In this document: positions 1 to 64,000 of the stretch, piece by piece
How the letters are laid out: each line of letters starts with the position of its first letter
Numbering within the stretch: the first letter of the stretch is position 1
NCBI RefSeq assembly: GCF_900105385.1
Contig: NZ_LT629772.1
Location: 5,456,001 to 5,520,000, forward strand
Direction: 5' to 3'
Length of the DNA stretch: 64,000 nt
DNA from: Microlunatus soli
Lineage (GTDB): Bacteria; Actinomycetota; Actinomycetes; Propionibacteriales; Propionibacteriaceae
Notes under the pieces: generated by a model
Told to the model about the DNA's origin: nothing
Database searches by the model: none
Seen by the model: the letters and a program-made list of their open reading frames with translations, nothing else
Position numbers and translations under genes: made by a program

Positions 1-738
1 GAAGACCGAGGCGTACACGATCGACTCCGCCATCGAGCCGGACTGGTCGATGCAGAGGATGATCCGGCGTTGCACCTGTTGAGTACGGCGGGCATGGCCG
101 ATCAGCCGTTCCGGAACGACCGTGCGGTACTCGGGCAGATAGTGCTGCAGGTTGGCAGCGATCGTCTTGCCCCAATCGATGTCGGCGTGCCGGGGTCGGC
201 GGGTCTTCGCCGCGCGGTTCAGGGCTCCGGAAACCGCCTGCACGGTGGCTGCGGCCAGCCGTCGTTCCAGGTCGTCGGTGACCTGCCGGACGACCCGGCG
301 TGCCGTCGAGCGACTGTGTTCGGGGATCACCCGGTTGAGCCCGATCAGCGTGGAGACCAGGCCGATGTCGGGCTGCACCGCCTCCAGCATCTCCGGCTCG
401 GTCAGCAACCGGTGCAGGCCGAGCCGCTGCATCGCATCGGTCTGCATCACCTGGACCACCGAGCTGGGGAAGTAACCTCGGATGTCACCGAGCCAGCGCG
501 CGACCCGGGGTGCCGAGGCGCCGAGTCCGCCGCGCCGGTTGCCGTCGTAGAGCTCGGACAACGCGCGATCGCGGATCCGGTCGTCGTCGCTGAGCTCGAG
601 GTCGTCGCCGGCGGCGCTGCCGGATTCGATGTCGGTGGTGGTCAGGCCGTCAGCGTCGCCGCCGCCCAGCACCAGCCTCCAGCGGGTCAACCGTTCCCGT
701 TCCGTCGGATCGGCCGCGTGCTGATCGTCGGATGTCAT
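1..738 (-). CDS. VWA domain protein, 3' end outside window
   Basis: The reading frame runs from an ATG at 738 leftwards off the window edge, so 246 N-terminal codons are visible and the C-terminus is missing. The first ~230 residues are charged and helical. The visible part ends in a MIDAS-type motif, LCIDQSGSM, which is the metal-binding D-x-S-x-S signature of von Willebrand factor A domains. Its start codon overlaps the stop of the DUF5682 gene in an ATGA, so it is the last visible gene of the five-gene operon. MoxR ATPases commonly act with a VWA partner (as in RavA-ViaA, NorQ-NorD and CbbQ-CbbO), and the MoxR gene two genes upstream is the likely partner. That pairing is inference from context. 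Substrate unknown. Confidence 0.88.
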   Translation of the reverse strand, partial: MTSDDQHAADPTERERLTRWRLVLGGGDADGLTTTDIESGSAAGDDLELSDDDRIRDRALSELYDGNRRGGLGASAPRVARWLGDIRGYFPSSVVQVMQTDAMQRLGLHRLLTEPEMLEAVQPDIGLVSTLIGLNRVIPEHSRSTARRVVRQVTDDLERRLAAATVQAVSGALNRAAKTRRPRHADIDWGKTIAANLQHYLPEYRTVVPERLIGHARRTQQVQRRIILCIDQSGSMAESIVYASVF

Positions 739-2936
739 GCCACCTCCAGGCCGAGCAGGTCGCCGACCCGCCGGACGACCGGCCAGGCACGTTCGACGTC
801 GATCATGCTCTCCGCGGCGGGGGAGTCGGAGGTCCGGTCCCGTCGCGACAGGTGATGGCCGAGTTGGCGTCGTTCGGCGGGTTCGAAACGGGCAAAGGTC
901 CGGCGGAGCAACGGCACCAGGTCGTCGAAGCTCGCCTCGTCGATGTCGGCCACCCAGTCGTCGATCATGGTCAGTAGTTGTTGATCATGGAGCAACAGCA
1001 GTGCATCGCCGTCCAGGAAGCCTTCCAGCCAGGCCGCGCCCGCGGCCGCCGGAACGGCGCGGGACAGTCGCCGGCTGAGCCGCAGGGCGCACTCCTCGGC
1101 GGACACCGCACCCGAATCGGTCAGGATCCGGTTCAGCCGTCCTCCGATCAGCCCGTGTACCCGGTCGTCGGCCGCCACCAGCTCCAGCGCCGGTTGCCAT
1201 GCCTGATCACCGATCCCGCTCAACGCGACACCACGGTGCGCGGCGTCGATCGCCTCCCGCAAGGTTGCTGCGGCGTCGTCGTCAACCGACCCGCAGGCGG
1301 CGCGCAGGCCGATCGCCGCTCGGGTCACGACCGACTCCAGGACGCCGCCGACCAGGCTGGTGTCGGCCTGTCGGACGTCGCCGTAGCGGTGCACCCGGGC
1401 CAACGGTTCGATCGCTCCGAGCAGGGTCAGCGTGTCGTGCTGCTGGGCGGTCTGCTCGGCCAGCGCCGACGTGACCGCGGTCAGGGCCCGTGGCAGCTCG
1501 GCCAGCAACGCCTCCTCGATCAACGTCGCGAGGATGGCCAGGTCGGCGGATCGGGCGCGTTCGGCGACGCGATTCTCCGTTGCGTCCAGCACTGTCGTCC
1601 CGTACAGCCCCGCCTCGACCAGGCCGACGGCGAATTCGGGTGTCCACTCCAGACGCCAGGCCTCCTTGAACGTGCCGGTACTGCCGCCGGCGTCGATCTG
1701 TCGGCCCCAGTCGATGCCCAACAGTCGCAACCGGTGCAGCAGCAGCGATCGGTCGCGTTGGCTGTCCTTGCGGAGGTCGAGCATGATGTCGGTCGGCGTC
1801 GCCGACGGCTTCATCCGGAGCCGTCGCTGGAGCCGGGTCAGGTCCTGGGCCAGAGGGACCAGCGGTGCCGAGTCGGGCACCCGGCCGAGCTCTTCGCCGA
1901 CGACCAGCGTCCGGTCGATCAGTTGGAGCGGGATCGCGGAGCCGCCACACAGCACCGCCTGGCTGGCGTGGGTCAGTTCCGCGAGACCGACCGACGGTCG
2001 GCCACGGATGGCGGCCAGCGCATCGGCCAGCCGGACGGCGTCGACGACGGTGGCCGGAGCCGCGTCGAGTCCTTGATCACGCAGCGTCCGGGCCACCCGG
2101 GTGAGCCAGCTCGGGACCACCTCCTCGGCACGTCCGGATTCCCAACAGCTGAAGAGATGGGCATACCAGCCGGGTGCGGTGATGCCGGCGCCGTATCCGC
2201 TGGAGGTCGCCAGTCGGCCGGCCGTCCAGGGTGCCCAGGTTGCCGTGACCTTGGTCCGCGGCAGCTTGGTCAGCAGCCGGTTGTCCGAGGTCGCTGTGGG
2301 GAAACTGTCCGGCACCAGGACGGGAGCATGATAGGCGCCGCAGACGACCACCACGGATTCGCGGCCGGCACGTAGCTCGGCGCGGATGATCTTGCGCATC
2401 GCGGCTTCCCGGCGCAACGTCTCCGGATCCGGGGACTGCTCGGCGTCCTGCTCCCGAATCACCGCCATCGCCTCGCCGATCAGCGAGAACCGTTGCAGGG
2501 TTGAGGATGCGCGGTGCTCGACCGCGTCCTCCCACCAGCGTTCCGGGTCGTCGTATCCCGCCGCGGCGGCCAACCGTCCGATCGGATCCGAGCCAGGGTG
2601 TTGCCGACGGTCGGTCATGGCCAGGAAGTTGGTCGCCGGCAGATCGGCGAACCGTACGTCGGCGCTGTTGCCGATCGCCCAGCGCAGCGCGACCCATTCG
2701 GGGCTGAAGGACGCAAACGGATAGAACGACGCCCGGTGCGGTTCGTCGGTGACGTAGATCAGCGCCGCGACCGGCGGCACCAGATCGGGATCGGCGGCCA
2801 GCGACAGCAGGCCGTCCAGCTCCGGTGGTCCTTCGATGATCACCAGGTCCGGTCGCAACTCGTCCAACGCCTGCAGCACCGAACGCGCCGACCCGGGACC
2901 GTGGTGCCTGATCCCCAGTACCTCGACCGTCGCCAT
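735..2936 (-). CDS. DUF5682 family protein
   Basis: This 733-residue protein carries the family's N-terminal signature GIRHHGPGSARS (residues ~7-18), followed by a strand ending in VIIEGPPE (~32-39). The His and Glu residues in these motifs recall the EreA/ChaN-like hydrolase superfamily, to which I tentatively relate it; no activity has been shown from sequence. The rest is mostly helical with no signal peptide or membrane segment, so it is probably cytosolic. It starts 6 bp after the MoxR ATPase stop and overlaps the VWA start in ATGA, which implies translational coupling. It is likely a core component or client-processing part of the MoxR/VWA system. Family assignment is good; function is unknown. 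Confidence 0.87.
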   Translation of the reverse strand: MATVEVLGIRHHGPGSARSVLQALDELRPDLVIIEGPPELDGLLSLAADPDLVPPVAALIYVTDEPHRASFYPFASFSPEWVALRWAIGNSADVRFADLPATNFLAMTDRRQHPGSDPIGRLAAAAGYDDPERWWEDAVEHRASSTLQRFSLIGEAMAVIREQDAEQSPDPETLRREAAMRKIIRAELRAGRESVVVVCGAYHAPVLVPDSFPTATSDNRLLTKLPRTKVTATWAPWTAGRLATSSGYGAGITAPGWYAHLFSCWESGRAEEVVPSWLTRVARTLRDQGLDAAPATVVDAVRLADALAAIRGRPSVGLAELTHASQAVLCGGSAIPLQLIDRTLVVGEELGRVPDSAPLVPLAQDLTRLQRRLRMKPSATPTDIMLDLRKDSQRDRSLLLHRLRLLGIDWGRQIDAGGSTGTFKEAWRLEWTPEFAVGLVEAGLYGTTVLDATENRVAERARSADLAILATLIEEALLAELPRALTAVTSALAEQTAQQHDTLTLLGAIEPLARVHRYGDVRQADTSLVGGVLESVVTRAAIGLRAACGSVDDDAAATLREAIDAAHRGVALSGIGDQAWQPALELVAADDRVHGLIGGRLNRILTDSGAVSAEECALRLSRRLSRAVPAAAGAAWLEGFLDGDALLLLHDQQLLTMIDDWVADIDEASFDDLVPLLRRTFARFEPAERRQLGHHLSRRDRTSDSPAAESMIDVERAWPVVRRVGDLLGLEVA

Positions 2937-2942
2937 CGATGA

Positions 2943-4040
2943 TCAGCTCAGTTCGCGGCAGGCACGGTACAGGTCGGCCCAGTCGTCACGGTCCTTGACC
3001 ACGGTGTCCAGATACTCCTGCCAGACGATCCTGTCCTGCACCGGATCCTTGATCACGGCGCCGATCAGGCCGGCGGCCACGTCGACCGCGCGGATCCTCC
3101 CGTCGCCGAAATGGGCTGCCAGGGCGACACCGTTGGTCATCACCGAGATCGCCTCGGCGGTGGACAGGGTGGCGGTCGGCGACTTGACGGTGGTCCGTCG
3201 ATCCAGGGTGTGGCCGTCCCGCAGCTCGCGGAAGATCGTCACCACCCGCTCGATCTGCGCGGCGTCGTCCAGTTCGGCCGGGAGCTGCAGCGAGTGTCCG
3301 ATCGAGACCACGCGCTGGCGGACGATCTGCACCTCCGACTCCAGCGTGTCGGGCAACGGCAGCACCACGGTGTTGAATCGCCGCTTCAGCGCCGAGGAGA
3401 GATCGTTGACGCCCTTGTCCCGGCTGTTGGCGGTGGCGATCACGTTGAAGCCCTGCAGAGCCTGGACCTCATCGTCCAGTTCCGGGATCGGCAGCGTCTT
3501 CTCCGACAGGATGGAGATCAGCGCATCCTGCACGTCGGCCGGGATCCGGGTCAGCTCCTCGACCCGGGCCAGAGCTCCGGTCTGCATCGCTCGCATCACC
3601 GGGCTGGGCACCATGGCGTCCCGGCTCGGCCCCTCGGCAAGCAGTCGGGCGTAGTTCCAGCCGTAGCGCAGGGACTCCTCCGGAGTGCCGGCGGTGCCCT
3701 GGACCAGCAGGGTGGAGTCGCCGCTGATCGCGGCGGCGAGATGTTCACTGACCCAGGTCTTGGCCGTACCCGGGACGCCGAGCAGCAGCAGGGCGCGGTC
3801 GGTGGCCAGCGAGGCGACCGCGATCTCGATCAGCCGCCGGTCGCCGACGTACTTGGCGCTGATCACGGTGCCGTCGGGGAGTTCGGCGCCGAGCAGATAG
3901 CTGGTCACCGCCCAGGGCGAAAGCTGCCAGCGCGGTGGCCGCGGTCGGTCGTCGGTGGCTGCGAGCGCGCTCAGTTCGGCGGCGTAGGCGTCCTCGGCGT
4001 GTGCTCGCAGCAGTTCGGGTCCGGTGCCGGCCTCGGTCAT
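2943..4040 (-). CDS. MoxR-type AAA+ ATPase
   Basis: This is a 365-residue AAA+ ATPase. Walker A is GVPGTAKT (residues ~88-95). The Walker B position reads LARVEEL (~159-164), so the usual Asp-Glu is Glu-Glu. Sensor 1 lies in ATANSRD (~203-209) and the arginine-finger region in SALKRRFN (~217-224). I chose the ATG at 4040 because it overlaps the DUF5691 stop in ATGA; the open frame extends further upstream but only as antisense of that gene. MoxR ATPases remodel or load cofactors into partner proteins together with VWA proteins. Here the VWA gene is two genes downstream. The cofactor or target is not evident. Confidence 0.9.
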   Translation of the reverse strand: MTEAGTGPELLRAHAEDAYAAELSALAATDDRPRPPRWQLSPWAVTSYLLGAELPDGTVISAKYVGDRRLIEIAVASLATDRALLLLGVPGTAKTWVSEHLAAAISGDSTLLVQGTAGTPEESLRYGWNYARLLAEGPSRDAMVPSPVMRAMQTGALARVEELTRIPADVQDALISILSEKTLPIPELDDEVQALQGFNVIATANSRDKGVNDLSSALKRRFNTVVLPLPDTLESEVQIVRQRVVSIGHSLQLPAELDDAAQIERVVTIFRELRDGHTLDRRTTVKSPTATLSTAEAISVMTNGVALAAHFGDGRIRAVDVAAGLIGAVIKDPVQDRIVWQEYLDTVVKDRDDWADLYRACRELS

Positions 4041-5515
4041 CTCAACGCCTCCGTGATCTCGGTGGTCAGGGTCAGGTACTGGGTCAGTCGGCCGGCTGCC
4101 TCGCGGGCCGCGAAGTCGCCGGCCCCGGTGGCCAGTTCGGTCAGCCGGCCCAGGGCGGCGGGGTGCAGGCCGTGAGCCATCGGATCGAGCAGCTCCGACA
4201 GCCGACCCTTCAACCGGGTCACGGTGTCGATCGCCGCTCGGCTGAAGTCCGGGCCCCATGGTGCCGGCGCGGATTCGATCATGGTCCGGACCTTCGCCCC
4301 TGTCGTCAGCCGGGCAACCGCAGCGGCCGCCAACGGGTCCCACTCCTTCAGCGGCAACAGTCGATACAGCTCGGGAATGTCGGCCTGTGGCGCGATCGCC
4401 CGCGCCCATCGACGATCGTTCCGGGCCAGCACGGCGGCAACGATGCCGTGCCGGGCGTCGTCGTCGGTGATCATCGCCCAGCTGTGGGCCGGGTCGCGGC
4501 CTGTCACGGTGGTCCACACGGTGAGCGGGGCGCCGGCCGCGAGTCGTTCCAGCCAGTAGCCGCGTTCGGAACGCCGGGTCGGGGGTCGGCCGAGCCCGTC
4601 CCGGACGCCGACATCGGTCGGAGTGGTCGGCAGATCGATGATCAACCTCTGATCGGACGCCCCGGGCTCGGCCAGCAGCGGGGTCAACCGCTCGGCCATC
4701 CGCTGTGCCCGTGCCGATCCGGGAAGTCCGTCCAACAGTCGTGCGGCGGTCGCTCGGACCAGCATCGACCGGTCGTCAAGTCCCTGCTCCAGAAGGGATT
4801 CGTCGTCCGGTCCGAGATTGATCCTCAGGCAGTTCAGCAGCGTCGCCCGATCCTGGGCGCCGTCGGTCGGCAGGGTGCAGGCGATCAGGTCCCGGACGGC
4901 GGCCGGGTCCCGCTCTCGCAGTCGACGGACGGCCTGGACCCGCTCCGCTGTGCTCTGCCGGGCCCACTGCTGCGGGTCGATCGGGGCGTCCGGATCCTGC
5001 AACAACCAGCCCCACTCGGGTTGCAGTCCGCCGAGCCAGCGGCCGCGAGCGTCGGCGGTGATCTTGACCAGTGGCTGCAGTGCGGTGTCCCGCCGGGCGA
5101 GCTCGATCACGGTCGGCAGCCAGCGATGCGGGATCCGATGATCGGATGCCGCCGCGGCGGTCAACCAGTGCTGCAGCAGTCGCCGTTGCAGTCGTGGGCC
5201 GGCAGGGGACTGGCTGATGATCAACTCCAGCAGCTGACGGGCCCGTGGGTTCGGTTCGGTCCGCCGGTCGGGGTCGGCCGGCGTCGTACGGTCGCCGGGC
5301 CCGTCGACCGTGCCGGCCTCGGGATGTCGGCCGGCCCGGGTCAGTGCGGCACCGAGCGCGGCGGCGTCCAGCAGGGCGATCTCCGGTGTCGCGGCGGGGC
5401 GGGACGGCATTCCGGGCGGGACCGGCGGCAATGGTCTGCGTCCGGTGCCGAACAGTGCGGCGGTGCTGACCTCGGCCCACCAGGAGCGGACGGCTTCGTC
5501 GGTCGGTCGGGTCAT
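4037..5515 (-). CDS. DUF5691 family protein
   Basis: The 492-residue product starts at the ATG at 5515 (MTRPTDEAVRSWW), which overlaps the stop of the SWIM gene in ATGA. The protein is rich in leucine, arginine and aspartate. It shows regularly spaced helical segments with HEAT-like character in the second half (for example around ATAARLLDGLPGS), no membrane segment and no recognisable catalytic motif. DUF5691 proteins are recurrently found beside SWIM and MoxR genes in actinobacteria and other soil bacteria. A scaffold or adaptor role in the ATPase complex is inference. Family name is reasonably sure; function is unknown. Confidence 0.83.
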   Translation of the reverse strand: MTRPTDEAVRSWWAEVSTAALFGTGRRPLPPVPPGMPSRPAATPEIALLDAAALGAALTRAGRHPEAGTVDGPGDRTTPADPDRRTEPNPRARQLLELIISQSPAGPRLQRRLLQHWLTAAAASDHRIPHRWLPTVIELARRDTALQPLVKITADARGRWLGGLQPEWGWLLQDPDAPIDPQQWARQSTAERVQAVRRLRERDPAAVRDLIACTLPTDGAQDRATLLNCLRINLGPDDESLLEQGLDDRSMLVRATAARLLDGLPGSARAQRMAERLTPLLAEPGASDQRLIIDLPTTPTDVGVRDGLGRPPTRRSERGYWLERLAAGAPLTVWTTVTGRDPAHSWAMITDDDARHGIVAAVLARNDRRWARAIAPQADIPELYRLLPLKEWDPLAAAAVARLTTGAKVRTMIESAPAPWGPDFSRAAIDTVTRLKGRLSELLDPMAHGLHPAALGRLTELATGAGDFAAREAAGRLTQYLTLTTEITEALR

Positions 5516-6861
5516 AGCGGGACCGGGCCCTCCTCGGTCTCGACGCAGAGCGGCCGGAACCGTTCGCGTTCGAGTTCGCCGAAGATCGTCACCGGCAGTC
5601 CGCCGGTCAGCGCCAGCAATGTCGGGGAGCCGTCGGTCAGGTCGATCCGCGCACCGTCGGCGTCGGTCAGTCGACCGGCGGTCTGCTCGTCGCGCCGTCG
5701 GCCGGTCTGCCGGAGCCCGACGGCCCCGTGCAGCAGGACGGGTGCTCGATCGGCCCACGGGTTGTGCTGCCAGATGGCGTTCAGCGCGGCCAGACCGCCG
5801 TCGATCGTGAGCCCCGGCCCGGCCCCGATCGGTCGCAGCGGCGCGGTCCGGTTCAGTGCTTCGGGCTCCTCGGCGAACAATGCCCGGCGCGGCGAGTGTC
5901 CGGGATAGCGGGCGAGTTCGGCGGACAGCACCGAGCCGGCCAGCCGGGCGATCGGGAGTGGCCGGCCCTGGGCTCCGAAGTCGAGGATCTGGACGATCTC
6001 ACCGGACCGTTCACCGCGCAGCCAGGTGCGCTGCTGGGAGATGGCACCCTCGTCCTCGCTCCGATAGGCACCGAGCACCACCCAGTCGTCGGTGATCGCA
6101 TCGCCGGCGCGGACGTCGTCGGTGCTGACATGCCAGCCCAGCACCACGCGCAGGTCGGCCCGGGTCGGCTCATCGAGCTCGTCGAAACGACGCCAGGCAC
6201 GCACGGCCAGCCACCATCGACCGATCTCGAGGAACAGCCGGCTCGCTGCCTCGCCGCGTTCGGACTCCACACTCATCCGACGGACCCGTTCGGCCAGTCC
6301 CGGCAGTTGGGCGTCGACCAGCCGGGCCGCCGTCCGGTCCCACCAGTCGAGGGGTTGCCGGCCCGCCTCGGCCAACCCGCCGCGTACGAGATCGGTCAGC
6401 CAGCGGGCGAAATCCTCGATCCCGGCGCTCATCAGGGCCCGCCGATCGGCGATCCGCCTGGCCCGCGCGGCCGCGTCGACCGGCTTCTTGGCCCGGGCCT
6501 CCCGGTCGGCGTCGTCGGCGGCCCGCTGCGCCTTGGCACGAGCCCACTCGGGCACTCCATCACCGGCGCTCGGGGCGGCGGTGTCGTCGTCATCCTCCGA
6601 TGCCGAGAATCGCAGCATCAACGCCAGAGCGTGCTTGCAGGGAAACTTCCGACTCGGACAGGAGCACCGATAGGTCGGGCCGGTGCTGTCGATGCTGACT
6701 TGGTAGGGCGTCGCGCCCGATCCTTGACACTTGCCCCAGACCAGGGTTGCCGTGCTGCCGACATCGGACCACGGCCCCGGCCCGGCCAGCCTGCGGGCAG
6801 CCGTCAAGGACGCGGCATCCGGGGCGGCCTTCTGCACCGCCCGCAGCGTCCAGCTCGGCAT
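5512..6861 (-). CDS. SWIM zinc-finger protein
   Basis: First gene of the five-gene operon, 449 residues from the ATG at 6861; a GTG at 6882 would add seven residues and neither start has a clear ribosome-binding site. A SWIM zinc finger is complete near the N-terminus: CSCPSRKFPCKH gives C-x-C-x6-C-x-H at residues 66-77. SWIM fingers bind nucleic acid or protein partners. The rest is acidic-to-basic helical sequence with no known catalytic motif. Its stop overlaps the DUF5691 start. The serine-hydrolase gene ends only 35 bp upstream on the same strand, so it may be co-transcribed. A likely role is target recognition for the downstream MoxR/VWA machine, which is inference. Confidence 0.87.
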   Translation of the reverse strand: MPSWTLRAVQKAAPDAASLTAARRLAGPGPWSDVGSTATLVWGKCQGSGATPYQVSIDSTGPTYRCSCPSRKFPCKHALALMLRFSASEDDDDTAAPSAGDGVPEWARAKAQRAADDADREARAKKPVDAAARARRIADRRALMSAGIEDFARWLTDLVRGGLAEAGRQPLDWWDRTAARLVDAQLPGLAERVRRMSVESERGEAASRLFLEIGRWWLAVRAWRRFDELDEPTRADLRVVLGWHVSTDDVRAGDAITDDWVVLGAYRSEDEGAISQQRTWLRGERSGEIVQILDFGAQGRPLPIARLAGSVLSAELARYPGHSPRRALFAEEPEALNRTAPLRPIGAGPGLTIDGGLAALNAIWQHNPWADRAPVLLHGAVGLRQTGRRRDEQTAGRLTDADGARIDLTDGSPTLLALTGGLPVTIFGELERERFRPLCVETEEGPVPL

Positions 6862-6896
6862 GGTGTGCCCATCATCGCCCACCCCGGTGACAGGGT

Positions 6897-8093
6897 TCAG
6901 TCCCGGCAGGCGGCGAACACGTGATCGGCGACTGCGGCCAGGTGAGCCATGTCGGTCGCGGTGTAGCTGCGGAGATTGGTCAGGTAGGCAAACGCGAGAT
7001 CGCGATCGGTGTCGGCCCAGGCCACACAGCAGTTGCTGCCGTTGTGGCCGAAGGTGTTGCGGCTGCTGCGATAGCCGAACGGCGGCACCCGGCCGGGGCC
7101 GCGCAGGCCACCGAGTTGGAAGCCCAGCGACCAGGGCACCGGTGCGCGGCAGAAGCCGTCGATCTCGCCGTTGCTGCTGGGGGTTCGGGCACGGCGGATC
7201 GCCTCGGGGCTGATCAGCTGCCGGTCCCCGACCAGGCCACCATCCAGCAGCATCTGATAGAACCGGGCGACGTCGTAGCCGGTCGCCGAGATGCCGGCGC
7301 TGGGCATCACCGCCTGCCGGGTGGCCGGTCGGTTGATGCCACCGGCGGCGATCCGTCCGCCGAGATGCCGGAATTCGACCGGCACCTGCCGGGGCGCCAG
7401 GTCGGGGCCGATCCCGAGATGGGTGTCGGCCACCTGCAACGGTTCGATCAGCTGATCGAACAACACGTCGGCGAACGGCCGCCCGGTGATCCGCTGCACG
7501 ACCTCACCGAGGATGAAGCCGAAGATCAGGAACTGGTAGGCCGGTTCGGTGCCCGGTTGCCGTCGGGGCCGGAATCCCTCGATGATCCGCACCGCACGCT
7601 GCCAATCGGTGCAGGCCAGCACGTCCCGGAGCGCGCCGCCGGCGGTGGCGAACCCGGTGCGGTGTTGCAGCACGTGCCGGATCGTGATGCCGTCCTTGCC
7701 GTGCTGGCCGAACTCGGGCCAGTAGGTCGCCACCGGATCGTCCAGATCGAACAGACCGCGCTCGGCCAACTGGTGGATCAGGACCGTGGTGTAGGGCTTG
7801 CTGGCCGAAAAGATCCAGAACAGCCCGTCCGGTTCACAGTTGATCGCCTGGTTGCTGACCACCCGGCCGTGCCGGATCACGCAGAGCTGGACGGCCGCGC
7901 CGCGCCGGCTCGCCAAGGACGTCGCCCGTTGCAACGCTGCGGCATCCATTCCGACCTCGGCCGGCTCGGCCTCGGGGAGCGCGATCGGCTGCCGCCGATG
8001 CTGCTGCCGGGGCGCGACGGCGGCGTCGTTCGATCCGGTGCGTAGCGCGAGGTGCCGCGGATCGAGCAGCGTCGGAAGTCTGAGCAGGTTCAT
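6897..8093 (-). CDS. Serine hydrolase, beta-lactamase/esterase fold
   Basis: The 398-residue product belongs to the class C beta-lactamase-like hydrolases (EstB/penicillin-binding type). The nucleophile motif S-x-x-K is SASK (residues 96-99, in IFSASKPY), and the late H-x-G motif is present as FGHNGSN. The Y-x-N motif appears as YQF in AYQFLIFG, so the Asn is replaced by Phe, which may alter specificity. No signal peptide is seen, suggesting a cytosolic esterase or peptidase rather than a secreted lactamase. An alternative start at 8138 or 8153 would add 15-20 residues. It lies downstream of the LacI regulator on the same strand. Substrate unknown. Confidence 0.86.
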   Translation of the reverse strand: MNLLRLPTLLDPRHLALRTGSNDAAVAPRQQHRRQPIALPEAEPAEVGMDAAALQRATSLASRRGAAVQLCVIRHGRVVSNQAINCEPDGLFWIFSASKPYTTVLIHQLAERGLFDLDDPVATYWPEFGQHGKDGITIRHVLQHRTGFATAGGALRDVLACTDWQRAVRIIEGFRPRRQPGTEPAYQFLIFGFILGEVVQRITGRPFADVLFDQLIEPLQVADTHLGIGPDLAPRQVPVEFRHLGGRIAAGGINRPATRQAVMPSAGISATGYDVARFYQMLLDGGLVGDRQLISPEAIRRARTPSSNGEIDGFCRAPVPWSLGFQLGGLRGPGRVPPFGYRSSRNTFGHNGSNCCVAWADTDRDLAFAYLTNLRSYTATDMAHLAAVADHVFAACRD

Positions 8094-8198
8094 TGCGGGT
8101 GCGGTTCCGGGATTCGGCGGACAATAAACGCCCATCATGACATTGCCGGACAAGTCACGCAGGTGAACGCGCGGAGAACGCCCGCGAATCCGAAGGTG

Positions 8199-9245
8199 TC
8201 AGGGGTGCCGTGCTGGTGCGGCAGTGCTGGCGCGAAGGACCAGGGTGGTGGCCAGTTCTTCGCGGGGCAAGCGCCGGTCGGCGTCGCGTTGCCGCAGCAG
8301 TAGTCGGAGGGCTGCCGCGCCCATCTCGGCGATCGGCTGCCGTACGGTGCTCAGCCCGGCCCACTTCGCCTCCGGGACGTCGTCGAAGCCGACCACACTG
8401 AGGTCGTCCGGGATCGCGATGCCGCGGTCCGCGGCGACCTGCAGAACGCCCAGGGCGAGGGTGTCGGCACCGGCGAAGACGGCGGTCGGCCGGTCCGCCG
8501 AATCGAGTAGCCGGGCCGCCGCCTGGACGGCGTTCAGCCGGCCGTCGACGTAGAGCGTCGAGATCTCGGACTCCTCGCCGGCCAGCTCACCGACGGCGGA
8601 GCAGAAGCCGTCGACCCGGGCCCGGCTGTAGAGCAGATCCTTGCTCCAGGCGAGGACGCCGAATCGGCGATGTCCCAAGCCCAGCAGGTGTTCAGCGACG
8701 TCGCGACCGGCCGGCCAGTTGGTCGCGCCGACCGACGCGATGCCTTCCGGTGGCCGATCGACCGGATCCAGCAACACCACCGGAATGCCGGCGGCGGTCA
8801 GCATCGCCAGCTGCTGGGTCGAGGCGTCGACCAGCGCGAGTACGGCGCCGGCCGACGAACGCGCCAGCAGCCGCGTCACCCAGTCCTCCCGATTGCCGTC
8901 GCTCTGGCCGCCGGCAACGGTGACGACCAGTTCCAGGCCGGCTGCAGCGGCGGCGCTCTCCACCCCGATCAGCACCTGGTTGGCCCAGCCGCCGGCGACC
9001 CCGCTGATCACCAGGTCGATCAGTCGTCGGTCACCGGCCGGGCGGGCCGACGCCGGCCGCGCAGCTGTCGAGCCGCGTCGCCGATATCCGGTTTCGGCGA
9101 CCAGATCCATGATCCGGCGCCGGGTGCCTTCGGACACATCGGAGCGACCGTTCAGCACCTTCGACACCGTCGGAATCGTCGTGCCTGCCCGGGCAGCGAT
9201 GTCGGCCAATGTCGGTTGCCGGGGACTGCTGATCACGGAATTCAT
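8199..9245 (-). CDS. LacI-family transcriptional regulator
   Basis: This 348-residue regulator starts at the ATG at 9245. An N-terminal LacI helix-turn-helix is clear (TLADIAARAGTTIPTVSKVLNGR, written here only as its residues ~11-33), followed by a periplasmic-binding-protein-like sensor domain ending around residue 345. It is divergent from the ThuA and Gfo/Idh/MocA genes. A TTGCGCAA palindrome lies 20 bp before its start, with a second one before thuA, so autoregulation plus control of the sugar-oxidation genes is likely. The ligand is presumably a sugar or cyclitol, which is inference from the neighbours. Confidence 0.92.
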   Translation of the reverse strand: MNSVISSPRQPTLADIAARAGTTIPTVSKVLNGRSDVSEGTRRRIMDLVAETGYRRRGSTAARPASARPAGDRRLIDLVISGVAGGWANQVLIGVESAAAAAGLELVVTVAGGQSDGNREDWVTRLLARSSAGAVLALVDASTQQLAMLTAAGIPVVLLDPVDRPPEGIASVGATNWPAGRDVAEHLLGLGHRRFGVLAWSKDLLYSRARVDGFCSAVGELAGEESEISTLYVDGRLNAVQAAARLLDSADRPTAVFAGADTLALGVLQVAADRGIAIPDDLSVVGFDDVPEAKWAGLSTVRQPIAEMGAAALRLLLRQRDADRRLPREELATTLVLRASTAAPARHP

Positions 9246-9264
9246 CCTCACGGCAGGGGCAGAT

Positions 9265-9272
9265 TTGCGCAA
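9265..9272. promoter_or_regulatory. Putative LacI operator O1 (TTGCGCAA)
   Basis: A perfect 8-bp palindrome TTGCGCAA lies 20 bp upstream of the LacI start, flanked as TTTGCGCAAC, the same ten bases as the second copy. LacI-family operators are typically short palindromes with a central CG, so this is a good candidate for autoregulation. Confidence 0.6.
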
Positions 9273-9376
9273 CATGCCCGGAGGAGGGTCGAGGGGCGAG
9301 ATCTCGGCCTCGCGTCGATTGACAGTGGATCAGGCGAGTGGAACGCTGCTTGCTACGCACCCACGCAGTGCGGGGT

Positions 9377-9384
9377 TTGCGCAA
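9377..9384. promoter_or_regulatory. Putative LacI operator O2 (TTGCGCAA)
   Basis: This is the second perfect TTGCGCAA copy, 112 bp from the first and 65 bp before the ThuA start. The shared flanking bases (TTTGCGCAAC) make chance less likely. Binding at both copies could loop the divergent promoter region. Confidence 0.6.
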
Positions 9385-9449
9385 CTTCACCAGCCTACGG
9401 CGGCCGCGGGCATCCGCTGCCGCAATCCGAGGAGAGACGTCGAGCGCCG

Positions 9450-10208
9450 ATGACGACCGAACAGAGCCAGACCAAGGCTGACCCCAGCAGCGATCGCACA
9501 GCCCGGGACATGACCGGCAAGCAGGCGTTGATCGTCCGAGGCGGCTGGGACGGCCACGAGCCGGTCCAGACCACCGACTTCTTCGTCCCGTTCCTGACGG
9601 AGCAGGGCTACCAGGTCCGGGTCGAGGAGAGCACCAAGATCTACGCCGATGCCGAGGTCATGGCCGGTGTCGACCTGGTCGTCCAGGTGGTCACGATGTC
9701 GACCATCGAGAAGGACGAGCTGGCCGGCCTGCAGAAGGCGGTCGCCGCCGGCACCGGGTTGGCCGGCTGGCACGGCGGCATCGCCGACTCCTACCGCAAC
9801 GAGGCCGATTACCTGCAGCTGATCGGTGGCCAGTTCGCCCATCACCAGGTCCGGGATCGCCCGGAAAATCTGACCGGTGGGGCGAGCAACAACTTCGTCC
9901 GCTACACCGTCGACATCGTCGATGATCAGGCCGACCATCCCATCGTCGCCGGGATCTCCGACTTCGAGCTGGAGACCGAGCAGTACTGGGTGCTCAGTGA
10001 CGACTACAACGACGTTCTGGCCACCACCACGATCCCGGCCCGTGATTTCGACAACTGGCATCGTCCGATCACCTGCCCGGCGATCTGGACCCGGCAATGG
10101 GGCGAAGGCACGGTCTTCGTCTGCACCCCCGGTCATCAGCTCACCGTCGTCCAGGACCCGTCGGTCAAGACGATCATCGAGCGCGGCCTGCTGTGGGTGA
10201 CCCGATGA
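9450..10208 (+). CDS. ThuA domain-containing protein
   Basis: The 252-residue protein begins at the ATG at 9450, after a GAGGAGAG ribosome-binding site about 13 bp upstream. It has the ThuA/glutamine-amidotransferase-like fold signatures: ALIVRGGWDGHEP near the N-terminus and GTGLAGWHGGIADS in the middle, with the late element EGTVFVCTPGH. ThuA proteins act in trehalose and related sugar utilisation, often as partners of Gfo/Idh/MocA dehydrogenases. Its stop overlaps the start of the dehydrogenase gene (ATGA), so the two are coupled. Likely controlled by the divergent LacI regulator. Confidence 0.92.
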   Translation: MTTEQSQTKADPSSDRTARDMTGKQALIVRGGWDGHEPVQTTDFFVPFLTEQGYQVRVEESTKIYADAEVMAGVDLVVQVVTMSTIEKDELAGLQKAVAAGTGLAGWHGGIADSYRNEADYLQLIGGQFAHHQVRDRPENLTGGASNNFVRYTVDIVDDQADHPIVAGISDFELETEQYWVLSDDYNDVLATTTIPARDFDNWHRPITCPAIWTRQWGEGTVFVCTPGHQLTVVQDPSVKTIIERGLLWVTR

Positions 10209-11317
10209 GCGCCGGCAGCGAAGCGACCAAGATCAGGATCGGGATGGTCGGTGCCGGCAACATCTCCGGTCAGTACCTCGCCGTGATCGAGCGACTGCCG
10301 ATCCTGGAGTTGGTCGCGGTCGCCGACCTTGATCAACAGCGAGCGGCTGCGGTGGCGGAGAAGTACGGTGCCAGGGCGCTGACGGTCGCCGAACTGGTCG
10401 CCAGTGACGACGTCGACGTCGTGCTCAACCTGACCCTGCCTGCGGCTCATGCCGAGGTTGCGTTGCAGGCCATCGCGGCCGGTAAGACGGTCTACGGGGA
10501 GAAGCCCCTGGCGGCGACGCTGGAGGACGGGAACAAGATCATCGAGGCGGCCCGTGCGGCCGGTGTCCGGGTCGGCTCGGCACCGGACACCGTGCTCGGA
10601 ACCGGCATCCAGACTGCCCGCAAGGCGGTCGACGACGGTGTGATCGGCAGCCCGATCGCGGCGACCGCGACGATGGTGACACCGGGTCACGAGCGCTGGC
10701 ATCCCAATCCGGACTTCTACTACCAGCCTGGCGGCGGCCCGGTGCTGGACATGGGGCCGTACTACGTCTCGGCGTTGATCACCATCCTCGGGCCGGTCCG
10801 TCGGGTGATCGCCGAGGCCAGCCACACCCGTACGACGCGGACCATCGGATCCGGTGACCGGGCGGGCGAGAGCTTCGATGTCGCGGTCGACACCCACGTC
10901 ACCGGCGTCCTGGTGCACGAGTCCGGAGTGCTCTCCACCGTGGTGATGAGCTTCGACGCCGCGGCCAGCAAGGCATCCAACATCGAGGTGCACGGCACCG
11001 ACGGCTCGTTGATCGTGCCCGACCCGAACCGCTTCGACGGCGACGTCTCGGTGCATCCGGTCGGCGGTGAGTGGAGTGTCCTGCCGGTCAGCGCCGGCTA
11101 TCGTGACGCCGGTCGCGGCTACGGCATCGCCGATCTCGCGGTGACACCTGCCGACCAGCAGATCCGGGCTTCCGGTGATCTTGCTCTGCACGCGTTGGAC
11201 GTGATGTTGTCCTTCCTCCGTTCGGCTTCCGACGGGGTAGCGGTCGAGGTCGAGACCAGCTGTGAACGGCCGGCACCGGTCCCGCTCGGCGACGCGCCGG
11301 GCGGGGTCACGCGCTAG
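10205..11317 (+). CDS. Gfo/Idh/MocA family oxidoreductase
   Basis: This 370-residue NAD(P)-dependent sugar or cyclitol dehydrogenase has an N-terminal Rossmann motif GMVGAGNISG and the family motif GEKPLAATLEDG (the EKP lysine is catalytic in relatives). It also has the C-terminal half pattern GGGPVLDMGPYY with the HERWHPNPDFYY stretch just before it. It is translationally coupled to ThuA through ATGA. The pair probably oxidises a sugar or inositol-like compound in the cytosol. Substrate cannot be read from the sequence. Confidence 0.93.
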   Translation: MSAGSEATKIRIGMVGAGNISGQYLAVIERLPILELVAVADLDQQRAAAVAEKYGARALTVAELVASDDVDVVLNLTLPAAHAEVALQAIAAGKTVYGEKPLAATLEDGNKIIEAARAAGVRVGSAPDTVLGTGIQTARKAVDDGVIGSPIAATATMVTPGHERWHPNPDFYYQPGGGPVLDMGPYYVSALITILGPVRRVIAEASHTRTTRTIGSGDRAGESFDVAVDTHVTGVLVHESGVLSTVVMSFDAAASKASNIEVHGTDGSLIVPDPNRFDGDVSVHPVGGEWSVLPVSAGYRDAGRGYGIADLAVTPADQQIRASGDLALHALDVMLSFLRSASDGVAVEVETSCERPAPVPLGDAPGGVTR

Positions 11318-11331
11318 CACTGGCGCGGCGG

Positions 11332-13116
11332 TCACCGACGGTAGCCCTTCGACTGCAGTCGATAGAGCTCGGCGTAGTGACCGCCGCTGCGCAGCAATTG
11401 GCGGTGGGTTCCGACCTCGATCAGCCGGCCGTGGTCCAGGACGATGATCAGGTCGGCCGCCGCGACGGTCGAGAAGCGGTGGGTGATCAGCAACGTGATC
11501 ATCCCGGTCCGGCTGCCCGAGCGGGCTGCCTCGGCGTACCGCTCGAAGAGGTCGTTCTCGGTGGCCGCGTCGAGCGCCGCCGTCGGCTCGTCGAGGACCA
11601 GCAGCAACGGGTCGTCCCGCATCATGCCGCGGGCAAGGGCGATCCGTTGCCATTGACCGCCGGACAGATCCACGCCGTCCGGCCACTGGGCACCGAGCTG
11701 GGTGTCTAGGCCGGCCGGGAGTTGATCAATGACGGTCTCGGCCGTTCCGCGTCGGGCGGCCGACCGTAGCCGACGACGGTCGTCGAGATACCGAGGGTCG
11801 CCCAGACCGATGGCCTCGGAGGCCAGGAACTGTGGCTGCAGATAGTCCTGGAAGGCGGCACTGATCCGACACCGCCAGGCCGACGTGTCGAGTTGAGCAA
11901 GATCAACATCGTCGATCAGGATCAGACCGTCGGTCGGCCGATACATCCCGGTGAGCAACTTCACCAGGGTGGTCTTGCCGGCGCCGTTCTCCCCGACGAC
12001 GGCGACCACGGTGCCGGCCGGCAGCCGAAGGGACACCTCGTCCACGGCCGGTCGGCGATCGGCTGAGTACCGGTAGCTCACGCGGTCCAGCGTGATGCCG
12101 CTTCTGAACGTCCGGGGTGGGTGCTGCTGGCCGGAGTCGGCCGACGAGACCTGCTGCCGGTAGTCCAGCAGCCAGAGCAGCCGCATCGTCGTACGGATCA
12201 TGTCGATCAGATTGCCGGTTGCCTCGAGCAGATCCTGGTTGCCGGACTGGATGCGATTGACGAGCAGCAGGGCGAGCACGAAGGAGCCGACCGCCAGCAG
12301 TCCGTTCAGCACGTCGGCCACCAGCCACGCCAGGACGACGCCGGCGATCATGAAATACAGCACGTGGCATGCCGACTCGACGGCGGCCGTCCGCCGAGCC
12401 AGTTCGGTGAACGGCCGCCGCCATCGCAGCGCCGCCTGATGCAGATGTCGGCGGAGGACGGTGCCGCGATCGAACACCATGATCTCGGCACCGGCGGACG
12501 GGTCGCTGGCAAGTCCGAGCAGGTGTGCGGTCAACCGGCCCGGCTGTGCCGACGAGTTCTCCGCAGCGGCCTGCCAACGAACGAACCACCGGGTGCTGAT
12601 CAACAACGGGATACCGGCGACAGCGATCAGCAGGACACGGCGGTCGGCGGCGGCCGCCAGGATCAGCGTGCCCCCGACCCGAACGACGTCGTTGAGCGTG
12701 TTCAGTAGAGTATTGAGCGCGACGCCGAGGGTCCCGCTCCGCTCCCGGAGGAGCTGGGACTGGTCCAAGTACTGCGGGGACTCCAGATGATCAAGCGTCG
12801 GGATCCGGGCCGTGATCTCGGCGACCCGCGCCTGAAAGGTGTGGCTGACCTTTTCGAGTTGTCGGATCCTGGCGTTGACACCGATCATGCACAGGGCCTT
12901 GTCGGCGGCGATCGAGGCCACGAACAGGGCGGCTCCGAGCACGATCCGCTGCAGATCCCGGTGACCAGCGCCGGTGATCATCCACGCCAGGAACATCGGT
13001 CGAAGCACCGCCATCGCCACGCCGGCCGACTCAGCGAGGCACAACACCGATCGCAACGGATCGACCCGGACCGAGGTCGAGATGATCAACCAGACCGCAC
13101 GGAACGCCTTGATCAC
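11332..13116 (-). CDS. ABC exporter half-transporter (TMD-NBD), second subunit
   Basis: A 594-residue type I ABC exporter: N-terminal transmembrane domain with several hydrophobic helices (~residues 20-320), then an ATPase domain. Walker A is GENGAGKTT, the signature motif LSGGQWQR and Walker B LLVLDEPTAALD are all intact, and the switch His is in ITHRFST. The GTG start at 13116 overlaps the stop of the other ABC gene, so the two are probably a heterodimeric exporter. The neighbouring acetyltransferase and kinase suggest a resistance or detoxification context, which is inference. The Gfo/Idh gene converges from the other side with only 14 bp between stops. Confidence 0.93.
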   Translation of the reverse strand: MIKAFRAVWLIISTSVRVDPLRSVLCLAESAGVAMAVLRPMFLAWMITGAGHRDLQRIVLGAALFVASIAADKALCMIGVNARIRQLEKVSHTFQARVAEITARIPTLDHLESPQYLDQSQLLRERSGTLGVALNTLLNTLNDVVRVGGTLILAAAADRRVLLIAVAGIPLLISTRWFVRWQAAAENSSAQPGRLTAHLLGLASDPSAGAEIMVFDRGTVLRRHLHQAALRWRRPFTELARRTAAVESACHVLYFMIAGVVLAWLVADVLNGLLAVGSFVLALLLVNRIQSGNQDLLEATGNLIDMIRTTMRLLWLLDYRQQVSSADSGQQHPPRTFRSGITLDRVSYRYSADRRPAVDEVSLRLPAGTVVAVVGENGAGKTTLVKLLTGMYRPTDGLILIDDVDLAQLDTSAWRCRISAAFQDYLQPQFLASEAIGLGDPRYLDDRRRLRSAARRGTAETVIDQLPAGLDTQLGAQWPDGVDLSGGQWQRIALARGMMRDDPLLLVLDEPTAALDAATENDLFERYAEAARSGSRTGMITLLITHRFSTVAAADLIIVLDHGRLIEVGTHRQLLRSGGHYAELYRLQSKGYRR

Positions 13117-14963
13117 GATGCGTCCCGTTGTTGACCGAATCGGGACGCCTGGAGCCTGAACAGCTCCGCGTACCGACCGCCGGCACCGATCAGTTCGTGA
13201 TGACTGCCGTCCTCGACGATCCGTGAGCCGTCACCGGTGTCGGCGAGCACCACGATGCGGTCGACATGACGCACGCTGGACAGCCGGTGACTGACCAGAA
13301 CGGTGGTGGCCCCACGGGCGACCGTGAGGAACCGATCGAACAATGCCGCCTCGGCTCGGACATCGAGCGCGGCCGTCGGCTCGTCCAGGATCAACACGCC
13401 GGCACCCGTGCTCAGCGCAGCCAGGGCTCGTGCCAGTGCGACCCGCTGCCACTGCCCACCGGACAGATCGGTGCCTCCGGTGTATTCGGCCGACAGGACG
13501 GTGTCGAAGCCGTGCTGGAGGCGTTGCAGGATCTCGTCCCCTTCGGCATCGTGCATCGCCCGAGCGACCAGGGCGTCGGCACCGGATGGCGACACCTCCG
13601 GAGCGATGTTGTCGCGCAGCGACAGCTGATAACGAACGAAATCCTGGAAGATCACCGCCAGTCGGCTGCGAACGGTCCGGTCCACGCCCGGATCGCTTTC
13701 GTCGATCCGTACGGCGCCGGTGTCGGGCTGATAGAGGCCGCAGAGCAACTTGATCAAGGTGGACTTGCCGGCACCGTTCAGGCCGACCACTGCCACCGAT
13801 TGTCCGGCGGGGATCTCCAGATTCACTCCGTTCAGCGTCGGACGCGGCGCCGTCGGGTAGCTGAAGCAGACGTCGGTCAGCCGGATCGCTGCCGGAATCG
13901 GTGTCGGATCCTCGGCAGGTAGGAAAAATCGAGGCTCGGCAGGTGAGCCCTGCACCGGGGGGAGCAGCTCGGGGAGTCCGAGGTCGGTCCGCGTCCGCCC
14001 TAGGACCGACAGGGTCGACAGGGTGCGCGTCAACGCGACCTGCGGGTCGGTGTGCGGGCCGAACGCGGCCATCGCCGAGATCGCCTGGACCAGTGTCACC
14101 AGGGCGCCGGCGTCGACGCGGCTCCGGTCCACGTCCACGATCAACAGCAACACAACGACGGCGGTGGCGACGAGTGGCGCCAGTAGCACGATGAGCGTGC
14201 GGCGTACCGATGACCTGCGATGTGCCCAGACCAAGCTCTGGGCGCGATGCCACACGGTGACGTAGCGGCTCACCAGCAGATCGGTCAGCCCGAAGAGGCG
14301 GACCTCTTTGGCGCCGTTCGGATGGATCAACAGGTCCCGCAAATACCCCGCGCGTCTCCGGTCGGTGCCGGTCAGGTCGAGCAGTCCGTCGAAGATCGTG
14401 CTGCTCCACCGTCCGAACGCGCGTGAATACGCCGTCCATCCGACCGCCAACAGGACCGGTGGCCACCATGACCAGGTGGTCAGCACCGCGAATGCGCCGA
14501 TCGCACTCAGCCGGATCGTCAGCAACGACCAGGTCGCCTGGACACCGGATTGGAAGAGCCAGTCCCGCGATGCCTCGCCCGCGGTCTTCAGCCGCCCTAC
14601 CGTCTCCGGATCCTCGAGGACGGTGAGTGAGTCGGGCGAGAGACCGGCGTCGAAGACGGTTTCGGTGATCAGCACGAGGTACCGATCCGCGATCACCTGG
14701 CCGACCGCACTGAGAGCGGACCCGGCCAGCGGAATGATCAAGAACGTCAGCGCGGTGGCAATCGCCCAACCGAACGCGGTCGGCTGATCGCGATTCAGCG
14801 ACGCGACCAGCCGGCCGGTGCAGACGATCGACGCGGTCGCCGCTGCCGCAGACACGATCGACAGCGCCAGACAGGCGACAGACAGCCCGGGCGCACAAGC
14901 ACGGAGCACCTTCACATGCAGGATGTAGCGCTCGACGATGGGGGAGAGAGCGAATTGAGGCAT
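13113..14963 (-). CDS. ABC exporter half-transporter (TMD-NBD), first subunit
   Basis: This 616-residue half-transporter starts at the ATG at 14963 (MPQFALS); an upstream ATG at 14999 would add 12 residues. Membrane helices occupy roughly residues 20-300. The nucleotide-binding domain has Walker A GLNGAGKSTL, signature LSGGQWQR, Walker B VLILDEPTAALD and a switch His in VSHRLSS. Both subunits keep all catalytic motifs, so neither site looks degenerate. It is coupled to the next ABC gene by a GTGA overlap. Substrate unknown; lipids, peptides or drugs are all possible for this class. Confidence 0.92.
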   Translation of the reverse strand: MPQFALSPIVERYILHVKVLRACAPGLSVACLALSIVSAAAATASIVCTGRLVASLNRDQPTAFGWAIATALTFLIIPLAGSALSAVGQVIADRYLVLITETVFDAGLSPDSLTVLEDPETVGRLKTAGEASRDWLFQSGVQATWSLLTIRLSAIGAFAVLTTWSWWPPVLLAVGWTAYSRAFGRWSSTIFDGLLDLTGTDRRRAGYLRDLLIHPNGAKEVRLFGLTDLLVSRYVTVWHRAQSLVWAHRRSSVRRTLIVLLAPLVATAVVVLLLIVDVDRSRVDAGALVTLVQAISAMAAFGPHTDPQVALTRTLSTLSVLGRTRTDLGLPELLPPVQGSPAEPRFFLPAEDPTPIPAAIRLTDVCFSYPTAPRPTLNGVNLEIPAGQSVAVVGLNGAGKSTLIKLLCGLYQPDTGAVRIDESDPGVDRTVRSRLAVIFQDFVRYQLSLRDNIAPEVSPSGADALVARAMHDAEGDEILQRLQHGFDTVLSAEYTGGTDLSGGQWQRVALARALAALSTGAGVLILDEPTAALDVRAEAALFDRFLTVARGATTVLVSHRLSSVRHVDRIVVLADTGDGSRIVEDGSHHELIGAGGRYAELFRLQASRFGQQRDAS

Positions 14964-15179
14964 GCCAACACGACCCTTCAAGGGGCGGATGGCCGCCACG
15001 GACGGCGATCACATCACGGTGATGCGATCAGATCCACGTTATGGGTCAATCTAGCCAGGCTGTCACCGATCGGCAAGGTGGATATCGGATGCGGTCCAGC
15101 ACCATCGGGAGGAAATTCGTTCGGCATCGGGTGCGGCCTGCGACACGATGATCACGTGTTCTCTTCAACCGGTGATCGC

Positions 15180-15695
15180 ATGTCCGGTGACGCCGCCCGA
15201 CGGACGGCGGACATCACCGTCCGTCCGGAGACCGATGCTGACGTCGGCGCCATCGCCGCGGTCACCCGACTGGCTTTCGACGGCAGACAGGTCGAGGTCG
15301 ACATGGTGGCGGCGATCAGATCCTCGGACGGATTCGTGCCCGAGCTGTCCCTGGTCGCCGACCTGGACGGTGCAGTCATCGGGCATTGCCTGCTGGGCCG
15401 CAAGATCCTCGGCGGACGGCCGATGCCTCCCGTGCTGCAGCTGGGGCCGCTGAGCGTTCACCCGGAATGGCAGCGCCATGGCATCGGTAGCCGGCTGGTG
15501 ATCGCCGCACAGCAGGAGGCGAGCCGTCGTGGTCGTGAGGCCATGATCGTTCTGCTCGGCGTGCCCGCCTACTATCCACGGTTCGGCTTCCGACGGTCCG
15601 CCGAATTCGGGATCGGCCCCGACTCCGAAGCTGCGATGATCTATCCGCTGATCGACGACCTCTCCGATTACACCGGAACCGAGATCCCGCACTGA
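15180..15695 (+). CDS. GNAT family N-acetyltransferase
   Basis: The 171-residue product begins at the ATG at 15180 (MSGDAARRTADITVRPE). Acetyl-CoA binding motif A is visible as LSVHPEWQRHGIGSRLV, with a preceding strand LQLGPL, and the later AYYPRFGFRRSAEFGI matches the YhbS-type subfamily. It is a soluble acetyltransferase with unknown acceptor. It is divergent from the ABC exporter and 26 bp upstream of the phosphotransferase gene on the same strand, so the two enzymes may be co-transcribed. Confidence 0.92.
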   Translation: MSGDAARRTADITVRPETDADVGAIAAVTRLAFDGRQVEVDMVAAIRSSDGFVPELSLVADLDGAVIGHCLLGRKILGGRPMPPVLQLGPLSVHPEWQRHGIGSRLVIAAQQEASRRGREAMIVLLGVPAYYPRFGFRRSAEFGIGPDSEAAMIYPLIDDLSDYTGTEIPH

Positions 15696-15721
15696 TCACC
15701 GCGATCACGAGGAGCCGTGCA

Positions 15722-16660
15722 GTGGACATTCCCGCCCGCCTGCGCGCCGAGGCGGGCGCAACCCTACGCGGACGCGAATGGCTCGCCGGGCTGCCGCAAC
15801 TCTGCGCTCACCTGAGTGCCCAGTGGGGGATCCGGCTGGCCCGTCCGTATCCGGGGAGCCACATCTCCTTGGTGGCGCCGGTTCATGGCTTCTCAAGCCC
15901 GGCCGTGCTCAAGATCGCGCTGCCATCGCCGATCGAGTCCGGCACCATCGCCGGCGACTTCCGCCATCAGGAAGCAGCGGCGCTGCGGATCTGGGCCGGT
16001 GACGGCGCGCCCGAGCTGCTTGCGCAGGACGCGGGATCCGGGGCGATGCTTGTCGAGCAGTGTCGGCCCGGTGCGACGTTGGAGACGATCGGTTCGTCGG
16101 CGGCGGACGCGGCAGCGGCGGAGGTCATCCAGGCACTGCACCACGGCGTTCATGATCATGACGTCGAGTTCGTCCGACTGACCGATCGTGCCCGGGCGGT
16201 GGCCGCACAATTGCCCGATCGTTTCGCCGCCGTCGGAAGGCCGTTCGACGAACGGTTGCTGGGCGAGGCGGTCGATGGACTGGTTCAGTTGGCCGGATCG
16301 ACCGACACCGAGGTCCTGCTGCACGGCGACACGCATCATCACAACATTCTGTCGGCGACGCGTCGCCCCTGGTTGGCCATCGATCCGCTGCCGATGCTCG
16401 GCGAGCCCGGCTACGACGCCGTGCAATATCTGCTGTTCCGGAAGGGAGACCTGCACGATCCCGAGAGCGAGTGGAGGTCGGTCATCGAGAGCTTCTGCGG
16501 GCGCCTCGACGTCGACCCCGATCGAGTGATGGCGTGGATCTTCGTACGGCTCGTGTCCGATGCGATCGCGGCCTGCGAGCGCGGGCGCCCGATCGTCGAC
16601 CTCGAAGCCCGCAACGGCGATCTGTGGACCGCGCGTCTGGTGCAGCGACTGCGACGCTGA
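15722..16660 (+). CDS. Aminoglycoside phosphotransferase (APH(6)-like) family kinase
   Basis: This 312-residue protein starts with GTG at 15722. It carries the kinase catalytic loop LLHGDTHHHNIL (H201, D203, N208) and the metal-binding aspartate in AIDPLPMLGEPGYD (D221). These match the APH(6)/streptomycin 6-kinase branch, also annotated as hydroxyurea phosphotransferase. The substrate could be an aminoglycoside or a cell metabolite; the sequence alone does not decide. Being next to a GNAT enzyme and an ABC exporter it may be part of a small self-protection group. Confidence 0.9.
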   Translation: MDIPARLRAEAGATLRGREWLAGLPQLCAHLSAQWGIRLARPYPGSHISLVAPVHGFSSPAVLKIALPSPIESGTIAGDFRHQEAAALRIWAGDGAPELLAQDAGSGAMLVEQCRPGATLETIGSSAADAAAAEVIQALHHGVHDHDVEFVRLTDRARAVAAQLPDRFAAVGRPFDERLLGEAVDGLVQLAGSTDTEVLLHGDTHHHNILSATRRPWLAIDPLPMLGEPGYDAVQYLLFRKGDLHDPESEWRSVIESFCGRLDVDPDRVMAWIFVRLVSDAIAACERGRPIVDLEARNGDLWTARLVQRLRR

Positions 16661-17059
16661 GTGGACAGGAGTCAATTCGCGGCCACAGCTGGTCGGGTTG
16701 GGCGGCCCTGCCCTGCAGGTCGGCACCTCTGCGGCGCCGCAGCGGTCGGGCAACCGCGAAGCTGACTCCGGTCCCGCGTGATCACCGGGAACAGCACGCG
16801 CTGGAAGACGCGCGAAGTTGATCAGCTTGGTCGTTGTCTCGTGTTGCTGAGTCGGCCGTCCCTCTTTGCTGGGGAGATCGACCCGGATGCGTAGCCGACC
16901 GCCCCGGATGCTCACTCGATCCGGCCAGTTGCTCAGCGGACCACCCCTCGCTCAGTCAGCTGCGCCGGATGCCCGGCGGGCCTCCACAGAGCGCCTGGTC
17001 GGCCGCCCCGCCGTGAGCGCTGCAGGTCGGGACGTCTGCTGGGCCCACCCTCGGTCTGG
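16661..17059. other. Intergenic stretch without a recognisable gene
   Basis: About 400 bp between two converging genes. Open frames here are short, arginine- and proline-rich and lack family features. I see no RNA gene, strong terminator or clear repeat. Confidence 0.5.
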
Positions 17060-19039
17060 TCAGTCGGCTGTTTTGTGGTGTTGGGGTCTGGTTGCGGCAT
17101 GCCAGAGTTGTTGGGGCCAGGGTCCGGTGCCGAGGTCGTGGGTGCCGGCGGGGTTGGTGATGATCACCCGGCCGGTCTCGGTGTGCCAGATGAAGGTTCC
17201 GGGCTCGACTTGGCGCACGCGGACGGTGCCGAATGTTTTGACCCGATGTTCGCCGGTGGCCATCGGTCCCAGGTTGTGGGGGCCGGTCTGGCCCGGTGGT
17301 CCGATCGGTGGTGGCAGGTAGGCGATGGTGTGGTCCATCTCCATCAGTCGGCTGATCCGGTTGGAGAAGGGGAACACGCTGCGCGGGTTGCGCGCGAGGA
17401 GGGCTTCGCGCATCCAGGTCGGGGTTTCGTAGAGGTCGACCGCGGTGACCGATGCGGGGTCGATGACGGGTGTGATGTGCAGTCGGGTGCCGGTGCGCAG
17501 CCAGCGGCGGACGGTGTCGGCCAGTTGTGGGCCGAGGTCTTCGACGCGGGCGACGGCGTGGTCGCCGCGGACCGCGGATTCGTCGATGTGGACGTGTAGT
17601 ACTGACAGGGGCAACAGTTTGTGGGGGTCGATGCCGCGGATCAACGCTCGCAGCGCCCGCTCCCGGGCAGCATCCCGATCACTGTCAGATTGGGCGTCGC
17701 CTGTCAGATCGTCATCGTGCGAGTCGTCATCGGGATGATCACCGTCCGGCTGGTCGTGGGTCGGATGGTCAGAGGTCGGGCCGGCGCCAGGAGACGCGGT
17801 ATCCGTCGGGCCTGCGGCCGTCAGATCCGTCTCGGCGCGATCGGTGTCGACGTGATCGTCGGTGTGGTGGCCACCATTGCCCTGGCCTTCATCGGGCCGG
17901 CCATCTCCTGGTTGAGTGCCGGCGGTCGAGCCGGCCGCGGCTCGGTCAACGTCAGCGTGGTCGGCAGCACCCTGGCCCAGCCCACCTTCAGACACCTCAT
18001 CGCACGGATCACCACCGGGCTGATCGCGATACGGCTGGTCACGGTAGGGCTGATCACCGTCCGGCTGGGCATCACCAGGACGATCATCACCAGGACCATG
18101 ATCATCACGTGGCTGGCGGCCGTGATCGCCCTGGGAATCATGATCATCACAGGTCCGGTGATCATCTGTTTCGGTGTCGGGTGTGCAGTCGTTGTCGGTG
18201 GCGGTGAACAGATCGATTGCGGCGTCGAACAGGTCCGGGCAGCCGAGTTCCAGCAACACCCGGCAGGTCACGAACGGCAACCGCAACAGGCCGACTGCTA
18301 AGGCCTCCCACTCATCCACCGACTGCGGATCACGATCCGGCACACACTCCGGCAACCGATCCCGGTTGTCCCGCAACAACCGGCCGTACCGCTTCACCAT
18401 CTCACCCAACGCGATCCCGTCCGGGGCATCCATCCGGGCATGAACATCGATCGCGCCGTCCTCGGACTCCCGACCCACCCGGACACCCCGCCACCGGGCA
18501 GCCGTCTCCGCCCGCACTCGGGCACCCTGCGGATCAGCCCGCAGCATGGCGGCATCGATCGCGGTCAACAACCCGCCATAGGTCACAGCGCTGATCATCC
18601 CGACCACCTCGGCATCCACCACCGCCGCCTGCTGCACCGACAACAACCGGGTCTTGGCAGCAACCAGTCGGGCATGACCGGGACGCACACCGTGGCTCTG
18701 CACCAGGGTCCAGATCCGCGGCAACCGATACCGCAGATCCAACACGTCGGCGACCAGCCGACAGGCCTGCCACTGACTCAGCCCGATCTCCAACCCCAAC
18801 GTCGCCGCCGCGGTCTCGGCCACCGTCGGCGTGCCGTCACCGGCCAACACCATCGCTCGCTCCGAGGCCATCTCCAACCGAGTCCGCTGCGGCACCAACC
18901 CATCACCAGGGTTCGCCACCACCCACTCCGCCACCACTTCCAACAACCCACAACCGGCCGCCCACTCGGCACGAGCCAGCTCCGACGCACGAGTGAGAAG
19001 CTCCACCCGTCGCCCACCGACCACCGTGCCCGCGCTCAT
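17060..19039 (-). CDS. DUF222 / HNH endonuclease-like protein (13E12 family)
   Basis: This 659-residue protein has an N-terminal DUF222 domain (residues ~1-240, with motifs such as WQACRLV and GHARLVAAKT). A long insert of ~200 residues, rich in Asp, His, Gly, Gln and Pro, follows. The C-terminus has an HNH-like region: MDHTIAY, PHNLGPM and EHRVKTFG. Cysteines usual in HNH knuckles are absent. DUF222-HNH proteins correspond to the 13E12 repeat family, present in many copies per actinobacterial genome and thought to behave like mobile repeats. The insert contains short in-frame repeats (QPYRDQPYRDQPGGDP). The start region is repeated twice more upstream. Confidence 0.88.
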   Translation of the reverse strand: MSAGTVVGGRRVELLTRASELARAEWAAGCGLLEVVAEWVVANPGDGLVPQRTRLEMASERAMVLAGDGTPTVAETAAATLGLEIGLSQWQACRLVADVLDLRYRLPRIWTLVQSHGVRPGHARLVAAKTRLLSVQQAAVVDAEVVGMISAVTYGGLLTAIDAAMLRADPQGARVRAETAARWRGVRVGRESEDGAIDVHARMDAPDGIALGEMVKRYGRLLRDNRDRLPECVPDRDPQSVDEWEALAVGLLRLPFVTCRVLLELGCPDLFDAAIDLFTATDNDCTPDTETDDHRTCDDHDSQGDHGRQPRDDHGPGDDRPGDAQPDGDQPYRDQPYRDQPGGDPCDEVSEGGLGQGAADHADVDRAAAGSTAGTQPGDGRPDEGQGNGGHHTDDHVDTDRAETDLTAAGPTDTASPGAGPTSDHPTHDQPDGDHPDDDSHDDDLTGDAQSDSDRDAARERALRALIRGIDPHKLLPLSVLHVHIDESAVRGDHAVARVEDLGPQLADTVRRWLRTGTRLHITPVIDPASVTAVDLYETPTWMREALLARNPRSVFPFSNRISRLMEMDHTIAYLPPPIGPPGQTGPHNLGPMATGEHRVKTFGTVRVRQVEPGTFIWHTETGRVIITNPAGTHDLGTGPWPQQLWHAATRPQHHKTAD

Positions 19040-19187
19040 GAAACCACCCTACGGACACCCACCGACAGTCTTGCCCGAGCGCCAGAATCCCTGTGGATCA
19101 AGAGAAGATCGCCGGAGCCGCGGCCATGATCACCATTACTACCGACCGGACCGAGATGCGCCGGGCGCCGTGCTCGGAGCAGCCGGG
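18985..19187 (-). repeat. 203-bp repeat, unit A (contains intact DUF222 start)
   Basis: This unit contains the first ~18 codons and upstream region of the intact DUF222 gene. The element GTGAGAAGCTCCACCC (read on the plus strand) lies at 18993 here and recurs at 19196 and 19399, exactly 203 bp apart each time. Confidence 0.85.
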
Positions 19188-19390
19188 ACGCACGAGTGAG
19201 AAGCTCCACCCGTCGTCCGCCGACCACCCCGCTCGTACTCATGAAACCACCCTACGGACCGGCGCGGACAGTCTTGCCCGACAGCCGGCATCCCTGTGGA
19301 CACAAGGAAAACCCGCGGATCCGTGGCCACGAACACAGCCATCATCAACCGAACCAACATGTGCCGCCCGTGACGCACGGAGCAGCCGGA
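19188..19390 (-). repeat. 203-bp repeat, unit B with truncated DUF222 start
   Basis: The minus-strand start at 19242 gives MSTSGVVGGRRVELLTRAS, nearly the same as the intact gene, then loses similarity after ~25 codons. The first ~115 bp match unit A best; the middle has diverged, and the end (GGAGCAGCCGG) is again shared. Confidence 0.82.
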
Positions 19391-19512
19391 ACGCACCGGT
19401 GAGAAGCTCCACCCGCCGCCCACCGACCACCGCGCCCGCACTCATGGAGCCACCCTAGGGACAGCCACCGACAGTTCTTCCCAGCCAATCAGCAAGGCTG
19501 TGGACAAAGACG
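19391..19512 (-). repeat. 203-bp repeat, unit C (partial) with truncated DUF222 start
   Basis: The minus-strand start at 19445 reads MSAGAVVGGRRVELLTGA. Similarity fades beyond about 19510. It is a third, incomplete copy of the DUF222 start region. Confidence 0.78.
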
Positions 19513-19696
19513 AAACTCAGCACCGCTGCTCCGATTTCGACGTCGGTTCAGAGTCGACTGCGTTGATATCGACGACGAGATCGAGACTGGCGACCCCTGG
19601 CAGTACTCGCGCGAGATCTTCGCGTCGGAAGACCTGCCTGCAGCGCGCGCGAGATAAGGATTTGCCGAAACCGGTTCTCGATGGTCGGCTGACCTC

Positions 19697-19927
19697 TTGG
19701 CGAGAACATTTCGGCCGATGACGCTCGATGATGTGGACGTGATCATGACCGCGGATCATCGGATCGGACGGCTCCGTGTTGTGCGCACCGCGGACTGCAA
19801 TCGAGATCGCAGGTCTACAGATCCATCCCTACTGTACGAGCGGCTCGGATTTGAGCGGATCCGAAGCGTTGACGACGATGATCGAATGTGGCGATCCGGG
19901 CCCGCGATGCGTGGGGAGCAACGATGA
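19697..19927 (+). pseudogene. Degenerate GNAT acetyltransferase remnant
   Basis: Two reading frames together resemble a shrunken GNAT protein. One frame gives FRPMTLDDVDVIMTADHRIG and later LLYERLGFERIRSVDDDDRMW, a typical GNAT C-terminus. The other frame gives IEIAGLQIHP between them, a typical GNAT beta-4 strand. The acetyl-CoA binding loop expected between these parts is missing, so a frameshift and an internal deletion have destroyed the gene. This is inference from motif order; alignment to a full-length homologue would confirm it. Confidence 0.55.
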
Positions 19928-19949
19928 TCACGCGTCGCGCTGTCCGGTG

Positions 19950-20357
19950 TCAGGATTGCAGCGTGTCGACGTCGGAGCGATCATCGTTGCGCGGTAGCGC
20001 AGCCGACGGTGGAAGCGGTCGACTGCGCCGGTCGGCGAACAAGGCATCGGAGGTCGCTGCGTCGGCCTCGGAGATGCTGCCGCTGATGGTGATCTGCTGC
20101 GCCCGCTCGCGCCGGTAGAAGTCCAATGCTGCATGAGGATTGGCCACGACATCGCGGTCCTTGCGGCTGTCGGTGGAGAAGCCCGGAACGACTCTGCGGT
20201 CGGCGAGGTCCTTGATCAACACCATACGAGCTGAGACACCGCCCCAGCCCCGCAGCAGGGTGATCGGATCGGCCGGAGGTCGGACGAACTCCGGCAGTTC
20301 GAGGTCATGTCGCCGGACAGGGGTGCTGGATGTTGCCGGGCGTGACCGTACCGACAA
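19950..20357 (-). pseudogene. Truncated pyridoxamine 5'-phosphate oxidase-like remnant
   Basis: The 135-codon frame contains SARMVLIKDLADRRVV, then STDSRKDRDVVANPHAALDFY and QITISGSISEAD. These correspond to the FMN-binding half of PdxH-type oxidases (normally S-A-R-M-V-L-L-K and S-R-K...N-P-A-L-F-Y-W). The protein ends soon after, without the C-terminal R-P-x-x-S-x-x-G-x-W region, and is about two-thirds of the usual ~210 residues. It is probably non-functional. It lies in a stretch with other decayed sequence. Confidence 0.65.
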
Positions 20358-20402
20358 ACCGATCCTGGGCCCCCAAAATATCTCACCTGATGAATATTTG
20401 CC

Positions 20403-20432
20403 TTGATCGTGGCGACGTCGACTCTCTAGGGT
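20403..20432 (+). promoter_or_regulatory. Promoter of methyltransferase gene, probably leaderless
   Basis: TTGATC (20403-20408) and TAGGGT (20427-20432) are separated by 18 bp, and the GTG start follows the -10 box by 7 nt. That distance places transcription start at or next to the start codon. Confidence 0.6.
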
Positions 20433-20439
20433 CGTCGCC

Positions 20440-21210
20440 GTGAGAAGACCTGACGGAAGTGCCGGCGACGCCGACTACGGACAGATCGGCGGTGGCTACC
20501 GCTCCTATCGCGAGCCCGAGCCACGCTTCGCCGCGGCGATCGAGAGCGCCCTGGGTGCCGCTCGCACGGTGATCAACATCGGTGCCGGCGCCGGCTCCTA
20601 TGAACCCATCGATCGTGACGTGACCGCCGTCGAGCCGTCGGTCGCGATGCGGGAGCAGCGTCCGGCCGATCGGCCGCCCGCGGTGGATGCGGTCGCAGAG
20701 GACCTTCCGTTTGCCGACGACAGCTTCGACGCGGCGATGACAACCTTCTCGGTCCACCAATGGTCCGACCTCGAGGGCGGTCTGGCCGAGATGCGCAGGG
20801 TGGCGACCGGGCCGGTGGTGATCTTGACCTGCGACCCGGTCCTGGTGCACGACTTCTGGCTGAACGACTATGCGCCGGCGGTACTGGACACCGAGGCTCG
20901 CCGCTATCCGCCCCTGGCGCGCATCGCCGGGGCCCTGGGCGGTACGACCGAGATCACACCACTGCCGATCCCGTTGCGGTGCCGGGACGGTTTCTCGGAG
21001 GCGTACTACGGCCGGCCGGAGGCATTCCTCGATCCGGGTGCCCGGTTGGCGAACTCTGCCTGGAGTTTCGTCGCCCCCGATCTGGCGCAAGCCTCGGTCG
21101 AGGCGCTGCGGGCTGACCTCGCCGACGGAAGCTGGGACCGCCGACACGGGCAGTTGCGGAGCCAGGATCAGTACCAGGGATCACTTGTCCTGATCACCGC
21201 AACACCCTGA
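20440..21210 (+). CDS. Class I SAM-dependent methyltransferase
   Basis: A 256-residue soluble methyltransferase with GTG start at 20440. Motif I is VINIGAGAGSYE, the motif II/III area is AEDLPFADDSFDAAM, and FSVHQWSDLEGGLAEMRRV matches the Methyltransf_11 family. No substrate can be named. The promoter has no room for a ribosome-binding site, so it is probably a leaderless message. Confidence 0.9.
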   Translation: MRRPDGSAGDADYGQIGGGYRSYREPEPRFAAAIESALGAARTVINIGAGAGSYEPIDRDVTAVEPSVAMREQRPADRPPAVDAVAEDLPFADDSFDAAMTTFSVHQWSDLEGGLAEMRRVATGPVVILTCDPVLVHDFWLNDYAPAVLDTEARRYPPLARIAGALGGTTEITPLPIPLRCRDGFSEAYYGRPEAFLDPGARLANSAWSFVAPDLAQASVEALRADLADGSWDRRHGQLRSQDQYQGSLVLITATP

Positions 21211-21256
21211 CCTGCGACAGTCGTGAGACCGGTTTGAGTCATCGGACACCGGTGGG

Positions 21257-21275
21257 TTAGGGTTGCCTAACTCCG
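21257..21275 (+). promoter_or_regulatory. IdeR/DtxR-like iron box
   Basis: TTAGGGTTGCCTAACTCCG matches the 19-bp DtxR/IdeR consensus at about 13 positions, with the TTAGG-N4-CCTAA core intact. It lies 37 bp before the siderophore-binding lipoprotein start, where iron-dependent repression is expected. Confidence 0.6.
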
Positions 21276-21311
21276 GCGCGTCAAGGCGATCGGACCTCGG
21301 GAAGGGTGCAG

Positions 21312-22280
21312 ATGGCTCGACGCCTCGCCGCGCTGATCACGGTATTGCTCGTCGTCGTGACGGCAGGCTGCCAGTCCGACGCCGGTGATCGTCCCGGCAC
21401 CTCGGAGTCGGCCGCGGCCTCGATCAGCACCAAGTTCGGTGCGGTGACACCGCCGAAGAATCCGCAGCGGGTCGTCGCCCTGGGTTGGGGAGACGCCGAG
21501 ACAGCCTTGGCGCTCGGGGTGCAGCCGGTCGGAGCCGCGGACTGGCTGGCCTTCGGCGGAGAGGGTGTCGGCCCGTGGGCCGAAGGCCGGTACGAGAAGT
21601 CGCCGAAGATCCTTGGCACCCTCGAACTGTCCTATGAGGACGTCGCCGCGCTGAAACCGGACCTGATCCTGGACACGAAGGCGTCCGGTGATCAGAAGCG
21701 CTACCAGCAGTTGTCCAAGATCGCCCCGACGGTCGGCGTGCCGAAGGGCGGCGACAACTATGCAACCACGATGGACATCCAGGTCGAGATGATCGGGAAG
21801 GCGCTCGGTCGAGTTGATCGGGCAACACGGTTGCTCGCTGACGTCCATGATCAATTCGCCGCGACGACCGCGAAGTATCCGCAGCTGAAAGGCAAGACGG
21901 TCACCGTCGCGGCCAACAGCAGCAACGGTTGGGGCGCCTACATCAAGACCACCGATCGGGTCCGCTTCATGACCGACCTCGGTCTGCGGAACAGCCCGGC
22001 GGTCGACGCCGCCGAACCGGACGGCTTCAGCGTCGAGGTCTCCGAGGAGAATCTCGATCTGCTGGACGCCGACCTGCTGGTGGTGATGCCGATCGGCACC
22101 AGCGCGCAAGAGATCGAGAAGAGCAAGCTCTTCCGCCAGGTGCCCGCTGTGGAACAAGGGCATTACGTGATCTTGGACAACCCGACGATCTCCAGGGCCT
22201 ATGCGGTCGACTCGCTGCTGTCGGTTCGCTACGCGCTGGACAAGGTGCCGCCGCTGCTCGCGGCCGCCTTGAAGTCCTGA
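21312..22280 (+). CDS. Iron-siderophore ABC transporter substrate-binding lipoprotein
   Basis: The 322-residue protein starts at the ATG at 21312 (in-frame GTG at 21306 is possible), behind a GAAGGG site. A lipoprotein signal is clear: LITVLLVVVTAGC with the lipidated Cys at residue 20. The mature part is a FhuD/FepB-type binding protein (PQRVVALGWGDAETALALG, ALKPDLIL). It is anchored outside the membrane and delivers ferric siderophore to a permease. No permease or ATPase gene lies in the window, so it must use one encoded elsewhere. The iron box upstream indicates repression in iron-replete cells. Confidence 0.92.
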   Translation: MARRLAALITVLLVVVTAGCQSDAGDRPGTSESAAASISTKFGAVTPPKNPQRVVALGWGDAETALALGVQPVGAADWLAFGGEGVGPWAEGRYEKSPKILGTLELSYEDVAALKPDLILDTKASGDQKRYQQLSKIAPTVGVPKGGDNYATTMDIQVEMIGKALGRVDRATRLLADVHDQFAATTAKYPQLKGKTVTVAANSSNGWGAYIKTTDRVRFMTDLGLRNSPAVDAAEPDGFSVEVSEENLDLLDADLLVVMPIGTSAQEIEKSKLFRQVPAVEQGHYVILDNPTISRAYAVDSLLSVRYALDKVPPLLAAALKS

Positions 22281-22335
22281 CCGGGCCGACCCGACCCGAC
22301 CCGAGCAGCTTCACCAACACGAACAGGGGAGCAGG

Positions 22336-23151
22336 ATGGCAGAACAGCTGGCTTCGGAGCGAGACGTCAAGCCGGCGCGGGCATCGGTCCGCGACGTGAC
22401 CGTGCGTGCGGTCCAGCGACTCTCCTCGGGCTTCGTCCGGATCACGGTCGGCGGCGACGATCCCGAGTTCGCCGACGAGTTCGACTATCTGGGGTACGAC
22501 CAGTGGCTGCGACTGTTCCTGCCCAACGAGGCGTCGACCTCGATCCCTCCCTACGGTGACATCGAGGGCTGGTACGGGCGCTGGACCGCCACGGACCCCG
22601 ATCGGCGGACGGTGATCAGGAACTACACCATCCGCGATGCTCGAAGGGTCGACGGCAGCTGGGAGCTGGACATCGACTTCGTCGTGCACGCAGGGCCGTC
22701 AGGACAGGTGGAAGGCATCGCCGCCAACTGGGCGTGCAACGCCGCCCCCGGTGACCGGTTGGCGATCCTCGACCAGGGGCGGATCTTCACCCATCAGCCG
22801 GATGACCGTCCGATCGTGATCATCGCCGACGAGAGCGGCCTGCCGGGTGTCGAGGGAATTGCTCGATCACTGGACGGCCGACCGGCGCAGTACCTGCTCG
22901 AAGTGCCGCATGCCGATGACGTTCGTGATCTTGTCGGTGCGGATCCGGTGTGGGCGGTCCGCCAGCCGGGCACGATGCCCGGGTCAGCGCTGTTGTTCCA
23001 CGTGCTGGAGCTGCAAGTCGATCCCGAGTCGCTGGGCTATGTGGTGGGAGAGGCAAGTTTCATGGTGGCCGCCCGCAATCATCTGCGCTCGGCGGGAGTG
23101 CCCAAGAGCCGTCTGGACTTCTGCGCCTATTGGCGGCCGCTGGACGACTGA
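22336..23151 (+). CDS. Siderophore-interacting protein (FAD-dependent ferric reductase)
   Basis: A 271-residue protein of the ViuB/SIP family. It has an N-terminal FAD-binding domain with RRTVIRNYTIRDARR (R-x-Y-T-x-R flavin motif) and a C-terminal SIP domain with ADESGLPGVEGIARSL, VVGEASFMVAARNHL and the end CAYWR. It has a good ribosome-binding site (AGGGGAGCAGG). Such enzymes release iron from imported siderophores in the cytosol by reduction. It follows the binding-protein gene by 55 bp and is probably in the same iron-regulated operon. Confidence 0.94.
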   Translation: MAEQLASERDVKPARASVRDVTVRAVQRLSSGFVRITVGGDDPEFADEFDYLGYDQWLRLFLPNEASTSIPPYGDIEGWYGRWTATDPDRRTVIRNYTIRDARRVDGSWELDIDFVVHAGPSGQVEGIAANWACNAAPGDRLAILDQGRIFTHQPDDRPIVIIADESGLPGVEGIARSLDGRPAQYLLEVPHADDVRDLVGADPVWAVRQPGTMPGSALLFHVLELQVDPESLGYVVGEASFMVAARNHLRSAGVPKSRLDFCAYWRPLDD

Positions 23152-25095
23152 TCAGCCGGCCGGCATCGCGTCGGTCGACCGTACCGGGCGGATGATCTTG
23201 CTGTGCACGGTGTCGGCCATCGGATGGCCGGTCGGCCGCAGGATCTCGTACGCCTGCTGCCAGGTCTGCCGCGCGCCGCTGCGGTCACCCTGAGCCAGCA
23301 GGACGTCGCCGAGATGATCAAGGACATCGGCCTCGTTGAAGCGGTCACCGATCTGGCGATAGAGATCATGAGCCTGCCGCATGCATTCTGTTGCACGGTG
23401 CAGGTCTCCGAGCTTGTAGTGCACGAATCCTTCGGTGTCCCAGACCGGCGCGAGCAGGCTCGGGTCGTCCTCACGATGGAACGTGCGGACCTGTTGGCAG
23501 TATCGCAAGGCCGTGTCGTAGTCGCCCTGCTGGCCGTGGAACCAGGCCAGATCGACCCGCACCCAGTTGACTCCGAAGCCGTTGTCCTGGGCGGCGTACA
23601 GCTCCAGGGCACGCTCCGAATGGGCGATGGCCGAGTCGAAATCGGCGTTCAGGGCTGCGAGCTTGCCCAGATTGGACTCGACCCGCGCCACCGCCTGGTC
23701 ATCGTCCAGGCTGCGGTAGAGGTCGGCGGCCTGTTCGAAGGCTCGCAAGCTCTCCTGCAGCCGTCCGAGATGGGCCAAGGCACCGCCGACACTCTGCAGA
23801 GATCGCGCTTCTTCGTGCCGGTCGCCGATCCTGCCGGCGACCGTCAGCGACAGCTCGGCCAGCTGCTTCCAGTCGTACCAATGAGCCTGCATCTCCACGT
23901 AATCCCGCATCGCCTCGTGCAGCAGGAACACCCGCCGGACAAGATCATCAGAGCCGGCGGCGATGTCGATCATCGCCAGGAGTTGATCATGCTCACTCCT
24001 GAACCAGGTCTGGGCCTCTCGCTGGGTCTCGACGGCGGCGACCGGCACCGGTTCAGCCGCCGCCGGGAACGGGGTCAGCGGCCGCAGCCGAGGCGCCAGC
24101 AGCTCGGTGGCCCGCCGTGCGGTGTGCAGGTAGTGGTCGATCATCCGGGCCAGTGCCTGGATGCGTGCCGCGGTGGGCACCTCGGCGGCGAGCTCGGCTG
24201 CGTAGCTGGCGATCAGGTCATGGCTGCTGTAGCGGCCCGGTTGGTGCTCGCGCAGCAGGTGCACCCGACAGAGCTCGATCAGCACGGTTCGGGTCGCTGC
24301 GACCGGCCGGCCCAGTAACGCAGCAGCGGCGATCGTCGTCAGGTCAGGGCCGGGGTGCAGGCCGAGCAGCCGGAAGGCCGACGCCGCCGCCGGGCTGAGA
24401 GCGGCAGCGGACCAGGAGAACACCGTACGAAGGTCGGCAGCGGCGGTGTCGCCACCGAAGACATCGAGGCCGCCCGGCGCCTCGCGCAATTCGGCGGCCA
24501 GCGCCGACAGCGGCAATTGCGGTTGGGTCGCGGCGCGGGCCGATACCAGCGCGATCGCCAACGGAAGGCCGGCGCAGGCCGCGACCAGTTCCGCAACGGC
24601 TGCCGGTTCGTCCCGCACCCGGTTGCGCCCCAGCCGTGCCATCAACTGTCGGTGCCCGTCTTCGACGCCGACCGGCTCGACCTCGACCGGCATCGCCCCG
24701 GTGGTGGCGATCAGTCCGGTCAGCTGGTGCCGACTGGTGATCATCACCAGGCAACCTCCGGTGCCGGGCAGCAGCGGCAGCACCTGATCGCTGTCCCGGG
24801 CGTTGTCCAGCACCAGCAGCATTCGCCTGCCGGCCATCAGGCTGCGGAACCGTGCTGCCTGCTCGTCCGGGTCGGTGGGGACGGTGGCACCGGGCGCGAT
24901 CGCATCGAGGAAACCGCGCAACGCGGCGGCCGGGTTGAGCATCCGATCCGCAGGACCGAAGCCGCGCAGATTCACGTACAGCTGGCCGTCGGGGAAGCGG
25001 TCGGCGATCCGATGCGCCCAGTGCACCGCCAGCGAGGTCTTGCCGACTCCGGGAGGGCCGGTGATCAACAGCGGAGCGTCGCCCCAGCGGCCCCG
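23152..25095 (-). pseudogene. NB-ARC/TPR C-terminal part of a frameshifted AfsR-like regulator
   Basis: This frame carries an NB-ARC ATPase (P-loop ITGPPGVGKTSLAV, Walker B RMLLVLDNA, then GLPLAIALVS) followed by a winged-helix-like region and tetratricopeptide repeats (e.g. SLQSVGGALAHLGRL, RVESNLGKLAALN). It lacks its own start: the P-loop lies only ~10 codons after the place where the SARP frame is lost. Together the halves would make one ~929-residue SARP-NB-ARC-TPR activator. The two frames meet at a run of four C (plus strand 25082-25085). A true mutation, a sequencing error or a programmed slip are all possible. Confidence 0.75.
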
Positions 25096-25940
25096 TCGAG
25101 TCGACTGTCCAGGGCCTGGAGCACATCCAACCGGCCGGCGAAGATCCGCAGGTCCGGCGGCAGTTGGCGGGGAATCACTGCCGGTGTCGGCTCGGGTGTC
25201 GGGTCGGTGGTCGGGTCGGCGAGCAGCGCGGCATGAACGGTCTGCAACGGCGCACCGGGATCGCTCCCCAGCTGATCGGCGATCAGCCGCCGGACCTGCT
25301 CGTAGCGCTCCAGCGCCTCGGCCCGGCGGCCGCTGCGGTCCAGCAGCCGCAACTGCCGCACCCACAGCGATTCCCGGAGCGGATAGCGACCGGTCAGCTC
25401 GGCCAGTTCCTCGATCGGACCGTCCAGCTGGCCATGCTCGACATCGAGATCGATCCGCCGCTCGCTGGCGGTCAGGAAGGCCTCCACCAGACGGGGCCGT
25501 TCGACCTGCTGCAGGACCGGGGCGTCGATGCCACCGAACGGCTCGTCGCGCCACAGCAACAGCGCCGCCTCCAACGCGAGTCGCTCGGTGGTGCGGTCTG
25601 CTGCCTGCCGGGCGTCGGCCAACAATCTGCCGAACCGCAGCACGTCGACCTGATCGGGATCCAACCGCAACGTGTAGCCGTACGGATCGGTGGCGATCGT
25701 CTCGGCGCCGACCAGATTGCGCAGCCGATTGACATAGGTGTGCAGGCTGCGGCGAGGGTTGGACGGCAACTGTTCGGCCCACAGCTCACCCACCAGCCGC
25801 TCGGACGTGACCGAGCGGCCGGCTGACAACGCCAGCAGCGCCAACAGCGCTCGCAGTCGCCCGGCCGTGATGGCGATCCGATCCGTGCCGCGGACCAGTT
25901 CCAGTTCCCCGAGCAGCCGCACCTGCAGTGGTGAGCTCAT
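25065..25940 (-). CDS. SARP-type DNA-binding N-terminal part of AfsR-like regulator
   Basis: This is a 291-codon frame. Residues ~1-95 form the OmpR-like winged helix of SARP regulators (SSPLQVRLLGELELVRG, SLHTYVNRLRNLVGAE), and ~96-245 form the bacterial transcriptional activation domain (ALLLWRDEPFGG, ALERYEQVRRLI). SARP proteins activate secondary-metabolite or stress genes by binding direct repeats at promoters. The frame stops (GAAGATLRC-stop) just before the NB-ARC P-loop, which continues in another frame. If the frameshift is real, a short SARP without regulatory domains would be made; stand-alone SARPs of this size do exist, so it could still work. Confidence 0.82.
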   Translation of the reverse strand: MSSPLQVRLLGELELVRGTDRIAITAGRLRALLALLALSAGRSVTSERLVGELWAEQLPSNPRRSLHTYVNRLRNLVGAETIATDPYGYTLRLDPDQVDVLRFGRLLADARQAADRTTERLALEAALLLWRDEPFGGIDAPVLQQVERPRLVEAFLTASERRIDLDVEHGQLDGPIEELAELTGRYPLRESLWVRQLRLLDRSGRRAEALERYEQVRRLIADQLGSDPGAPLQTVHAALLADPTTDPTPEPTPAVIPRQLPPDLRIFAGRLDVLQALDSRLDGAAGATLRC

Positions 25941-26004
25941 CGACCCACAAACTAGCCCTCCGACGGATCAGCGGCCAGCGCTGTTTCCGGCCCGTGGGCA
26001 CCGA

Positions 26005-27009
26005 TCACGCGGTACGGACCAGGGTGGCTTCGGCGGCTTCGGTGCCGGCCAGCAGACTCCGACCCAGTCCGGTCAGTGAATGCCGGACCGCGCCCTGGTC
26101 ACGTCGACTCTCGATCAGCCCCGCTTCCCGCAGCACCCGGGTGTGCTCGGAGGCCGAGGCGACCGAGATGCCGAGCCGTCGTGCGACACCGCTGGTCGAG
26201 GCGCTCACGGTGAGAGCTCGCAGCGTCGATGCCCGGGTCCGGCCGAGCAGGGCGGACAGTCGTTGCCGGCCGTCGTCGGCTTCGGCAGCGGCGTCACCGG
26301 CACGCGGATGAGGTACCGGATAGACCAGGACCGGAACCAGCTCGGGATCGAGCAACGTGATCGGATCCCGCCAGCAGAAGAAGGACGGGATCAGCCGGAT
26401 GCCACGGCCGGCCAGGTGGATGTCCCGATCGGCCTTGGCGGTGAGTTCGAGCACCGGTGAGGTCCAGCGGATCGACGGATGCAACCCGGCCAGCATGCCG
26501 TCCACGCCGGCCTCCAGGAACGCCGCGGCCTGCCGAGCCCGATCGGCCTCGACGGCGCCGGTGATCCGCTCCCACGACGGCGCCAGCACCGAGCGGTGGT
26601 ACTCACGCAGACCGGTGCCGAGGGCCTCCAGGACTGCCGGGTCGCCGGCGCTCAGTTGCTGGATCCAGCCGCACGGTCGACGCCACGCCGCGAGCAACTC
26701 CAACTCGGTCCGCAGCCGTCGACGCGGTGTCAGCTGCACCCGTTCGACGGCGGCGTCCAGGTCGGTGCTGCCGGCCAGATCGGGGGTGAGGAAGTCGGGT
26801 GAATAGCCGCGCGGCGGTGCCAGCGTCGGCAACATCCGGGCCTTGGGCGTGAGCCCGCCGACGACCTGGCGTCGCCATCGGTCGAACGGCGCCGCCCGCG
26901 ACGTCCGGTGCAGCAGATGGGCGCTGAGCAGCGCCTCCCAGAGCGGATCCGGTCCCGGCGTCATCCGGACCCGGGCAAGATCATCTGCGGTGAAATGGAA
27001 GCGCAGCAT
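26005..27009 (-). CDS. ArsR-like winged-helix regulator (DUF5937)
   Basis: The 334-residue protein starts MLRFHFTADDLARVRM, the beginning typical of actinobacterial DUF5937 regulators. The C-terminal ~80 residues form an ArsR-type winged helix (STSGVARRLGISVASASEHTRVLREAGLI and SLTGLGRSLL at the end; shown as separate short parts). It is cytosolic and the ligand is unknown. It is divergent from the FUSC gene with ~170 bp between them, so it may control that transporter; this is inference. Confidence 0.87.
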   Translation of the reverse strand: MLRFHFTADDLARVRMTPGPDPLWEALLSAHLLHRTSRAAPFDRWRRQVVGGLTPKARMLPTLAPPRGYSPDFLTPDLAGSTDLDAAVERVQLTPRRRLRTELELLAAWRRPCGWIQQLSAGDPAVLEALGTGLREYHRSVLAPSWERITGAVEADRARQAAAFLEAGVDGMLAGLHPSIRWTSPVLELTAKADRDIHLAGRGIRLIPSFFCWRDPITLLDPELVPVLVYPVPHPRAGDAAAEADDGRQRLSALLGRTRASTLRALTVSASTSGVARRLGISVASASEHTRVLREAGLIESRRDQGAVRHSLTGLGRSLLAGTEAAEATLVRTA

Positions 27010-27177
27010 GGAACCCCCTCCGGCCGCTCGGATCGGAGCCGGTGCGCGTCACCGCTGCGATTCGGTGACCGTTCACCTGGTGATGCGGCCGAAGCCAGTG
27101 AACGCCGGAGCTGTTTCAGATCGCTGTCATGCTGCTCACGCCTACCGCGTCGACCGGTGGGGTGTAATCCTTCAGAT

Positions 27178-28458
27178 GTGCTGAACAGCCGACTGCTCGG
27201 CCTGATCTGGCCGGCACACCCGACCTCGTGGCGGGACGTCCCCGGTCGGCTGCTGCCCTTCGGTGTCCAGATGCTGCGGGTGACGATCGCCGCCGTGGTC
27301 GCCTATCTGCTGACACTGCCGTTGGCCAAGGGCGGGCCGATCGACCTGACCGGCCCGCTGACCGCGATGCTGGTGGTCCAGGCGTCAGCGGTGGGAACCT
27401 TCCGGATGGGGCTGGTCCGGGTCGGGGCGGTGCTGTCCGGGGTGCTGATCGCGACGTTGTTGTCCAACTGGATCGGCCTGACCTGGTGGAGCCTCGGCGC
27501 GGCGATCGCCTCGGCACTGCTGCTGGCCCGGGTGCTCCGGTTGCGAGAGCAGCTGTTGGAAGCGCCGATCAGTGCGATGTTGATCCTCGGCGTCACCAAC
27601 CACGGTGTCGCGGCGGAGATCCGGGTGCTGAACACGTTCGTCGGTGCCGGGGTCGGAATGGCGATGGGGATGCTGTTCCCGACCGCTCTGGCCGCGGCAT
27701 CGGTGATCGGTGGGCTGAAGCGGCTGGCAGCCTCGATGGCCCGACCCTTGGACGACGCCGCCGACACGATGCGGGATCAGCCACCGACCCGGGCGCAGGC
27801 GCAGGACTGGCTCGATCTGGCCCGCGACACCTCCGGCGAGCTGGCCGAGGTGGTGCGGTCGGTGGCCAGCCTGCGGGAGCGCCGGCGGTGGAATCCACGG
27901 GCGCTCGGGACCACCAACGCCGTACCGGTGCTGGACAGCGCGCTGGACACCTACGACCGGTGCCTGATGGCGTTGCGAGCGCTGTTCACCGCGATCGTGG
28001 GTGAGTTGCCGGACGGCGAGGAACCCGAGGACCGGTTCGGTGACGAGCTGCGGCAGATCTTCGCCGTCGTGCTCGGCCAGACCGCCGAGTGTCTGCGCGC
28101 CTTCGGCGAACTCGTCGCTGCCGAGGCGGACGGCCGCGAGGAACACGCCGAAGAAGCATTGCGGCAGAGTCTGGAATATGCCGGGGAGACCCGCGCGATG
28201 CTGGCCGAGCTGATGCTCGTCGGCCCGGACGCGCGGAACGCCTGGCTGCTGCGCAGCAGTGTGATCGTGGCGCTGGAACATCTGTTGAACGAGTTGCGGC
28301 TGGAGAATCGCGAACGCGCTCGGCAGGCCCGCAACAAACAACGGCTGCCGATCGTGGTGGAGGGCGTCCTGCCGCATCCGGAGCGGCCGTACCCGCGAGC
28401 CGTGGACATGGTGCTGGACCGGCGCCGGATGCTGCGACACCGATCTCGAAATCGATGA
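27178..28458 (+). CDS. FUSC / aromatic-acid-exporter family membrane protein
   Basis: A 426-residue protein with GTG start at 27178; the open frame runs further upstream but that part overlaps the DUF5937 gene on the other strand. Six hydrophobic segments lie within the first ~170 residues (e.g. VTIAAVVAYLLTLPLA, LVRVGAVLSGVLIATLL). A large cytosolic helical domain follows, rich in Arg and Glu. This arrangement fits the FUSC/ArAE family of exporters for aromatic acids and similar compounds. Substrate not known. Confidence 0.85.
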   Translation: MLNSRLLGLIWPAHPTSWRDVPGRLLPFGVQMLRVTIAAVVAYLLTLPLAKGGPIDLTGPLTAMLVVQASAVGTFRMGLVRVGAVLSGVLIATLLSNWIGLTWWSLGAAIASALLLARVLRLREQLLEAPISAMLILGVTNHGVAAEIRVLNTFVGAGVGMAMGMLFPTALAAASVIGGLKRLAASMARPLDDAADTMRDQPPTRAQAQDWLDLARDTSGELAEVVRSVASLRERRRWNPRALGTTNAVPVLDSALDTYDRCLMALRALFTAIVGELPDGEEPEDRFGDELRQIFAVVLGQTAECLRAFGELVAAEADGREEHAEEALRQSLEYAGETRAMLAELMLVGPDARNAWLLRSSVIVALEHLLNELRLENRERARQARNKQRLPIVVEGVLPHPERPYPRAVDMVLDRRRMLRHRSRNR

Positions 28459-28639
28459 AAGTTGCATTGAATGGGGGAGCTCGTGGCACGATGGGGTGAC
28501 GGACCCGATGGAGGTTGACGGCCACTCGGGGGATGTGGGGATGTGCGACGTCCATCGGGTCCGTACTAATCGCCGGCTCCGGCGCTGACTCCCGGGGCCA
28601 CGCGCACCCAACTGATTCGGTGCCGCTGACGTCGTCGGC

Positions 28640-28645
28640 TAGGGT
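28640..28645 (+). promoter_or_regulatory. Likely -10 box for tRNA-Val
   Basis: TAGGGT lies ~46 bp before the mature tRNA. A weak -35 (TTCGGT, 28616-28621) is 18 bp upstream. Confidence 0.4.
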
Positions 28646-28691
28646 TTGTCGCGCCGATCCGCCGCCGGTCATCGATGTGCTGCGGTTGCCC

Positions 28692-28765
28692 GGGTGCATA
28701 GCTCAGTTGGTTAGAGCACTTCCCTTACAAGGAAGGGGCCGGGGGTTCGAGTCCCTCTGCACCCA
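28692..28765 (+). tRNA. tRNA-Val (anticodon TAC)
   Basis: A complete 74-nt cloverleaf: acceptor GGGTGCA pairs with TGCACCC, D stem GCTC/GAGC, anticodon stem CTTCC/GGAAG with loop CTTACAA (anticodon TAC), and T stem GGGGG/CCCTC around TTCGAGT. The discriminator base is A, and CCA is not encoded. Confidence 0.96.
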
Positions 28766-28791
28766 CTTGCCGGTCACAGCCGATTCCTCTA

Positions 28792-29739
28792 TCAGGTCAG
28801 CGATCCCGGAGCGAGCGCCAACAGCTGGCCCAGATCGCCGGCTGCTTCGGCTGCGCACCAAGCGGTGATCGCAGTCAACGCGCAGCTCGCGGCCATGGCA
28901 AAAGAGTTGCTGCGTGGAGTCGGCGTCAGCAGTGCTCGGACCCGACGGGGGACCGGGCCGTCGGCGCGTGAGGCGATCGGCGCTGCCATCGCCAGTCGGA
29001 CCGCAGGCAGGGCACCGGGGTCGGTCCGAGGTCCGGTTGCCAGGGCCGCCTTCGTGATGGCGACCGCCACGGCCCGACGGTCGCCGGTCACCTGGGCCGC
29101 GTGCTCGTCGGCCCACCGCTCGATCGCGAATTCGACCGCCGGCACCAGTGGTCGAAGGAACGGATTCGCCGCAGCCGCGAGTCGGACGACGGAGACATAG
29201 CCGTGGTGACCATGATCAAGATGGGCATGCTCGTGGGCCAGCAGGGCATCGAAGTCGGTGGCGTCCAGAGCGGTAATCATGCCTCGGGAGACGACGATCC
29301 GAGCGGGGCGACCGGGGATGGCATACGCGTCCGCAGCCGGGCTCGCGGTGACGACGATCCGATCCGGGCCGGCGAACGAGCGTGCATGTCGGTGGGACCG
29401 GACCAACGAGCGCAGTCGGCGGATGCCATAGCCGATAGCAGCCACACTCGCGGCCGTCAGCGCGAGGGTGGCGACCGCTGCGACCGGTGGGATGGTCAGC
29501 TGGCGCAACAGCACCGACCGGTGGGCGATCCGGTCCGACTCCGACACGATGTCCCAGCGGGCCAGGGCACCGATGACCAGGATGCCCAAGCCGATGCAGC
29601 TGGTTGCGGCCAGCACGACCGCGGACACGGTGATCACCATCGTTGCCGTCCGCGGGTGCAGCCATCGGGTGGTGGCTCTGGCGATCGGCACCGCGAGCAG
29701 CGGTGCCAGCAGGCAGATCACGACATCGGGTTGCATCAC
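28792..29739 (-). CDS. M56 family metallopeptidase (BlaR1/MecR1-like, no sensor domain)
   Basis: This 315-residue membrane protein starts with GTG at 29739 directly after the BlaI stop (an ATG follows at 29736). Hydrophobic helices occur at residues ~6-20, 34-60 and 84-104, and another is near the C-terminus. The zinc-binding motif HEHAH is at 169-173 and a downstream Glu is in EFAIERWADEHAA. M56 peptidases such as BlaR1 cleave the paired BlaI-type repressor on receiving a signal. There is no penicillin-binding sensor domain, so the signal is unknown. Confidence 0.92.
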   Translation of the reverse strand: MMQPDVVICLLAPLLAVPIARATTRWLHPRTATMVITVSAVVLAATSCIGLGILVIGALARWDIVSESDRIAHRSVLLRQLTIPPVAAVATLALTAASVAAIGYGIRRLRSLVRSHRHARSFAGPDRIVVTASPAADAYAIPGRPARIVVSRGMITALDATDFDALLAHEHAHLDHGHHGYVSVVRLAAAANPFLRPLVPAVEFAIERWADEHAAQVTGDRRAVAVAITKAALATGPRTDPGALPAVRLAMAAPIASRADGPVPRRVRALLTPTPRSNSFAMAASCALTAITAWCAAEAAGDLGQLLALAPGSLT

Positions 29740-30153
29740 TCAGGACTCGGGGCGGTTCGGCTCGTCGAGGAGCTGCCGGAGGAGCTGCTCGTCGTGCTCG
29801 GAGAGCCCGCTGACGAAGCGGGTCAGGACGGCATCGCGATCGGTCATGTCGTCCAGCACCGCGTTCAGCCGACGCGCGGCGAGCCCGGCCTGGTCCGACA
29901 CCGGGGCGTAGCGAAAGGCCCGGCCGTCCCGTTCGCGGGTCAGGACGTTCTTCTCGTACAACCGGGTGAGGATGGTGACGACTGTGCTGTAGGACAGGGC
30001 ATCCTGGTCGCGGACGGCGAGCTGATCACGGACCTCACTGGCCTTCAGTGGACGGTCGGCATCCAGCAGCAGCTTGGTGACCACCGCCTCGAGAGTGCCG
30101 TGTGCACGGCGCGCCGACTCTCGGCCGGAGTGCCGTTCGCCCAGTGGACCCAC
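29740..30153 (-). CDS. BlaI/MecI/CopY family repressor
   Basis: A 137-residue winged-helix repressor: GTLEAVVTKLLLDADRPLKA and then SYSTVVTILTRLYEKNVL, which holds the recognition helix. The C-terminal dimerisation part contains the likely cleavage region for the M56 protease. It is directly upstream of the protease gene. Its operator is probably the perfect dyad at 30235-30250, which also faces the divergent membrane protein gene. Confidence 0.93.
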   Translation of the reverse strand: MGPLGERHSGRESARRAHGTLEAVVTKLLLDADRPLKASEVRDQLAVRDQDALSYSTVVTILTRLYEKNVLTRERDGRAFRYAPVSDQAGLAARRLNAVLDDMTDRDAVLTRFVSGLSEHDEQLLRQLLDEPNRPES

Positions 30154-30234
30154 GTGTTCCTCCGTTCGCTGCCGCTCTGGTCGCCGATGCGGAAGCCCGA
30201 TTTTACGTCAGCGCGATTCGAGTCGTTCTAAGCA

Positions 30235-30250
30235 TCTACACAGTTGTAGA
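30235..30250. promoter_or_regulatory. Putative BlaI operator (TCTACA-N4-TGTAGA)
   Basis: A perfect 6+4+6 dyad TCTACACAGTTGTAGA lies in the 112-bp divergent gap, 15 bp before the COG4705 gene start. BlaI/MecI operators share a TACA-N-TGTA core, so the match is good. It could control both directions. Confidence 0.68.
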
Positions 30251-30265
30251 AGTTAGCTTCGCTGC

Positions 30266-31564
30266 ATGACAACAGCGACGACTACCGCATCACGCCCGCG
30301 CTTCGCCGGCGGCCGCCTGCTCAACAAAGTCCCCGAGGTCACCATCTGGTTCTGGGTGATCAAAATCCTTTGTACGACGGTCGGCGAGAGCTTCGCCGAC
30401 TGGATCAACATGACGCTCGGCGTCGGCCTGAACAACACCGCGCTGATCTTCACCGGTGTGCTGATCGCCGTGCTGGCGATCCAGCTGACCCGCCGGCGCT
30501 ACGTACCGTTCCCGTACTGGCTGACCGTGGTGGTCGTGTCGGTGACGGGCACGCTCTACACCGACATCCTGACCGATGAGCTGAACGTCCCGCTCTGGCT
30601 GTCCTCCTCGGTGTTCGCCGTCCTGCTGGTGGTCGTGTTCGGGATCTGGTGGAAGCGGGAGCACACCCTGTCGATCCATTCAATCATCTCGCTGCCGCGG
30701 GAGAGTTTCTACTGGCTGACTGTGCTGGTCACGTTCGCCCTCGGCACGGCGACCGGCGACTGGTCGCTGGAGCTGACCGGCTGGTCGCCCGGCATCGCGG
30801 CCCTGTTGCCGCTCGGGCTGATCATCGCCATCACCCTGTTGTGGCGGTTCGGTGCCAACCCGGTGCTGTCGTTCTGGCTGGCCTACATCCTGACCCGCCC
30901 ACTGGGTGCGAACATCGGCGACTTCCTCGCCTCTCCGACGACCCCTGCCGGCCCCGGCGAACCGGTCGGCCTCGGGCTCGGCACCTTCACCACCAGTCTG
31001 ATCTTCCTCGGCCTCATCCTGGCCACGGTCATCTACCTGACCATCTCACGCGCCGACGTTTCCGAGGTCGTCGACCTGACCCACGAACCGGCTGTCACCA
31101 CCGATCGGCGTCGGCAACGGATCGGGCTGATCGGGTTTGTGGTGCTGGCGGTGCTGACTGCGGTGATCATGACCGCAGCACACCTGACACCGCACCAGAA
31201 CGCGGCCGCCGCCGATGACGGTGCGGCGACCGGACCGGTCAAGCAGTTGAAGCCGGCTCAGGCGATTGCCCACTTCCCGAAGCCGACGATCGCCAAATAC
31301 GTAGCGTTGGCCAAGACCGCACGGACACAGGACCAGGCCGGCAAGGCCGCCGCGTCGCACGCCACGGTACAGAAGATGCGCGATACCTGGGATGCCGATC
31401 AGCCGACTCTGCAACCCAAGGACGACACCGCCTGGACCTTCCTCGACCGTGAGATGGACAGCGTGTTGAAGGTGTACGCAATCGACCACCCAGGTGTGAA
31501 GGCAGCCGCGCCGGCCGCCCAGGAGAAGGAACTCGGTGTGCTTCTCCACGATCTCGGCGCCTGA
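30266..31564 (+). CDS. COG4705-type integral membrane protein
   Basis: A 432-residue protein with about eight transmembrane segments in residues ~25-270 arranged as a tandem repeat: KVPEVTIWFWVIKILCTTVGE in the first half resembles RESFYWLTVLVTFALGTATGD in the second (only parts shown). This is the pattern of the COG4705 family. An extra segment (~295-313) leads to a C-terminal tail of ~115 residues, rich in Ala and Lys, probably outside or periplasm-facing. Function is not established. The BlaI-like dyad just upstream suggests it is the regulated output of the BlaI/M56 pair. Confidence 0.8.
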   Translation: MTTATTTASRPRFAGGRLLNKVPEVTIWFWVIKILCTTVGESFADWINMTLGVGLNNTALIFTGVLIAVLAIQLTRRRYVPFPYWLTVVVVSVTGTLYTDILTDELNVPLWLSSSVFAVLLVVVFGIWWKREHTLSIHSIISLPRESFYWLTVLVTFALGTATGDWSLELTGWSPGIAALLPLGLIIAITLLWRFGANPVLSFWLAYILTRPLGANIGDFLASPTTPAGPGEPVGLGLGTFTTSLIFLGLILATVIYLTISRADVSEVVDLTHEPAVTTDRRRQRIGLIGFVVLAVLTAVIMTAAHLTPHQNAAAADDGAATGPVKQLKPAQAIAHFPKPTIAKYVALAKTARTQDQAGKAAASHATVQKMRDTWDADQPTLQPKDDTAWTFLDREMDSVLKVYAIDHPGVKAAAPAAQEKELGVLLHDLGA

Positions 31565-31571
31565 CGTCAGG
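31560..31571. repeat. 12-bp perfect palindrome at gene end
   Basis: CCTGACGTCAGG spans the COG4705 stop codon. It has no T-run and may be accidental or a weak terminator. Confidence 0.35.
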
Positions 31572-31635
31572 ACTTCCTCGGCCGCTCCCTGCTCGATCCT
31601 CATGGTGGGGGCCGAGGCCGTCCGTCGCAGCACCA

Positions 31636-31705
31636 GAACGGCCGATCAAGATCGCTCACCTGAACGGCCGATCAAGATCTCTGGACAGAACGGCTGACCA
31701 AGATC
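31636..31705 (+). repeat. Three direct repeats, 18 bp each with 26-bp period
   Basis: GAACGGCCGATCAAGATC occurs at 31636 and 31662 without change, and a variant (GAACGGCTGACCAAGATC) at 31688. The regular 26-bp spacing indicates a small tandem array. Confidence 0.8.
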
Positions 31706-31756
31706 CCTGAGCCTGTCGAAGGGCGGTCGAACATACGGTCCTTCGAGAGGCTCAGG
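31706..31756. repeat. REP-like inverted repeat (17-bp arms)
   Basis: CCTGAGCCTGTCGAAGG (31706-31722) is inverted as CCTTCGAGAGGCTCAGG (31740-31756) with one mismatch. Such CTGAGCCTGTCGAAGG palindromic units are dispersed in many actinobacterial genomes; whether they recur here can only be tested genome-wide. Confidence 0.8.
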
Positions 31757-32094
31757 ACCCTTGTGACGGTGTTGTCGCAGATCGTCACGACATCGCCGTA
31801 CCCGTTGCATCAACCCTGCCGCTCCAGCCGCTCACTCCGAGCGTCAGAGCGCGACCGGCGAGGACCATCGCGGCGATCCTGATGATCTTGTGCCCGTCGT
31901 ACTCCTGGAGTTCGGGTTCACCGATCCTCACAGCATCGACGGCGGATCGGGTACGCGCGCCCGTGTTCCGTCACCCGGGTGAACCCGTACGACCTCGGTC
32001 GTACGGCGGTGTGGCCCGCAGATCGATGTGCTGCCGCCCGGCGCCCGGCGAGACTGGTGCACACACAGTGAGCAACACGTCGGGAGGCGGAGAG
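31757..32094. other. Intergenic stretch, no gene recognised
   Basis: About 340 bp before the small ORF. I see no RNA gene. A GTG at 32068, in frame with the next gene, could be an alternative start for it. Confidence 0.45.
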
Positions 32095-32334
32095 ATGACG
32101 ATTCTGGCCGGTGAAGTCAAGGGGCGCGTCGAGGAACGGCCGGCGCCGTCAGTCACCTACTGGCTGACCGCCAGCCCGTGGCACGGCCAGGCACCGGTCG
32201 ATGATCTCTACCGCGAATATCTGGACTGGTCGGCCGGAGCCGCCGTGCCGTTCGACCGGTTCCTGCACGACGTCGGCGTGTGTGGCCCCGAGTTGATCTT
32301 GGCCGACGGGATGTTCTTGTTCTCCCGCCCCTGA
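32095..32334 (+). CDS. Small hypothetical protein
   Basis: A 79-residue protein, ATG at 32095 preceded by GGGAGGCGGAGAG, a strong ribosome-binding site. It has no signal peptide or membrane helix. The sequence YWLTASPWHGQAPVDDLYREY and a C-terminal hydrophobic stretch LILADGMFLF show normal protein composition. I do not recognise a family. Confidence 0.55.
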   Translation: MTILAGEVKGRVEERPAPSVTYWLTASPWHGQAPVDDLYREYLDWSAGAAVPFDRFLHDVGVCGPELILADGMFLFSRP

Positions 32335-32368
32335 AGCGAACGGGGCTCCCGCGATGACAGGTTCGGCG

Positions 32369-33430
32369 CTACCGTGGGCTCTGGTCGGATCCGCTCGTAT
32401 CCCCCGATAACGAGTTCGCGGTCCGACTCTCGGGGTGGGTAGACGTGGCTGGGCGCGTTCCCCCGAGCGGCCCAGCCACGTTCCCCTCTGCCGGGCGCGA
32501 CGTGCGACGTTCCGCGGCCCGTCGATGGGAACGGCGGCGGACCCAGACCCAGGCCAGATTGCCGGCGACCAGCATCACCACCGCGGCGATCAACACCGCA
32601 GGGCTGGGTGCTCCGAGCATCTTGATGCCCGAGCAGACCAACAGCACCGCCAGCGCCCGGCGGATGATGCCGCCCGGTGCTCGGGAGGAGATCTGGGCGC
32701 CGATGAACGCGCCGGGAATGGCGCCGATCAGCAGCGAGATGGCGATCCCGAAGTCGGCGTCGCCGTTGATCGCGTGCGCGGTGGCCGCGGCAGCCACCAG
32801 CGGTACGGCCTGGACCAGATCTGTGCCGACCAATTGCGAGGCCTTCAACGCCGGGAACATCAACAGCAGCGCGACGACGATGATCGAACCGGACCCGACC
32901 GAGGTCAGTCCGACGAACAGCCCGGCCACCGCACCGAGGATGACGATCGGCACCGGGCGGATCACGATCGGCGGCGCCGCGCCACCGACCGGACGTCCCT
33001 CGCCGAGGGCGGATTCGTTGATCACCAACTGTCGCCAGGCCCGGTAGATCAGGCCGGCCGCCGCGACCAGCAGCGCGATGCCCAGGGCCGTCGACAGCAC
33101 CGCGTCGGTCCTGGTGCCGAGATGCAATGCCTTCAGGGCGAACACCCCACCGAACGCCGCCGGCACCGACCCGACGCACAACCACAGCACCAACCTGAGG
33201 TTCACCGTCCGCCGACGCAGATGGACGATCGCGCCGGCCGGCTTCATGAACAGACTGGTGACCAGATCGCTGGCGATCGCCACCAGCGGATCGATCTTGA
33301 ACAGAAAGACCAGCATCGGCGTCATCAGGGCGCCGCCGCCCATCCCGGTCAGGCCGACGATGACGCCGACACCGAGACCGCCGAGCAGCAGCCCGGGATC
33401 GAAAAAGCCCACCAGTGCTTCGTCCCCCAT
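32369..33430 (-). CDS. TauE/SafE family sulfite/anion exporter
   Basis: The 353-residue protein starts at the ATG at 33430 (MGDEALVG); another ATG at 33484 would add 18 residues. Two related halves each contain the family's glycine-rich helix: GVGVIVGLTGMGGGALMTPML near the start (part) and GAVAGLFVGLTSVGSGSII in the middle. About eight membrane helices are visible, followed by a hydrophilic C-terminal tail of ~40 residues. The family moves sulfite, sulfoacetate and similar anions across the inner membrane. Substrate not known. Confidence 0.92.
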   Translation of the reverse strand: MGDEALVGFFDPGLLLGGLGVGVIVGLTGMGGGALMTPMLVFLFKIDPLVAIASDLVTSLFMKPAGAIVHLRRRTVNLRLVLWLCVGSVPAAFGGVFALKALHLGTRTDAVLSTALGIALLVAAAGLIYRAWRQLVINESALGEGRPVGGAAPPIVIRPVPIVILGAVAGLFVGLTSVGSGSIIVVALLLMFPALKASQLVGTDLVQAVPLVAAAATAHAINGDADFGIAISLLIGAIPGAFIGAQISSRAPGGIIRRALAVLLVCSGIKMLGAPSPAVLIAAVVMLVAGNLAWVWVRRRSHRRAAERRTSRPAEGNVAGPLGGTRPATSTHPESRTANSLSGDTSGSDQSPR

Positions 33431-33585
33431 GTCTGATGTCGCCGTGCCGCCCAGCTTCGGCCGGATGCCCCTGTCGACACCCATTTCCGGGGAGCTTACT
33501 CGGGTTGGTCGGGATAGTCGGCCCGTTCGAACACAGAACGAGACGACACAGCGCTGTGCCTCCGGCCGAGCCGGGGGAGCGCCGA

Positions 33586-33591
33586 TAGGCT
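33586..33591 (+). promoter_or_regulatory. -10 box TAGGCT (leaderless start)
   Basis: TAGGCT ends 6 nt before the GTG at 33598, which puts transcription start at the start codon. No convincing -35 box is seen. Confidence 0.4.
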
Positions 33592-33597
33592 GAGTCG

Positions 33598-33981
33598 GTG
33601 CTCACACCGCGTGCTCGGCTCCTGGTCGGCGGCCTCACCGGCCTGATCGGACTGGTAGCCATGGTCCGACTGGTCGGTGCCGGATTTCCCGGCAGCATGC
33701 TGTTCGCCGAGATCTTCGTCGCGTTGGCGATGGTGCCCTGGGTCGTCTACAGCGCCGTCCGGGCCCACCACGGCGACCTCGATGTCAGAACGGTGCTTCC
33801 GGTCGCCGTGATCGCGGCCGCAGGATTCCTGCTGGTGTGGTGGGCGACCATCGGCCCGGTGCTGGCGTTAGGGTGCTCGCTGGCGGCGTTCGTGATCATC
33901 TGGCTGCACGACCTGCCACCGAAGAAGCCCAAGGCCGAACGCCTGGTCAAGATCGACGAGCTCACCGACTCCCACCGATAG
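33598..33981 (+). CDS. Small membrane protein, unknown family
   Basis: A 127-residue protein with four predicted membrane segments: LLVGGLTGLIGLVAMVRLVG, MLFAEIFVALAMVPWVVYSA, TVLPVAVIAAAGFLLVWW and VLALGCSLAAFVIIWLHD. It ends in a short charged cytosolic tail (PPKKPKAERLVK). GTG start, apparently leaderless. It lies 13 bp before the SDR gene and may be co-transcribed with it. Function unknown. Confidence 0.75.
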   Translation: MLTPRARLLVGGLTGLIGLVAMVRLVGAGFPGSMLFAEIFVALAMVPWVVYSAVRAHHGDLDVRTVLPVAVIAAAGFLLVWWATIGPVLALGCSLAAFVIIWLHDLPPKKPKAERLVKIDELTDSHR

Positions 33982-33994
33982 AGGTAGATCCGGC

Positions 33995-34762
33995 ATGGCA
34001 GTACTGGACAGTTTTTCGTTGCAGGGCAAGGTTTCCGTGGTCACCGGCGCGGCTCGCGGGATCGGTCGCGCGCTGGCGTTGGCGCTGGCCGAAGCCGGCA
34101 GTGACGTCGCCGTGCTGGTCCGCAATCCGGCGGCGGTGAAGGACCTGCTGAGCGAGATCGAACAACACGGAGTACGGGCCGCAGCGGTCAGCGCCGACGT
34201 CACCCACCCGGCCCAGGTCGAGTCGGCAGTCGCCGAGATCTACCAACAGCTCGGCACCGTCGACGTCTTGATCAACAACGCCGGCACCTGTGTGCACCGG
34301 CCGGCGCTGGAGGTCAGCGCCGAGGAGTGGAACACCGTGATGGACGTCAACGTCAACGGCGTCTGGCACTGCGCGCAGGCCTTCGGCCGCCGGATGGTGC
34401 AGCAGGGCCATGGCAACATCATCAACATCGGGTCGATCTCGGCGCTGATCGTCAACCGACCCCAATGGCAGCCCGGCTACAACGCCTCCAAGGCCGCCGT
34501 CCACCAGCTCACCAAATCACTGGCCGCGGAGTGGGCGCCGCACGGCGTTCGGGTGAACGCCCTCGCCCCGGGCTATGTGAAGACCGAGATGGCCCCCGCC
34601 GACGACCCGAAGTTCAAGCCGTACTGGATCGACGACGCGCCGATGCAGCGCGCCGCCGCGCCCGAGGAGCTCGGCCCGACCGTCGTCTACCTCGCCTCCG
34701 ACGCCTCCAGCTTCATGACCGGCTCAGTACTGGTATTCGACGGCGGCTACACGATTTATTAG
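33995..34762 (+). CDS. Short-chain dehydrogenase/reductase
   Basis: A 255-residue classical SDR. The cofactor motif is TGAARGIG, followed by NNAG, the catalytic Ser region (NIGSISALI) and Tyr-Lys (YNASK). The C-terminal FMTGSVLVFDGGY is typical of sugar-alcohol and 3-oxoacyl type enzymes. Ribosome-binding site AGAGGTAG. Cofactor is NAD(P)H; substrate unknown, though gluconate- or sorbose-reductase-like enzymes look closest in style. Confidence 0.93.
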   Translation: MAVLDSFSLQGKVSVVTGAARGIGRALALALAEAGSDVAVLVRNPAAVKDLLSEIEQHGVRAAAVSADVTHPAQVESAVAEIYQQLGTVDVLINNAGTCVHRPALEVSAEEWNTVMDVNVNGVWHCAQAFGRRMVQQGHGNIINIGSISALIVNRPQWQPGYNASKAAVHQLTKSLAAEWAPHGVRVNALAPGYVKTEMAPADDPKFKPYWIDDAPMQRAAAPEELGPTVVYLASDASSFMTGSVLVFDGGYTIY

Positions 34763-34785
34763 CAGGGGGACGACCCTCCTGACCC
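34763..34785. terminator. GC-rich hairpin, repeat-family member 1
   Basis: CAGGGGG-ACGA-CCCTCCTG starts right after the SDR stop and is followed by ACCCCC. It lies between two converging genes. There is no T-run, so it is either a bidirectional terminator-like hairpin or a REP-like element. Confidence 0.5.
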
Positions 34786-34812
34786 CCGAGGTGGTCGGGT
34801 CCGTGCCTTTGC

Positions 34813-35691
34813 TCAGTGTGCCGACCCTTCCCAGCCGTCGCCGCAGGGGCCGCCGCCGGTGGCTTCGTCGATGGTGAGTTCGGTGCCGTCGGGAGAGATC
34901 AACGGCATGTAGAACCGGGACACCTCCTGGCTGGCCTGCGGTACGTAGTGGAAGATCAGCGAACGGCGGTAGCGGTCGGTCGTCGTGTTCGGTAGCGACC
35001 CGTGTACCGCACTGCCGTGGAAGAACAGCACATCACCCGGCTGCATCTCGGTCTGCACCGCGGTCATCCCCTCCGGAGGCCGGACCAGCCCGGTGGTGAA
35101 GGACTGTTCGGCGTCGGCGACCTCGGGGCAGACCACGTCCATCGTGTGACTGCCCGGCACCACCGACAGTCCGCCGTTGGCCGCATCGCACCGGTCGATC
35201 GCTACCCAGGCAGCAATGCAGGTCTCCGGATGGGCCTTGAGGAAGTAGTTGTCCTGATGCATCGCCTGACCGCGGGCGGTCGGCGGCTTGAAGTAGAACA
35301 TCGACTGAGCGCCGTAGGCCGGGCCGACCAGGGTGCTGACGATGTCCAGGATGCGCGGATCGGTCAGCAGCCGACGGGCGATCGCACCGGCGGCGAGATC
35401 GGGCCGGCGATGTGGCTGCATCTGCCGCGGATACCGGGACAGCACGTTGTCGTCGGCGACCTCGTTGACATTGCCGAGCGCTCCCGGATCGGAGTGCACC
35501 TGATCCATGAAGGCGGTCCGGATCTGGTCGATGTCGTCACCGGTCAACACCTGGTTGACCTGGACAACGCCGTCGGCGTCATAGCGCCGACGCAACTCGT
35601 CCGGACCGATCACGCCCGCGGCAAGATCGGAACGGGTGGCGGTCAGCAGTGTCCTGGTCTCGGCAGCCAGTTCGGCGTGCGATGTGGTCAT
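34813..35691 (-). CDS. Phytanoyl-CoA dioxygenase-like Fe(II)/2-oxoglutarate enzyme
   Basis: The 292-residue protein starts at the ATG at 35691 (MTTSHAELAAET). It has the PhyH fold signatures: iron ligands H-x-D in GQAMHQDNYFLK, the distal His in HGSAVHGS, and the 2-oxoglutarate-binding Arg in DRYRRSLIFHY. It hydroxylates an unknown substrate in the cytosol. The AraC regulator is divergent 55-70 bp away, a common arrangement for such dioxygenases, and probably controls it. Confidence 0.9.
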   Translation of the reverse strand: MTTSHAELAAETRTLLTATRSDLAAGVIGPDELRRRYDADGVVQVNQVLTGDDIDQIRTAFMDQVHSDPGALGNVNEVADDNVLSRYPRQMQPHRRPDLAAGAIARRLLTDPRILDIVSTLVGPAYGAQSMFYFKPPTARGQAMHQDNYFLKAHPETCIAAWVAIDRCDAANGGLSVVPGSHTMDVVCPEVADAEQSFTTGLVRPPEGMTAVQTEMQPGDVLFFHGSAVHGSLPNTTTDRYRRSLIFHYVPQASQEVSRFYMPLISPDGTELTIDEATGGGPCGDGWEGSAH

Positions 35692-35761
35692 GGCACGATC
35701 CTGCCCCAGGTGCCCCCGAGTCTGAAGGATTGATCCGGTCGGCAGCATGGATAATCCTGTC

Positions 35762-36583
35762 ATGGCCAAGCAGACCGACGCGGTCTCGGTCGCCCGCCGC
35801 ACCGCCCGGGTGCTGACCGGCAGGCTGGACGGCGACGACACCTACCGCACCGTCCGGCTGCGCGGCACCACCGATTGGCTGCTGCTGGCAACCGTCGCCG
35901 GCGGCGGCCGGTTGCGGGTCACCGGCCAGCGTGACATCCGGACCGGCCCGGACCAGATCACCGTCGTCGAACCGTACGTGCCGCACGACTACGGGACCGA
36001 TCCCGCTGCCGGCCGCTGGACCTTGCGCTGGGCCCATCTGGAACCACGCCCGGACTGGCTGCCGCTGCTGGACTGGCCGTCGGTCGCACCCGGCATCCGG
36101 CAGTTGCCGATCGAGCACGCGGTCCGGGATCGGGTGGTCGCCAATCTCGACCGGGCCACCGTCGCAGCCCGCAGCGGTCTGCCGCAGAGTCCTCAGTTCG
36201 CGATGAACGCGGTGGAGGAGGTGCTGCTCTGGTGCGACACCCAGAACCCGCGCCGGCCCGTTCTCGATCCGCGACTGCTGGCCGTCCTGGAGTACGCCGG
36301 TGATCATCTTGATCGACCGCACACCGTCGCATCACTGGCCCGGATCGGCGGTCTGTCGGCAACCCGGCTGGCACACCTGGCCGGCGATCAACTCGGCACC
36401 AGCCTGATGGCTCACATCCAACGGCAGCGGATGGATCTGGCCCGCCAGTTGTTGATCATGACCGACCTGCCGATCGCCGAGGTCGCCGGCCGGGTCGGCT
36501 ACGACGACCCGTTGTACTTCTCCCGGCGGTTCCGGATCGCGACGTCCACCTCACCGAGCGCGTTCCGCTCGGCGAGTCGGTGA
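35762..36583 (+). CDS. AraC-family transcriptional regulator
   Basis: A 273-residue regulator starting at the ATG at 35762 (MAKQTDAVSVARR); an upstream ATG at 35747 is possible. The N-terminal half is a cupin-like ligand domain (GGGRLRVTGQRDI, PYVPHDYGT), and the C-terminal ~100 residues hold two AraC helix-turn-helices (TVASLARIGGLSATRLAHL and LPIAEVAGRVGYDDPLYFSRR, given in part). It probably regulates the divergent dioxygenase. An AT-rich GATAAT lies 6 nt before the start, hinting at a leaderless message. Confidence 0.91.
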   Translation: MAKQTDAVSVARRTARVLTGRLDGDDTYRTVRLRGTTDWLLLATVAGGGRLRVTGQRDIRTGPDQITVVEPYVPHDYGTDPAAGRWTLRWAHLEPRPDWLPLLDWPSVAPGIRQLPIEHAVRDRVVANLDRATVAARSGLPQSPQFAMNAVEEVLLWCDTQNPRRPVLDPRLLAVLEYAGDHLDRPHTVASLARIGGLSATRLAHLAGDQLGTSLMAHIQRQRMDLARQLLIMTDLPIAEVAGRVGYDDPLYFSRRFRIATSTSPSAFRSASR

Positions 36584-36607
36584 TCACGACAGGGTCGGCC
36601 GAAACGA

Positions 36608-37546
36608 TCAGGTCGACAGGGTTTGGGCGAGGGCAGCGGCGCCGAGGATGCCGGCGTTGTCCAGTATCGCCGGTCGGACCTCGAGGTTCTGTACGTAGGA
36701 CAGGGTGGCGAAGTCACGCAGGTGCTGGCGCAACGGGGTGAAGATCACCTCGCCGGCCTTGGCGACACCACCGCCGAGGACGAAGGTCTCGACGTCCAAC
36801 AACGTTGCGGTGGCAGCGATCCCGGCGGCCAACGCACGCATCCCGCGGTCGATCACCTCGATCGCGATCGGGTCGCCGGCCCGCGCGTCGGCGGTCAGTG
36901 CCTCGGCGTCGTCGCCACCGGTCCAGCCGGCCTGCTGGGCCTGGACGACCATCGCCGGCCCGCGGGCGTAGGACTCGACACAACCGTGGCCGCCGCAGAC
37001 ACAGAGCGGCCCGAACGCGTTCACACTGATGTGGCCGAGCAACACCGCATTGCCGGTCGTCCCGGCGTACAACTGATCGTTGATCACCGCACCGGCGCCG
37101 ACACCGGTCGACAGCACCATCCCGACCATCGAATGCACATCGGCGCCCGCACCCAGCCAATGCTCGCCCAATGCCATGCAGTGCCCGTCGCCGGCCAGAC
37201 CGACCAGGGGATCGGCGCCGGTCTCCTCGGCCACCACCCGGCGGACCTGTTCGACAACCGGGAACTCGCGCCAGGCAGCGATGTTCACCGGCGAGATCCA
37301 TCCGGCCGGACCGTCGATCGGGCCGGCCGATCCGATTCCGACCCGCTGCCGGCCACTCAGCCCGGCCTCACCGATGATCTTGCCGATCACCTCGGCCGCC
37401 GGGGCGAAGGTCGCCGCGGCGTCGGCGTCCTTCGGGGTCGGTGCCCGCAGTTGGTGGGTGATCGTCCCGTCCGGCTGGACCACCGCTACGGCGATCTTGG
37501 TCCCGCCGATGTCGATCGCCAGCACCGGATCGGCCACCTCTGCCAT
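36608..37546 (-). CDS. ROK family sugar kinase
   Basis: A 312-residue ROK protein starting at the ATG at 37546, which has GGAG 4-5 nt upstream. Phosphate motif is [14 protein letters not shown]. The substrate/ATP region is GLAGDGHC (catalytic Asp) and STGVGAG. The ROK zinc signature C-x-C-G-x-x-G-C-x-E is complete in [11 protein letters not shown]. There is no DNA-binding domain, so it is an enzyme such as glucokinase or N-acetylsugar kinase, not a repressor. Confidence 0.92.
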
Positions 37547-37607
37547 CTCACTCCACCCATCGCCGACGTCCATCGTTGCGGGACAGGAGCTTAACGGTGA
37601 TCCGCGG

Positions 37608-37751
37608 TCAGCGGATCTTGTGCCGGACGCGCTGCACCGTCTCCTTGATCTTGCGTTGGTTCTCGGGCTTACGCAGCTCACGCTGCGCGACCTGCACCAC
37701 CTTGGCGACGATCGCGCCCTTGGCCAGTCCTTTGACGAATCCCATTCCCAT
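37608..37751 (-). CDS. Small basic protein (47 aa)
   Basis: A 47-residue, strongly basic protein: [20 protein letters not shown], then a Lys/Arg-rich helix ending RVRHKIR. The amphipathic N-terminal helix could touch the membrane. It sits 97 bp before the divergent prfB gene. I know similar small proteins near prfB in related bacteria but no function. Confidence 0.6.
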
Positions 37752-37834
37752 GGCTCCAACGATAGGTGGCCGGAGTCGCGGAGTCGGCGGACCAGGGGGT
37801 CGACCAGGGATGACTGGGGGCCGTTCCGGGGAGG

Positions 37835-37840
37835 TAGGCT
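37835..37840 (+). promoter_or_regulatory. -10 box TAGGCT upstream of prfB
   Basis: TAGGCT ends 8 nt before the GTG at 37849, consistent with a leaderless or nearly leaderless message. Confidence 0.45.
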
Positions 37841-37848
37841 GGGCGGCT

Positions 37849-38958
37849 GTGGCTACCGACTTCTCTGCTCTGTGGACCGAGCTCGACCGTGCCCTGACCT
37901 CCATCGAGTCCGTCACGGATCCGGAGGCCAAGCAGGCCGAGATCGCCGAGCTGGAGAAGGAAGTCGCCCGCCCCGACCTGTGGGACGACCAGGAGAACGC
38001 ACAGCGGGTCACCTCCCGGCTGTCCTCGCTGCAGGGCGACGTGGAGCGGGTCAGCAAGCTCCGTTCCCGGCTGGACGACGTCCAGGTGCTCGTCGAACTC
38101 GCCGAGTCCGAGGGTGACGCCGACAGCCTGGCCGAGGCGGAGACCGAATTCGCCAACCTGCGCAAGGCCATCGACTCCCTCGAGGTCCGGACCCTGCTGA
38201 GCGGCGAGTACGACCAGCGCGACGCCCTGGTGACGATTCGTTCCGAGGCCGGTGGCGTCGATGCCGCCGACTTCGCCGCGATGCTGCTGCGGATGTATCT
38301 GCGTTGGGCCGAGCGGCATCACTACGGTGCCGAGGTCTACGACACCTCCTACGCCGAGGAAGCGGGCATCAAATCGGCCACCTTCACCGTCAAGGCGCCG
38401 TACGCCTACGGCACCCTGTCGGTGGAGCAGGGCACCCACCGGCTGGTCCGGATCTCCCCGTTCGACAACCAGGGCCGGCGGCAGACCTCGTTCGCCGGGG
38501 TCGAGGTGCTACCGGTCACCGAACAGGCCGACCATATCGACATCCCCGAGGCTGACATCCGGATCGACGTCTTCCGGTCCTCCGGCCCGGGCGGACAGAG
38601 CGTCAACACCACCGACTCCGCGGTCCGGATCACCCACCTGCCGACCGGCATCGTCGTGTCCTGTCAGAACGAGAAGTCCCAGCTGCAGAACAAGGCCGCA
38701 GCGCTGCAGGTGCTGCAGTCCCGGCTGCTGGAACGGGCCCGCAAGGAGCGCGAGGCCGAGCTGAACGCGCTGAAGGGCGACGGCGGCAACAGCTGGGGAG
38801 CGCAGATGCGGTCCTACGTGCTGCACCCGTACCAGATGGTCAAGGACCTGCGGACCAACTACGAGACCTCCAACCCCGACGCCGTGTTCGACGGCGAGAT
38901 CGACGACTTCCTGGACGCCGGCGTCCGGTGGCGCCGTACCGAAGAGGCAGCCGTCTAA
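37849..38958 (+). CDS. prfB: Peptide chain release factor 2
   Basis: The 369-residue RF2 reads stop codons UGA and UAA and triggers peptide release. The GGQ motif is in [10 protein letters not shown] and the stop-recognition tripeptide SPF is in RISPFDNQG. The start is the GTG at 37849 ([12 protein letters not shown]), behind TAGGCT; the longer open frame upstream is non-coding. The frame is continuous, so the autoregulatory +1 frameshift of many bacterial prfB genes is absent. It is followed by the PPOX gene 15 bp later. Confidence 0.97.
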
Positions 38959-38973
38959 CCGAGAAGGAGCCAG

Positions 38974-39378
38974 ATGCCCAAGCCACCGATCCCCGCCGAG
39001 ATCGAGAAGTTCCTCGCCCAGCCGAACCCGGCGATCATCGCCACCGTCCGCCCGGACGGGCAGCCGGTGACCGTCGCCACCTGGTACGGCTATGAAGGGG
39101 GCCGGATCCTGGTCAACATGGACGCCGGCCGCAAGCGACTGGAGTATCTGCGCAACGATCCCCGGGTCTCACTGACGGTGCTGGCCGACAGCTGGTACGA
39201 ACACGTCAGCCTGCAGGGCCGGGTGGTCGAGATCGTCGATGACACCGAGCTGGCCGGCATCGACCGACTCAGCCGCGCCTACAGCGGCAACCCGTACCCG
39301 AATCGGGACCGGCCGCGGGTCGACGCCTGGATCGAGATCGACCGCTGGCACGGCTGGGGAGAGTTCGCCACCAGCTGA
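38974..39378 (+). CDS. PPOX-class F420-dependent oxidoreductase-like protein
   Basis: A 134-residue split-barrel flavin/F420-binding protein. It shows PNPAIIATVRPDGQPVTVATWY and the central RKRLEYLRNDPRVSLTVL, typical of the PPOX class family; the end has WIEIDRWHGWGE. Ribosome-binding site GAGAAGGAG. These proteins reduce various substrates with F420H2 or FMN. It follows prfB closely and may be co-transcribed. Substrate unknown. Confidence 0.9.
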   Translation: MPKPPIPAEIEKFLAQPNPAIIATVRPDGQPVTVATWYGYEGGRILVNMDAGRKRLEYLRNDPRVSLTVLADSWYEHVSLQGRVVEIVDDTELAGIDRLSRAYSGNPYPNRDRPRVDAWIEIDRWHGWGEFATS

Positions 39379-39444
39379 CGGCTGCGAGAGAGGGTCATTT
39401 CCGGCGCGCCCGCCGCAATATGTGGATAACGATCAGGTCTCGCC

Positions 39445-39450
39445 TACACT
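39445..39450 (+). promoter_or_regulatory. Possible -10 box upstream of ftsE
   Basis: TACACT lies 78 bp before the ftsE start; the -35 region is weak (TGTGGA, 39421-39426). Confidence 0.3.
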
Positions 39451-39527
39451 CGTTGCGGCCGGTCCCGCCTGCGAACTCGTGACTGCACGATTCTCGGGGC
39501 GGGCACACCTCCTAGCTGAGAAGCATT

Positions 39528-40217
39528 GTGATTCGATTCGAGAACGTGACCAAGGTCTACGAGGGGCAGCGGCGCGCTGCCCTGGGCGACGTGAACGTCG
39601 AGATCGACAAGGGAGAGTTCGTCTTCCTGGTCGGTACGTCGGGATCGGGCAAGTCGACCTTCCTGCGACTGATCCTGCGTGAGCTGCGGGCATCCCAGGG
39701 CAACGTGTACGTGGCCGGCCGTGACCTGTCCAAGATGCACAGCTGGAAGGTCCCCGGGATGCGGCGCCAGATCGGCACCGTCTTCCAGGACTTCCGATTG
39801 CTGCCGAACAAGACCGTGCACGAGAACGTCGCGTTCGCGCTGCAGGTGATCGGCAAGTCCAAGACCACCATCAACCGGGTGGTCCCCGAGGTGCTGGACC
39901 TGGTCGGTCTGGACGGCAAGGAGGACCGCCGTCCCGATGAGCTCTCCGGCGGCGAGCAGCAGCGGGTGGCGATCGCTCGAGCCTTCGTGAACCGGCCGAT
40001 GATCCTGATCGCCGACGAGCCGACCGGAAACCTGGACCCCGCCACCAGCGTGGGCATCATGAAGCTGCTGGACCGGATCAACCGGGCCGACACCACGGTG
40101 CTGATGGCCACCCACGACCAGACCATCGTCGATCAGATGCGCAAGCGGGTCATCGAGTTGGACGACGGACTCGTCGTCCGCGACCAGTCCCGTGGCGTCT
40201 ACGGCTACCAGACGTGA
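39528..40217 (+). CDS. ftsE: Cell division ATP-binding protein FtsE
   Basis: A 229-residue ABC ATPase with GTG start. Walker A is GTSGSGKST, the Q-loop is [12 protein letters not shown], the signature is LSGGEQQR, Walker B is [12 protein letters not shown], and the switch His is in ATHDQ. Together with FtsX it forms the divisome complex that transmits a signal across the membrane to activate peptidoglycan hydrolases. The ftsX gene follows after 178 bp, unusually far for this pair, with a hairpin element in the gap. Confidence 0.97.
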
Positions 40218-40226
40218 CTATCAGAG

Positions 40227-40246
40227 CAGGGGGGACGACCCCCCTG
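40227..40246. terminator. GC-rich hairpin, repeat-family member 2
   Basis: CAGGGGGG-ACGA-CCCCCCTG is a perfect 8-bp stem with an ACGA loop, 10 bp after the ftsE stop and followed by ACCCCCC. In the ftsE-ftsX gap it could reduce read-through or stabilise the ftsE message 3' end. Confidence 0.5.
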
Positions 40247-40395
40247 ACCCCCCGGGCCGGTCGGGCTGGTCGGGTTCGGATGGCCGGGTCGGACCGATCG
40301 GGTCACGTCGGATCGGGCGTGATCTGTGGAGCGGCTCGGCGTCGGGTGGCTGCGCCGGGCACTTCCCCTAGAACGAACAGGAACCTGTAGGACAT

Positions 40396-41313
40396 ATGCG
40401 ACTCCGACACATCTTCGCCGAGGCCGGCGCGGGACTGCGCCGCAACCTGACGATGACGCTGGCCGTGATCGTCACGATGTGGGTCTCGCTGTCCCTGTTC
40501 GGTGCCGGTCTGCTGGCCCAGCAGGAGGTCGAACTGGCCAAGGGCAAGTGGTACGACAAGATCGAGATCACCGTCTTCCTCTGCTCCAAGGCGGTCTCCT
40601 CCGGCGACAACTGCACGCCGGGTCAGGACACCACCGAGGCGCAGAAGCAGGTCATCCGGCAGACCCTGGAGTCCAATCCCGAGGTCGCCCAGGGCGGTGT
40701 CTACTTCGAGTCCAAGCACGAGGCGTACCAGGAATTCAAGAAGGCCTACGAGGGCAACCCGCTGCAGGGATCGCTGACCGAGGACCAGATGCAGGAGTCC
40801 TTCCGGATCAAGCTGAAGAACCCCGAGCAGTACGACGGCGTCGTCTCCTCGGTGCAGGGGCTGCCGGGGGTCCAGGCGATCCAGGACCTGAAACAGATCC
40901 TCGACCCGCTCTTCAGCTGGATCAACCTGCTGCAGTGGGGGACCATCATCGCCTCGGCCCTGCTGCTGCTGGCCGCAGCCCTGCAGATCGGCAACACGAT
41001 CCGGCTGACCGCGTTCGCCCGAAGACGCGAGATCGGCATCATGAGGCTGGTCGGAGCGAGCAACTTCTATATCACGCTGCCGTTCCTGCTGGAATCAGTG
41101 ATCTCCGCATTGATCGGAGCGGCTCTCTCATGCGCAACATTGGCCGCAGGCGTTTACTTCATCATCATGCGTAAGGCTCAAGTCTCGATCCAGTCTTTAA
41201 ATTGGATCGGCTGGAACCAAACCTTCCTCGCGATGGGCGCCGTCGGCATCGTCGGCATCCTGCTGGCGGTGATTCCCACGCTTGTGACGACCCGGAAGTA
41301 CCTCCGCGTCTGA
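40396..41313 (+). CDS. ftsX: Cell division protein FtsX
   Basis: A 305-residue permease-like protein with four membrane helices: one after the short N-terminal cytosolic part (~18-42) and three in the C-terminal half (~190-300). An extracellular loop of ~130 residues lies between helices 1 and 2. It contains a C-x12-C pair (FLCSKAVSSGDNC), which may form a disulphide, and binds the hydrolase or its activator in known systems. FARRREIGIMRLVGAS is the conserved cytosolic loop contacting FtsE. Confidence 0.97.
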   Translation: MRLRHIFAEAGAGLRRNLTMTLAVIVTMWVSLSLFGAGLLAQQEVELAKGKWYDKIEITVFLCSKAVSSGDNCTPGQDTTEAQKQVIRQTLESNPEVAQGGVYFESKHEAYQEFKKAYEGNPLQGSLTEDQMQESFRIKLKNPEQYDGVVSSVQGLPGVQAIQDLKQILDPLFSWINLLQWGTIIASALLLLAAALQIGNTIRLTAFARRREIGIMRLVGASNFYITLPFLLESVISALIGAALSCATLAAGVYFIIMRKAQVSIQSLNWIGWNQTFLAMGAVGIVGILLAVIPTLVTTRKYLRV

Positions 41314-41419
41314 CCTTGAGAGTTACTCAGGTTTGCTCCCCGATCGGGCGGACACGCGTCGCCAGGTTGTGTGACGGATGGGGTCTGTGCTGTTAAATCA
41401 CCCTGGAGTCGGTCGTTGC

Positions 41420-41437
41420 CGACGTCGTACGACGTCG
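41420..41437. promoter_or_regulatory. 18-bp perfect palindrome, possible operator
   Basis: CGACGTCGTACGACGTCG is a perfect palindrome in the ftsX-M23 gap, 240 bp before the chosen M23 start. A dimeric regulator could bind it; none is identified. Confidence 0.45.
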
Positions 41438-41475
41438 TCCGCCTGCTCTGCACAACTCCATCTGGCAGTAGACCC

Positions 41476-41533
41476 GGATCCTCCGGTTTGCACCGTCGCT
41501 GCGGCTGCGCCGCAGGTGCGAACCGGATGATCC
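41476..41533. repeat. 58-nt hairpin in leader of M23 peptidase gene
   Basis: Arms at 41476-41494 and 41515-41533 are complementary at 17 of 19 positions. A second perfect 7-bp hairpin (CTGCGGC-TGC-GCCGCAG) sits in the loop. No T-run follows. It may be an RNA regulator, a REP-like element or an attenuator. Confidence 0.6.
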
Positions 41534-41676
41534 AGGGCAATATCTGACAGCACACTCCTAGGTACTGATTGGGGAAAGCTGTGGTTCCGGACCTTCCCTG
41601 CGTCGACAACGGCGTTCCGGACGACAGCGAGGCACCAGCAGCACGAGGTGGCTTCGCCTGGCTCCGGCCAGCGTCC

Positions 41677-43179
41677 ATGCACACAACTGAAAACGATCCG
41701 CGTACGGCGGGCAGCTCGGCGACCGCGAGGCGCCGGGGCCGTCCGTTGTTCCGGATCGGGATGGCGCTCGCGACCGCTGCGCTGACCGGTTGCCTGACCG
41801 TGTCGGCCGCCGTCGGCGACCCACTGGACGACAAGCACAAAGAGCTGCAACAGCAGATCAGTCGGACCCAGCAGGACATGAACGAGTCCTCCCAGGCCGC
41901 CTCCGACGCCGCCGTCGAGCTGACCAGGGCCGAACACGAACTGAGCGCAGCGCAGGCCGCGCTGGCCAAGACTCAGCAGGAGGCCCAGGTCGCCGCGGAC
42001 AAGGACGCTGCGATGGCGGTCAAGCTCCGGCAGCAGCGGGCCGAACTGGCCCAGGCCAAGGCGGCCGTCGCCAAGGGCCGGCAGAACCTGGCCAAGAAGA
42101 AGGCGCTGGTCGGCGAGATCGTCCGCAACCAGTTCCAGAAGCAGACCAGCCTGATGCCGCTCGCCGTGCTGACCACGAGCTCGTCGGCCAACGACATGGA
42201 GAAGCGGCTCCAACTGTCGCAGACGATGCTGGACACCAACCAGTCCGAATTCAACGACCTCACCGCGCTGCAGAAGAAGCTGGACGCCGAGAAGGCCAAG
42301 CAGGCAGCCCTGGAGAAGCAGGTCGCCGCCGATCGCGCCGCGGCCGCCGCCAACCTGCAGACCAAACGCAATCTGGAGGCCCAGGCCGAGACCCAGAAGG
42401 CGACCGTCGCCGGGCTGGTCAAACAGCGCGAGTCGGCCCAGGCTGCCGCCGACAAGGCCGCCGCCGCGGACAAGGCGCACTATCAGAACCTGCAGGACGA
42501 GGACGCCGCGGTCCAGAAGCGGATCGCCGAACGCATCGCCCGGGAGAAGGCCGAGGCCGCCCGCCGGGCCGCAGCCGCCCGAGCCAAGGCCGCCGCCGAG
42601 GCCCGTGCCCGAGCCGCCCGGGAACGCGCAGCCAAGGCCCGGTCGAAGGCCGAGGCCGAAGCAGCCAGGGCCGAGGAACGCGCCGCCGAGCGGCAGGCCA
42701 ACAAGTCGCACTCCGGAGGCGGCGGGGGCGGTTCCTCCGACAACTCCGGTGGCGGCGGTGGCGGCGGATCGGACAGCTCGGCGCACCACGGCTTCGTCTA
42801 TCCGGCCGACGCACCGATCACCTCCCCGTACGGGATGCGGCTGCACCCGGTGCTGCACATCTGGAAGCTGCATGACGGCACCGACTTCGGCGCCGCCTGC
42901 GGTGCCCCGATCCATGCGCCGTACGACGGCCGGGTCGCCGAGAAGTACTTCAACGCCGGCTACGGCAACCGGCTGCTGATCGATCACGGCAAGGTGGACG
43001 GGCACTACATCACCACGGCGATGAACCACGCCATCCGCTACACCGTCGGCGTCGGCGACCACGTCAACAAGGGCCAGGTCATCGGCTACGTCGGCACCAC
43101 CGGCTACTCCACCGGCTGCCACATGCACCTGATGGTGTACAAGGACGGCAACATGATCAACCCGATGTCCTGGTACTGA
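41677..43179 (+). CDS. EnvC-like murein hydrolase (M23 peptidase) with coiled coils
   Basis: The 500-residue protein starts at the ATG at 41677; an in-frame GTG at 41581, behind GGGGAAAG, is an alternative. A signal peptide (RRRGRPLFRIGMALATAALT) leads to long coiled coils (residues ~50-330, Ala/Gln/Lys/Glu-rich). A Gly/Ser linker follows, then a LytM/M23 domain with zinc ligands in HDGTDFGAACG and HMHLMVY. Such proteins are activated by FtsEX through their coiled coils and cleave peptidoglycan at division. Gene order ftsE-ftsX-M23 supports this directly. Confidence 0.93.
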   Translation: MHTTENDPRTAGSSATARRRGRPLFRIGMALATAALTGCLTVSAAVGDPLDDKHKELQQQISRTQQDMNESSQAASDAAVELTRAEHELSAAQAALAKTQQEAQVAADKDAAMAVKLRQQRAELAQAKAAVAKGRQNLAKKKALVGEIVRNQFQKQTSLMPLAVLTTSSSANDMEKRLQLSQTMLDTNQSEFNDLTALQKKLDAEKAKQAALEKQVAADRAAAAANLQTKRNLEAQAETQKATVAGLVKQRESAQAAADKAAAADKAHYQNLQDEDAAVQKRIAERIAREKAEAARRAAAARAKAAAEARARAARERAAKARSKAEAEAARAEERAAERQANKSHSGGGGGGSSDNSGGGGGGGSDSSAHHGFVYPADAPITSPYGMRLHPVLHIWKLHDGTDFGAACGAPIHAPYDGRVAEKYFNAGYGNRLLIDHGKVDGHYITTAMNHAIRYTVGVGDHVNKGQVIGYVGTTGYSTGCHMHLMVYKDGNMINPMSWY

Positions 43180-43298
43180 TCAGCTCATCTCTGCTGTCGA
43201 CCCGGATCTGCTCCCCCGGCAGACCCGGGTCGGTATGCTGCGAGCAGCGGCACGAACTCCCGGAATCCCGTGGGTGTTGCCCCGGGAGATGATGCAGC

Positions 43299-43745
43299 GT
43301 GAATTCCCAGCCGAACGCACCGAATTCCCAGCCGAACGCACCGGGCCCGATCCGACTGCTGCTCGTCGAAGACCACGCCCAGGTGGCGATGGCCCTGGTC
43401 GCCGCGTTCGAGACCGTCGAGGACATCGACCTCGTCGGGACCGCCGGGACGATCGCCGAAGCGGTGTCGCTGGCCGCCGAGCTCGGCCCCGATCTGGTGC
43501 TGCTCGACCGACGGCTGCCCGACGGTGACGGAGTCGACGCGATCGCACCGTTGCGCGAACACCATCCGTCCGGTCGCGTCCTGATCTTCACCGGCGAGGC
43601 GGACCGTGCGATCGCCGACCGGGTCCGGGCGGCCGGTGGCGACGGACTGGTGCTGAAGGCGGGGCGGTTGGACAATCTGCTCAGCACGATCCACCGGGTC
43701 GCGGCCGGCGAGCAGTCCTTCGACGTCGGTCTGCTGGAGCAGTGA
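43299..43745 (+). CDS. REC-only response regulator
   Basis: A 148-residue receiver domain with no DNA-binding domain. The acid pocket is in LLLVEDHAQ, the phospho-acceptor Asp in LVLLDRRLPDGDG, the Thr/Ser in LIFTGEA, and the Lys in GLVLKAG. The N-terminus has a duplicated heptapeptide (NSQPNAP twice, 21-bp repeat). The start is GTG at 43299. It precedes the large hybrid kinase by 36 bp and is probably its partner, passing phosphate or acting by protein contact. Confidence 0.9.
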   Translation: MNSQPNAPNSQPNAPGPIRLLLVEDHAQVAMALVAAFETVEDIDLVGTAGTIAEAVSLAAELGPDLVLLDRRLPDGDGVDAIAPLREHHPSGRVLIFTGEADRAIADRVRAAGGDGLVLKAGRLDNLLSTIHRVAAGEQSFDVGLLEQ

Positions 43746-43781
43746 ACGCGCTGACACCTGCGCAGTGGAAGGGGACCCGCG

Positions 43782-48203
<4,422 letters not shown>

Positions 48204-48238
48204 CGGCGTCGGTGGTCGGCGCCGGTCTCGGTCAGGGT

Positions 48239-48244
48239 TAGGCT
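48239..48244 (+). promoter_or_regulatory. -10 box TAGGCT (short or no leader)
   Basis: TAGGCT ends 9 nt before the ATG at 48254. Confidence 0.4.
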
Positions 48245-48253
48245 GGGCACACG

Positions 48254-48709
48254 ATGTCCAGGCTCGCCCGACTGCTGCCGATGTCCGCCGTACTCGCGGT
48301 GTTGGCTGTCGCGGGCGGGATGATCGCGATGCATCAGCTGTCGATCGGGCACACCGTCGTCACACCGATGGCTGCCGATCACGTCCTGCCGGCGGCACCA
48401 CACGGTGACCGGTCCGACCCGATGACCTCCGATGATCACCACGCCGTGTCCCATGGCGCGGTGTCCTCCGGCGCTGTGTCCTCTGTCGCGGGGCCGGCGA
48501 TGCCGGACCATGACGATCATGATCTCGGAACGATGACCTGCCTGGCGGTGATCGGGCTGATGCTGCTGGCCTGGCTGCTCTGGCTCAGTCCGCGGGTGCG
48601 GTGCTACCCGGCGGTGATCGGCAGCCGACTCCCGCCGCGGATCTCGGTCGTCGTCCCGCGACGTCGGAACGCGATGTCCTTGCAGGAGTTGTCGGTCTGC
48701 CGGACCTGA
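48254..48709 (+). CDS. DUF6153-like membrane protein, His-rich
   Basis: A 151-residue protein with an N-terminal membrane helix (LPMSAVLAVLAVAGGMIAM), a His/Asp/Met-rich segment (SDDHHAVSHGAV, MPDHDDHDLGTM) and a second helix (CLAVIGLMLLAWLLWL) before a basic tail. The His-Met-rich part outside the membrane suggests copper or other metal binding. It lies upstream of a DUF305 lipoprotein; both may be in a metal-handling unit. Family name is tentative. Confidence 0.7.
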   Translation: MSRLARLLPMSAVLAVLAVAGGMIAMHQLSIGHTVVTPMAADHVLPAAPHGDRSDPMTSDDHHAVSHGAVSSGAVSSVAGPAMPDHDDHDLGTMTCLAVIGLMLLAWLLWLSPRVRCYPAVIGSRLPPRISVVVPRRRNAMSLQELSVCRT

Positions 48710-48764
48710 GGTGTAGCGACACCACTGGCCCGACATGTTCCCCGGCAACGAAAGTGAAACTCAG

Positions 48765-49373
48765 ATGCACCCTGTTGTGACGATCAAGCGCGCCCTGCTG
48801 CCGTCGATCATGGCCGCCACCCTGGCGGTCACCGGCTGTTCGACGACCGACGGCGGACCCGATGCCGGTCCTGCCGGCTCCAGCACCTCTCCGAGCGCGT
48901 CGGCAACGACCGCGTCCCACAACGCCGCGGACGTGATGTTCGCGCAGATGATGATCCCGCACCATCGACAGGCCGTCGAGATGAGCGATCTGCTGCTCGA
49001 CAAGGACATCAGCGACCCGCGGGTCGAGAAGCTGGCCCGCCAGATCAAGGCCGCCCAGCTTCCCGAGATCGACACCATGACCGGATGGCTGACCGACTTC
49101 GGCGTCAGCAGGACCCCACCCGCCGGCCATGATCACGGCGACATGGGGATGATGGACGAAGCGGCCATGGAGGAGCTTCGTTCGGCCTCCGGCGACCGGG
49201 CGACCACGCTGTATCTGTCCGGCATGATCGAACACCATCGCGGCGCGGTCACGATGGCCCAGGAAGAACGGGACGGCGGCCGCTATCCCGCTGCCCGCAA
49301 GCTCGCCCGCACCATCATCACCAGCCAACGTCAGGAGATCGCCACCATGCAGCGGATCCTCGACGAGAAGTGA
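48765..49373 (+). CDS. DUF305 lipoprotein
   Basis: The 202-residue protein starts at the ATG at 48765. It has a lipoprotein signal (MAATLAVTGCST). The mature protein is a DUF305 four-helix, ferritin-like fold with duplicated metal-type motifs: FAQMMIPHHRQAVEMS and LSGMIEHHRGAVTMAQE. DUF305 proteins occur in copper resistance and metal-stress loci. It sits on the outside of the membrane. Neighbouring His-rich DUF6153-like protein fits a copper link. Confidence 0.9.
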   Translation: MHPVVTIKRALLPSIMAATLAVTGCSTTDGGPDAGPAGSSTSPSASATTASHNAADVMFAQMMIPHHRQAVEMSDLLLDKDISDPRVEKLARQIKAAQLPEIDTMTGWLTDFGVSRTPPAGHDHGDMGMMDEAAMEELRSASGDRATTLYLSGMIEHHRGAVTMAQEERDGGRYPAARKLARTIITSQRQEIATMQRILDEK

Positions 49374-49449
49374 TCGGCTCCATGCCGTCCGGGTACAGCG
49401 AGATGACGCACACTCGGGCGGCATGGGACCCGGCCCGGCCTCGTGGGAC

Positions 49450-49455
49450 TACACT
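49450..49455 (+). promoter_or_regulatory. -10 box of trpS leader
   Basis: TACACT lies 7 nt before the leader-peptide ATG, so the leader transcript is probably leaderless. Confidence 0.5.
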
Positions 49456-49462
49456 GGCGGTC

Positions 49463-49498
49463 ATGCAGTTGCGTACGAATCAGTGGTGGGCCGCCTAG
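49463..49498 (+). CDS. trp leader peptide (MQLRTNQWWAA)
   Basis: The eleven-codon ORF has tandem Trp codons (TGG TGG at 49484-49489) followed by Ala-Ala-stop. It lies upstream of trpS and overlaps segment 1 of an attenuator. Ribosome stalling at the Trp codons, when charged tRNA-Trp is scarce, would favour the antiterminator. Confidence 0.88.
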   Translation: MQLRTNQWWAA

Positions 49499-49557
49499 GG
49501 CGGCCTGCGACGCGTACGCGAAATCACCTTCAGCCGCCCCGACCAGGGCGGCTTTTT
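49490..49557 (+). promoter_or_regulatory. Four-segment ribosome-mediated attenuator of trpS
   Basis: Segments: 1 GCCGCC (49490-49495), 2 GGGCGGC (49498-49504), 3 GCCGCCC (49533-49539), 4 GGGCGGC (49546-49552). Pairing 1-2 with 3-4 gives termination; pairing 2-3 gives antitermination. Confidence 0.85.
49533..49557 (+). terminator. Attenuator terminator hairpin
   Basis: GCCGCCC-CGACCA-GGGCGGC followed by five T is a classical intrinsic terminator, 42 bp before the trpS start. Confidence 0.88.
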
Positions 49558-49598
49558 CTGTGCTGCACTCCGGCCGGGGCATCGACCCACGGAGCACC

Positions 49599-50621
49599 AT
49601 GATCACCGAACCGACCACCATCCATCCCTCGACAGGGCAGCCGACCTCGACCGGCGTACAGCTGAGCCTGTTGACGCCGAGCGGTCATCTCACCATCGGC
49701 AACTACATCGGAGCCCTGGCGCCGATGCGGGAGGCGAGGGGCGACTGCTACTTCGGCGTCTCCGACCTGCATGCGATGACGATGCCGCACGATCGGTCGC
49801 TGTTGCGCGAGCGGACAGCCGAATTCCAACGACTGATGCTCGCGGTCGGGCTCGATCCCGTCCGACAGGTGCTGTTCCGGCAGAGCGCGGTGCCCGAGCA
49901 CACCGGCCTGCACTACCTGCTGGAATGTGTGGCCCGGGTCGGTGAACTCGGCCGGATGATCCAGTTCAAGGAGAAGGGCCGGGACAACGGCGAGACCCGG
50001 ATGTCCTTGCTCAGCTACCCGGTGCTGATGTCGGCGGACATCCTGCTCTATCAGGCTGCCGAAGTGCCCGTCGGCCAGGATCAGTCCCAGCACGTCGAGC
50101 TGGCTCGTGACCTCGCCCAGCGCTTCAACCGGGACTATCCGGGGCAGGACGGTCCGGTGTTCACCGTGCCGGTCACGGTCAATCCGCCGGTGGCGGCACG
50201 ACTCCGCGATCTTCAGCGACCGACGATCAAGATGAGCAAGTCGGCCACCAACCCGGCCGGGGTGATCTATCTGCTGGACGGCCCGGATGCGGTGCGGCGC
50301 AAGATCAGGAGAGCCGTCACCGACTCCGAACCGGGCATCAGCTACCAACCCGACCGGCGCCCCGGTCTGGCCAACCTGCTCGAACTCGTGGCGGCCTGCG
50401 CCGGGCGATCGGTCACCGAGGTGGCCGACGATCACGACTCGTTCGGCTCGCTGAAGGCCACCGCCGCCGACGCCGTCATCGCCACCCTGGAACCGATCCA
50501 ACGCCGGTATGCCGAGTTGGCGCCCGATCAGGTGGACGCCGTCTTCGCCGCCGGGGCCGAGCGGGCCCGGTCCACGGCCGGGCCGACCCTGGCGGCGGCC
50601 CGGCAGGCGATCGGCCTGTGA
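49599..50621 (+). CDS. trpS: Tryptophanyl-tRNA synthetase
   Basis: A 340-residue class I synthetase that charges tRNA-Trp. The HIGH-type signature is PSGHLTIGNYIGAL (H30-N35) and the KMSKS loop is intact (IKMSKSATN). The start at 49599 has GGAG 5-8 nt upstream. The message is preceded by a Trp leader peptide and attenuator, so it is induced when Trp-tRNA runs low. A ribosome-attenuated auxiliary, indolmycin-resistant trpS is known in Streptomyces coelicolor; whether this gene is such an auxiliary copy or the only trpS cannot be told from the window. Confidence 0.96.
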   Translation: MITEPTTIHPSTGQPTSTGVQLSLLTPSGHLTIGNYIGALAPMREARGDCYFGVSDLHAMTMPHDRSLLRERTAEFQRLMLAVGLDPVRQVLFRQSAVPEHTGLHYLLECVARVGELGRMIQFKEKGRDNGETRMSLLSYPVLMSADILLYQAAEVPVGQDQSQHVELARDLAQRFNRDYPGQDGPVFTVPVTVNPPVAARLRDLQRPTIKMSKSATNPAGVIYLLDGPDAVRRKIRRAVTDSEPGISYQPDRRPGLANLLELVAACAGRSVTEVADDHDSFGSLKATAADAVIATLEPIQRRYAELAPDQVDAVFAAGAERARSTAGPTLAAARQAIGL

Positions 50622-50657
50622 CCGGGCCGACGTCGGGGGTGCCTGCTCGGTCGTGGA

Positions 50658-51404
50658 TCAGAGGTCGCCGTCGATGCCCTTGACATGCCAGCCGCTGATC
50701 TTTGCGGCCTGTTCCGGCGTCCAGCGGTGTTTGCTGGACGACACCTTCTTCCAGCCGCCGTGCTGCCAGCGGAAGGCGACGCTGCGTCCCTTCAGCCGCG
50801 AGGAGTCGTCGTCCCGCACGCCTGTCTTGACGGTGACGGTCGGCGCCTTGCCTGCCGTCTTGTGGCGGTAGATCCCGCCGGTGGTGGTGACCGAGCCGTC
50901 GGTCAGCCAGTCGACGGTGTGGGCCCGGCCGGGGAGTCGGGGCGCGGGGGACACCCGGAGTTCGCCTCGCTTCTCGGTCAGCACCTGGTACCAGACGGTG
51001 TGCGCACCGTTCTTGTGAGTGATGACCAGCTCGGCGCCCTGCTCTCCGTCGATCGCAGTGGAGGCCCGGAGCAGGTGGTCGGCAGGCACCATCTGCAGGC
51101 CCTTGACGGTGTGGGTGAGCAGCTTGCCCTTCGACGTCTTGACCCGGACCGTCGCGGATCCGGCGTTGCCCCGCTTGTCGATCTTGTGCGGCACGACCGC
51201 GACGGTGTCGGCGTGACCGTCACCGTCCACGTCGGCATGGTCGACGACGGTGCAGTGCGCGACCGATCCACAGACCGACGACGCAGCCGATGCGGTAGCC
51301 GGGGCCACAGCACCGGCGGTCAGTGCGACGGCAGACGCGGCCGCGGACACCGCGACGATCCGCCGCAGAGACGCCGGCCGGACCGCTGGGAACAGCTGAG
51401 ACAT
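50658..51404 (-). CDS. Secreted protein with FG-GAP/EF-hand-like N-terminal motif
   Basis: The 248-residue protein starts at the ATG at 51404 (GAAGG six bases upstream). It has a signal peptide (SLRRIVAVSAAASAVALTAG...ATASA cleavage region). The first mature part has VDHADVDGDGHADTVAVV, a D-x-D-G-D-G calcium-type loop as in FG-GAP/VCBS repeats. The rest is beta-rich and basic with no known domain. It is probably an extracellular protein of unknown function. It converges on trpS. Confidence 0.8.
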   Translation of the reverse strand: MSQLFPAVRPASLRRIVAVSAAASAVALTAGAVAPATASAASSVCGSVAHCTVVDHADVDGDGHADTVAVVPHKIDKRGNAGSATVRVKTSKGKLLTHTVKGLQMVPADHLLRASTAIDGEQGAELVITHKNGAHTVWYQVLTEKRGELRVSPAPRLPGRAHTVDWLTDGSVTTTGGIYRHKTAGKAPTVTVKTGVRDDDSSRLKGRSVAFRWQHGGWKKVSSSKHRWTPEQAAKISGWHVKGIDGDL

Positions 51405-51597
51405 GATCATCCTTCGTTCGATTCGCCGGGCGGCCGATCCGTCCGACGACCAGCAGCCTGTCCGACCGCGAGTCCTCCGAAGGGGCGAGAGACGTCCCCG
51501 TACAGCGATCTTGACCGGATGGATCGGTAGTAGTGATCTCGTGACGTGACCGAGAGGCGCCGGCAACTTCCGCGGCCGGCGACCGATGGCAAATCTC

Positions 51598-51627
51598 TTG
51601 GGCCGACGGGTGGTCGGCGCGTAAGGT
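51598..51627 (+). promoter_or_regulatory. Promoter of smpB
   Basis: TTGGGC (51598-51603) and TAAGGT (51622-51627) are 18 bp apart, 27 bp before the start codon. Confidence 0.5.
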
Positions 51628-51653
51628 TGCCGGGTTTGCGGGAGGATGGAGAC

Positions 51654-52205
51654 ATGGCGAAGAGCAACAAGGCGACACCGACCGGCGGTGGACAGGCCGG
51701 CAAGTCGACCGGCAAGCCTGCGCCGGGCACCAAGGGCGGCGACAGGTTGATCGTCGCCCAGAACCGACGGGCCCGGCACGACTTCAAGATCAACGACACC
51801 GTCGAGGCCGGCCTGGTGTTGGGCGGCACCGAGGTCAAGTCGCTGCGGGAGGGGCGGGCCTCGCTGGCCGACGCATTCGCCACCGTCGACGACGGTGAAG
51901 TCTGGCTGCGGGCAGCGCACATCGGCGAATACAGCCACGGCACCTGGACCAACCACGCCGCCCGCCGGACCCGCAAGCTGCTGCTCAACCGCAAGGAGAT
52001 CGACCGCCTGGAACGCGAGCTCGGGTCGTCCGGCACCACTCTGGTCCCGCTGGCGATCTACTTCAGCAACGGTTACGCCAAGGTCGAGCTCGCCGTCGCC
52101 ACCGGGAAACGCGAATACGACAAGCGCGAGGCGATCGCCAAGCGGGACGCCGACCGCGAAGCCGCCCGCGCCCTGGCCGCCCGCAACCGCCGGGCCCGAG
52201 CCTGA
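51654..52205 (+). CDS. smpB: SsrA-binding protein SmpB
   Basis: A 183-residue protein, start at 51654 behind GGAGGATGGAG. The OB-fold core is clear: [37 protein letters not shown] and the tRNA-mimic C-terminal tail [18 protein letters not shown] (only parts quoted). The N-terminal ~28 residues are a Gly/Ser/Lys-rich extension longer than in most SmpB. It binds tmRNA and brings it to stalled ribosomes. The tmRNA gene lies 5.4 kb downstream in the same direction. Confidence 0.97.
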
Positions 52206-52315
52206 ACCGACCGCGTCGCAAGCTGTCGACGTTGGAGTGGCCTGCCCGCTGGTGAGCCGGTGTTGCCCTTAGGGTGGAGCGACAGCAGCGCCGACGATCA
52301 GCAGTAGAGGGGACC

Positions 52316-54256
52316 ATGACGAGGGCCTACGAACGCTTCCGCGAGCGGGCGGACGACGACCGCCTCACCGGCACCCGCCCCGGGGACGGGCGGCCCGGGC
52401 GACGAGTCGTCCGGCTGTTGCTGGCCCTCGTGTTCGTCGTCCTCGGCTCGGCCGCAGTCTTCGGTAACGCCCCGACCGCGTCCGCCGCCTCCGATGACCA
52501 GATCGACAGCCTCAAGATCAACTACGAGGTCAAGCCGTCGGGCGTGATGCACGTGGAGGAGACCTTCGCGTGGCGGTTCGGGACCAGCTCCAACCGGCAC
52601 GGGATGCAGCGCGAGCTGATCACCCGGGAGCCCGACACCGGTGCCAACAAGGACAAGGACATCGTCTACGAGATCGACAACTTCGAGGCGAGCACGGACA
52701 ATCCGGAGGTCAGCGACCAGGTCAACGAGATCTCCAACGGCGGAGCAACCGACCGGGAGCGCAGCACCACCTATCGGATCGGTGACCCGGACGAAACCAT
52801 CTCGACCAGCATCGACGTCGTCACCTACACACTGAGCTACGACGTCACCGGCGCGCTGCGCAGCTCGGGCAGTTACGACGAGCTCTACTGGGACGCGACC
52901 GGTCACGACAATCCGTTGATCAAGACCGCGACCATCACCGCCACCGTGCCGGGCGGTGCCCAGGATGTGGAGTGCGCCACCGGTGTCTACGGCAGCACCG
53001 AGGACTGCACCAGCGCCAAGGTCGACGGCCAGCAGGCGGTCTTCACCCAGCACAACATCCCCGAGTACGGCGGGGTGACCATCGGGGTCAAGATCAAACC
53101 CGGGCTGATCGCCGACAACAAGCCGCATCTGGAACGCAAGGCCGGAGTGCTGTCGATCATCACCTCGCCCGGCTTCCTGATCGGTGGCGGGATCATGGTG
53201 GCGATCGCCACCGCGGTGCCGATCCTCGGCTACCGGATCGCCAAGGCGCGCAGCACCGATTTCCGCTTCGTCGACCTGCCGCCGGGCACCGTGCCGCCGA
53301 ACGGGACCGACGCCAAGATCGGCAAGAGCGATCCCAATCTGCAGATCCCGGTCGCCTTCAGCCCGCCACCGATCCCGGTCGGTGAGGCCGGCGTGCTGAT
53401 CGACGGACAGGTCGACGTCCGGGACACCACCGCGACGCTGATCGACCTGGCCGTCCGGGGCGTGATCAAGATCGAGGACACCGGCGGCATGTCGGTCCGG
53501 CTGCTGGACCCGAGTCGCACCGCGGCGCCGCACGAGAACGTGATGCTGAACAGGCTGTTCGGCGGCCGGCCGCCGGGCGCTGTCACCTCCCTGGACGGGC
53601 GCGGCAAGATGACCACCACGCACAAGGCGATGGTCACCCAGATCCGTCAGCAGGTCGGCAATCGCGGTTGGTTCACCAAGGTGCCGAAGGCCTCCGGTGG
53701 CTCGCTCGGCGTCGGCTGTCTCGGGTTCCTCTTCATCCCCGGCTGGTTCGTGTTCTCCGCCGGTCATGTCAGCCCGGTGCTGCTGCTGTTGGCGATCCCG
53801 CTGATCTCGGTGGTGCTCACCGTCACGATGGTCGGTCGGGTGCTGAAACGCGGACGGCGTACGGCACTCGGCCGCGCAGCCTGTGACCACGTCGAAGGCT
53901 TCAAGCAGTACCTGGAGACCGCCGAGGCCGACCAGCTGCGGTTCGAGGAGGGCCAGGACATCTTCTCCCGCTATCTGCCGTGGGCGATCGCCTTCGATCT
54001 GGCCGACCGCTGGCAGCGGGTCTGCCAGCAGTTGGTCGACGCCGGCCGGATCCCCGACCAGTCGCCGTACTGGTACTCCGGCCGGGGCGGCGGCTTCAAC
54101 GCCTTCAGCATCGGCTACCTGACCGGCTCACTGACCACCGCGGCGACACCGGTCAGTTCCTCCAGCTCCGGCGGCGGATCGAGCGGCAGCTCCTTCGGCG
54201 GTGGCGGTGGCTTCTCCGGCGGCGGTGGTGGCGGCGGCGGCTCCTCGAGCTGGTGA
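52316..54256 (+). CDS. DUF2207 membrane protein, paralogue 1
   Basis: A 646-residue DUF2207 protein starting at the ATG at 52316. An N-terminal helix (VVRLLLALVFVVLGSAAVFG, cleaved or anchor) is followed by an extracytoplasmic beta-rich domain of ~230 residues (LKINYEVKPSGVMHVEETF). Then come one helix (~285-305), a cytosolic region (~310-470), a pair of helices (~475-515), and a final domain ending in a Gly/Ser-rich tail finishing SSSW. It shares high similarity with the next gene. Function of the family unknown. Confidence 0.92.
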   Translation: MTRAYERFRERADDDRLTGTRPGDGRPGRRVVRLLLALVFVVLGSAAVFGNAPTASAASDDQIDSLKINYEVKPSGVMHVEETFAWRFGTSSNRHGMQRELITREPDTGANKDKDIVYEIDNFEASTDNPEVSDQVNEISNGGATDRERSTTYRIGDPDETISTSIDVVTYTLSYDVTGALRSSGSYDELYWDATGHDNPLIKTATITATVPGGAQDVECATGVYGSTEDCTSAKVDGQQAVFTQHNIPEYGGVTIGVKIKPGLIADNKPHLERKAGVLSIITSPGFLIGGGIMVAIATAVPILGYRIAKARSTDFRFVDLPPGTVPPNGTDAKIGKSDPNLQIPVAFSPPPIPVGEAGVLIDGQVDVRDTTATLIDLAVRGVIKIEDTGGMSVRLLDPSRTAAPHENVMLNRLFGGRPPGAVTSLDGRGKMTTTHKAMVTQIRQQVGNRGWFTKVPKASGGSLGVGCLGFLFIPGWFVFSAGHVSPVLLLLAIPLISVVLTVTMVGRVLKRGRRTALGRAACDHVEGFKQYLETAEADQLRFEEGQDIFSRYLPWAIAFDLADRWQRVCQQLVDAGRIPDQSPYWYSGRGGGFNAFSIGYLTGSLTTAATPVSSSSSGGGSSGSSFGGGGGFSGGGGGGGGSSSW

Positions 54257-54258
54257 TC

Positions 54259-56340
54259 ATGGACCTCGCCGTCGGGTCATCGCGCCGGCCGGTGGCCGGT
54301 CGACCGGGCAGCGCCGCACGGGCGGTGCGGCGGATCGTCCGGCTGCTGGCCGCGGTGGCAGCAGCGGTGCTGATCTCGCTGACCAGCACGACGGCCCAGG
54401 CCGACACCTCCGATGCGATCAGCGATCTGGCGATCGAATACAGCGTGCGGCCGTCGGGCGTACTGCATGTGCGCGAAGTGTTCGACTGGGAGTTCGGCTG
54501 CTGCGAGACCAAACACGGCATCCAGCGGGAGTTGATCACCCGCGAACCCGACGCCGACCACCCGGATCAGGACATCGTCTACACGATCAGCAATGTCACC
54601 GCGTCCAGCCCCGACGACGTCTCCACCATGATCACCGAGAAGCAGATCGGACGGGAATCGGACCGGCGACGCAGCACGGTCTACCGGATCGGTGACCCGG
54701 ATCGCGGGATCTACTCCGACAACGTGACCTACGTCCTGGAGTACGACGTCGCCGGCGCGCTGCGGCACTTCGATGATCACGACGAGCTCTACTGGGATGT
54801 GACCGGGTCGGGCAATCCGCGCATCGAGCGGTTGTCGGTCCGAGCCGAGGTCCCGGGTGGCGCGCAACAGGTCACCTGCTTCGCCGGGCCGATCGGCAGT
54901 ACGCGGGCCTGTGACAAGACCGCGATCGGCGGCGACCACAGCGCCCGGTTCGGTCATCGGGACCTGGCCGCCGGCGAGAATGTCACGATCGGTGTCCGGG
55001 TCGATCCGGGACTGATCGCGGACAACAAGCCGCACCTGGTGGCCAAGGCGTCGGTGATCGGACCGCGGAGCGTCGGCGCGACGCTGCTGGCTCTGCTGGT
55101 GACGATCGGCGCGCCGGTGCTGGGGATGCGACTGGTCAAGCGCTGGCTGACCGACGACCGCTACCTCGATCTGCCGCCCGGCAGCGTTCCTTCATCCGGC
55201 GCCGAACCCCGGGTCGGGGCTGATCCCGGTGTCGAGGTGCCGGTCGCGTTCACCCCGCCCGACATCCCAGTCGCCGAGGCGGCGCGGCTCGCGGAGAACC
55301 GGACCGACGAACGGATCACAGCGGCCACCATCGTCGAGTTGGCTGCTGCCGGTGTTCTCACCGTCGAACGCAGTCCGCGCAGCCGCGGCGACGAGGACGA
55401 CACCGATGTCCCGTCCGATGATCAAGACGGCGATGATCAAGACGGCGATGATCAAGACGGCGATGATCAGACCCAGGACGACGGTGATGCCGACGCGAGC
55501 GACGATCTGACCTACAAACTGCAGCTTGTCGGCGGCCCGCTGTCCGACGGCCAGCCTGCCGGACACCGGCTGACACCGGCGCAATCGCGCTTCTGCACCG
55601 ACGTCTTCGGTGACAACCAGCGAGCGGAACTGACTCCCGGCACCCTGGAGAGATCCCACCTGAGGCTGACGCATGCCACCGAGAAGGCGGTGCAGGAGCG
55701 TGGCTGGTTCGCCCCCCGACGTGATGCGCCGGGCACGATCGCGTTCGGTCTGATCTGCGTGGGTTGTGCCGGGCTGATCGCCGCGTGTTGGCTCGGCGGC
55801 CTCGCCGGAGGCGGCGGGGTGGTGGCGATGATCATGTTGTTCGCCGTCGCGTCCTTGGTCATCACGCTCGCCCTCGTCGTCCCGAAGATCAAACGCGGTA
55901 AGCGTTCTGCGTCCGGCCGGGCGATGCTCGACCAGGTGGAAGGATTCCGCGAATACCTGTCCACGGCCGAGGCCGAACAGGTGAAATTCGAGGACGGGCA
56001 GGACATCTTCTCCCGCTACCTGCCGTGGGCGATCATCTTCGGCCTGGCGACCCGCTGGCAGCAGGTGTGCCAGCGTCTGGTCGAGTTGGGCCGGCTGCCC
56101 GATCGGTCCCCGGACTGGTACGCGAGCCCCGGCGACAGCACCTTCGCCCAGTTCCCCACCATCACCCTGACCAGCACGATCAACAGCTCGCTGCACCCTC
56201 CGCCGCCGGCAGCGTCCGGGTCTGGCTGGTCCGGCGGGTCGGGCTACAGCGGCGGCGGCTTCGGCTCGAGCGGCAGTTCGTTCTCCGGCGGCGGCTTCTC
56301 CGGAGGAGGCGGTGGCGGTGGCGGCTCATCGAGTTGGTGA
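54259..56340 (+). CDS. DUF2207 membrane protein, paralogue 2
   Basis: This 693-residue paralogue starts 2 bp after the first gene's stop, so the two are an operon and probably a tandem duplication. The layout is the same (LAIEYSVRPSGVLHVREVF, a signal-like helix, middle and late helices, tail GGGGGGGGSSSW). A unique acidic insert (DDQDG repeated, a 15-bp DNA repeat at 55417-55470) lies before the fifth segment. The two may form a heteromer. Function is unknown. Confidence 0.92.
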   Translation: MDLAVGSSRRPVAGRPGSAARAVRRIVRLLAAVAAAVLISLTSTTAQADTSDAISDLAIEYSVRPSGVLHVREVFDWEFGCCETKHGIQRELITREPDADHPDQDIVYTISNVTASSPDDVSTMITEKQIGRESDRRRSTVYRIGDPDRGIYSDNVTYVLEYDVAGALRHFDDHDELYWDVTGSGNPRIERLSVRAEVPGGAQQVTCFAGPIGSTRACDKTAIGGDHSARFGHRDLAAGENVTIGVRVDPGLIADNKPHLVAKASVIGPRSVGATLLALLVTIGAPVLGMRLVKRWLTDDRYLDLPPGSVPSSGAEPRVGADPGVEVPVAFTPPDIPVAEAARLAENRTDERITAATIVELAAAGVLTVERSPRSRGDEDDTDVPSDDQDGDDQDGDDQDGDDQTQDDGDADASDDLTYKLQLVGGPLSDGQPAGHRLTPAQSRFCTDVFGDNQRAELTPGTLERSHLRLTHATEKAVQERGWFAPRRDAPGTIAFGLICVGCAGLIAACWLGGLAGGGGVVAMIMLFAVASLVITLALVVPKIKRGKRSASGRAMLDQVEGFREYLSTAEAEQVKFEDGQDIFSRYLPWAIIFGLATRWQQVCQRLVELGRLPDRSPDWYASPGDSTFAQFPTITLTSTINSSLHPPPPAASGSGWSGGSGYSGGGFGSSGSSFSGGGFSGGGGGGGGSSSW
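55417..55470 (+). repeat. 15-bp in-frame minisatellite
   Basis: GATGATCAAGACGGC is repeated three times plus a partial copy, encoding DDQDG units in an acidic loop of DUF2207 paralogue 2. Confidence 0.9.
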
Positions 56341-56438
56341 GCATGACGGAAGCGACGATGGTCGCGGTGACCCCAACCCGGAAAACGGCGCTGGTGCCCG
56401 CGGCGCGCTACGGCGCCGCGGCACCGGTGCCGAACCTG

Positions 56439-56810
56439 CTACTTCACGTCCACCAGATCGACCACGAAGATCAGCGTCTCGCCGCCCTTGATGGCACCGC
56501 CGGCGCCACGGTCGCCGTACCCGAGATGGGGTGGGATGACCAGCTGCCGGCGACCGCCGACCTTCATCCCTGCGACGCCCTGATCCCAGCCGGAGATCAC
56601 GTAACCGGCGCCCAGCGGGAACTCCAGCGGCGTACCGCGGTTGTAGCTGGCGTCGAACTCGTCGCCGGTGCTGTAGGCGACACCGACGTAGTGCACCGAC
56701 ACGGTGCTGCCCTTGGTCGCCTCCGCGCCGTCACCAACGGTCAGGTCGGTGACCTGCAGGTCGGCGGGCGGCGGGCCGTCGGGGAAGTCAACTTCTGGTT
56801 TTTCGGTCAT
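56439..56810 (-). CDS. FKBP-type peptidyl-prolyl isomerase
   Basis: A 123-residue single-domain FKBP starting at the ATG at 56810. The active-site pattern is present: VSVHYVGVAYSTGDEFDASY, PLGAGYVISGWDQGVAGM, LVIPPHLGYGDRG, and FVVDLVDV at the end (given as parts). No signal peptide, so it is a cytosolic folding catalyst. It converges on the DUF2207 operon. Confidence 0.95.
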   Translation of the reverse strand: MTEKPEVDFPDGPPPADLQVTDLTVGDGAEATKGSTVSVHYVGVAYSTGDEFDASYNRGTPLEFPLGAGYVISGWDQGVAGMKVGGRRQLVIPPHLGYGDRGAGGAIKGGETLIFVVDLVDVK

Positions 56811-56918
56811 GAGCGACAACGGTACGGGACCGCGCGGCCGCCTGTGGCAGCCGGGTAAGGGGCAGGTTGGGGTCGCTCCCTGATGGTGTTCGGCGCCGGG
56901 ACAACGCATCCTTGTCTC

Positions 56919-57539
56919 ATGAGCGCCAGTTTTGAGCACCCCAGCCTGCGAACCCCGGTGACCACCGAGCAGCGCGACCGCGCCGCCGAGCACCTGCAGA
57001 CCGCCTACGCCGAGGGCAGGATCACCGAGGACGAATTCGAGCGTCGGATCGGCCAGGTCCTCGGCGCGCAGAACCGCAAGGAACTCAACGACGCCTTCTA
57101 CGGACTGGTCGAGGTGCCGCCAGCCACCACCAGCTACTCGCCGGCGACCTACGGCACCGCGCCGTACGGTGGTCAGAGCAACTATCCGGCGCGCCGCCAG
57201 GAAGGCAGCACCGGGGGAGCGCTGGCCCACTTCAGCGGGCTGTTCACCGGCATGATCATCGGTCCCGGCATCGGCTACGCGATCTCCAAACCGGGCAGCC
57301 AGACCCGCAAGGAGGCCGCCAAGGCGTTCAACTTCCAGCTGATCAGCCTGATCGGCCTGATCGTCGGCGGCACCCTGGCGGCGGTCACCGACTGGGGCAT
57401 CATCAACTTCCTGGTCGGCCTGGGCAGCCTGGCCTGGTTCATCCTGACCATCGTCGGCGGTGTGAAGGCCGCTCAGGGCGAGGACTGGACCAACCCGGTG
57501 AAGAAGGTCATCAAGCTGGACGTGCTGCCGGAGAAGTGA
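56919..57539 (+). CDS. DUF1707/DUF4870-type membrane protein
   Basis: A 206-residue protein, start ATG at 56919 (upstream ATG at 56883 less likely). The N-terminus is a DUF1707 domain (RDRAAEHLQTAYAEGRITEDEF), the ~50-residue actinobacterial SHOCT-like module. After a Tyr/Gly linker there is a DUF4870/TIC20-like membrane part with three or four helices (ALAHFSGLFTGMIIGPGIGY, LISLIGLIVGGTLAAV, FLVGLGSLAWFILTIVGGV). Function is unknown; it could regulate an envelope process. Confidence 0.85.
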   Translation: MSASFEHPSLRTPVTTEQRDRAAEHLQTAYAEGRITEDEFERRIGQVLGAQNRKELNDAFYGLVEVPPATTSYSPATYGTAPYGGQSNYPARRQEGSTGGALAHFSGLFTGMIIGPGIGYAISKPGSQTRKEAAKAFNFQLISLIGLIVGGTLAAVTDWGIINFLVGLGSLAWFILTIVGGVKAAQGEDWTNPVKKVIKLDVLPEK

Positions 57540-57580
57540 CACTCGCCGATATCCGGCTGCGCGACGGCCACGCGGCCGGG

Positions 57581-57586
57581 TAGACT
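57581..57586 (+). promoter_or_regulatory. -10 box TAGACT of ssrA
   Basis: TAGACT lies 61 bp before the mature tmRNA 5' end, a normal distance for a processed precursor. Confidence 0.45.
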
Positions 57587-57647
57587 GGGTCACTGCTCGA
57601 CCGCGCGTGGTGAACCTGCGACGTACGGTGGAGTGCACAACTCAACA

Positions 57648-58014
57648 GGGGGTGATCGGTTTCGACTCGGGACGGTAGTCCCAGGAGAAGCGGGCCGAGG
57701 ATCCAAGGTCAACTCGTAAACGACCCTTGGAAAACAACAAGTGCCAATTCTAAGCGCACTGACTTCGCTCTTGCTGCCTGAGCAGTAACCGAAGGGTCAG
57801 ACCGGGAGTGTCTCCGTCCCGGACCCTGGCCTCGTTAAGGGGACTAACCCGCTGAGACTTGTCTCAGGGCTCAGCGGGGACATCAACTGAGGCTGGGCCT
57901 GTCTGCAACATGCTGATGTGAGTGCAGGGGCCGAGTAGAACGACATCATCAGCTGCGCCCGGAGAAGACCTGGTTCGCTGCTCGAGGACGCGGGTTCGAT
58001 TCCCGCCACCTCCA
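57648..58014 (+). ncRNA. ssrA: tmRNA (ssrA)
   Basis: A 367-nt transfer-messenger RNA. The 5' GGGGGTG pairs with the 3' CACCTCC (discriminator A; CCA not encoded); the T arm reads CGGGTTCGATTCCCG. The tag ORF is at 57743-57781 and encodes ANSKRTDFALAA-stop, ending in the ALAA degron. It rescues stalled ribosomes with SmpB. The tag is short, 12 residues. Confidence 0.96.
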
Positions 58015-58050
58015 CCGGCCGACGGCCGACCCTGCTCATGCGCCTGCGGC

Positions 58051-58142
58051 GCATTTCGCCGGGTCGGCCGGTTGTCTTCTGGGGGGCGACCCCCAGACCC
58101 CCGCTGTTCCCGCGCTGGCGCGCAGGAACGGGTGGTTGAGTC
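58051..58142. repeat. 92-bp direct repeat copy 1 with GC hairpin
   Basis: Begins GCATTTCGCCGGG and ends GGTGGTTGAGTC. It contains the hairpin TCTGGGGG-GCGA-CCCCCAGA (58078-58097). The second copy follows 147 bp later with about one base changed. Confidence 0.85.
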
Positions 58143-58197
58143 CTGCCGCTGGGATCGCCTGGCGGGCGTTTGTCTTTCCTGTGGTGCCGCCTGGGGT

Positions 58198-58289
58198 GCA
58201 TTTCGCCGGGTCGGCCGGTTGTCTTCTGGGGGGCGACCCCCAGACGCCCGCTGTTCCCGCGCTGGCGCGCAGGAACGGGTGGTTGAGTC
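58198..58289. repeat. 92-bp direct repeat copy 2 with GC hairpin
   Basis: Near-identical to copy 1, with ACGCCC replacing ACCCCC after the hairpin (58225-58244). The ~200-bp stretch from 58290 to 58500 shows nothing more that I recognise. Confidence 0.85.
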
Positions 58290-58500
58290 GTATTGCCACT
58301 GGGCAGTCGCCCGGCGGCCGTCGTCGGCGCCGTGATTCGCCCATCCGCCAACGATCTCGATCGCCACTGATCAACTCCTGGCCAGGCGGCGATATTGCAG
58401 TTCGTGTTGCGATATCGCCCTCGGCGGGGCTGCCGCGCCGCTCGGCGGCGGCATTCGGGAAGCTGCGGCGAGGCTGATGCGTTGTGTCGGTGTGGACGTG

Positions 58501-59580
58501 ATGTCGAGTGTGGTGATCGGGGCCGGGCAGGCCGGGTTGTCGGCGTCGTACCACCTGCAGCGGTTGGGGATCGAGCACGTCGTCCTGGACGCCGACGATG
58601 CACCGGGCGGGGCGTGGCAGCATCGGTGGGATGCCTTGACGATGCGCGACGTGCATCGGGTCGCCGAACTGCCGGACAACCCGCCGCCCGTGCATGACGG
58701 GCGGCGCGCCAACCAGGCCGTTCCGGCATCGTTCGGGGACTACGAGCGGCGTCATCGGCTGCCCGTGCTGCGGCCGGTCCGGGTCACCCGGGTCACCGAC
58801 TCCGACGGATTGCTGATCGTGCACGCCGACGACGCCGATCGTCCGACCCGGACGATCGTGAACGCCACCGGCACCTGGACCCACCCGTTCATCCCGCACT
58901 ATCCGGGGATGGAGACCTTCGTCGGCGAACAACTGCACACCGTGGACTACCCGGGCCCGGAGCACTTCCGCGGCAAGCGGGTGCTGGTCGTCGGCGGTGG
59001 CGCCTCGGCCGTGCAGTTCATCGGCGCGTTGGCGCCGATCACCGACACGCTGTGGGTCACCCGGCGCGAACCGGTCTGGCGGACCGACGACTTCACTCCG
59101 GAAGCCGGCCGGGCCGCCGTCGCGTTGGTCGAGCAACGAGTCGCCCGCGGACTGCCACCGGCCAGCGTGGTCAGCGTCACCGGGCTGGCACTGCGGGACC
59201 AGGAGCGGGCCGCCGAACGGCTCGGCGCCTACGACCGCCGACGCCCGATGTTCTCCTCGATCGAGCCGGACGGCGTCCGTTGGCCGGACGGCAGCTTCGA
59301 GTTCGTCGACGTGATCCTGTGGGCGACCGGTTTCCGTCCCGCCGTCGCCCACCTGGCGCCGCTGCAGTTGCGGGGACCCGGCGGCGGCATCCAGCTCGAC
59401 AACCACGGCCGCGGCACCGCCGCCGTCCGCGATCCGCGCGTCCAGTTGGTCGGCTACGGCCCGTCGGCAAGCACCATCGGCGCGAACCGTGCCGGCCGGG
59501 TCGCCGCCCGCGGAGTCGCCCGCTATCTGACCGATCATGCCGAGATCCCCGATCGAGCACTGAGTAACGCCGTCGGCTGA
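58501..59580 (+). CDS. FAD-dependent monooxygenase (flavin-containing monooxygenase-like)
   Basis: A 359-residue protein starting at the ATG at 58501 (start MSSVVIGAGQAGL). The FAD-binding GxGxxG is GAGQAG at residues ~7-12, the second nucleotide motif is VVGGGASAVQ, and NATGTWTHP and ILWATGFRP match the FMO/Baeyer-Villiger-type pattern. Likely a cytosolic NADPH-dependent oxidase of a small molecule. Substrate unknown. It is transcribed away from the tmRNA repeat region. Confidence 0.92.
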   Translation: MSSVVIGAGQAGLSASYHLQRLGIEHVVLDADDAPGGAWQHRWDALTMRDVHRVAELPDNPPPVHDGRRANQAVPASFGDYERRHRLPVLRPVRVTRVTDSDGLLIVHADDADRPTRTIVNATGTWTHPFIPHYPGMETFVGEQLHTVDYPGPEHFRGKRVLVVGGGASAVQFIGALAPITDTLWVTRREPVWRTDDFTPEAGRAAVALVEQRVARGLPPASVVSVTGLALRDQERAAERLGAYDRRRPMFSSIEPDGVRWPDGSFEFVDVILWATGFRPAVAHLAPLQLRGPGGGIQLDNHGRGTAAVRDPRVQLVGYGPSASTIGANRAGRVAARGVARYLTDHAEIPDRALSNAVG

Positions 59581-59649
59581 TGATCGGCCCGACATCGGTA
59601 GCGCGATAATCGCGTTGACGCGGGCAGCAGCGCCGACAACGATCGGGAC

Positions 59650-60570
59650 ATGTACGAGCTGAGGTTCACCCCGGACGCCGCCGGCTTCCTGGCCACAGCG
59701 GGAGATCGGCTTGCCCGACAGCCGGTGCTCAGCACGGTGATCGCCACGATCGCCGACCGAGCCGTAGCCGAGGACGCCGAGGGCATCCAGCGCGATCCCG
59801 ACCGGCCCTGGTGGTTCGTCACGATCGTTGATCATGTCGGGCTTGTTGATCATGCCCGAGATGTTGATCATGATGGCGAGATCGTCGGCACCGCGATGCG
59901 GACCGCTCCGGGTCCGGACCATGCGCTGTGGGTGACCGAGATGCCGCCCGAGGCCGCGGTCCAGCTGGCCCACGCGCTGCATGATCGCGGCGAGTTCGCG
60001 GGCGCGATGAACGGGTCGCTGCCGGCCACCCGACTGATGGCCGAGGAGAGCGCCCGACTGTGGGGCAAGCGCGCGGAGATCCGTTCCCACACACGACTGT
60101 ACGAGCTCGACACCCTGACTCCGCCGGTCGGTGTCGGCGGCACTCTGCGGGCCGCGGTGCCCGCTGATCTCGAGCTGCTGAACAACTGGCTGACGATCTT
60201 CGGCGCCGAGGCGGCCGAGCAGGGGGACCGGCCGGCACCGGAGCTGGTCGAGCATGATCGGGACGAGACGAGCCGCCGGATCAGGGACGGGCGGCTCTGG
60301 GTCTGGGAGGTCGACGGCCGACCGGTGCACGTGACCGGGGCCAACCTGCCGAGCCTGGGGGTCGCCAGGATCGGGCCGGTGCTGACACCGAAGGAATACC
60401 GCGGCCATGGCTACGCCGCCGCCGCGGTTGCCGGTGTCTCTCGCCGACTGCTCGACCTCGACGCGCGGGTCTGCCTGTTCACCGATCAGGCCAACCCGGT
60501 CTCCAACAAGCTGTATCAACGGCTCGGCTACCGCCCGGTCGTCGACATGGCCAACTTCGGCCTGAGCTGA
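59650..60570 (+). CDS. GNAT family acetyltransferase, two-part
   Basis: A 306-residue GNAT protein. The C-terminal half has the acetyl-CoA site (VLTPKEYRGHGYAAAAV) and the typical end LYQRLGYRPVVDMANF. The N-terminal half is a less conserved GNAT-like unit, as in two-domain GNATs. It has a short repeat (VDHVGL, VDHARD, VDHDGE) from an 18-bp DNA repeat with TTGATCATG in each unit. It lies 13 bp upstream of lysE-type exporter gene, possibly in one operon. Confidence 0.9.
   Translation: MYELRFTPDAAGFLATAGDRLARQPVLSTVIATIADRAVAEDAEGIQRDPDRPWWFVTIVDHVGLVDHARDVDHDGEIVGTAMRTAPGPDHALWVTEMPPEAAVQLAHALHDRGEFAGAMNGSLPATRLMAEESARLWGKRAEIRSHTRLYELDTLTPPVGVGGTLRAAVPADLELLNNWLTIFGAEAAEQGDRPAPELVEHDRDETSRRIRDGRLWVWEVDGRPVHVTGANLPSLGVARIGPVLTPKEYRGHGYAAAAVAGVSRRLLDLDARVCLFTDQANPVSNKLYQRLGYRPVVDMANFGLS
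59828..59880 (+). repeat. 18-bp in-frame minisatellite
   Basis: TTGATCATG occurs at 59828, 59846 and 59864, exactly 18 bp apart, inside the GNAT gene. Confidence 0.88.
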
Positions 60571-60583
60571 ACGGAAGCTGATC

Positions 60584-61234
60584 ATGTCCGGTACTCATCT
60601 GCTGACCTTCCTGGCAACGGTGATCGTGATCGTCGCGATTCCCGGGCCGTCCGTCCTGTTCACGATCAGCCGGGCACTGACCTACGGTCGGCGTACGGCG
60701 CTGCTCGGCGTCGTCGGCAACGCCGTCGGTTGCCTGCTCCAGGTGGCTGCGGTCTCCGCCGGTCTCGGAGTCCTGATCGTCCGCGCCGCGGAGGTCGTCA
60801 CGGTGCTCCGGTTCGCCGGCGCCGGCTACCTGATCTTCCTCGGTGTGCAGGCGATCCGACACCGTGGCCGGCTGGCGGCGGCGTTGGCCGGCGGCATCGA
60901 ACCGGTCCGTCCGCTGCGTGCCCTCGCCGACGGGTTATTGGTCGGCGCGACCAATCCGAAGATGATCGTCTTCCTGATCGTCTTCCTGATCGTCGCGCTG
61001 CCTCAGGTCACCGAACCCGCGGCCGGCATCCCGCTGCCGGTGCAGATGGCGGTCGCCGGCACCCTCGTGCCGCTGGTGGCGGTTCTGATGGATTCGACCT
61101 GGGCACTGGCCGCCGGCACGGTCCGCGGTTGGTTCACCCGGTCGCCGCGGCGGATGTCGGCGATCGGCGGAGCCGGCGGTCTGGCCGTGATCGGGGTCGG
61201 CGTCAGTGTTGCGGTCACCGGCCGCAACGGTTGA
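60584..61234 (+). CDS. LysE/RhtB family amino-acid exporter
   Basis: A 216-residue membrane protein with six helices. The family signature is FLATVIVIVAIPGPSVLFTI at the start (with P-G-P) and GATNPKMIVFLIVFLIVALPQ in the middle (the N-P-K motif; part shown). A short IVFL-IVFL doubling (12-bp DNA repeat) lengthens helix 4. These proteins export amino acids and related compounds. Its stop is adjacent to the stop of the converging methyltransferase gene. Confidence 0.92.
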   Translation: MSGTHLLTFLATVIVIVAIPGPSVLFTISRALTYGRRTALLGVVGNAVGCLLQVAAVSAGLGVLIVRAAEVVTVLRFAGAGYLIFLGVQAIRHRGRLAAALAGGIEPVRPLRALADGLLVGATNPKMIVFLIVFLIVALPQVTEPAAGIPLPVQMAVAGTLVPLVAVLMDSTWALAAGTVRGWFTRSPRRMSAIGGAGGLAVIGVGVSVAVTGRNG

Positions 61235-62026
61235 TCAGTCCTTCTGCCAGACCGAGACGTGGCTGGTGCTGTCGGCGGTGAACTCCGCACGATCCCAGCC
61301 GGACCAGCGGTGCTTCAGCCGCATCCCGGCGATCCGTGCCATCAGATCCATCTCCGCCGGCCACGCGTAGCGGAACGGGATCCGGTAGAAGCGGCCCGCG
61401 CCGTCCGCGGTGACGCTGACGTGGTTGGACGTGAACTGCTGGGTCACGACGTCGTACTGATCGAAACCGACATAACCGCCACGGTCGGCGTTCGGCGCGA
61501 CCGTGAACGGCACCGTGTCCTGCCCGGGCGGCAACTGCCGGAGCCCGGGCACTCCGACCTCGATCACGAACAGACCGCCCGGACGCAGATGCGCCGCCGC
61601 ATTGCAGAACACGTCGACCTGCCCGTCCTGGCTGGTCACATTGCTGATCGTGTTGAAGACCAGGAAGGCCAGCGAGAAGTCGCCGGGCACCCGGGTGCTG
61701 GTCATGTCGCCGATCGTGACGTCGACCCGATCGCCGCCGGGTTTGGCGGCGACCCGCTCCGCCATCGCCCGACTCAGCTCGATACCGCTGACGGTGACGC
61801 CGCGGTCGGCCAGCGGTGCAGCGATCCGGCCGGTGCCGACCGCGAACTCCAGCGCCGGCCCGCCGTCGGCCAACGCCTCCAGGACGTCGACCGCCGCCAT
61901 GATCGTTGCGGCCTCATTGGCGCCGCCGGGATTGTCGTAGTCGGCCGCAACGCTCTCGGGGAACCACCCGTCGGCGGGATCGTCACCGGCGGCCAGGATG
62001 GTGGACAGGTCGGACTGATCGCTCAC
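61235..62026 (-). CDS. Class I SAM-dependent methyltransferase
   Basis: A 263-residue methyltransferase with motif I LEFAVGTGRIAAPLA, motif post-I SGIELSRAM, and later HLRPGGLFVIEVG (motif III-IV). It belongs to the Methyltransf_25-type family. It lies back-to-back with the exporter gene. Substrate unknown; typical small-molecule methylase. Confidence 0.92.
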   Translation of the reverse strand: MSDQSDLSTILAAGDDPADGWFPESVAADYDNPGGANEAATIMAAVDVLEALADGGPALEFAVGTGRIAAPLADRGVTVSGIELSRAMAERVAAKPGGDRVDVTIGDMTSTRVPGDFSLAFLVFNTISNVTSQDGQVDVFCNAAAHLRPGGLFVIEVGVPGLRQLPPGQDTVPFTVAPNADRGGYVGFDQYDVVTQQFTSNHVSVTADGAGRFYRIPFRYAWPAEMDLMARIAGMRLKHRWSGWDRAEFTADSTSHVSVWQKD

Positions 62027-62081
62027 CGGCCGAACGCTACGCCCTCGGCGTGGGGTTGATCATCAGGATTTCCCTGGGCCG

Positions 62082-62702
62082 ATGAGCCAAGATGGAATGG
62101 TGCTGTTCTCCAACGCCGATCTGGAACGGATAGTCAGCGGAGAGGTCGATCTCGCCTTCCGCAGCTGGAAACGTCCGATGCACGCGGTCGGCGGCCGGCA
62201 GCGTACCCACGCCGGAGTGGTCGAGTTCACCGCGATCGACCGGGTCGAGCTGGACGAGATCACCGAGTCCGACGCCGGCCGCGCCGGCACCGACCTGGCC
62301 CGGCTCAGACGCTTCCTGACCACCAAACCGGGGGAGATCTACCGGATCGGCGTGCGATACGCCGGCCCCGACGAACGGGCGGCGCTGCGAGACCGTTCGC
62401 CGGACGGGGCGGAGCTGGACGAGATCGTCGAACGACTCCGGACGATGGATGGGCGGAGCCGACACGGCGCCTGGACCCGGCAACACCTGTCGCTGATCGA
62501 CCGGCACCCCGGCGAACTGGCCGAGACCCTGGCTACCTCGATCGGGCGGGACAAACTTCCGTTCAAGGCCGACATCAGACGGCTGAAGGAACTCGGACTG
62601 ACCGAGAGCCTGCGGGTCGGATACCGATTGTCGCCGCGCGGTCGTGCGGTGTTGGCCCGGCTGCGACTCACGGCGTCTGACGCAGGCTGGACTCCCGGAT
62701 GA
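62082..62702 (+). CDS. ASCH/PUA-like domain protein
   Basis: A 206-residue protein (ATG at 62082, or 62097 as MVLFSNADL). The N-terminal ~110 residues, with LAFRSWKRPMHAVGGRQRT and AGVVEFTAIDRVE, resemble the ASCH/PUA-like RNA-binding fold. The C-terminal ~90 residues form a winged helix (KADIRRLKELGLTES, YRLSPRGRAVLARL). I infer nucleic-acid binding; the role is unknown. Its 3' end overlaps the end of the LacI gene on the other strand by 35 bp. Confidence 0.75.
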   Translation: MSQDGMVLFSNADLERIVSGEVDLAFRSWKRPMHAVGGRQRTHAGVVEFTAIDRVELDEITESDAGRAGTDLARLRRFLTTKPGEIYRIGVRYAGPDERAALRDRSPDGAELDEIVERLRTMDGRSRHGAWTRQHLSLIDRHPGELAETLATSIGRDKLPFKADIRRLKELGLTESLRVGYRLSPRGRAVLARLRLTASDAGWTPG

Positions 62703-63663
62703 TCAGTGCACTGCGGGACCGCGGCAACAATTCGGAATGATCATCTTCTTCGACGAGCTTGATCAACCGTTCGGCGCTGAACCGGCCGGCGCCGTACGGA
62801 TCTCGTTGCAGGGCAGTGATCGACGGCGACGCGGTGCGGCAGAGCAGTGAGTCGTCCCAGGACAGGACGGCGATCGGCTCGGTCGCCGAACGCAGCGCGA
62901 TGCTGCCGCCGACGGCCATCAGGTCGTTGGAGTAGATGATCGCCGTGGGACGCCGCCGGTCCTCCAGGAGCGAACCGGTCAGCTCGCGGGACCCGTCGAA
63001 GGTGTAGTCACCCTGGACGGTGATCACCTCCATCCCACGGCGTCCGCCGATCTCCCGGACGGCTCGCCGACGCTCGGTCTCGTGCAGCAGATCGGGTGGT
63101 CCGCTGATGTGGACGATCCTGCGGTGACCCAGCTCGGCCAGATGATCGACCAGGGTCGCCGCATCGGTGGCCTGGTCGAAGTTCCAGCCGTCGGCGGCCC
63201 GACGACCGCCGTGCACCAGATAGGTCAGGGTCAGCTCGTCCAGCAGGGCCGGGCGCGGGTCGTCGGTGCGCAGGTCGGTCAGCAACACGCCGTCGACCCG
63301 GCCCTCGGCGTTCCAGGTGCGGTAGACCGCGGCCTCACTGTCCTGGTCGGCGACGAACCTGATCATCAGGCTGACGCCGGTCTCGGACAGTGCCGACTCG
63401 ATACCGGACAGCAACCCCATGTAGTACGGCTCGGAGCCGAGGTCCTCGGGCTGCCGGTTGAGCACGATCCCGTAGGCGTCGGCCCGTCGTCGAGACAATG
63501 ATCGAGCGCTGACACTGGGCTGCCAGCCCAGCTCGGCGGCCAGCGCGGTGACCCGCATCCGGGTCTCGTCGCCGACCCCGGGGCGGCCGTTCAGGGCATA
63601 GGACACCGACGCTCTGGAGAGCCCGAGTCGGGCTGCCAGATCATCGATCGTGACGCGCGCCAT
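62668..63663 (-). CDS. LacI-family transcriptional regulator 2
   Basis: A 331-residue regulator. The N-terminal helix-turn-helix is TIDDLAARLGLSRASVSYALNG (part) followed by a hinge helix and a periplasmic-binding-like sensor with ERRRAVREIGGR and WDDSLLCRTASPSIT. It probably responds to a sugar. A dyad-like AACCCTTTAAGGTT upstream is a candidate operator. Its target genes are not obvious in the window. Confidence 0.94.
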   Translation of the reverse strand: MARVTIDDLAARLGLSRASVSYALNGRPGVGDETRMRVTALAAELGWQPSVSARSLSRRRADAYGIVLNRQPEDLGSEPYYMGLLSGIESALSETGVSLMIRFVADQDSEAAVYRTWNAEGRVDGVLLTDLRTDDPRPALLDELTLTYLVHGGRRAADGWNFDQATDAATLVDHLAELGHRRIVHISGPPDLLHETERRRAVREIGGRRGMEVITVQGDYTFDGSRELTGSLLEDRRRPTAIIYSNDLMAVGGSIALRSATEPIAVLSWDDSLLCRTASPSITALQRDPYGAGRFSAERLIKLVEEDDHSELLPRSRSALIIRESSLRQTP

Positions 63664-63721
63664 TGCGGTTCGACCATCCTCTCTGCTCCGGCCCGTCCCG
63701 GGCCGCAGATGAGGTCAGCTT

Positions 63722-63735
63722 AACCCTTTAAGGTT
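63722..63735. promoter_or_regulatory. Possible LacI-2 operator/promoter element
   Basis: AACC-CTTTAA-GGTT is an imperfect dyad in an AT-rich island, 59 bp before the LacI start. It could be an operator or promoter element. Confidence 0.4.
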
Positions 63736-63770
63736 CGCGTGACCTGCGGCGGAACACCGAACCGGTGTGG

Positions 63771-64000
63771 TCACCGCGGCAACCGGTCGGCGCGCTGCTC
63801 GACCAGCTCCGGCGACGCGGTCAGCCGCCACGCCTCGAACGTCAGCTCGGCGAGTTCGCGACGATCGATCCCGGCCAGCCGGACCACGACCCAGCCGAAC
63901 TGGCCCGCCGTGAACTGCACCTCGAAGACGTCCGGCCGCTCGGCGACCAGCGCCAGCTGCTCGGCCAGCGGTTGTTTGAGCCCGACCGTCTGGGTGCGCG
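63771..64000 (-). CDS. MmcQ/YjbR family protein, 5' end outside window
   Basis: The C-terminal 75 codons of a gene that continues past the right edge. The visible translation, from the edge, is RTQTVGLKQPLAEQLALVAE and later FEVQFTAGQFGWVVVRL, ending RADRLPR. This matches the MmcQ/YjbR (CyaY-like fold) DNA-binding family C-terminal part. Function is uncertain; the full protein would be ~110-130 residues. Confidence 0.78.
   Translation of the reverse strand, partial: RTQTVGLKQPLAEQLALVAERPDVFEVQFTAGQFGWVVVRLAGIDRRELAELTFEAWRLTASPELVEQRADRLPR

What the first reader, a model, noticed from the sequence alone, without database searches (positions are those of the whole stretch)
1..6861. Five-gene overlapping SWIM-DUF5691-MoxR-DUF5682-VWA operon
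The genes are on one strand; three of the four junctions are ATGA overlaps and the fourth gap is 6 bp, which implies fixed stoichiometry. A MoxR ATPase plus a VWA protein are known to form remodelling or cofactor-loading pairs, but here they come with a SWIM finger and two DUF proteins of unknown function, one with HHGPGSA/EGPPE motifs reminiscent of EreA/ChaN-like hydrolases. This may be an uncharacterised assembly, stress or conflict system.
Basis: partly seen in the sequence, partly recalled or inferred. Interest (0 to 1): 0.78.

Follow-up and report, generated by a model that had tools for sequence, protein, structure and literature searches.

The report
YehL-type MoxR–VWA hydrolase operon
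This is a real, widely conserved five-gene bacterial set, a relative of the uncharacterised E. coli yehLMPQ operon, that appears to couple an ATP-driven motor to an esterase/protease-like enzyme and a zinc-finger protein that may bind nucleic acid; its function is still unknown.

Summary
In detail: five minus-strand genes, three ATGA overlaps, one 6-bp gap; only the VWA gene is cut by the window edge. It is no local oddity: of the 80 best DUF5682 loci kept from 585, 62 have the same five genes in the same order and strand, in seven phyla by record title. A sister type has DUF4132 and a YehQ-like protein instead of DUF5691 and the SWIM protein; a third, in three loci, is more divergent. New here: (1) DUF5682 has a predicted TIKI/Ere/ChaN-like N-terminal domain whose His–Glu–Arg–His residues are kept in all three types, plus HEAT-like repeats; (2) the SWIM protein ends in a predicted tandem OB fold; (3) type-A MoxR averages 72% identity across 18 genomes, above the RecA core (68%). 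Most likely it is an ATP-driven remodelling complex: MoxR–VWA acts on the DUF5682 hydrolase, with SWIM–OB/DUF5691 as recognition module. Nothing has been shown biochemically. A mobile phage-defence role is disfavoured: yehM is matched in 5,284 of 5,426 E. coli genomes and no defence partner recurs.

The parts
5512..6861 (-). SWIM zinc-finger protein, 449 aa, first gene
   Evidence: Pfam SWIM; AF2 model pLDDT 89.4
6631..6666 (-). SWIM finger CSCPSRKFPCKH (residues 66-77)
5527..6117 (-). predicted tandem OB fold of the SWIM protein (residues 249-445)
4037..5515 (-). DUF5691 protein, 492 aa, probably HEAT-like in part
   Evidence: Pfam DUF5691 E 5e-110; weak profile matches to alphaRep/HEAT proteins, best E 8.6e-4, profile positions 194-269; not folded
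2943..4040 (-). MoxR AAA+ ATPase, YehL type, 365 aa
   Evidence: AAA_5 E 1.1e-37; 40% identity to E. coli YehL over 363 aa
3756..3779 (-). Walker A GVPGTAKT (residues 88-95)
   Evidence: pattern in 76 of 76 loci; sensor-1 A[ST]AN 76 of 76; arginine-finger L[KR]RRF 71 of 76; window positions
735..2936 (-). DUF5682 protein (YehM type), 733 aa
   Evidence: Pfam DUF5682 E 8.3e-233; AF2 model pLDDT 89.6
2202..2936 (-). TIKI/Ere/ChaN-like alpha/beta domain of DUF5682 (residues 1-245) with H11, E35, D98, R176, H203
837..1574 (-). C-terminal helical-repeat (HEAT-like) half of DUF5682 (about residues 455-700)
1..738 (-). VWA (CoxE-like) protein, YehP type; 422 aa in all, cut by the window start
   Evidence: VWA_CoxE E 9.5e-47 on L002:9470-10738; 35% identity to YehP
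34..48 (-). MIDAS DQSGS (VWA residues 231-235)
   Evidence: DxSGS in 76 of 76 loci; window position

Best explanation
The operon encodes one complex of the YehL kind. The MoxR ring hydrolyses ATP and, through the VWA protein (intact MIDAS, peptide capture), remodels a multi-protein assembly. The working part is DUF5682: a TIKI/Ere-type hydrolase domain (water activated by H11/H203 with E35, R176 stabilising the charge, by analogy with EreC) on a HEAT-like scaffold. The SWIM–tandem-OB protein, held by the HEAT-like DUF5691, is the recognition module and probably binds RNA or single-stranded DNA, or a protein on it. ATP-driven remodelling would switch the hydrolase on, or deliver a substrate to it, where that module is engaged. 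Shown by sequence: gene set, order, subtypes, conserved residues, shared reading frames. Inferred from predicted folds: domain types. Not shown: complex formation, hydrolysis, nucleic-acid binding, substrate.
For: Same order and strand in 62 of 80 loci. Distances of the five families correlate (Spearman 0.59-0.81, 68 loci; 200 permutations of the MoxR/DUF5682 pair reach at most 0.23). Shared reading frames: SWIM–DUF5691 in 6 of 61 same-strand pairs counted and in L047 and L048; DUF5682–VWA in L057 (both Pfam domains) and L055. ATPase and MIDAS motifs kept. DUF5682 His–Glu–Arg–His residues kept in types A, B and C. Fold matches. The motor is more conserved than the RecA core (72.5 vs 68.0%, MoxR higher in 110 of 153 pairs) while DUF5691 (28%) and SWIM (38%) vary: constant engine, variable recognition.
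Confidence: 0.45

Rival explanations
1. Dedicated maturation or assembly chaperone (CoxD/CoxE-, NorQ/NorD- or midasin-like): MoxR–VWA matures, assembles or inserts a cofactor into one client encoded elsewhere; DUF5682, DUF5691 and SWIM are co-chaperone or scaffold parts.
For: VWA_CoxE domain; the solved relatives of the MoxR are midasin chains (5 of 8 distinct sequences, best E 4e-16), then NorQ (E 3.8e-6); MoxR systems with known roles mostly do this (PMC7159879 section 8); yehM near-universal in E. coli, motor slowly evolving.
Against: No enzyme gene recurs beside the five: the most frequent flanking families are in 6 of 80 loci; of those ten families eight have a Streptomyces or Streptantibioticus representative and look like synteny, the other two are mixed in side and strand. 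A fully conserved hydrolase-like site would be idle. E. coli DGF-298 lacks molR' to yehQ (PMC10652928, passage), so any client of that type is dispensable in the laboratory.
Confidence: 0.25
2. Conflict or phage-defence system related to the MoxR-vWA ternary systems, with DUF5682 as effector.
For: MoxR-vWA ternary conflict systems are described (PMC7159879); bpMoxR weak hit; patchy in Actinomycetota, 25 of 296 genomes; a TerD protein lies beside the type-C set in L060, the one type-C locus whose neighbours were scanned; variable SWIM and DUF5691.
Against: PADLOC gave no match at E 0.01 for DUF5682, DUF5691 or VWA and only weak ones for MoxR and SWIM. Among 86 flanking ORFs of 15 loci, 40 PADLOC families pass 1e-10; of the 25 shown each hits one ORF, except mad2 with two (no background set scanned). 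yehM is near-universal in E. coli. None confirmed in viral contigs, one in 50,697 phage records.
Confidence: 0.15
3. Genome or RNA stress response: the complex processes damaged nucleic-acid–protein assemblies, type B linked to DNA damage through DUF4132/WGR (MolR) genes.
For: The operon with the DUF4132 gene drA0166 is strongly upregulated on DdrO depletion in D. radiodurans, and MolR is said to belong to the LexA regulon (PMC8533742, passage); a LexA-like one-mismatch site just upstream of yehF (L042 1450-1465); a one-mismatch GAACN4GTTC site at window 6915-6926, 54 bp before the SWIM start; predicted OB and SWIM domains.
Against: Both one-mismatch searches are near chance: 10 found, 7.9 expected; 11 found, 6.4 expected, 14 of 200 shuffles reach 11. 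No exact match to four SOS-box patterns in about 30 kb upstream of type-A SWIM genes, where 0.04 to 0.6 were expected, so that test is weak. The full E. coli LexA consensus gave no match. The D. [quoted passage not shown]
Confidence: 0.12

Closest known systems
E. coli K-12 yehL–yehM–yehP–yehQ (YehL subfamily of MoxR ATPases)
   Same: Homologous MoxR (40%), DUF5682 (26%) and VWA (35%) in the same order, plus a SWIM protein in the operon.
   Different: Window type has DUF5691 and a SWIM–OB protein, not detectably related to YehQ, upstream; E. coli has DUF4132 (YehI) upstream and YehQ downstream. A midpoint-rooted MoxR tree separates the types (A 88 leaves, B 6, C 3).
TIKI / erythromycin-esterase / ChaN / HopBA1 superfamily
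   Same: Order His–Glu–Arg–His and moderately similar predicted fold.
   Different: GxxH in type A instead of the E47xxH50 of EreC (PMC7979712, passages); no evident second Glu; large HEAT-like C-terminus; MoxR–VWA partners.
RavA–ViaA
   Same: MoxR + VWA pair of E. coli.
   Different: RavA is only marginally similar (22% over 178 aa, E 0.018; ViaA E 3e-4), against E 5e-77 for YehL.
Midasin / NorQ / MadB / GvpN (other MoxR-clade ATPases)
   Same: AAA+ core; sequence matches to solved midasin (E 4e-16) and NorQ (E 4e-6).
   Different: NCBIfam MadB (41.9 vs 475 bits) and GvpN (37.9 vs 266.8) far below their cut-offs.
MoxR-vWA-beta-propeller/VMAP ternary conflict systems
   Same: MoxR + vWA + further components.
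   Different: bpMoxR below cut-off (23.8 vs 27 bits); no VMAP, beta-propeller or effector domain by Pfam.

Membership tests
YehL subfamily of MoxR AAA+ ATPases | closer to YehL than to the other E. coli MoxR, RavA | tested here: met
   E 4.6e-77 vs 0.018; other subfamilies not compared directly
YehL subfamily of MoxR AAA+ ATPases | intact Walker A, Walker B, sensor 1 and arginine finger | tested here: met
   window residues 88-95, 159-163, 202-205, 218-222; Walker A 76/76, sensor 1 76/76, arginine finger 71/76 loci; my Walker B pattern found only 39/76 and was not refined
YehL subfamily of MoxR AAA+ ATPases | adjacent VWA partner with MIDAS | tested here: met
   YehP homolog 35%; DxSGS 76 of 76, GGTD-like Thr pattern 73 of 76
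YehL-type operon (yehLMPQ) | MoxR–DUF5682–VWA order plus a SWIM protein | tested here: met
   the SWIM proteins themselves are not detectably homologous
TIKI/Ere/ChaN superfamily (DUF5682 N-domain) | His–Glu–Arg–His residues in order | tested here: met
   H11, E35, R176 and H203 invariant in A1 (14 sequences), A2 (48) and in 10 sequences of types A, B and C. That R176 is the Arg of the active site is inferred from order
TIKI/Ere/ChaN superfamily (DUF5682 N-domain) | second catalytic Glu (2His/2Glu of active TIKI enzymes) | tested here: inconclusive
   no Glu three residues before H11 (Gly8 in type A); another Glu (E80, E177) could serve but was not placed in 3D
TIKI/Ere/ChaN superfamily (DUF5682 N-domain) | shared fold | tested here: inconclusive
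TIKI/Ere/ChaN superfamily (DUF5682 N-domain) | hydrolase activity | not testable with these tools
   needs an assay
MoxR-vWA ternary conflict systems | bpMoxR-type ATPase | tested here: not met
   23.8 bits against a 27-bit cut-off
MoxR-vWA ternary conflict systems | VMAP or beta-propeller third component with effector domains | tested here: not met
   no such Pfam hit in the five proteins
known anti-phage systems (PADLOC) | match to defence models | tested here: not met
   only weak hits, best 6.6e-5 for the SWIM protein (PDC-S62) and 0.002 for MoxR
CoxDE/NorQD-type maturation systems | linked client enzyme | tested here: not met
   no family outside the five in more than 6 of 80 loci, several of them on short contigs; an unlinked client is not excluded

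The most novel reading that the evidence does not exclude
A previously undescribed class of ATP-powered, nucleic-acid-gated hydrolase: a MoxR–VWA ring that switches a TIKI/Ere-fold enzyme (DUF5682/YehM) on targets chosen by interchangeable recognition modules (SWIM–tandem-OB + DUF5691, DUF4132 + YehQ, or another set near TerD), with its enzyme subunit yehM found in nearly every complete E. coli genome and the set in many other bacteria.
Probability: 0.3. Interest if true: 0.82.

Novelty: new variant of a known kind. Interest (0 to 1): 0.55.

Why it matters
The predicted enzyme subunit (yehM) is matched in 97% of complete E. coli genomes, the set occurs in several phyla, its type-A motor is on average more conserved than the RecA core in the 18 genomes compared, and the library searched assigns it no function. 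A predicted catalytic site in YehM/DUF5682, a predicted tandem OB fold in the SWIM protein and interchangeable partner modules turn a long-standing 'yeh' mystery into direct tests in a laboratory strain.

Tried and rejected
Defence-island idea: PADLOC on the operon and on 86 flanking ORFs of 15 type-A loci (147 ORFs of 20 loci had been listed, 61 were left out to fit the residue limit, long ORFs among them). Scattered hits only, no recurrence, no background set for comparison; not taken as lead explanation.

Linked client enzyme: clustering of flanking ORFs and Pfam on the same 86 ORFs (97 families, 25 shown) gave no common partner. DUF4132 was found in 2 of the 86; L104 and L126 are the two loci that also match YehI.

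SOS control of type A: no exact box in the upstream regions; one-mismatch searches near chance; full LexA consensus absent from the yeh region.

Sequence-level proof that DUF5682 is a TIKI/Ere member: HMMER against PDB and hhalign gave nothing significant; the case rests on residue order and predicted fold. TraB homologs were sought in the window's class (0 of 40) and then in 15 genomes of other loci (TraB in 8 of 15; ChaN-type in 8 of 15).

Viral contigs: 21 pattern hits, none confirmed. Phages: one 14-kb faecal 'Bacteriophage sp.' record, not followed. Papers were seen as passages, except section 8 of PMC7159879; none was read whole.

Full report
What is there. The VWA gene runs off the window, 531 bp of it outside (L002:9470-10738). 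All five Pfam assignments exceed their cut-offs. The assembly is a single 6.73-Mb contig with one DUF5682 match.

How conserved it is. In 62 of 80 the five genes are in the same order on the same strand (in two of these, L089 and L103, one or two genes give an extra fragment match). Of the other 18: five have SWIM–DUF5691 turned away from MoxR–DUF5682–VWA, L139 is of the same kind without a detected DUF5691, two Lentzea loci have VWA inverted on the other side, two cyanobacterial loci (L075, L078) show only DUF5682, and eight lack one or more genes, seven of them on contigs under 8 kb and one (L102, Bryobacterales) on a long contig without a detected SWIM gene. By record titles the 62 come from Actinomycetota, Cyanobacteriota, Planctomycetota, Chloroflexota, Bacteroidota, Pseudomonadota and Verrucomicrobiota. 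Of 12 further loci from the window's genus, family and order, nine have all five in order, one lacks a detectable DUF5691, and two are the sister type. In Actinomycetota 25 of 296 genomes have DUF5682, and all 22 DUF5691 matches over the cut-off lie within about 6 kb of a DUF5682 match in the same genome; five weaker matches below the cut-off do not.

Known relative. E. coli K-12 yehL, yehM, yehP, yehQ are annotated as MoxR, uncharacterised, VWA and SWIM proteins; the first three are homologs of the window's MoxR (40% identity, E 5e-77), DUF5682 (26%, E 4e-33) and VWA (35%, E 1e-72), while RavA is only marginally similar. YehL is one of the named MoxR subfamilies (PMC3893208, passage; PMC11432383, passage).

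Subtypes. Type B is DUF4132–MoxR–DUF5682–VWA–YehQ-like SWIM (E. coli, L058, L059, L233, L234; L056 with only a weak YehQ match). The same MoxR clade holds L055 and L057, where DUF5682 and VWA share a reading frame, no YehQ was detected, and a DUF4132 match lies 6-7 kb away. Eleven of 19 DUF4132 matches in 296 genomes lie within 10 kb of a DUF5682 match. Type C is a VWA–MoxR–DUF5682-like set (L060-L062), with a TerD protein beside it in L060, the only one whose neighbours were scanned. A MoxR tree of 97 sequences, midpoint-rooted, separates A (88), B (6) and C (3). In two Bacteroidota loci (L104, L126) a DUF4132 gene follows the type-A five.

Physical linkage. SWIM and DUF5691 share one reading frame in 6 of 61 same-strand pairs counted and in L047 and L048 (the SWIM match of L047 is partial); DUF5682 and VWA share one in L057 (both Pfam domains in one ORF) and L055. 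Pairwise distances of the five families correlate (Spearman 0.59-0.81 over 68 loci); this is not corrected for species history.

Rates. In 18 genomes (153 pairs) MoxR averages 72.5% identity, the RecA core 68.0%, VWA 63%, DUF5682 48%, SWIM 38% (136 pairs), DUF5691 28%; MoxR exceeds RecA in 110 of 153 pairs, VWA in 41. In the comparisons with the window's own proteins, RecA is higher than MoxR for the three actinobacterial loci (L064, L085, L131). This fits a constrained motor with variable recognition parts; lateral transfer between phyla could contribute.

Essentiality and spread. yehM is matched in 5284 of 5426 complete E. coli genomes, 5166 with at least 80% coverage in one place (the other yeh genes were not searched), yet the genome-reduced strain DGF-298 lacks molR' through yehQ (PMC10652928, passage): near-core but dispensable in the laboratory. 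Matches are rare on plasmids (36 of 72,556 records) and nearly absent from phages (1 of 50,697).

Interpretation. Known MoxR–VWA pairs are held to capture a peptide with the VWA MIDAS and use ATP to restructure a complex (PMC7159879 section 8). Here the third conserved member is a predicted hydrolase whose residues are kept even at about 26% identity, and the variable members look like recognition modules. I therefore favour an ATP-driven, recognition-gated hydrolase (0.45). Client maturation (0.25), conflict (0.15) and nucleic-acid stress response (0.12) remain open; the last overlaps with the favoured model.

Limits. Fold matches are moderate by the tool's own yardstick; only predicted monomers were used; the 80 loci are the closest relatives; ORFs were called mechanically; the paper library lacks most subscription journals, including, from recall, the 2006 review by Snider and Houry that defined the MoxR subfamilies and may describe YehL gene neighbourhoods.

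Noticed in passing
window 6897-8153 (-): A beta-lactamase-family serine hydrolase gene ends 35 bp upstream of the SWIM gene on the same strand, with a LacI-like gene (8199-9275, named from recall of its sequence, not scanned) before it; it may be co-transcribed here.
   Followed up: partly
L002 8293-9540 (just outside the window start, -): The ORF after VWA encodes a protein with two MerR-type helix-turn-helix stretches, an unusual doubling.
   Followed up: no
window 2943-4040 and L063-L142: The type-A MoxR ATPase is more conserved than the RecA core in 110 of 153 genome pairs, very high for an uncharacterised protein.
   Followed up: partly
window operon vs L225-L228: The window's DUF5682 is 64% identical to a Nocardioidaceae MAG and 65% to L232 from another family, but only 42-44% to three of four genus-mates and 56% to the fourth: possible horizontal replacement. 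15 of 20 genomes of the genus have the gene.
   Followed up: partly
L060-L062: A third, divergent set VWA–MoxR–DUF5682-like with the His–Glu–Arg–His residues kept; in L060 a TerD protein is alongside.
   Followed up: partly
L075, L078: Cyanobacterial DUF5682 genes without the other four detected nearby (L075 starts near the contig end), perhaps solitary hydrolases.
   Followed up: no
flanks of type-A loci (alignment A8): RtcB and RTC (RNA repair) domains each occur in one of 86 flanking ORFs, and at least one ORF matches reverse-transcriptase models.
   Followed up: no
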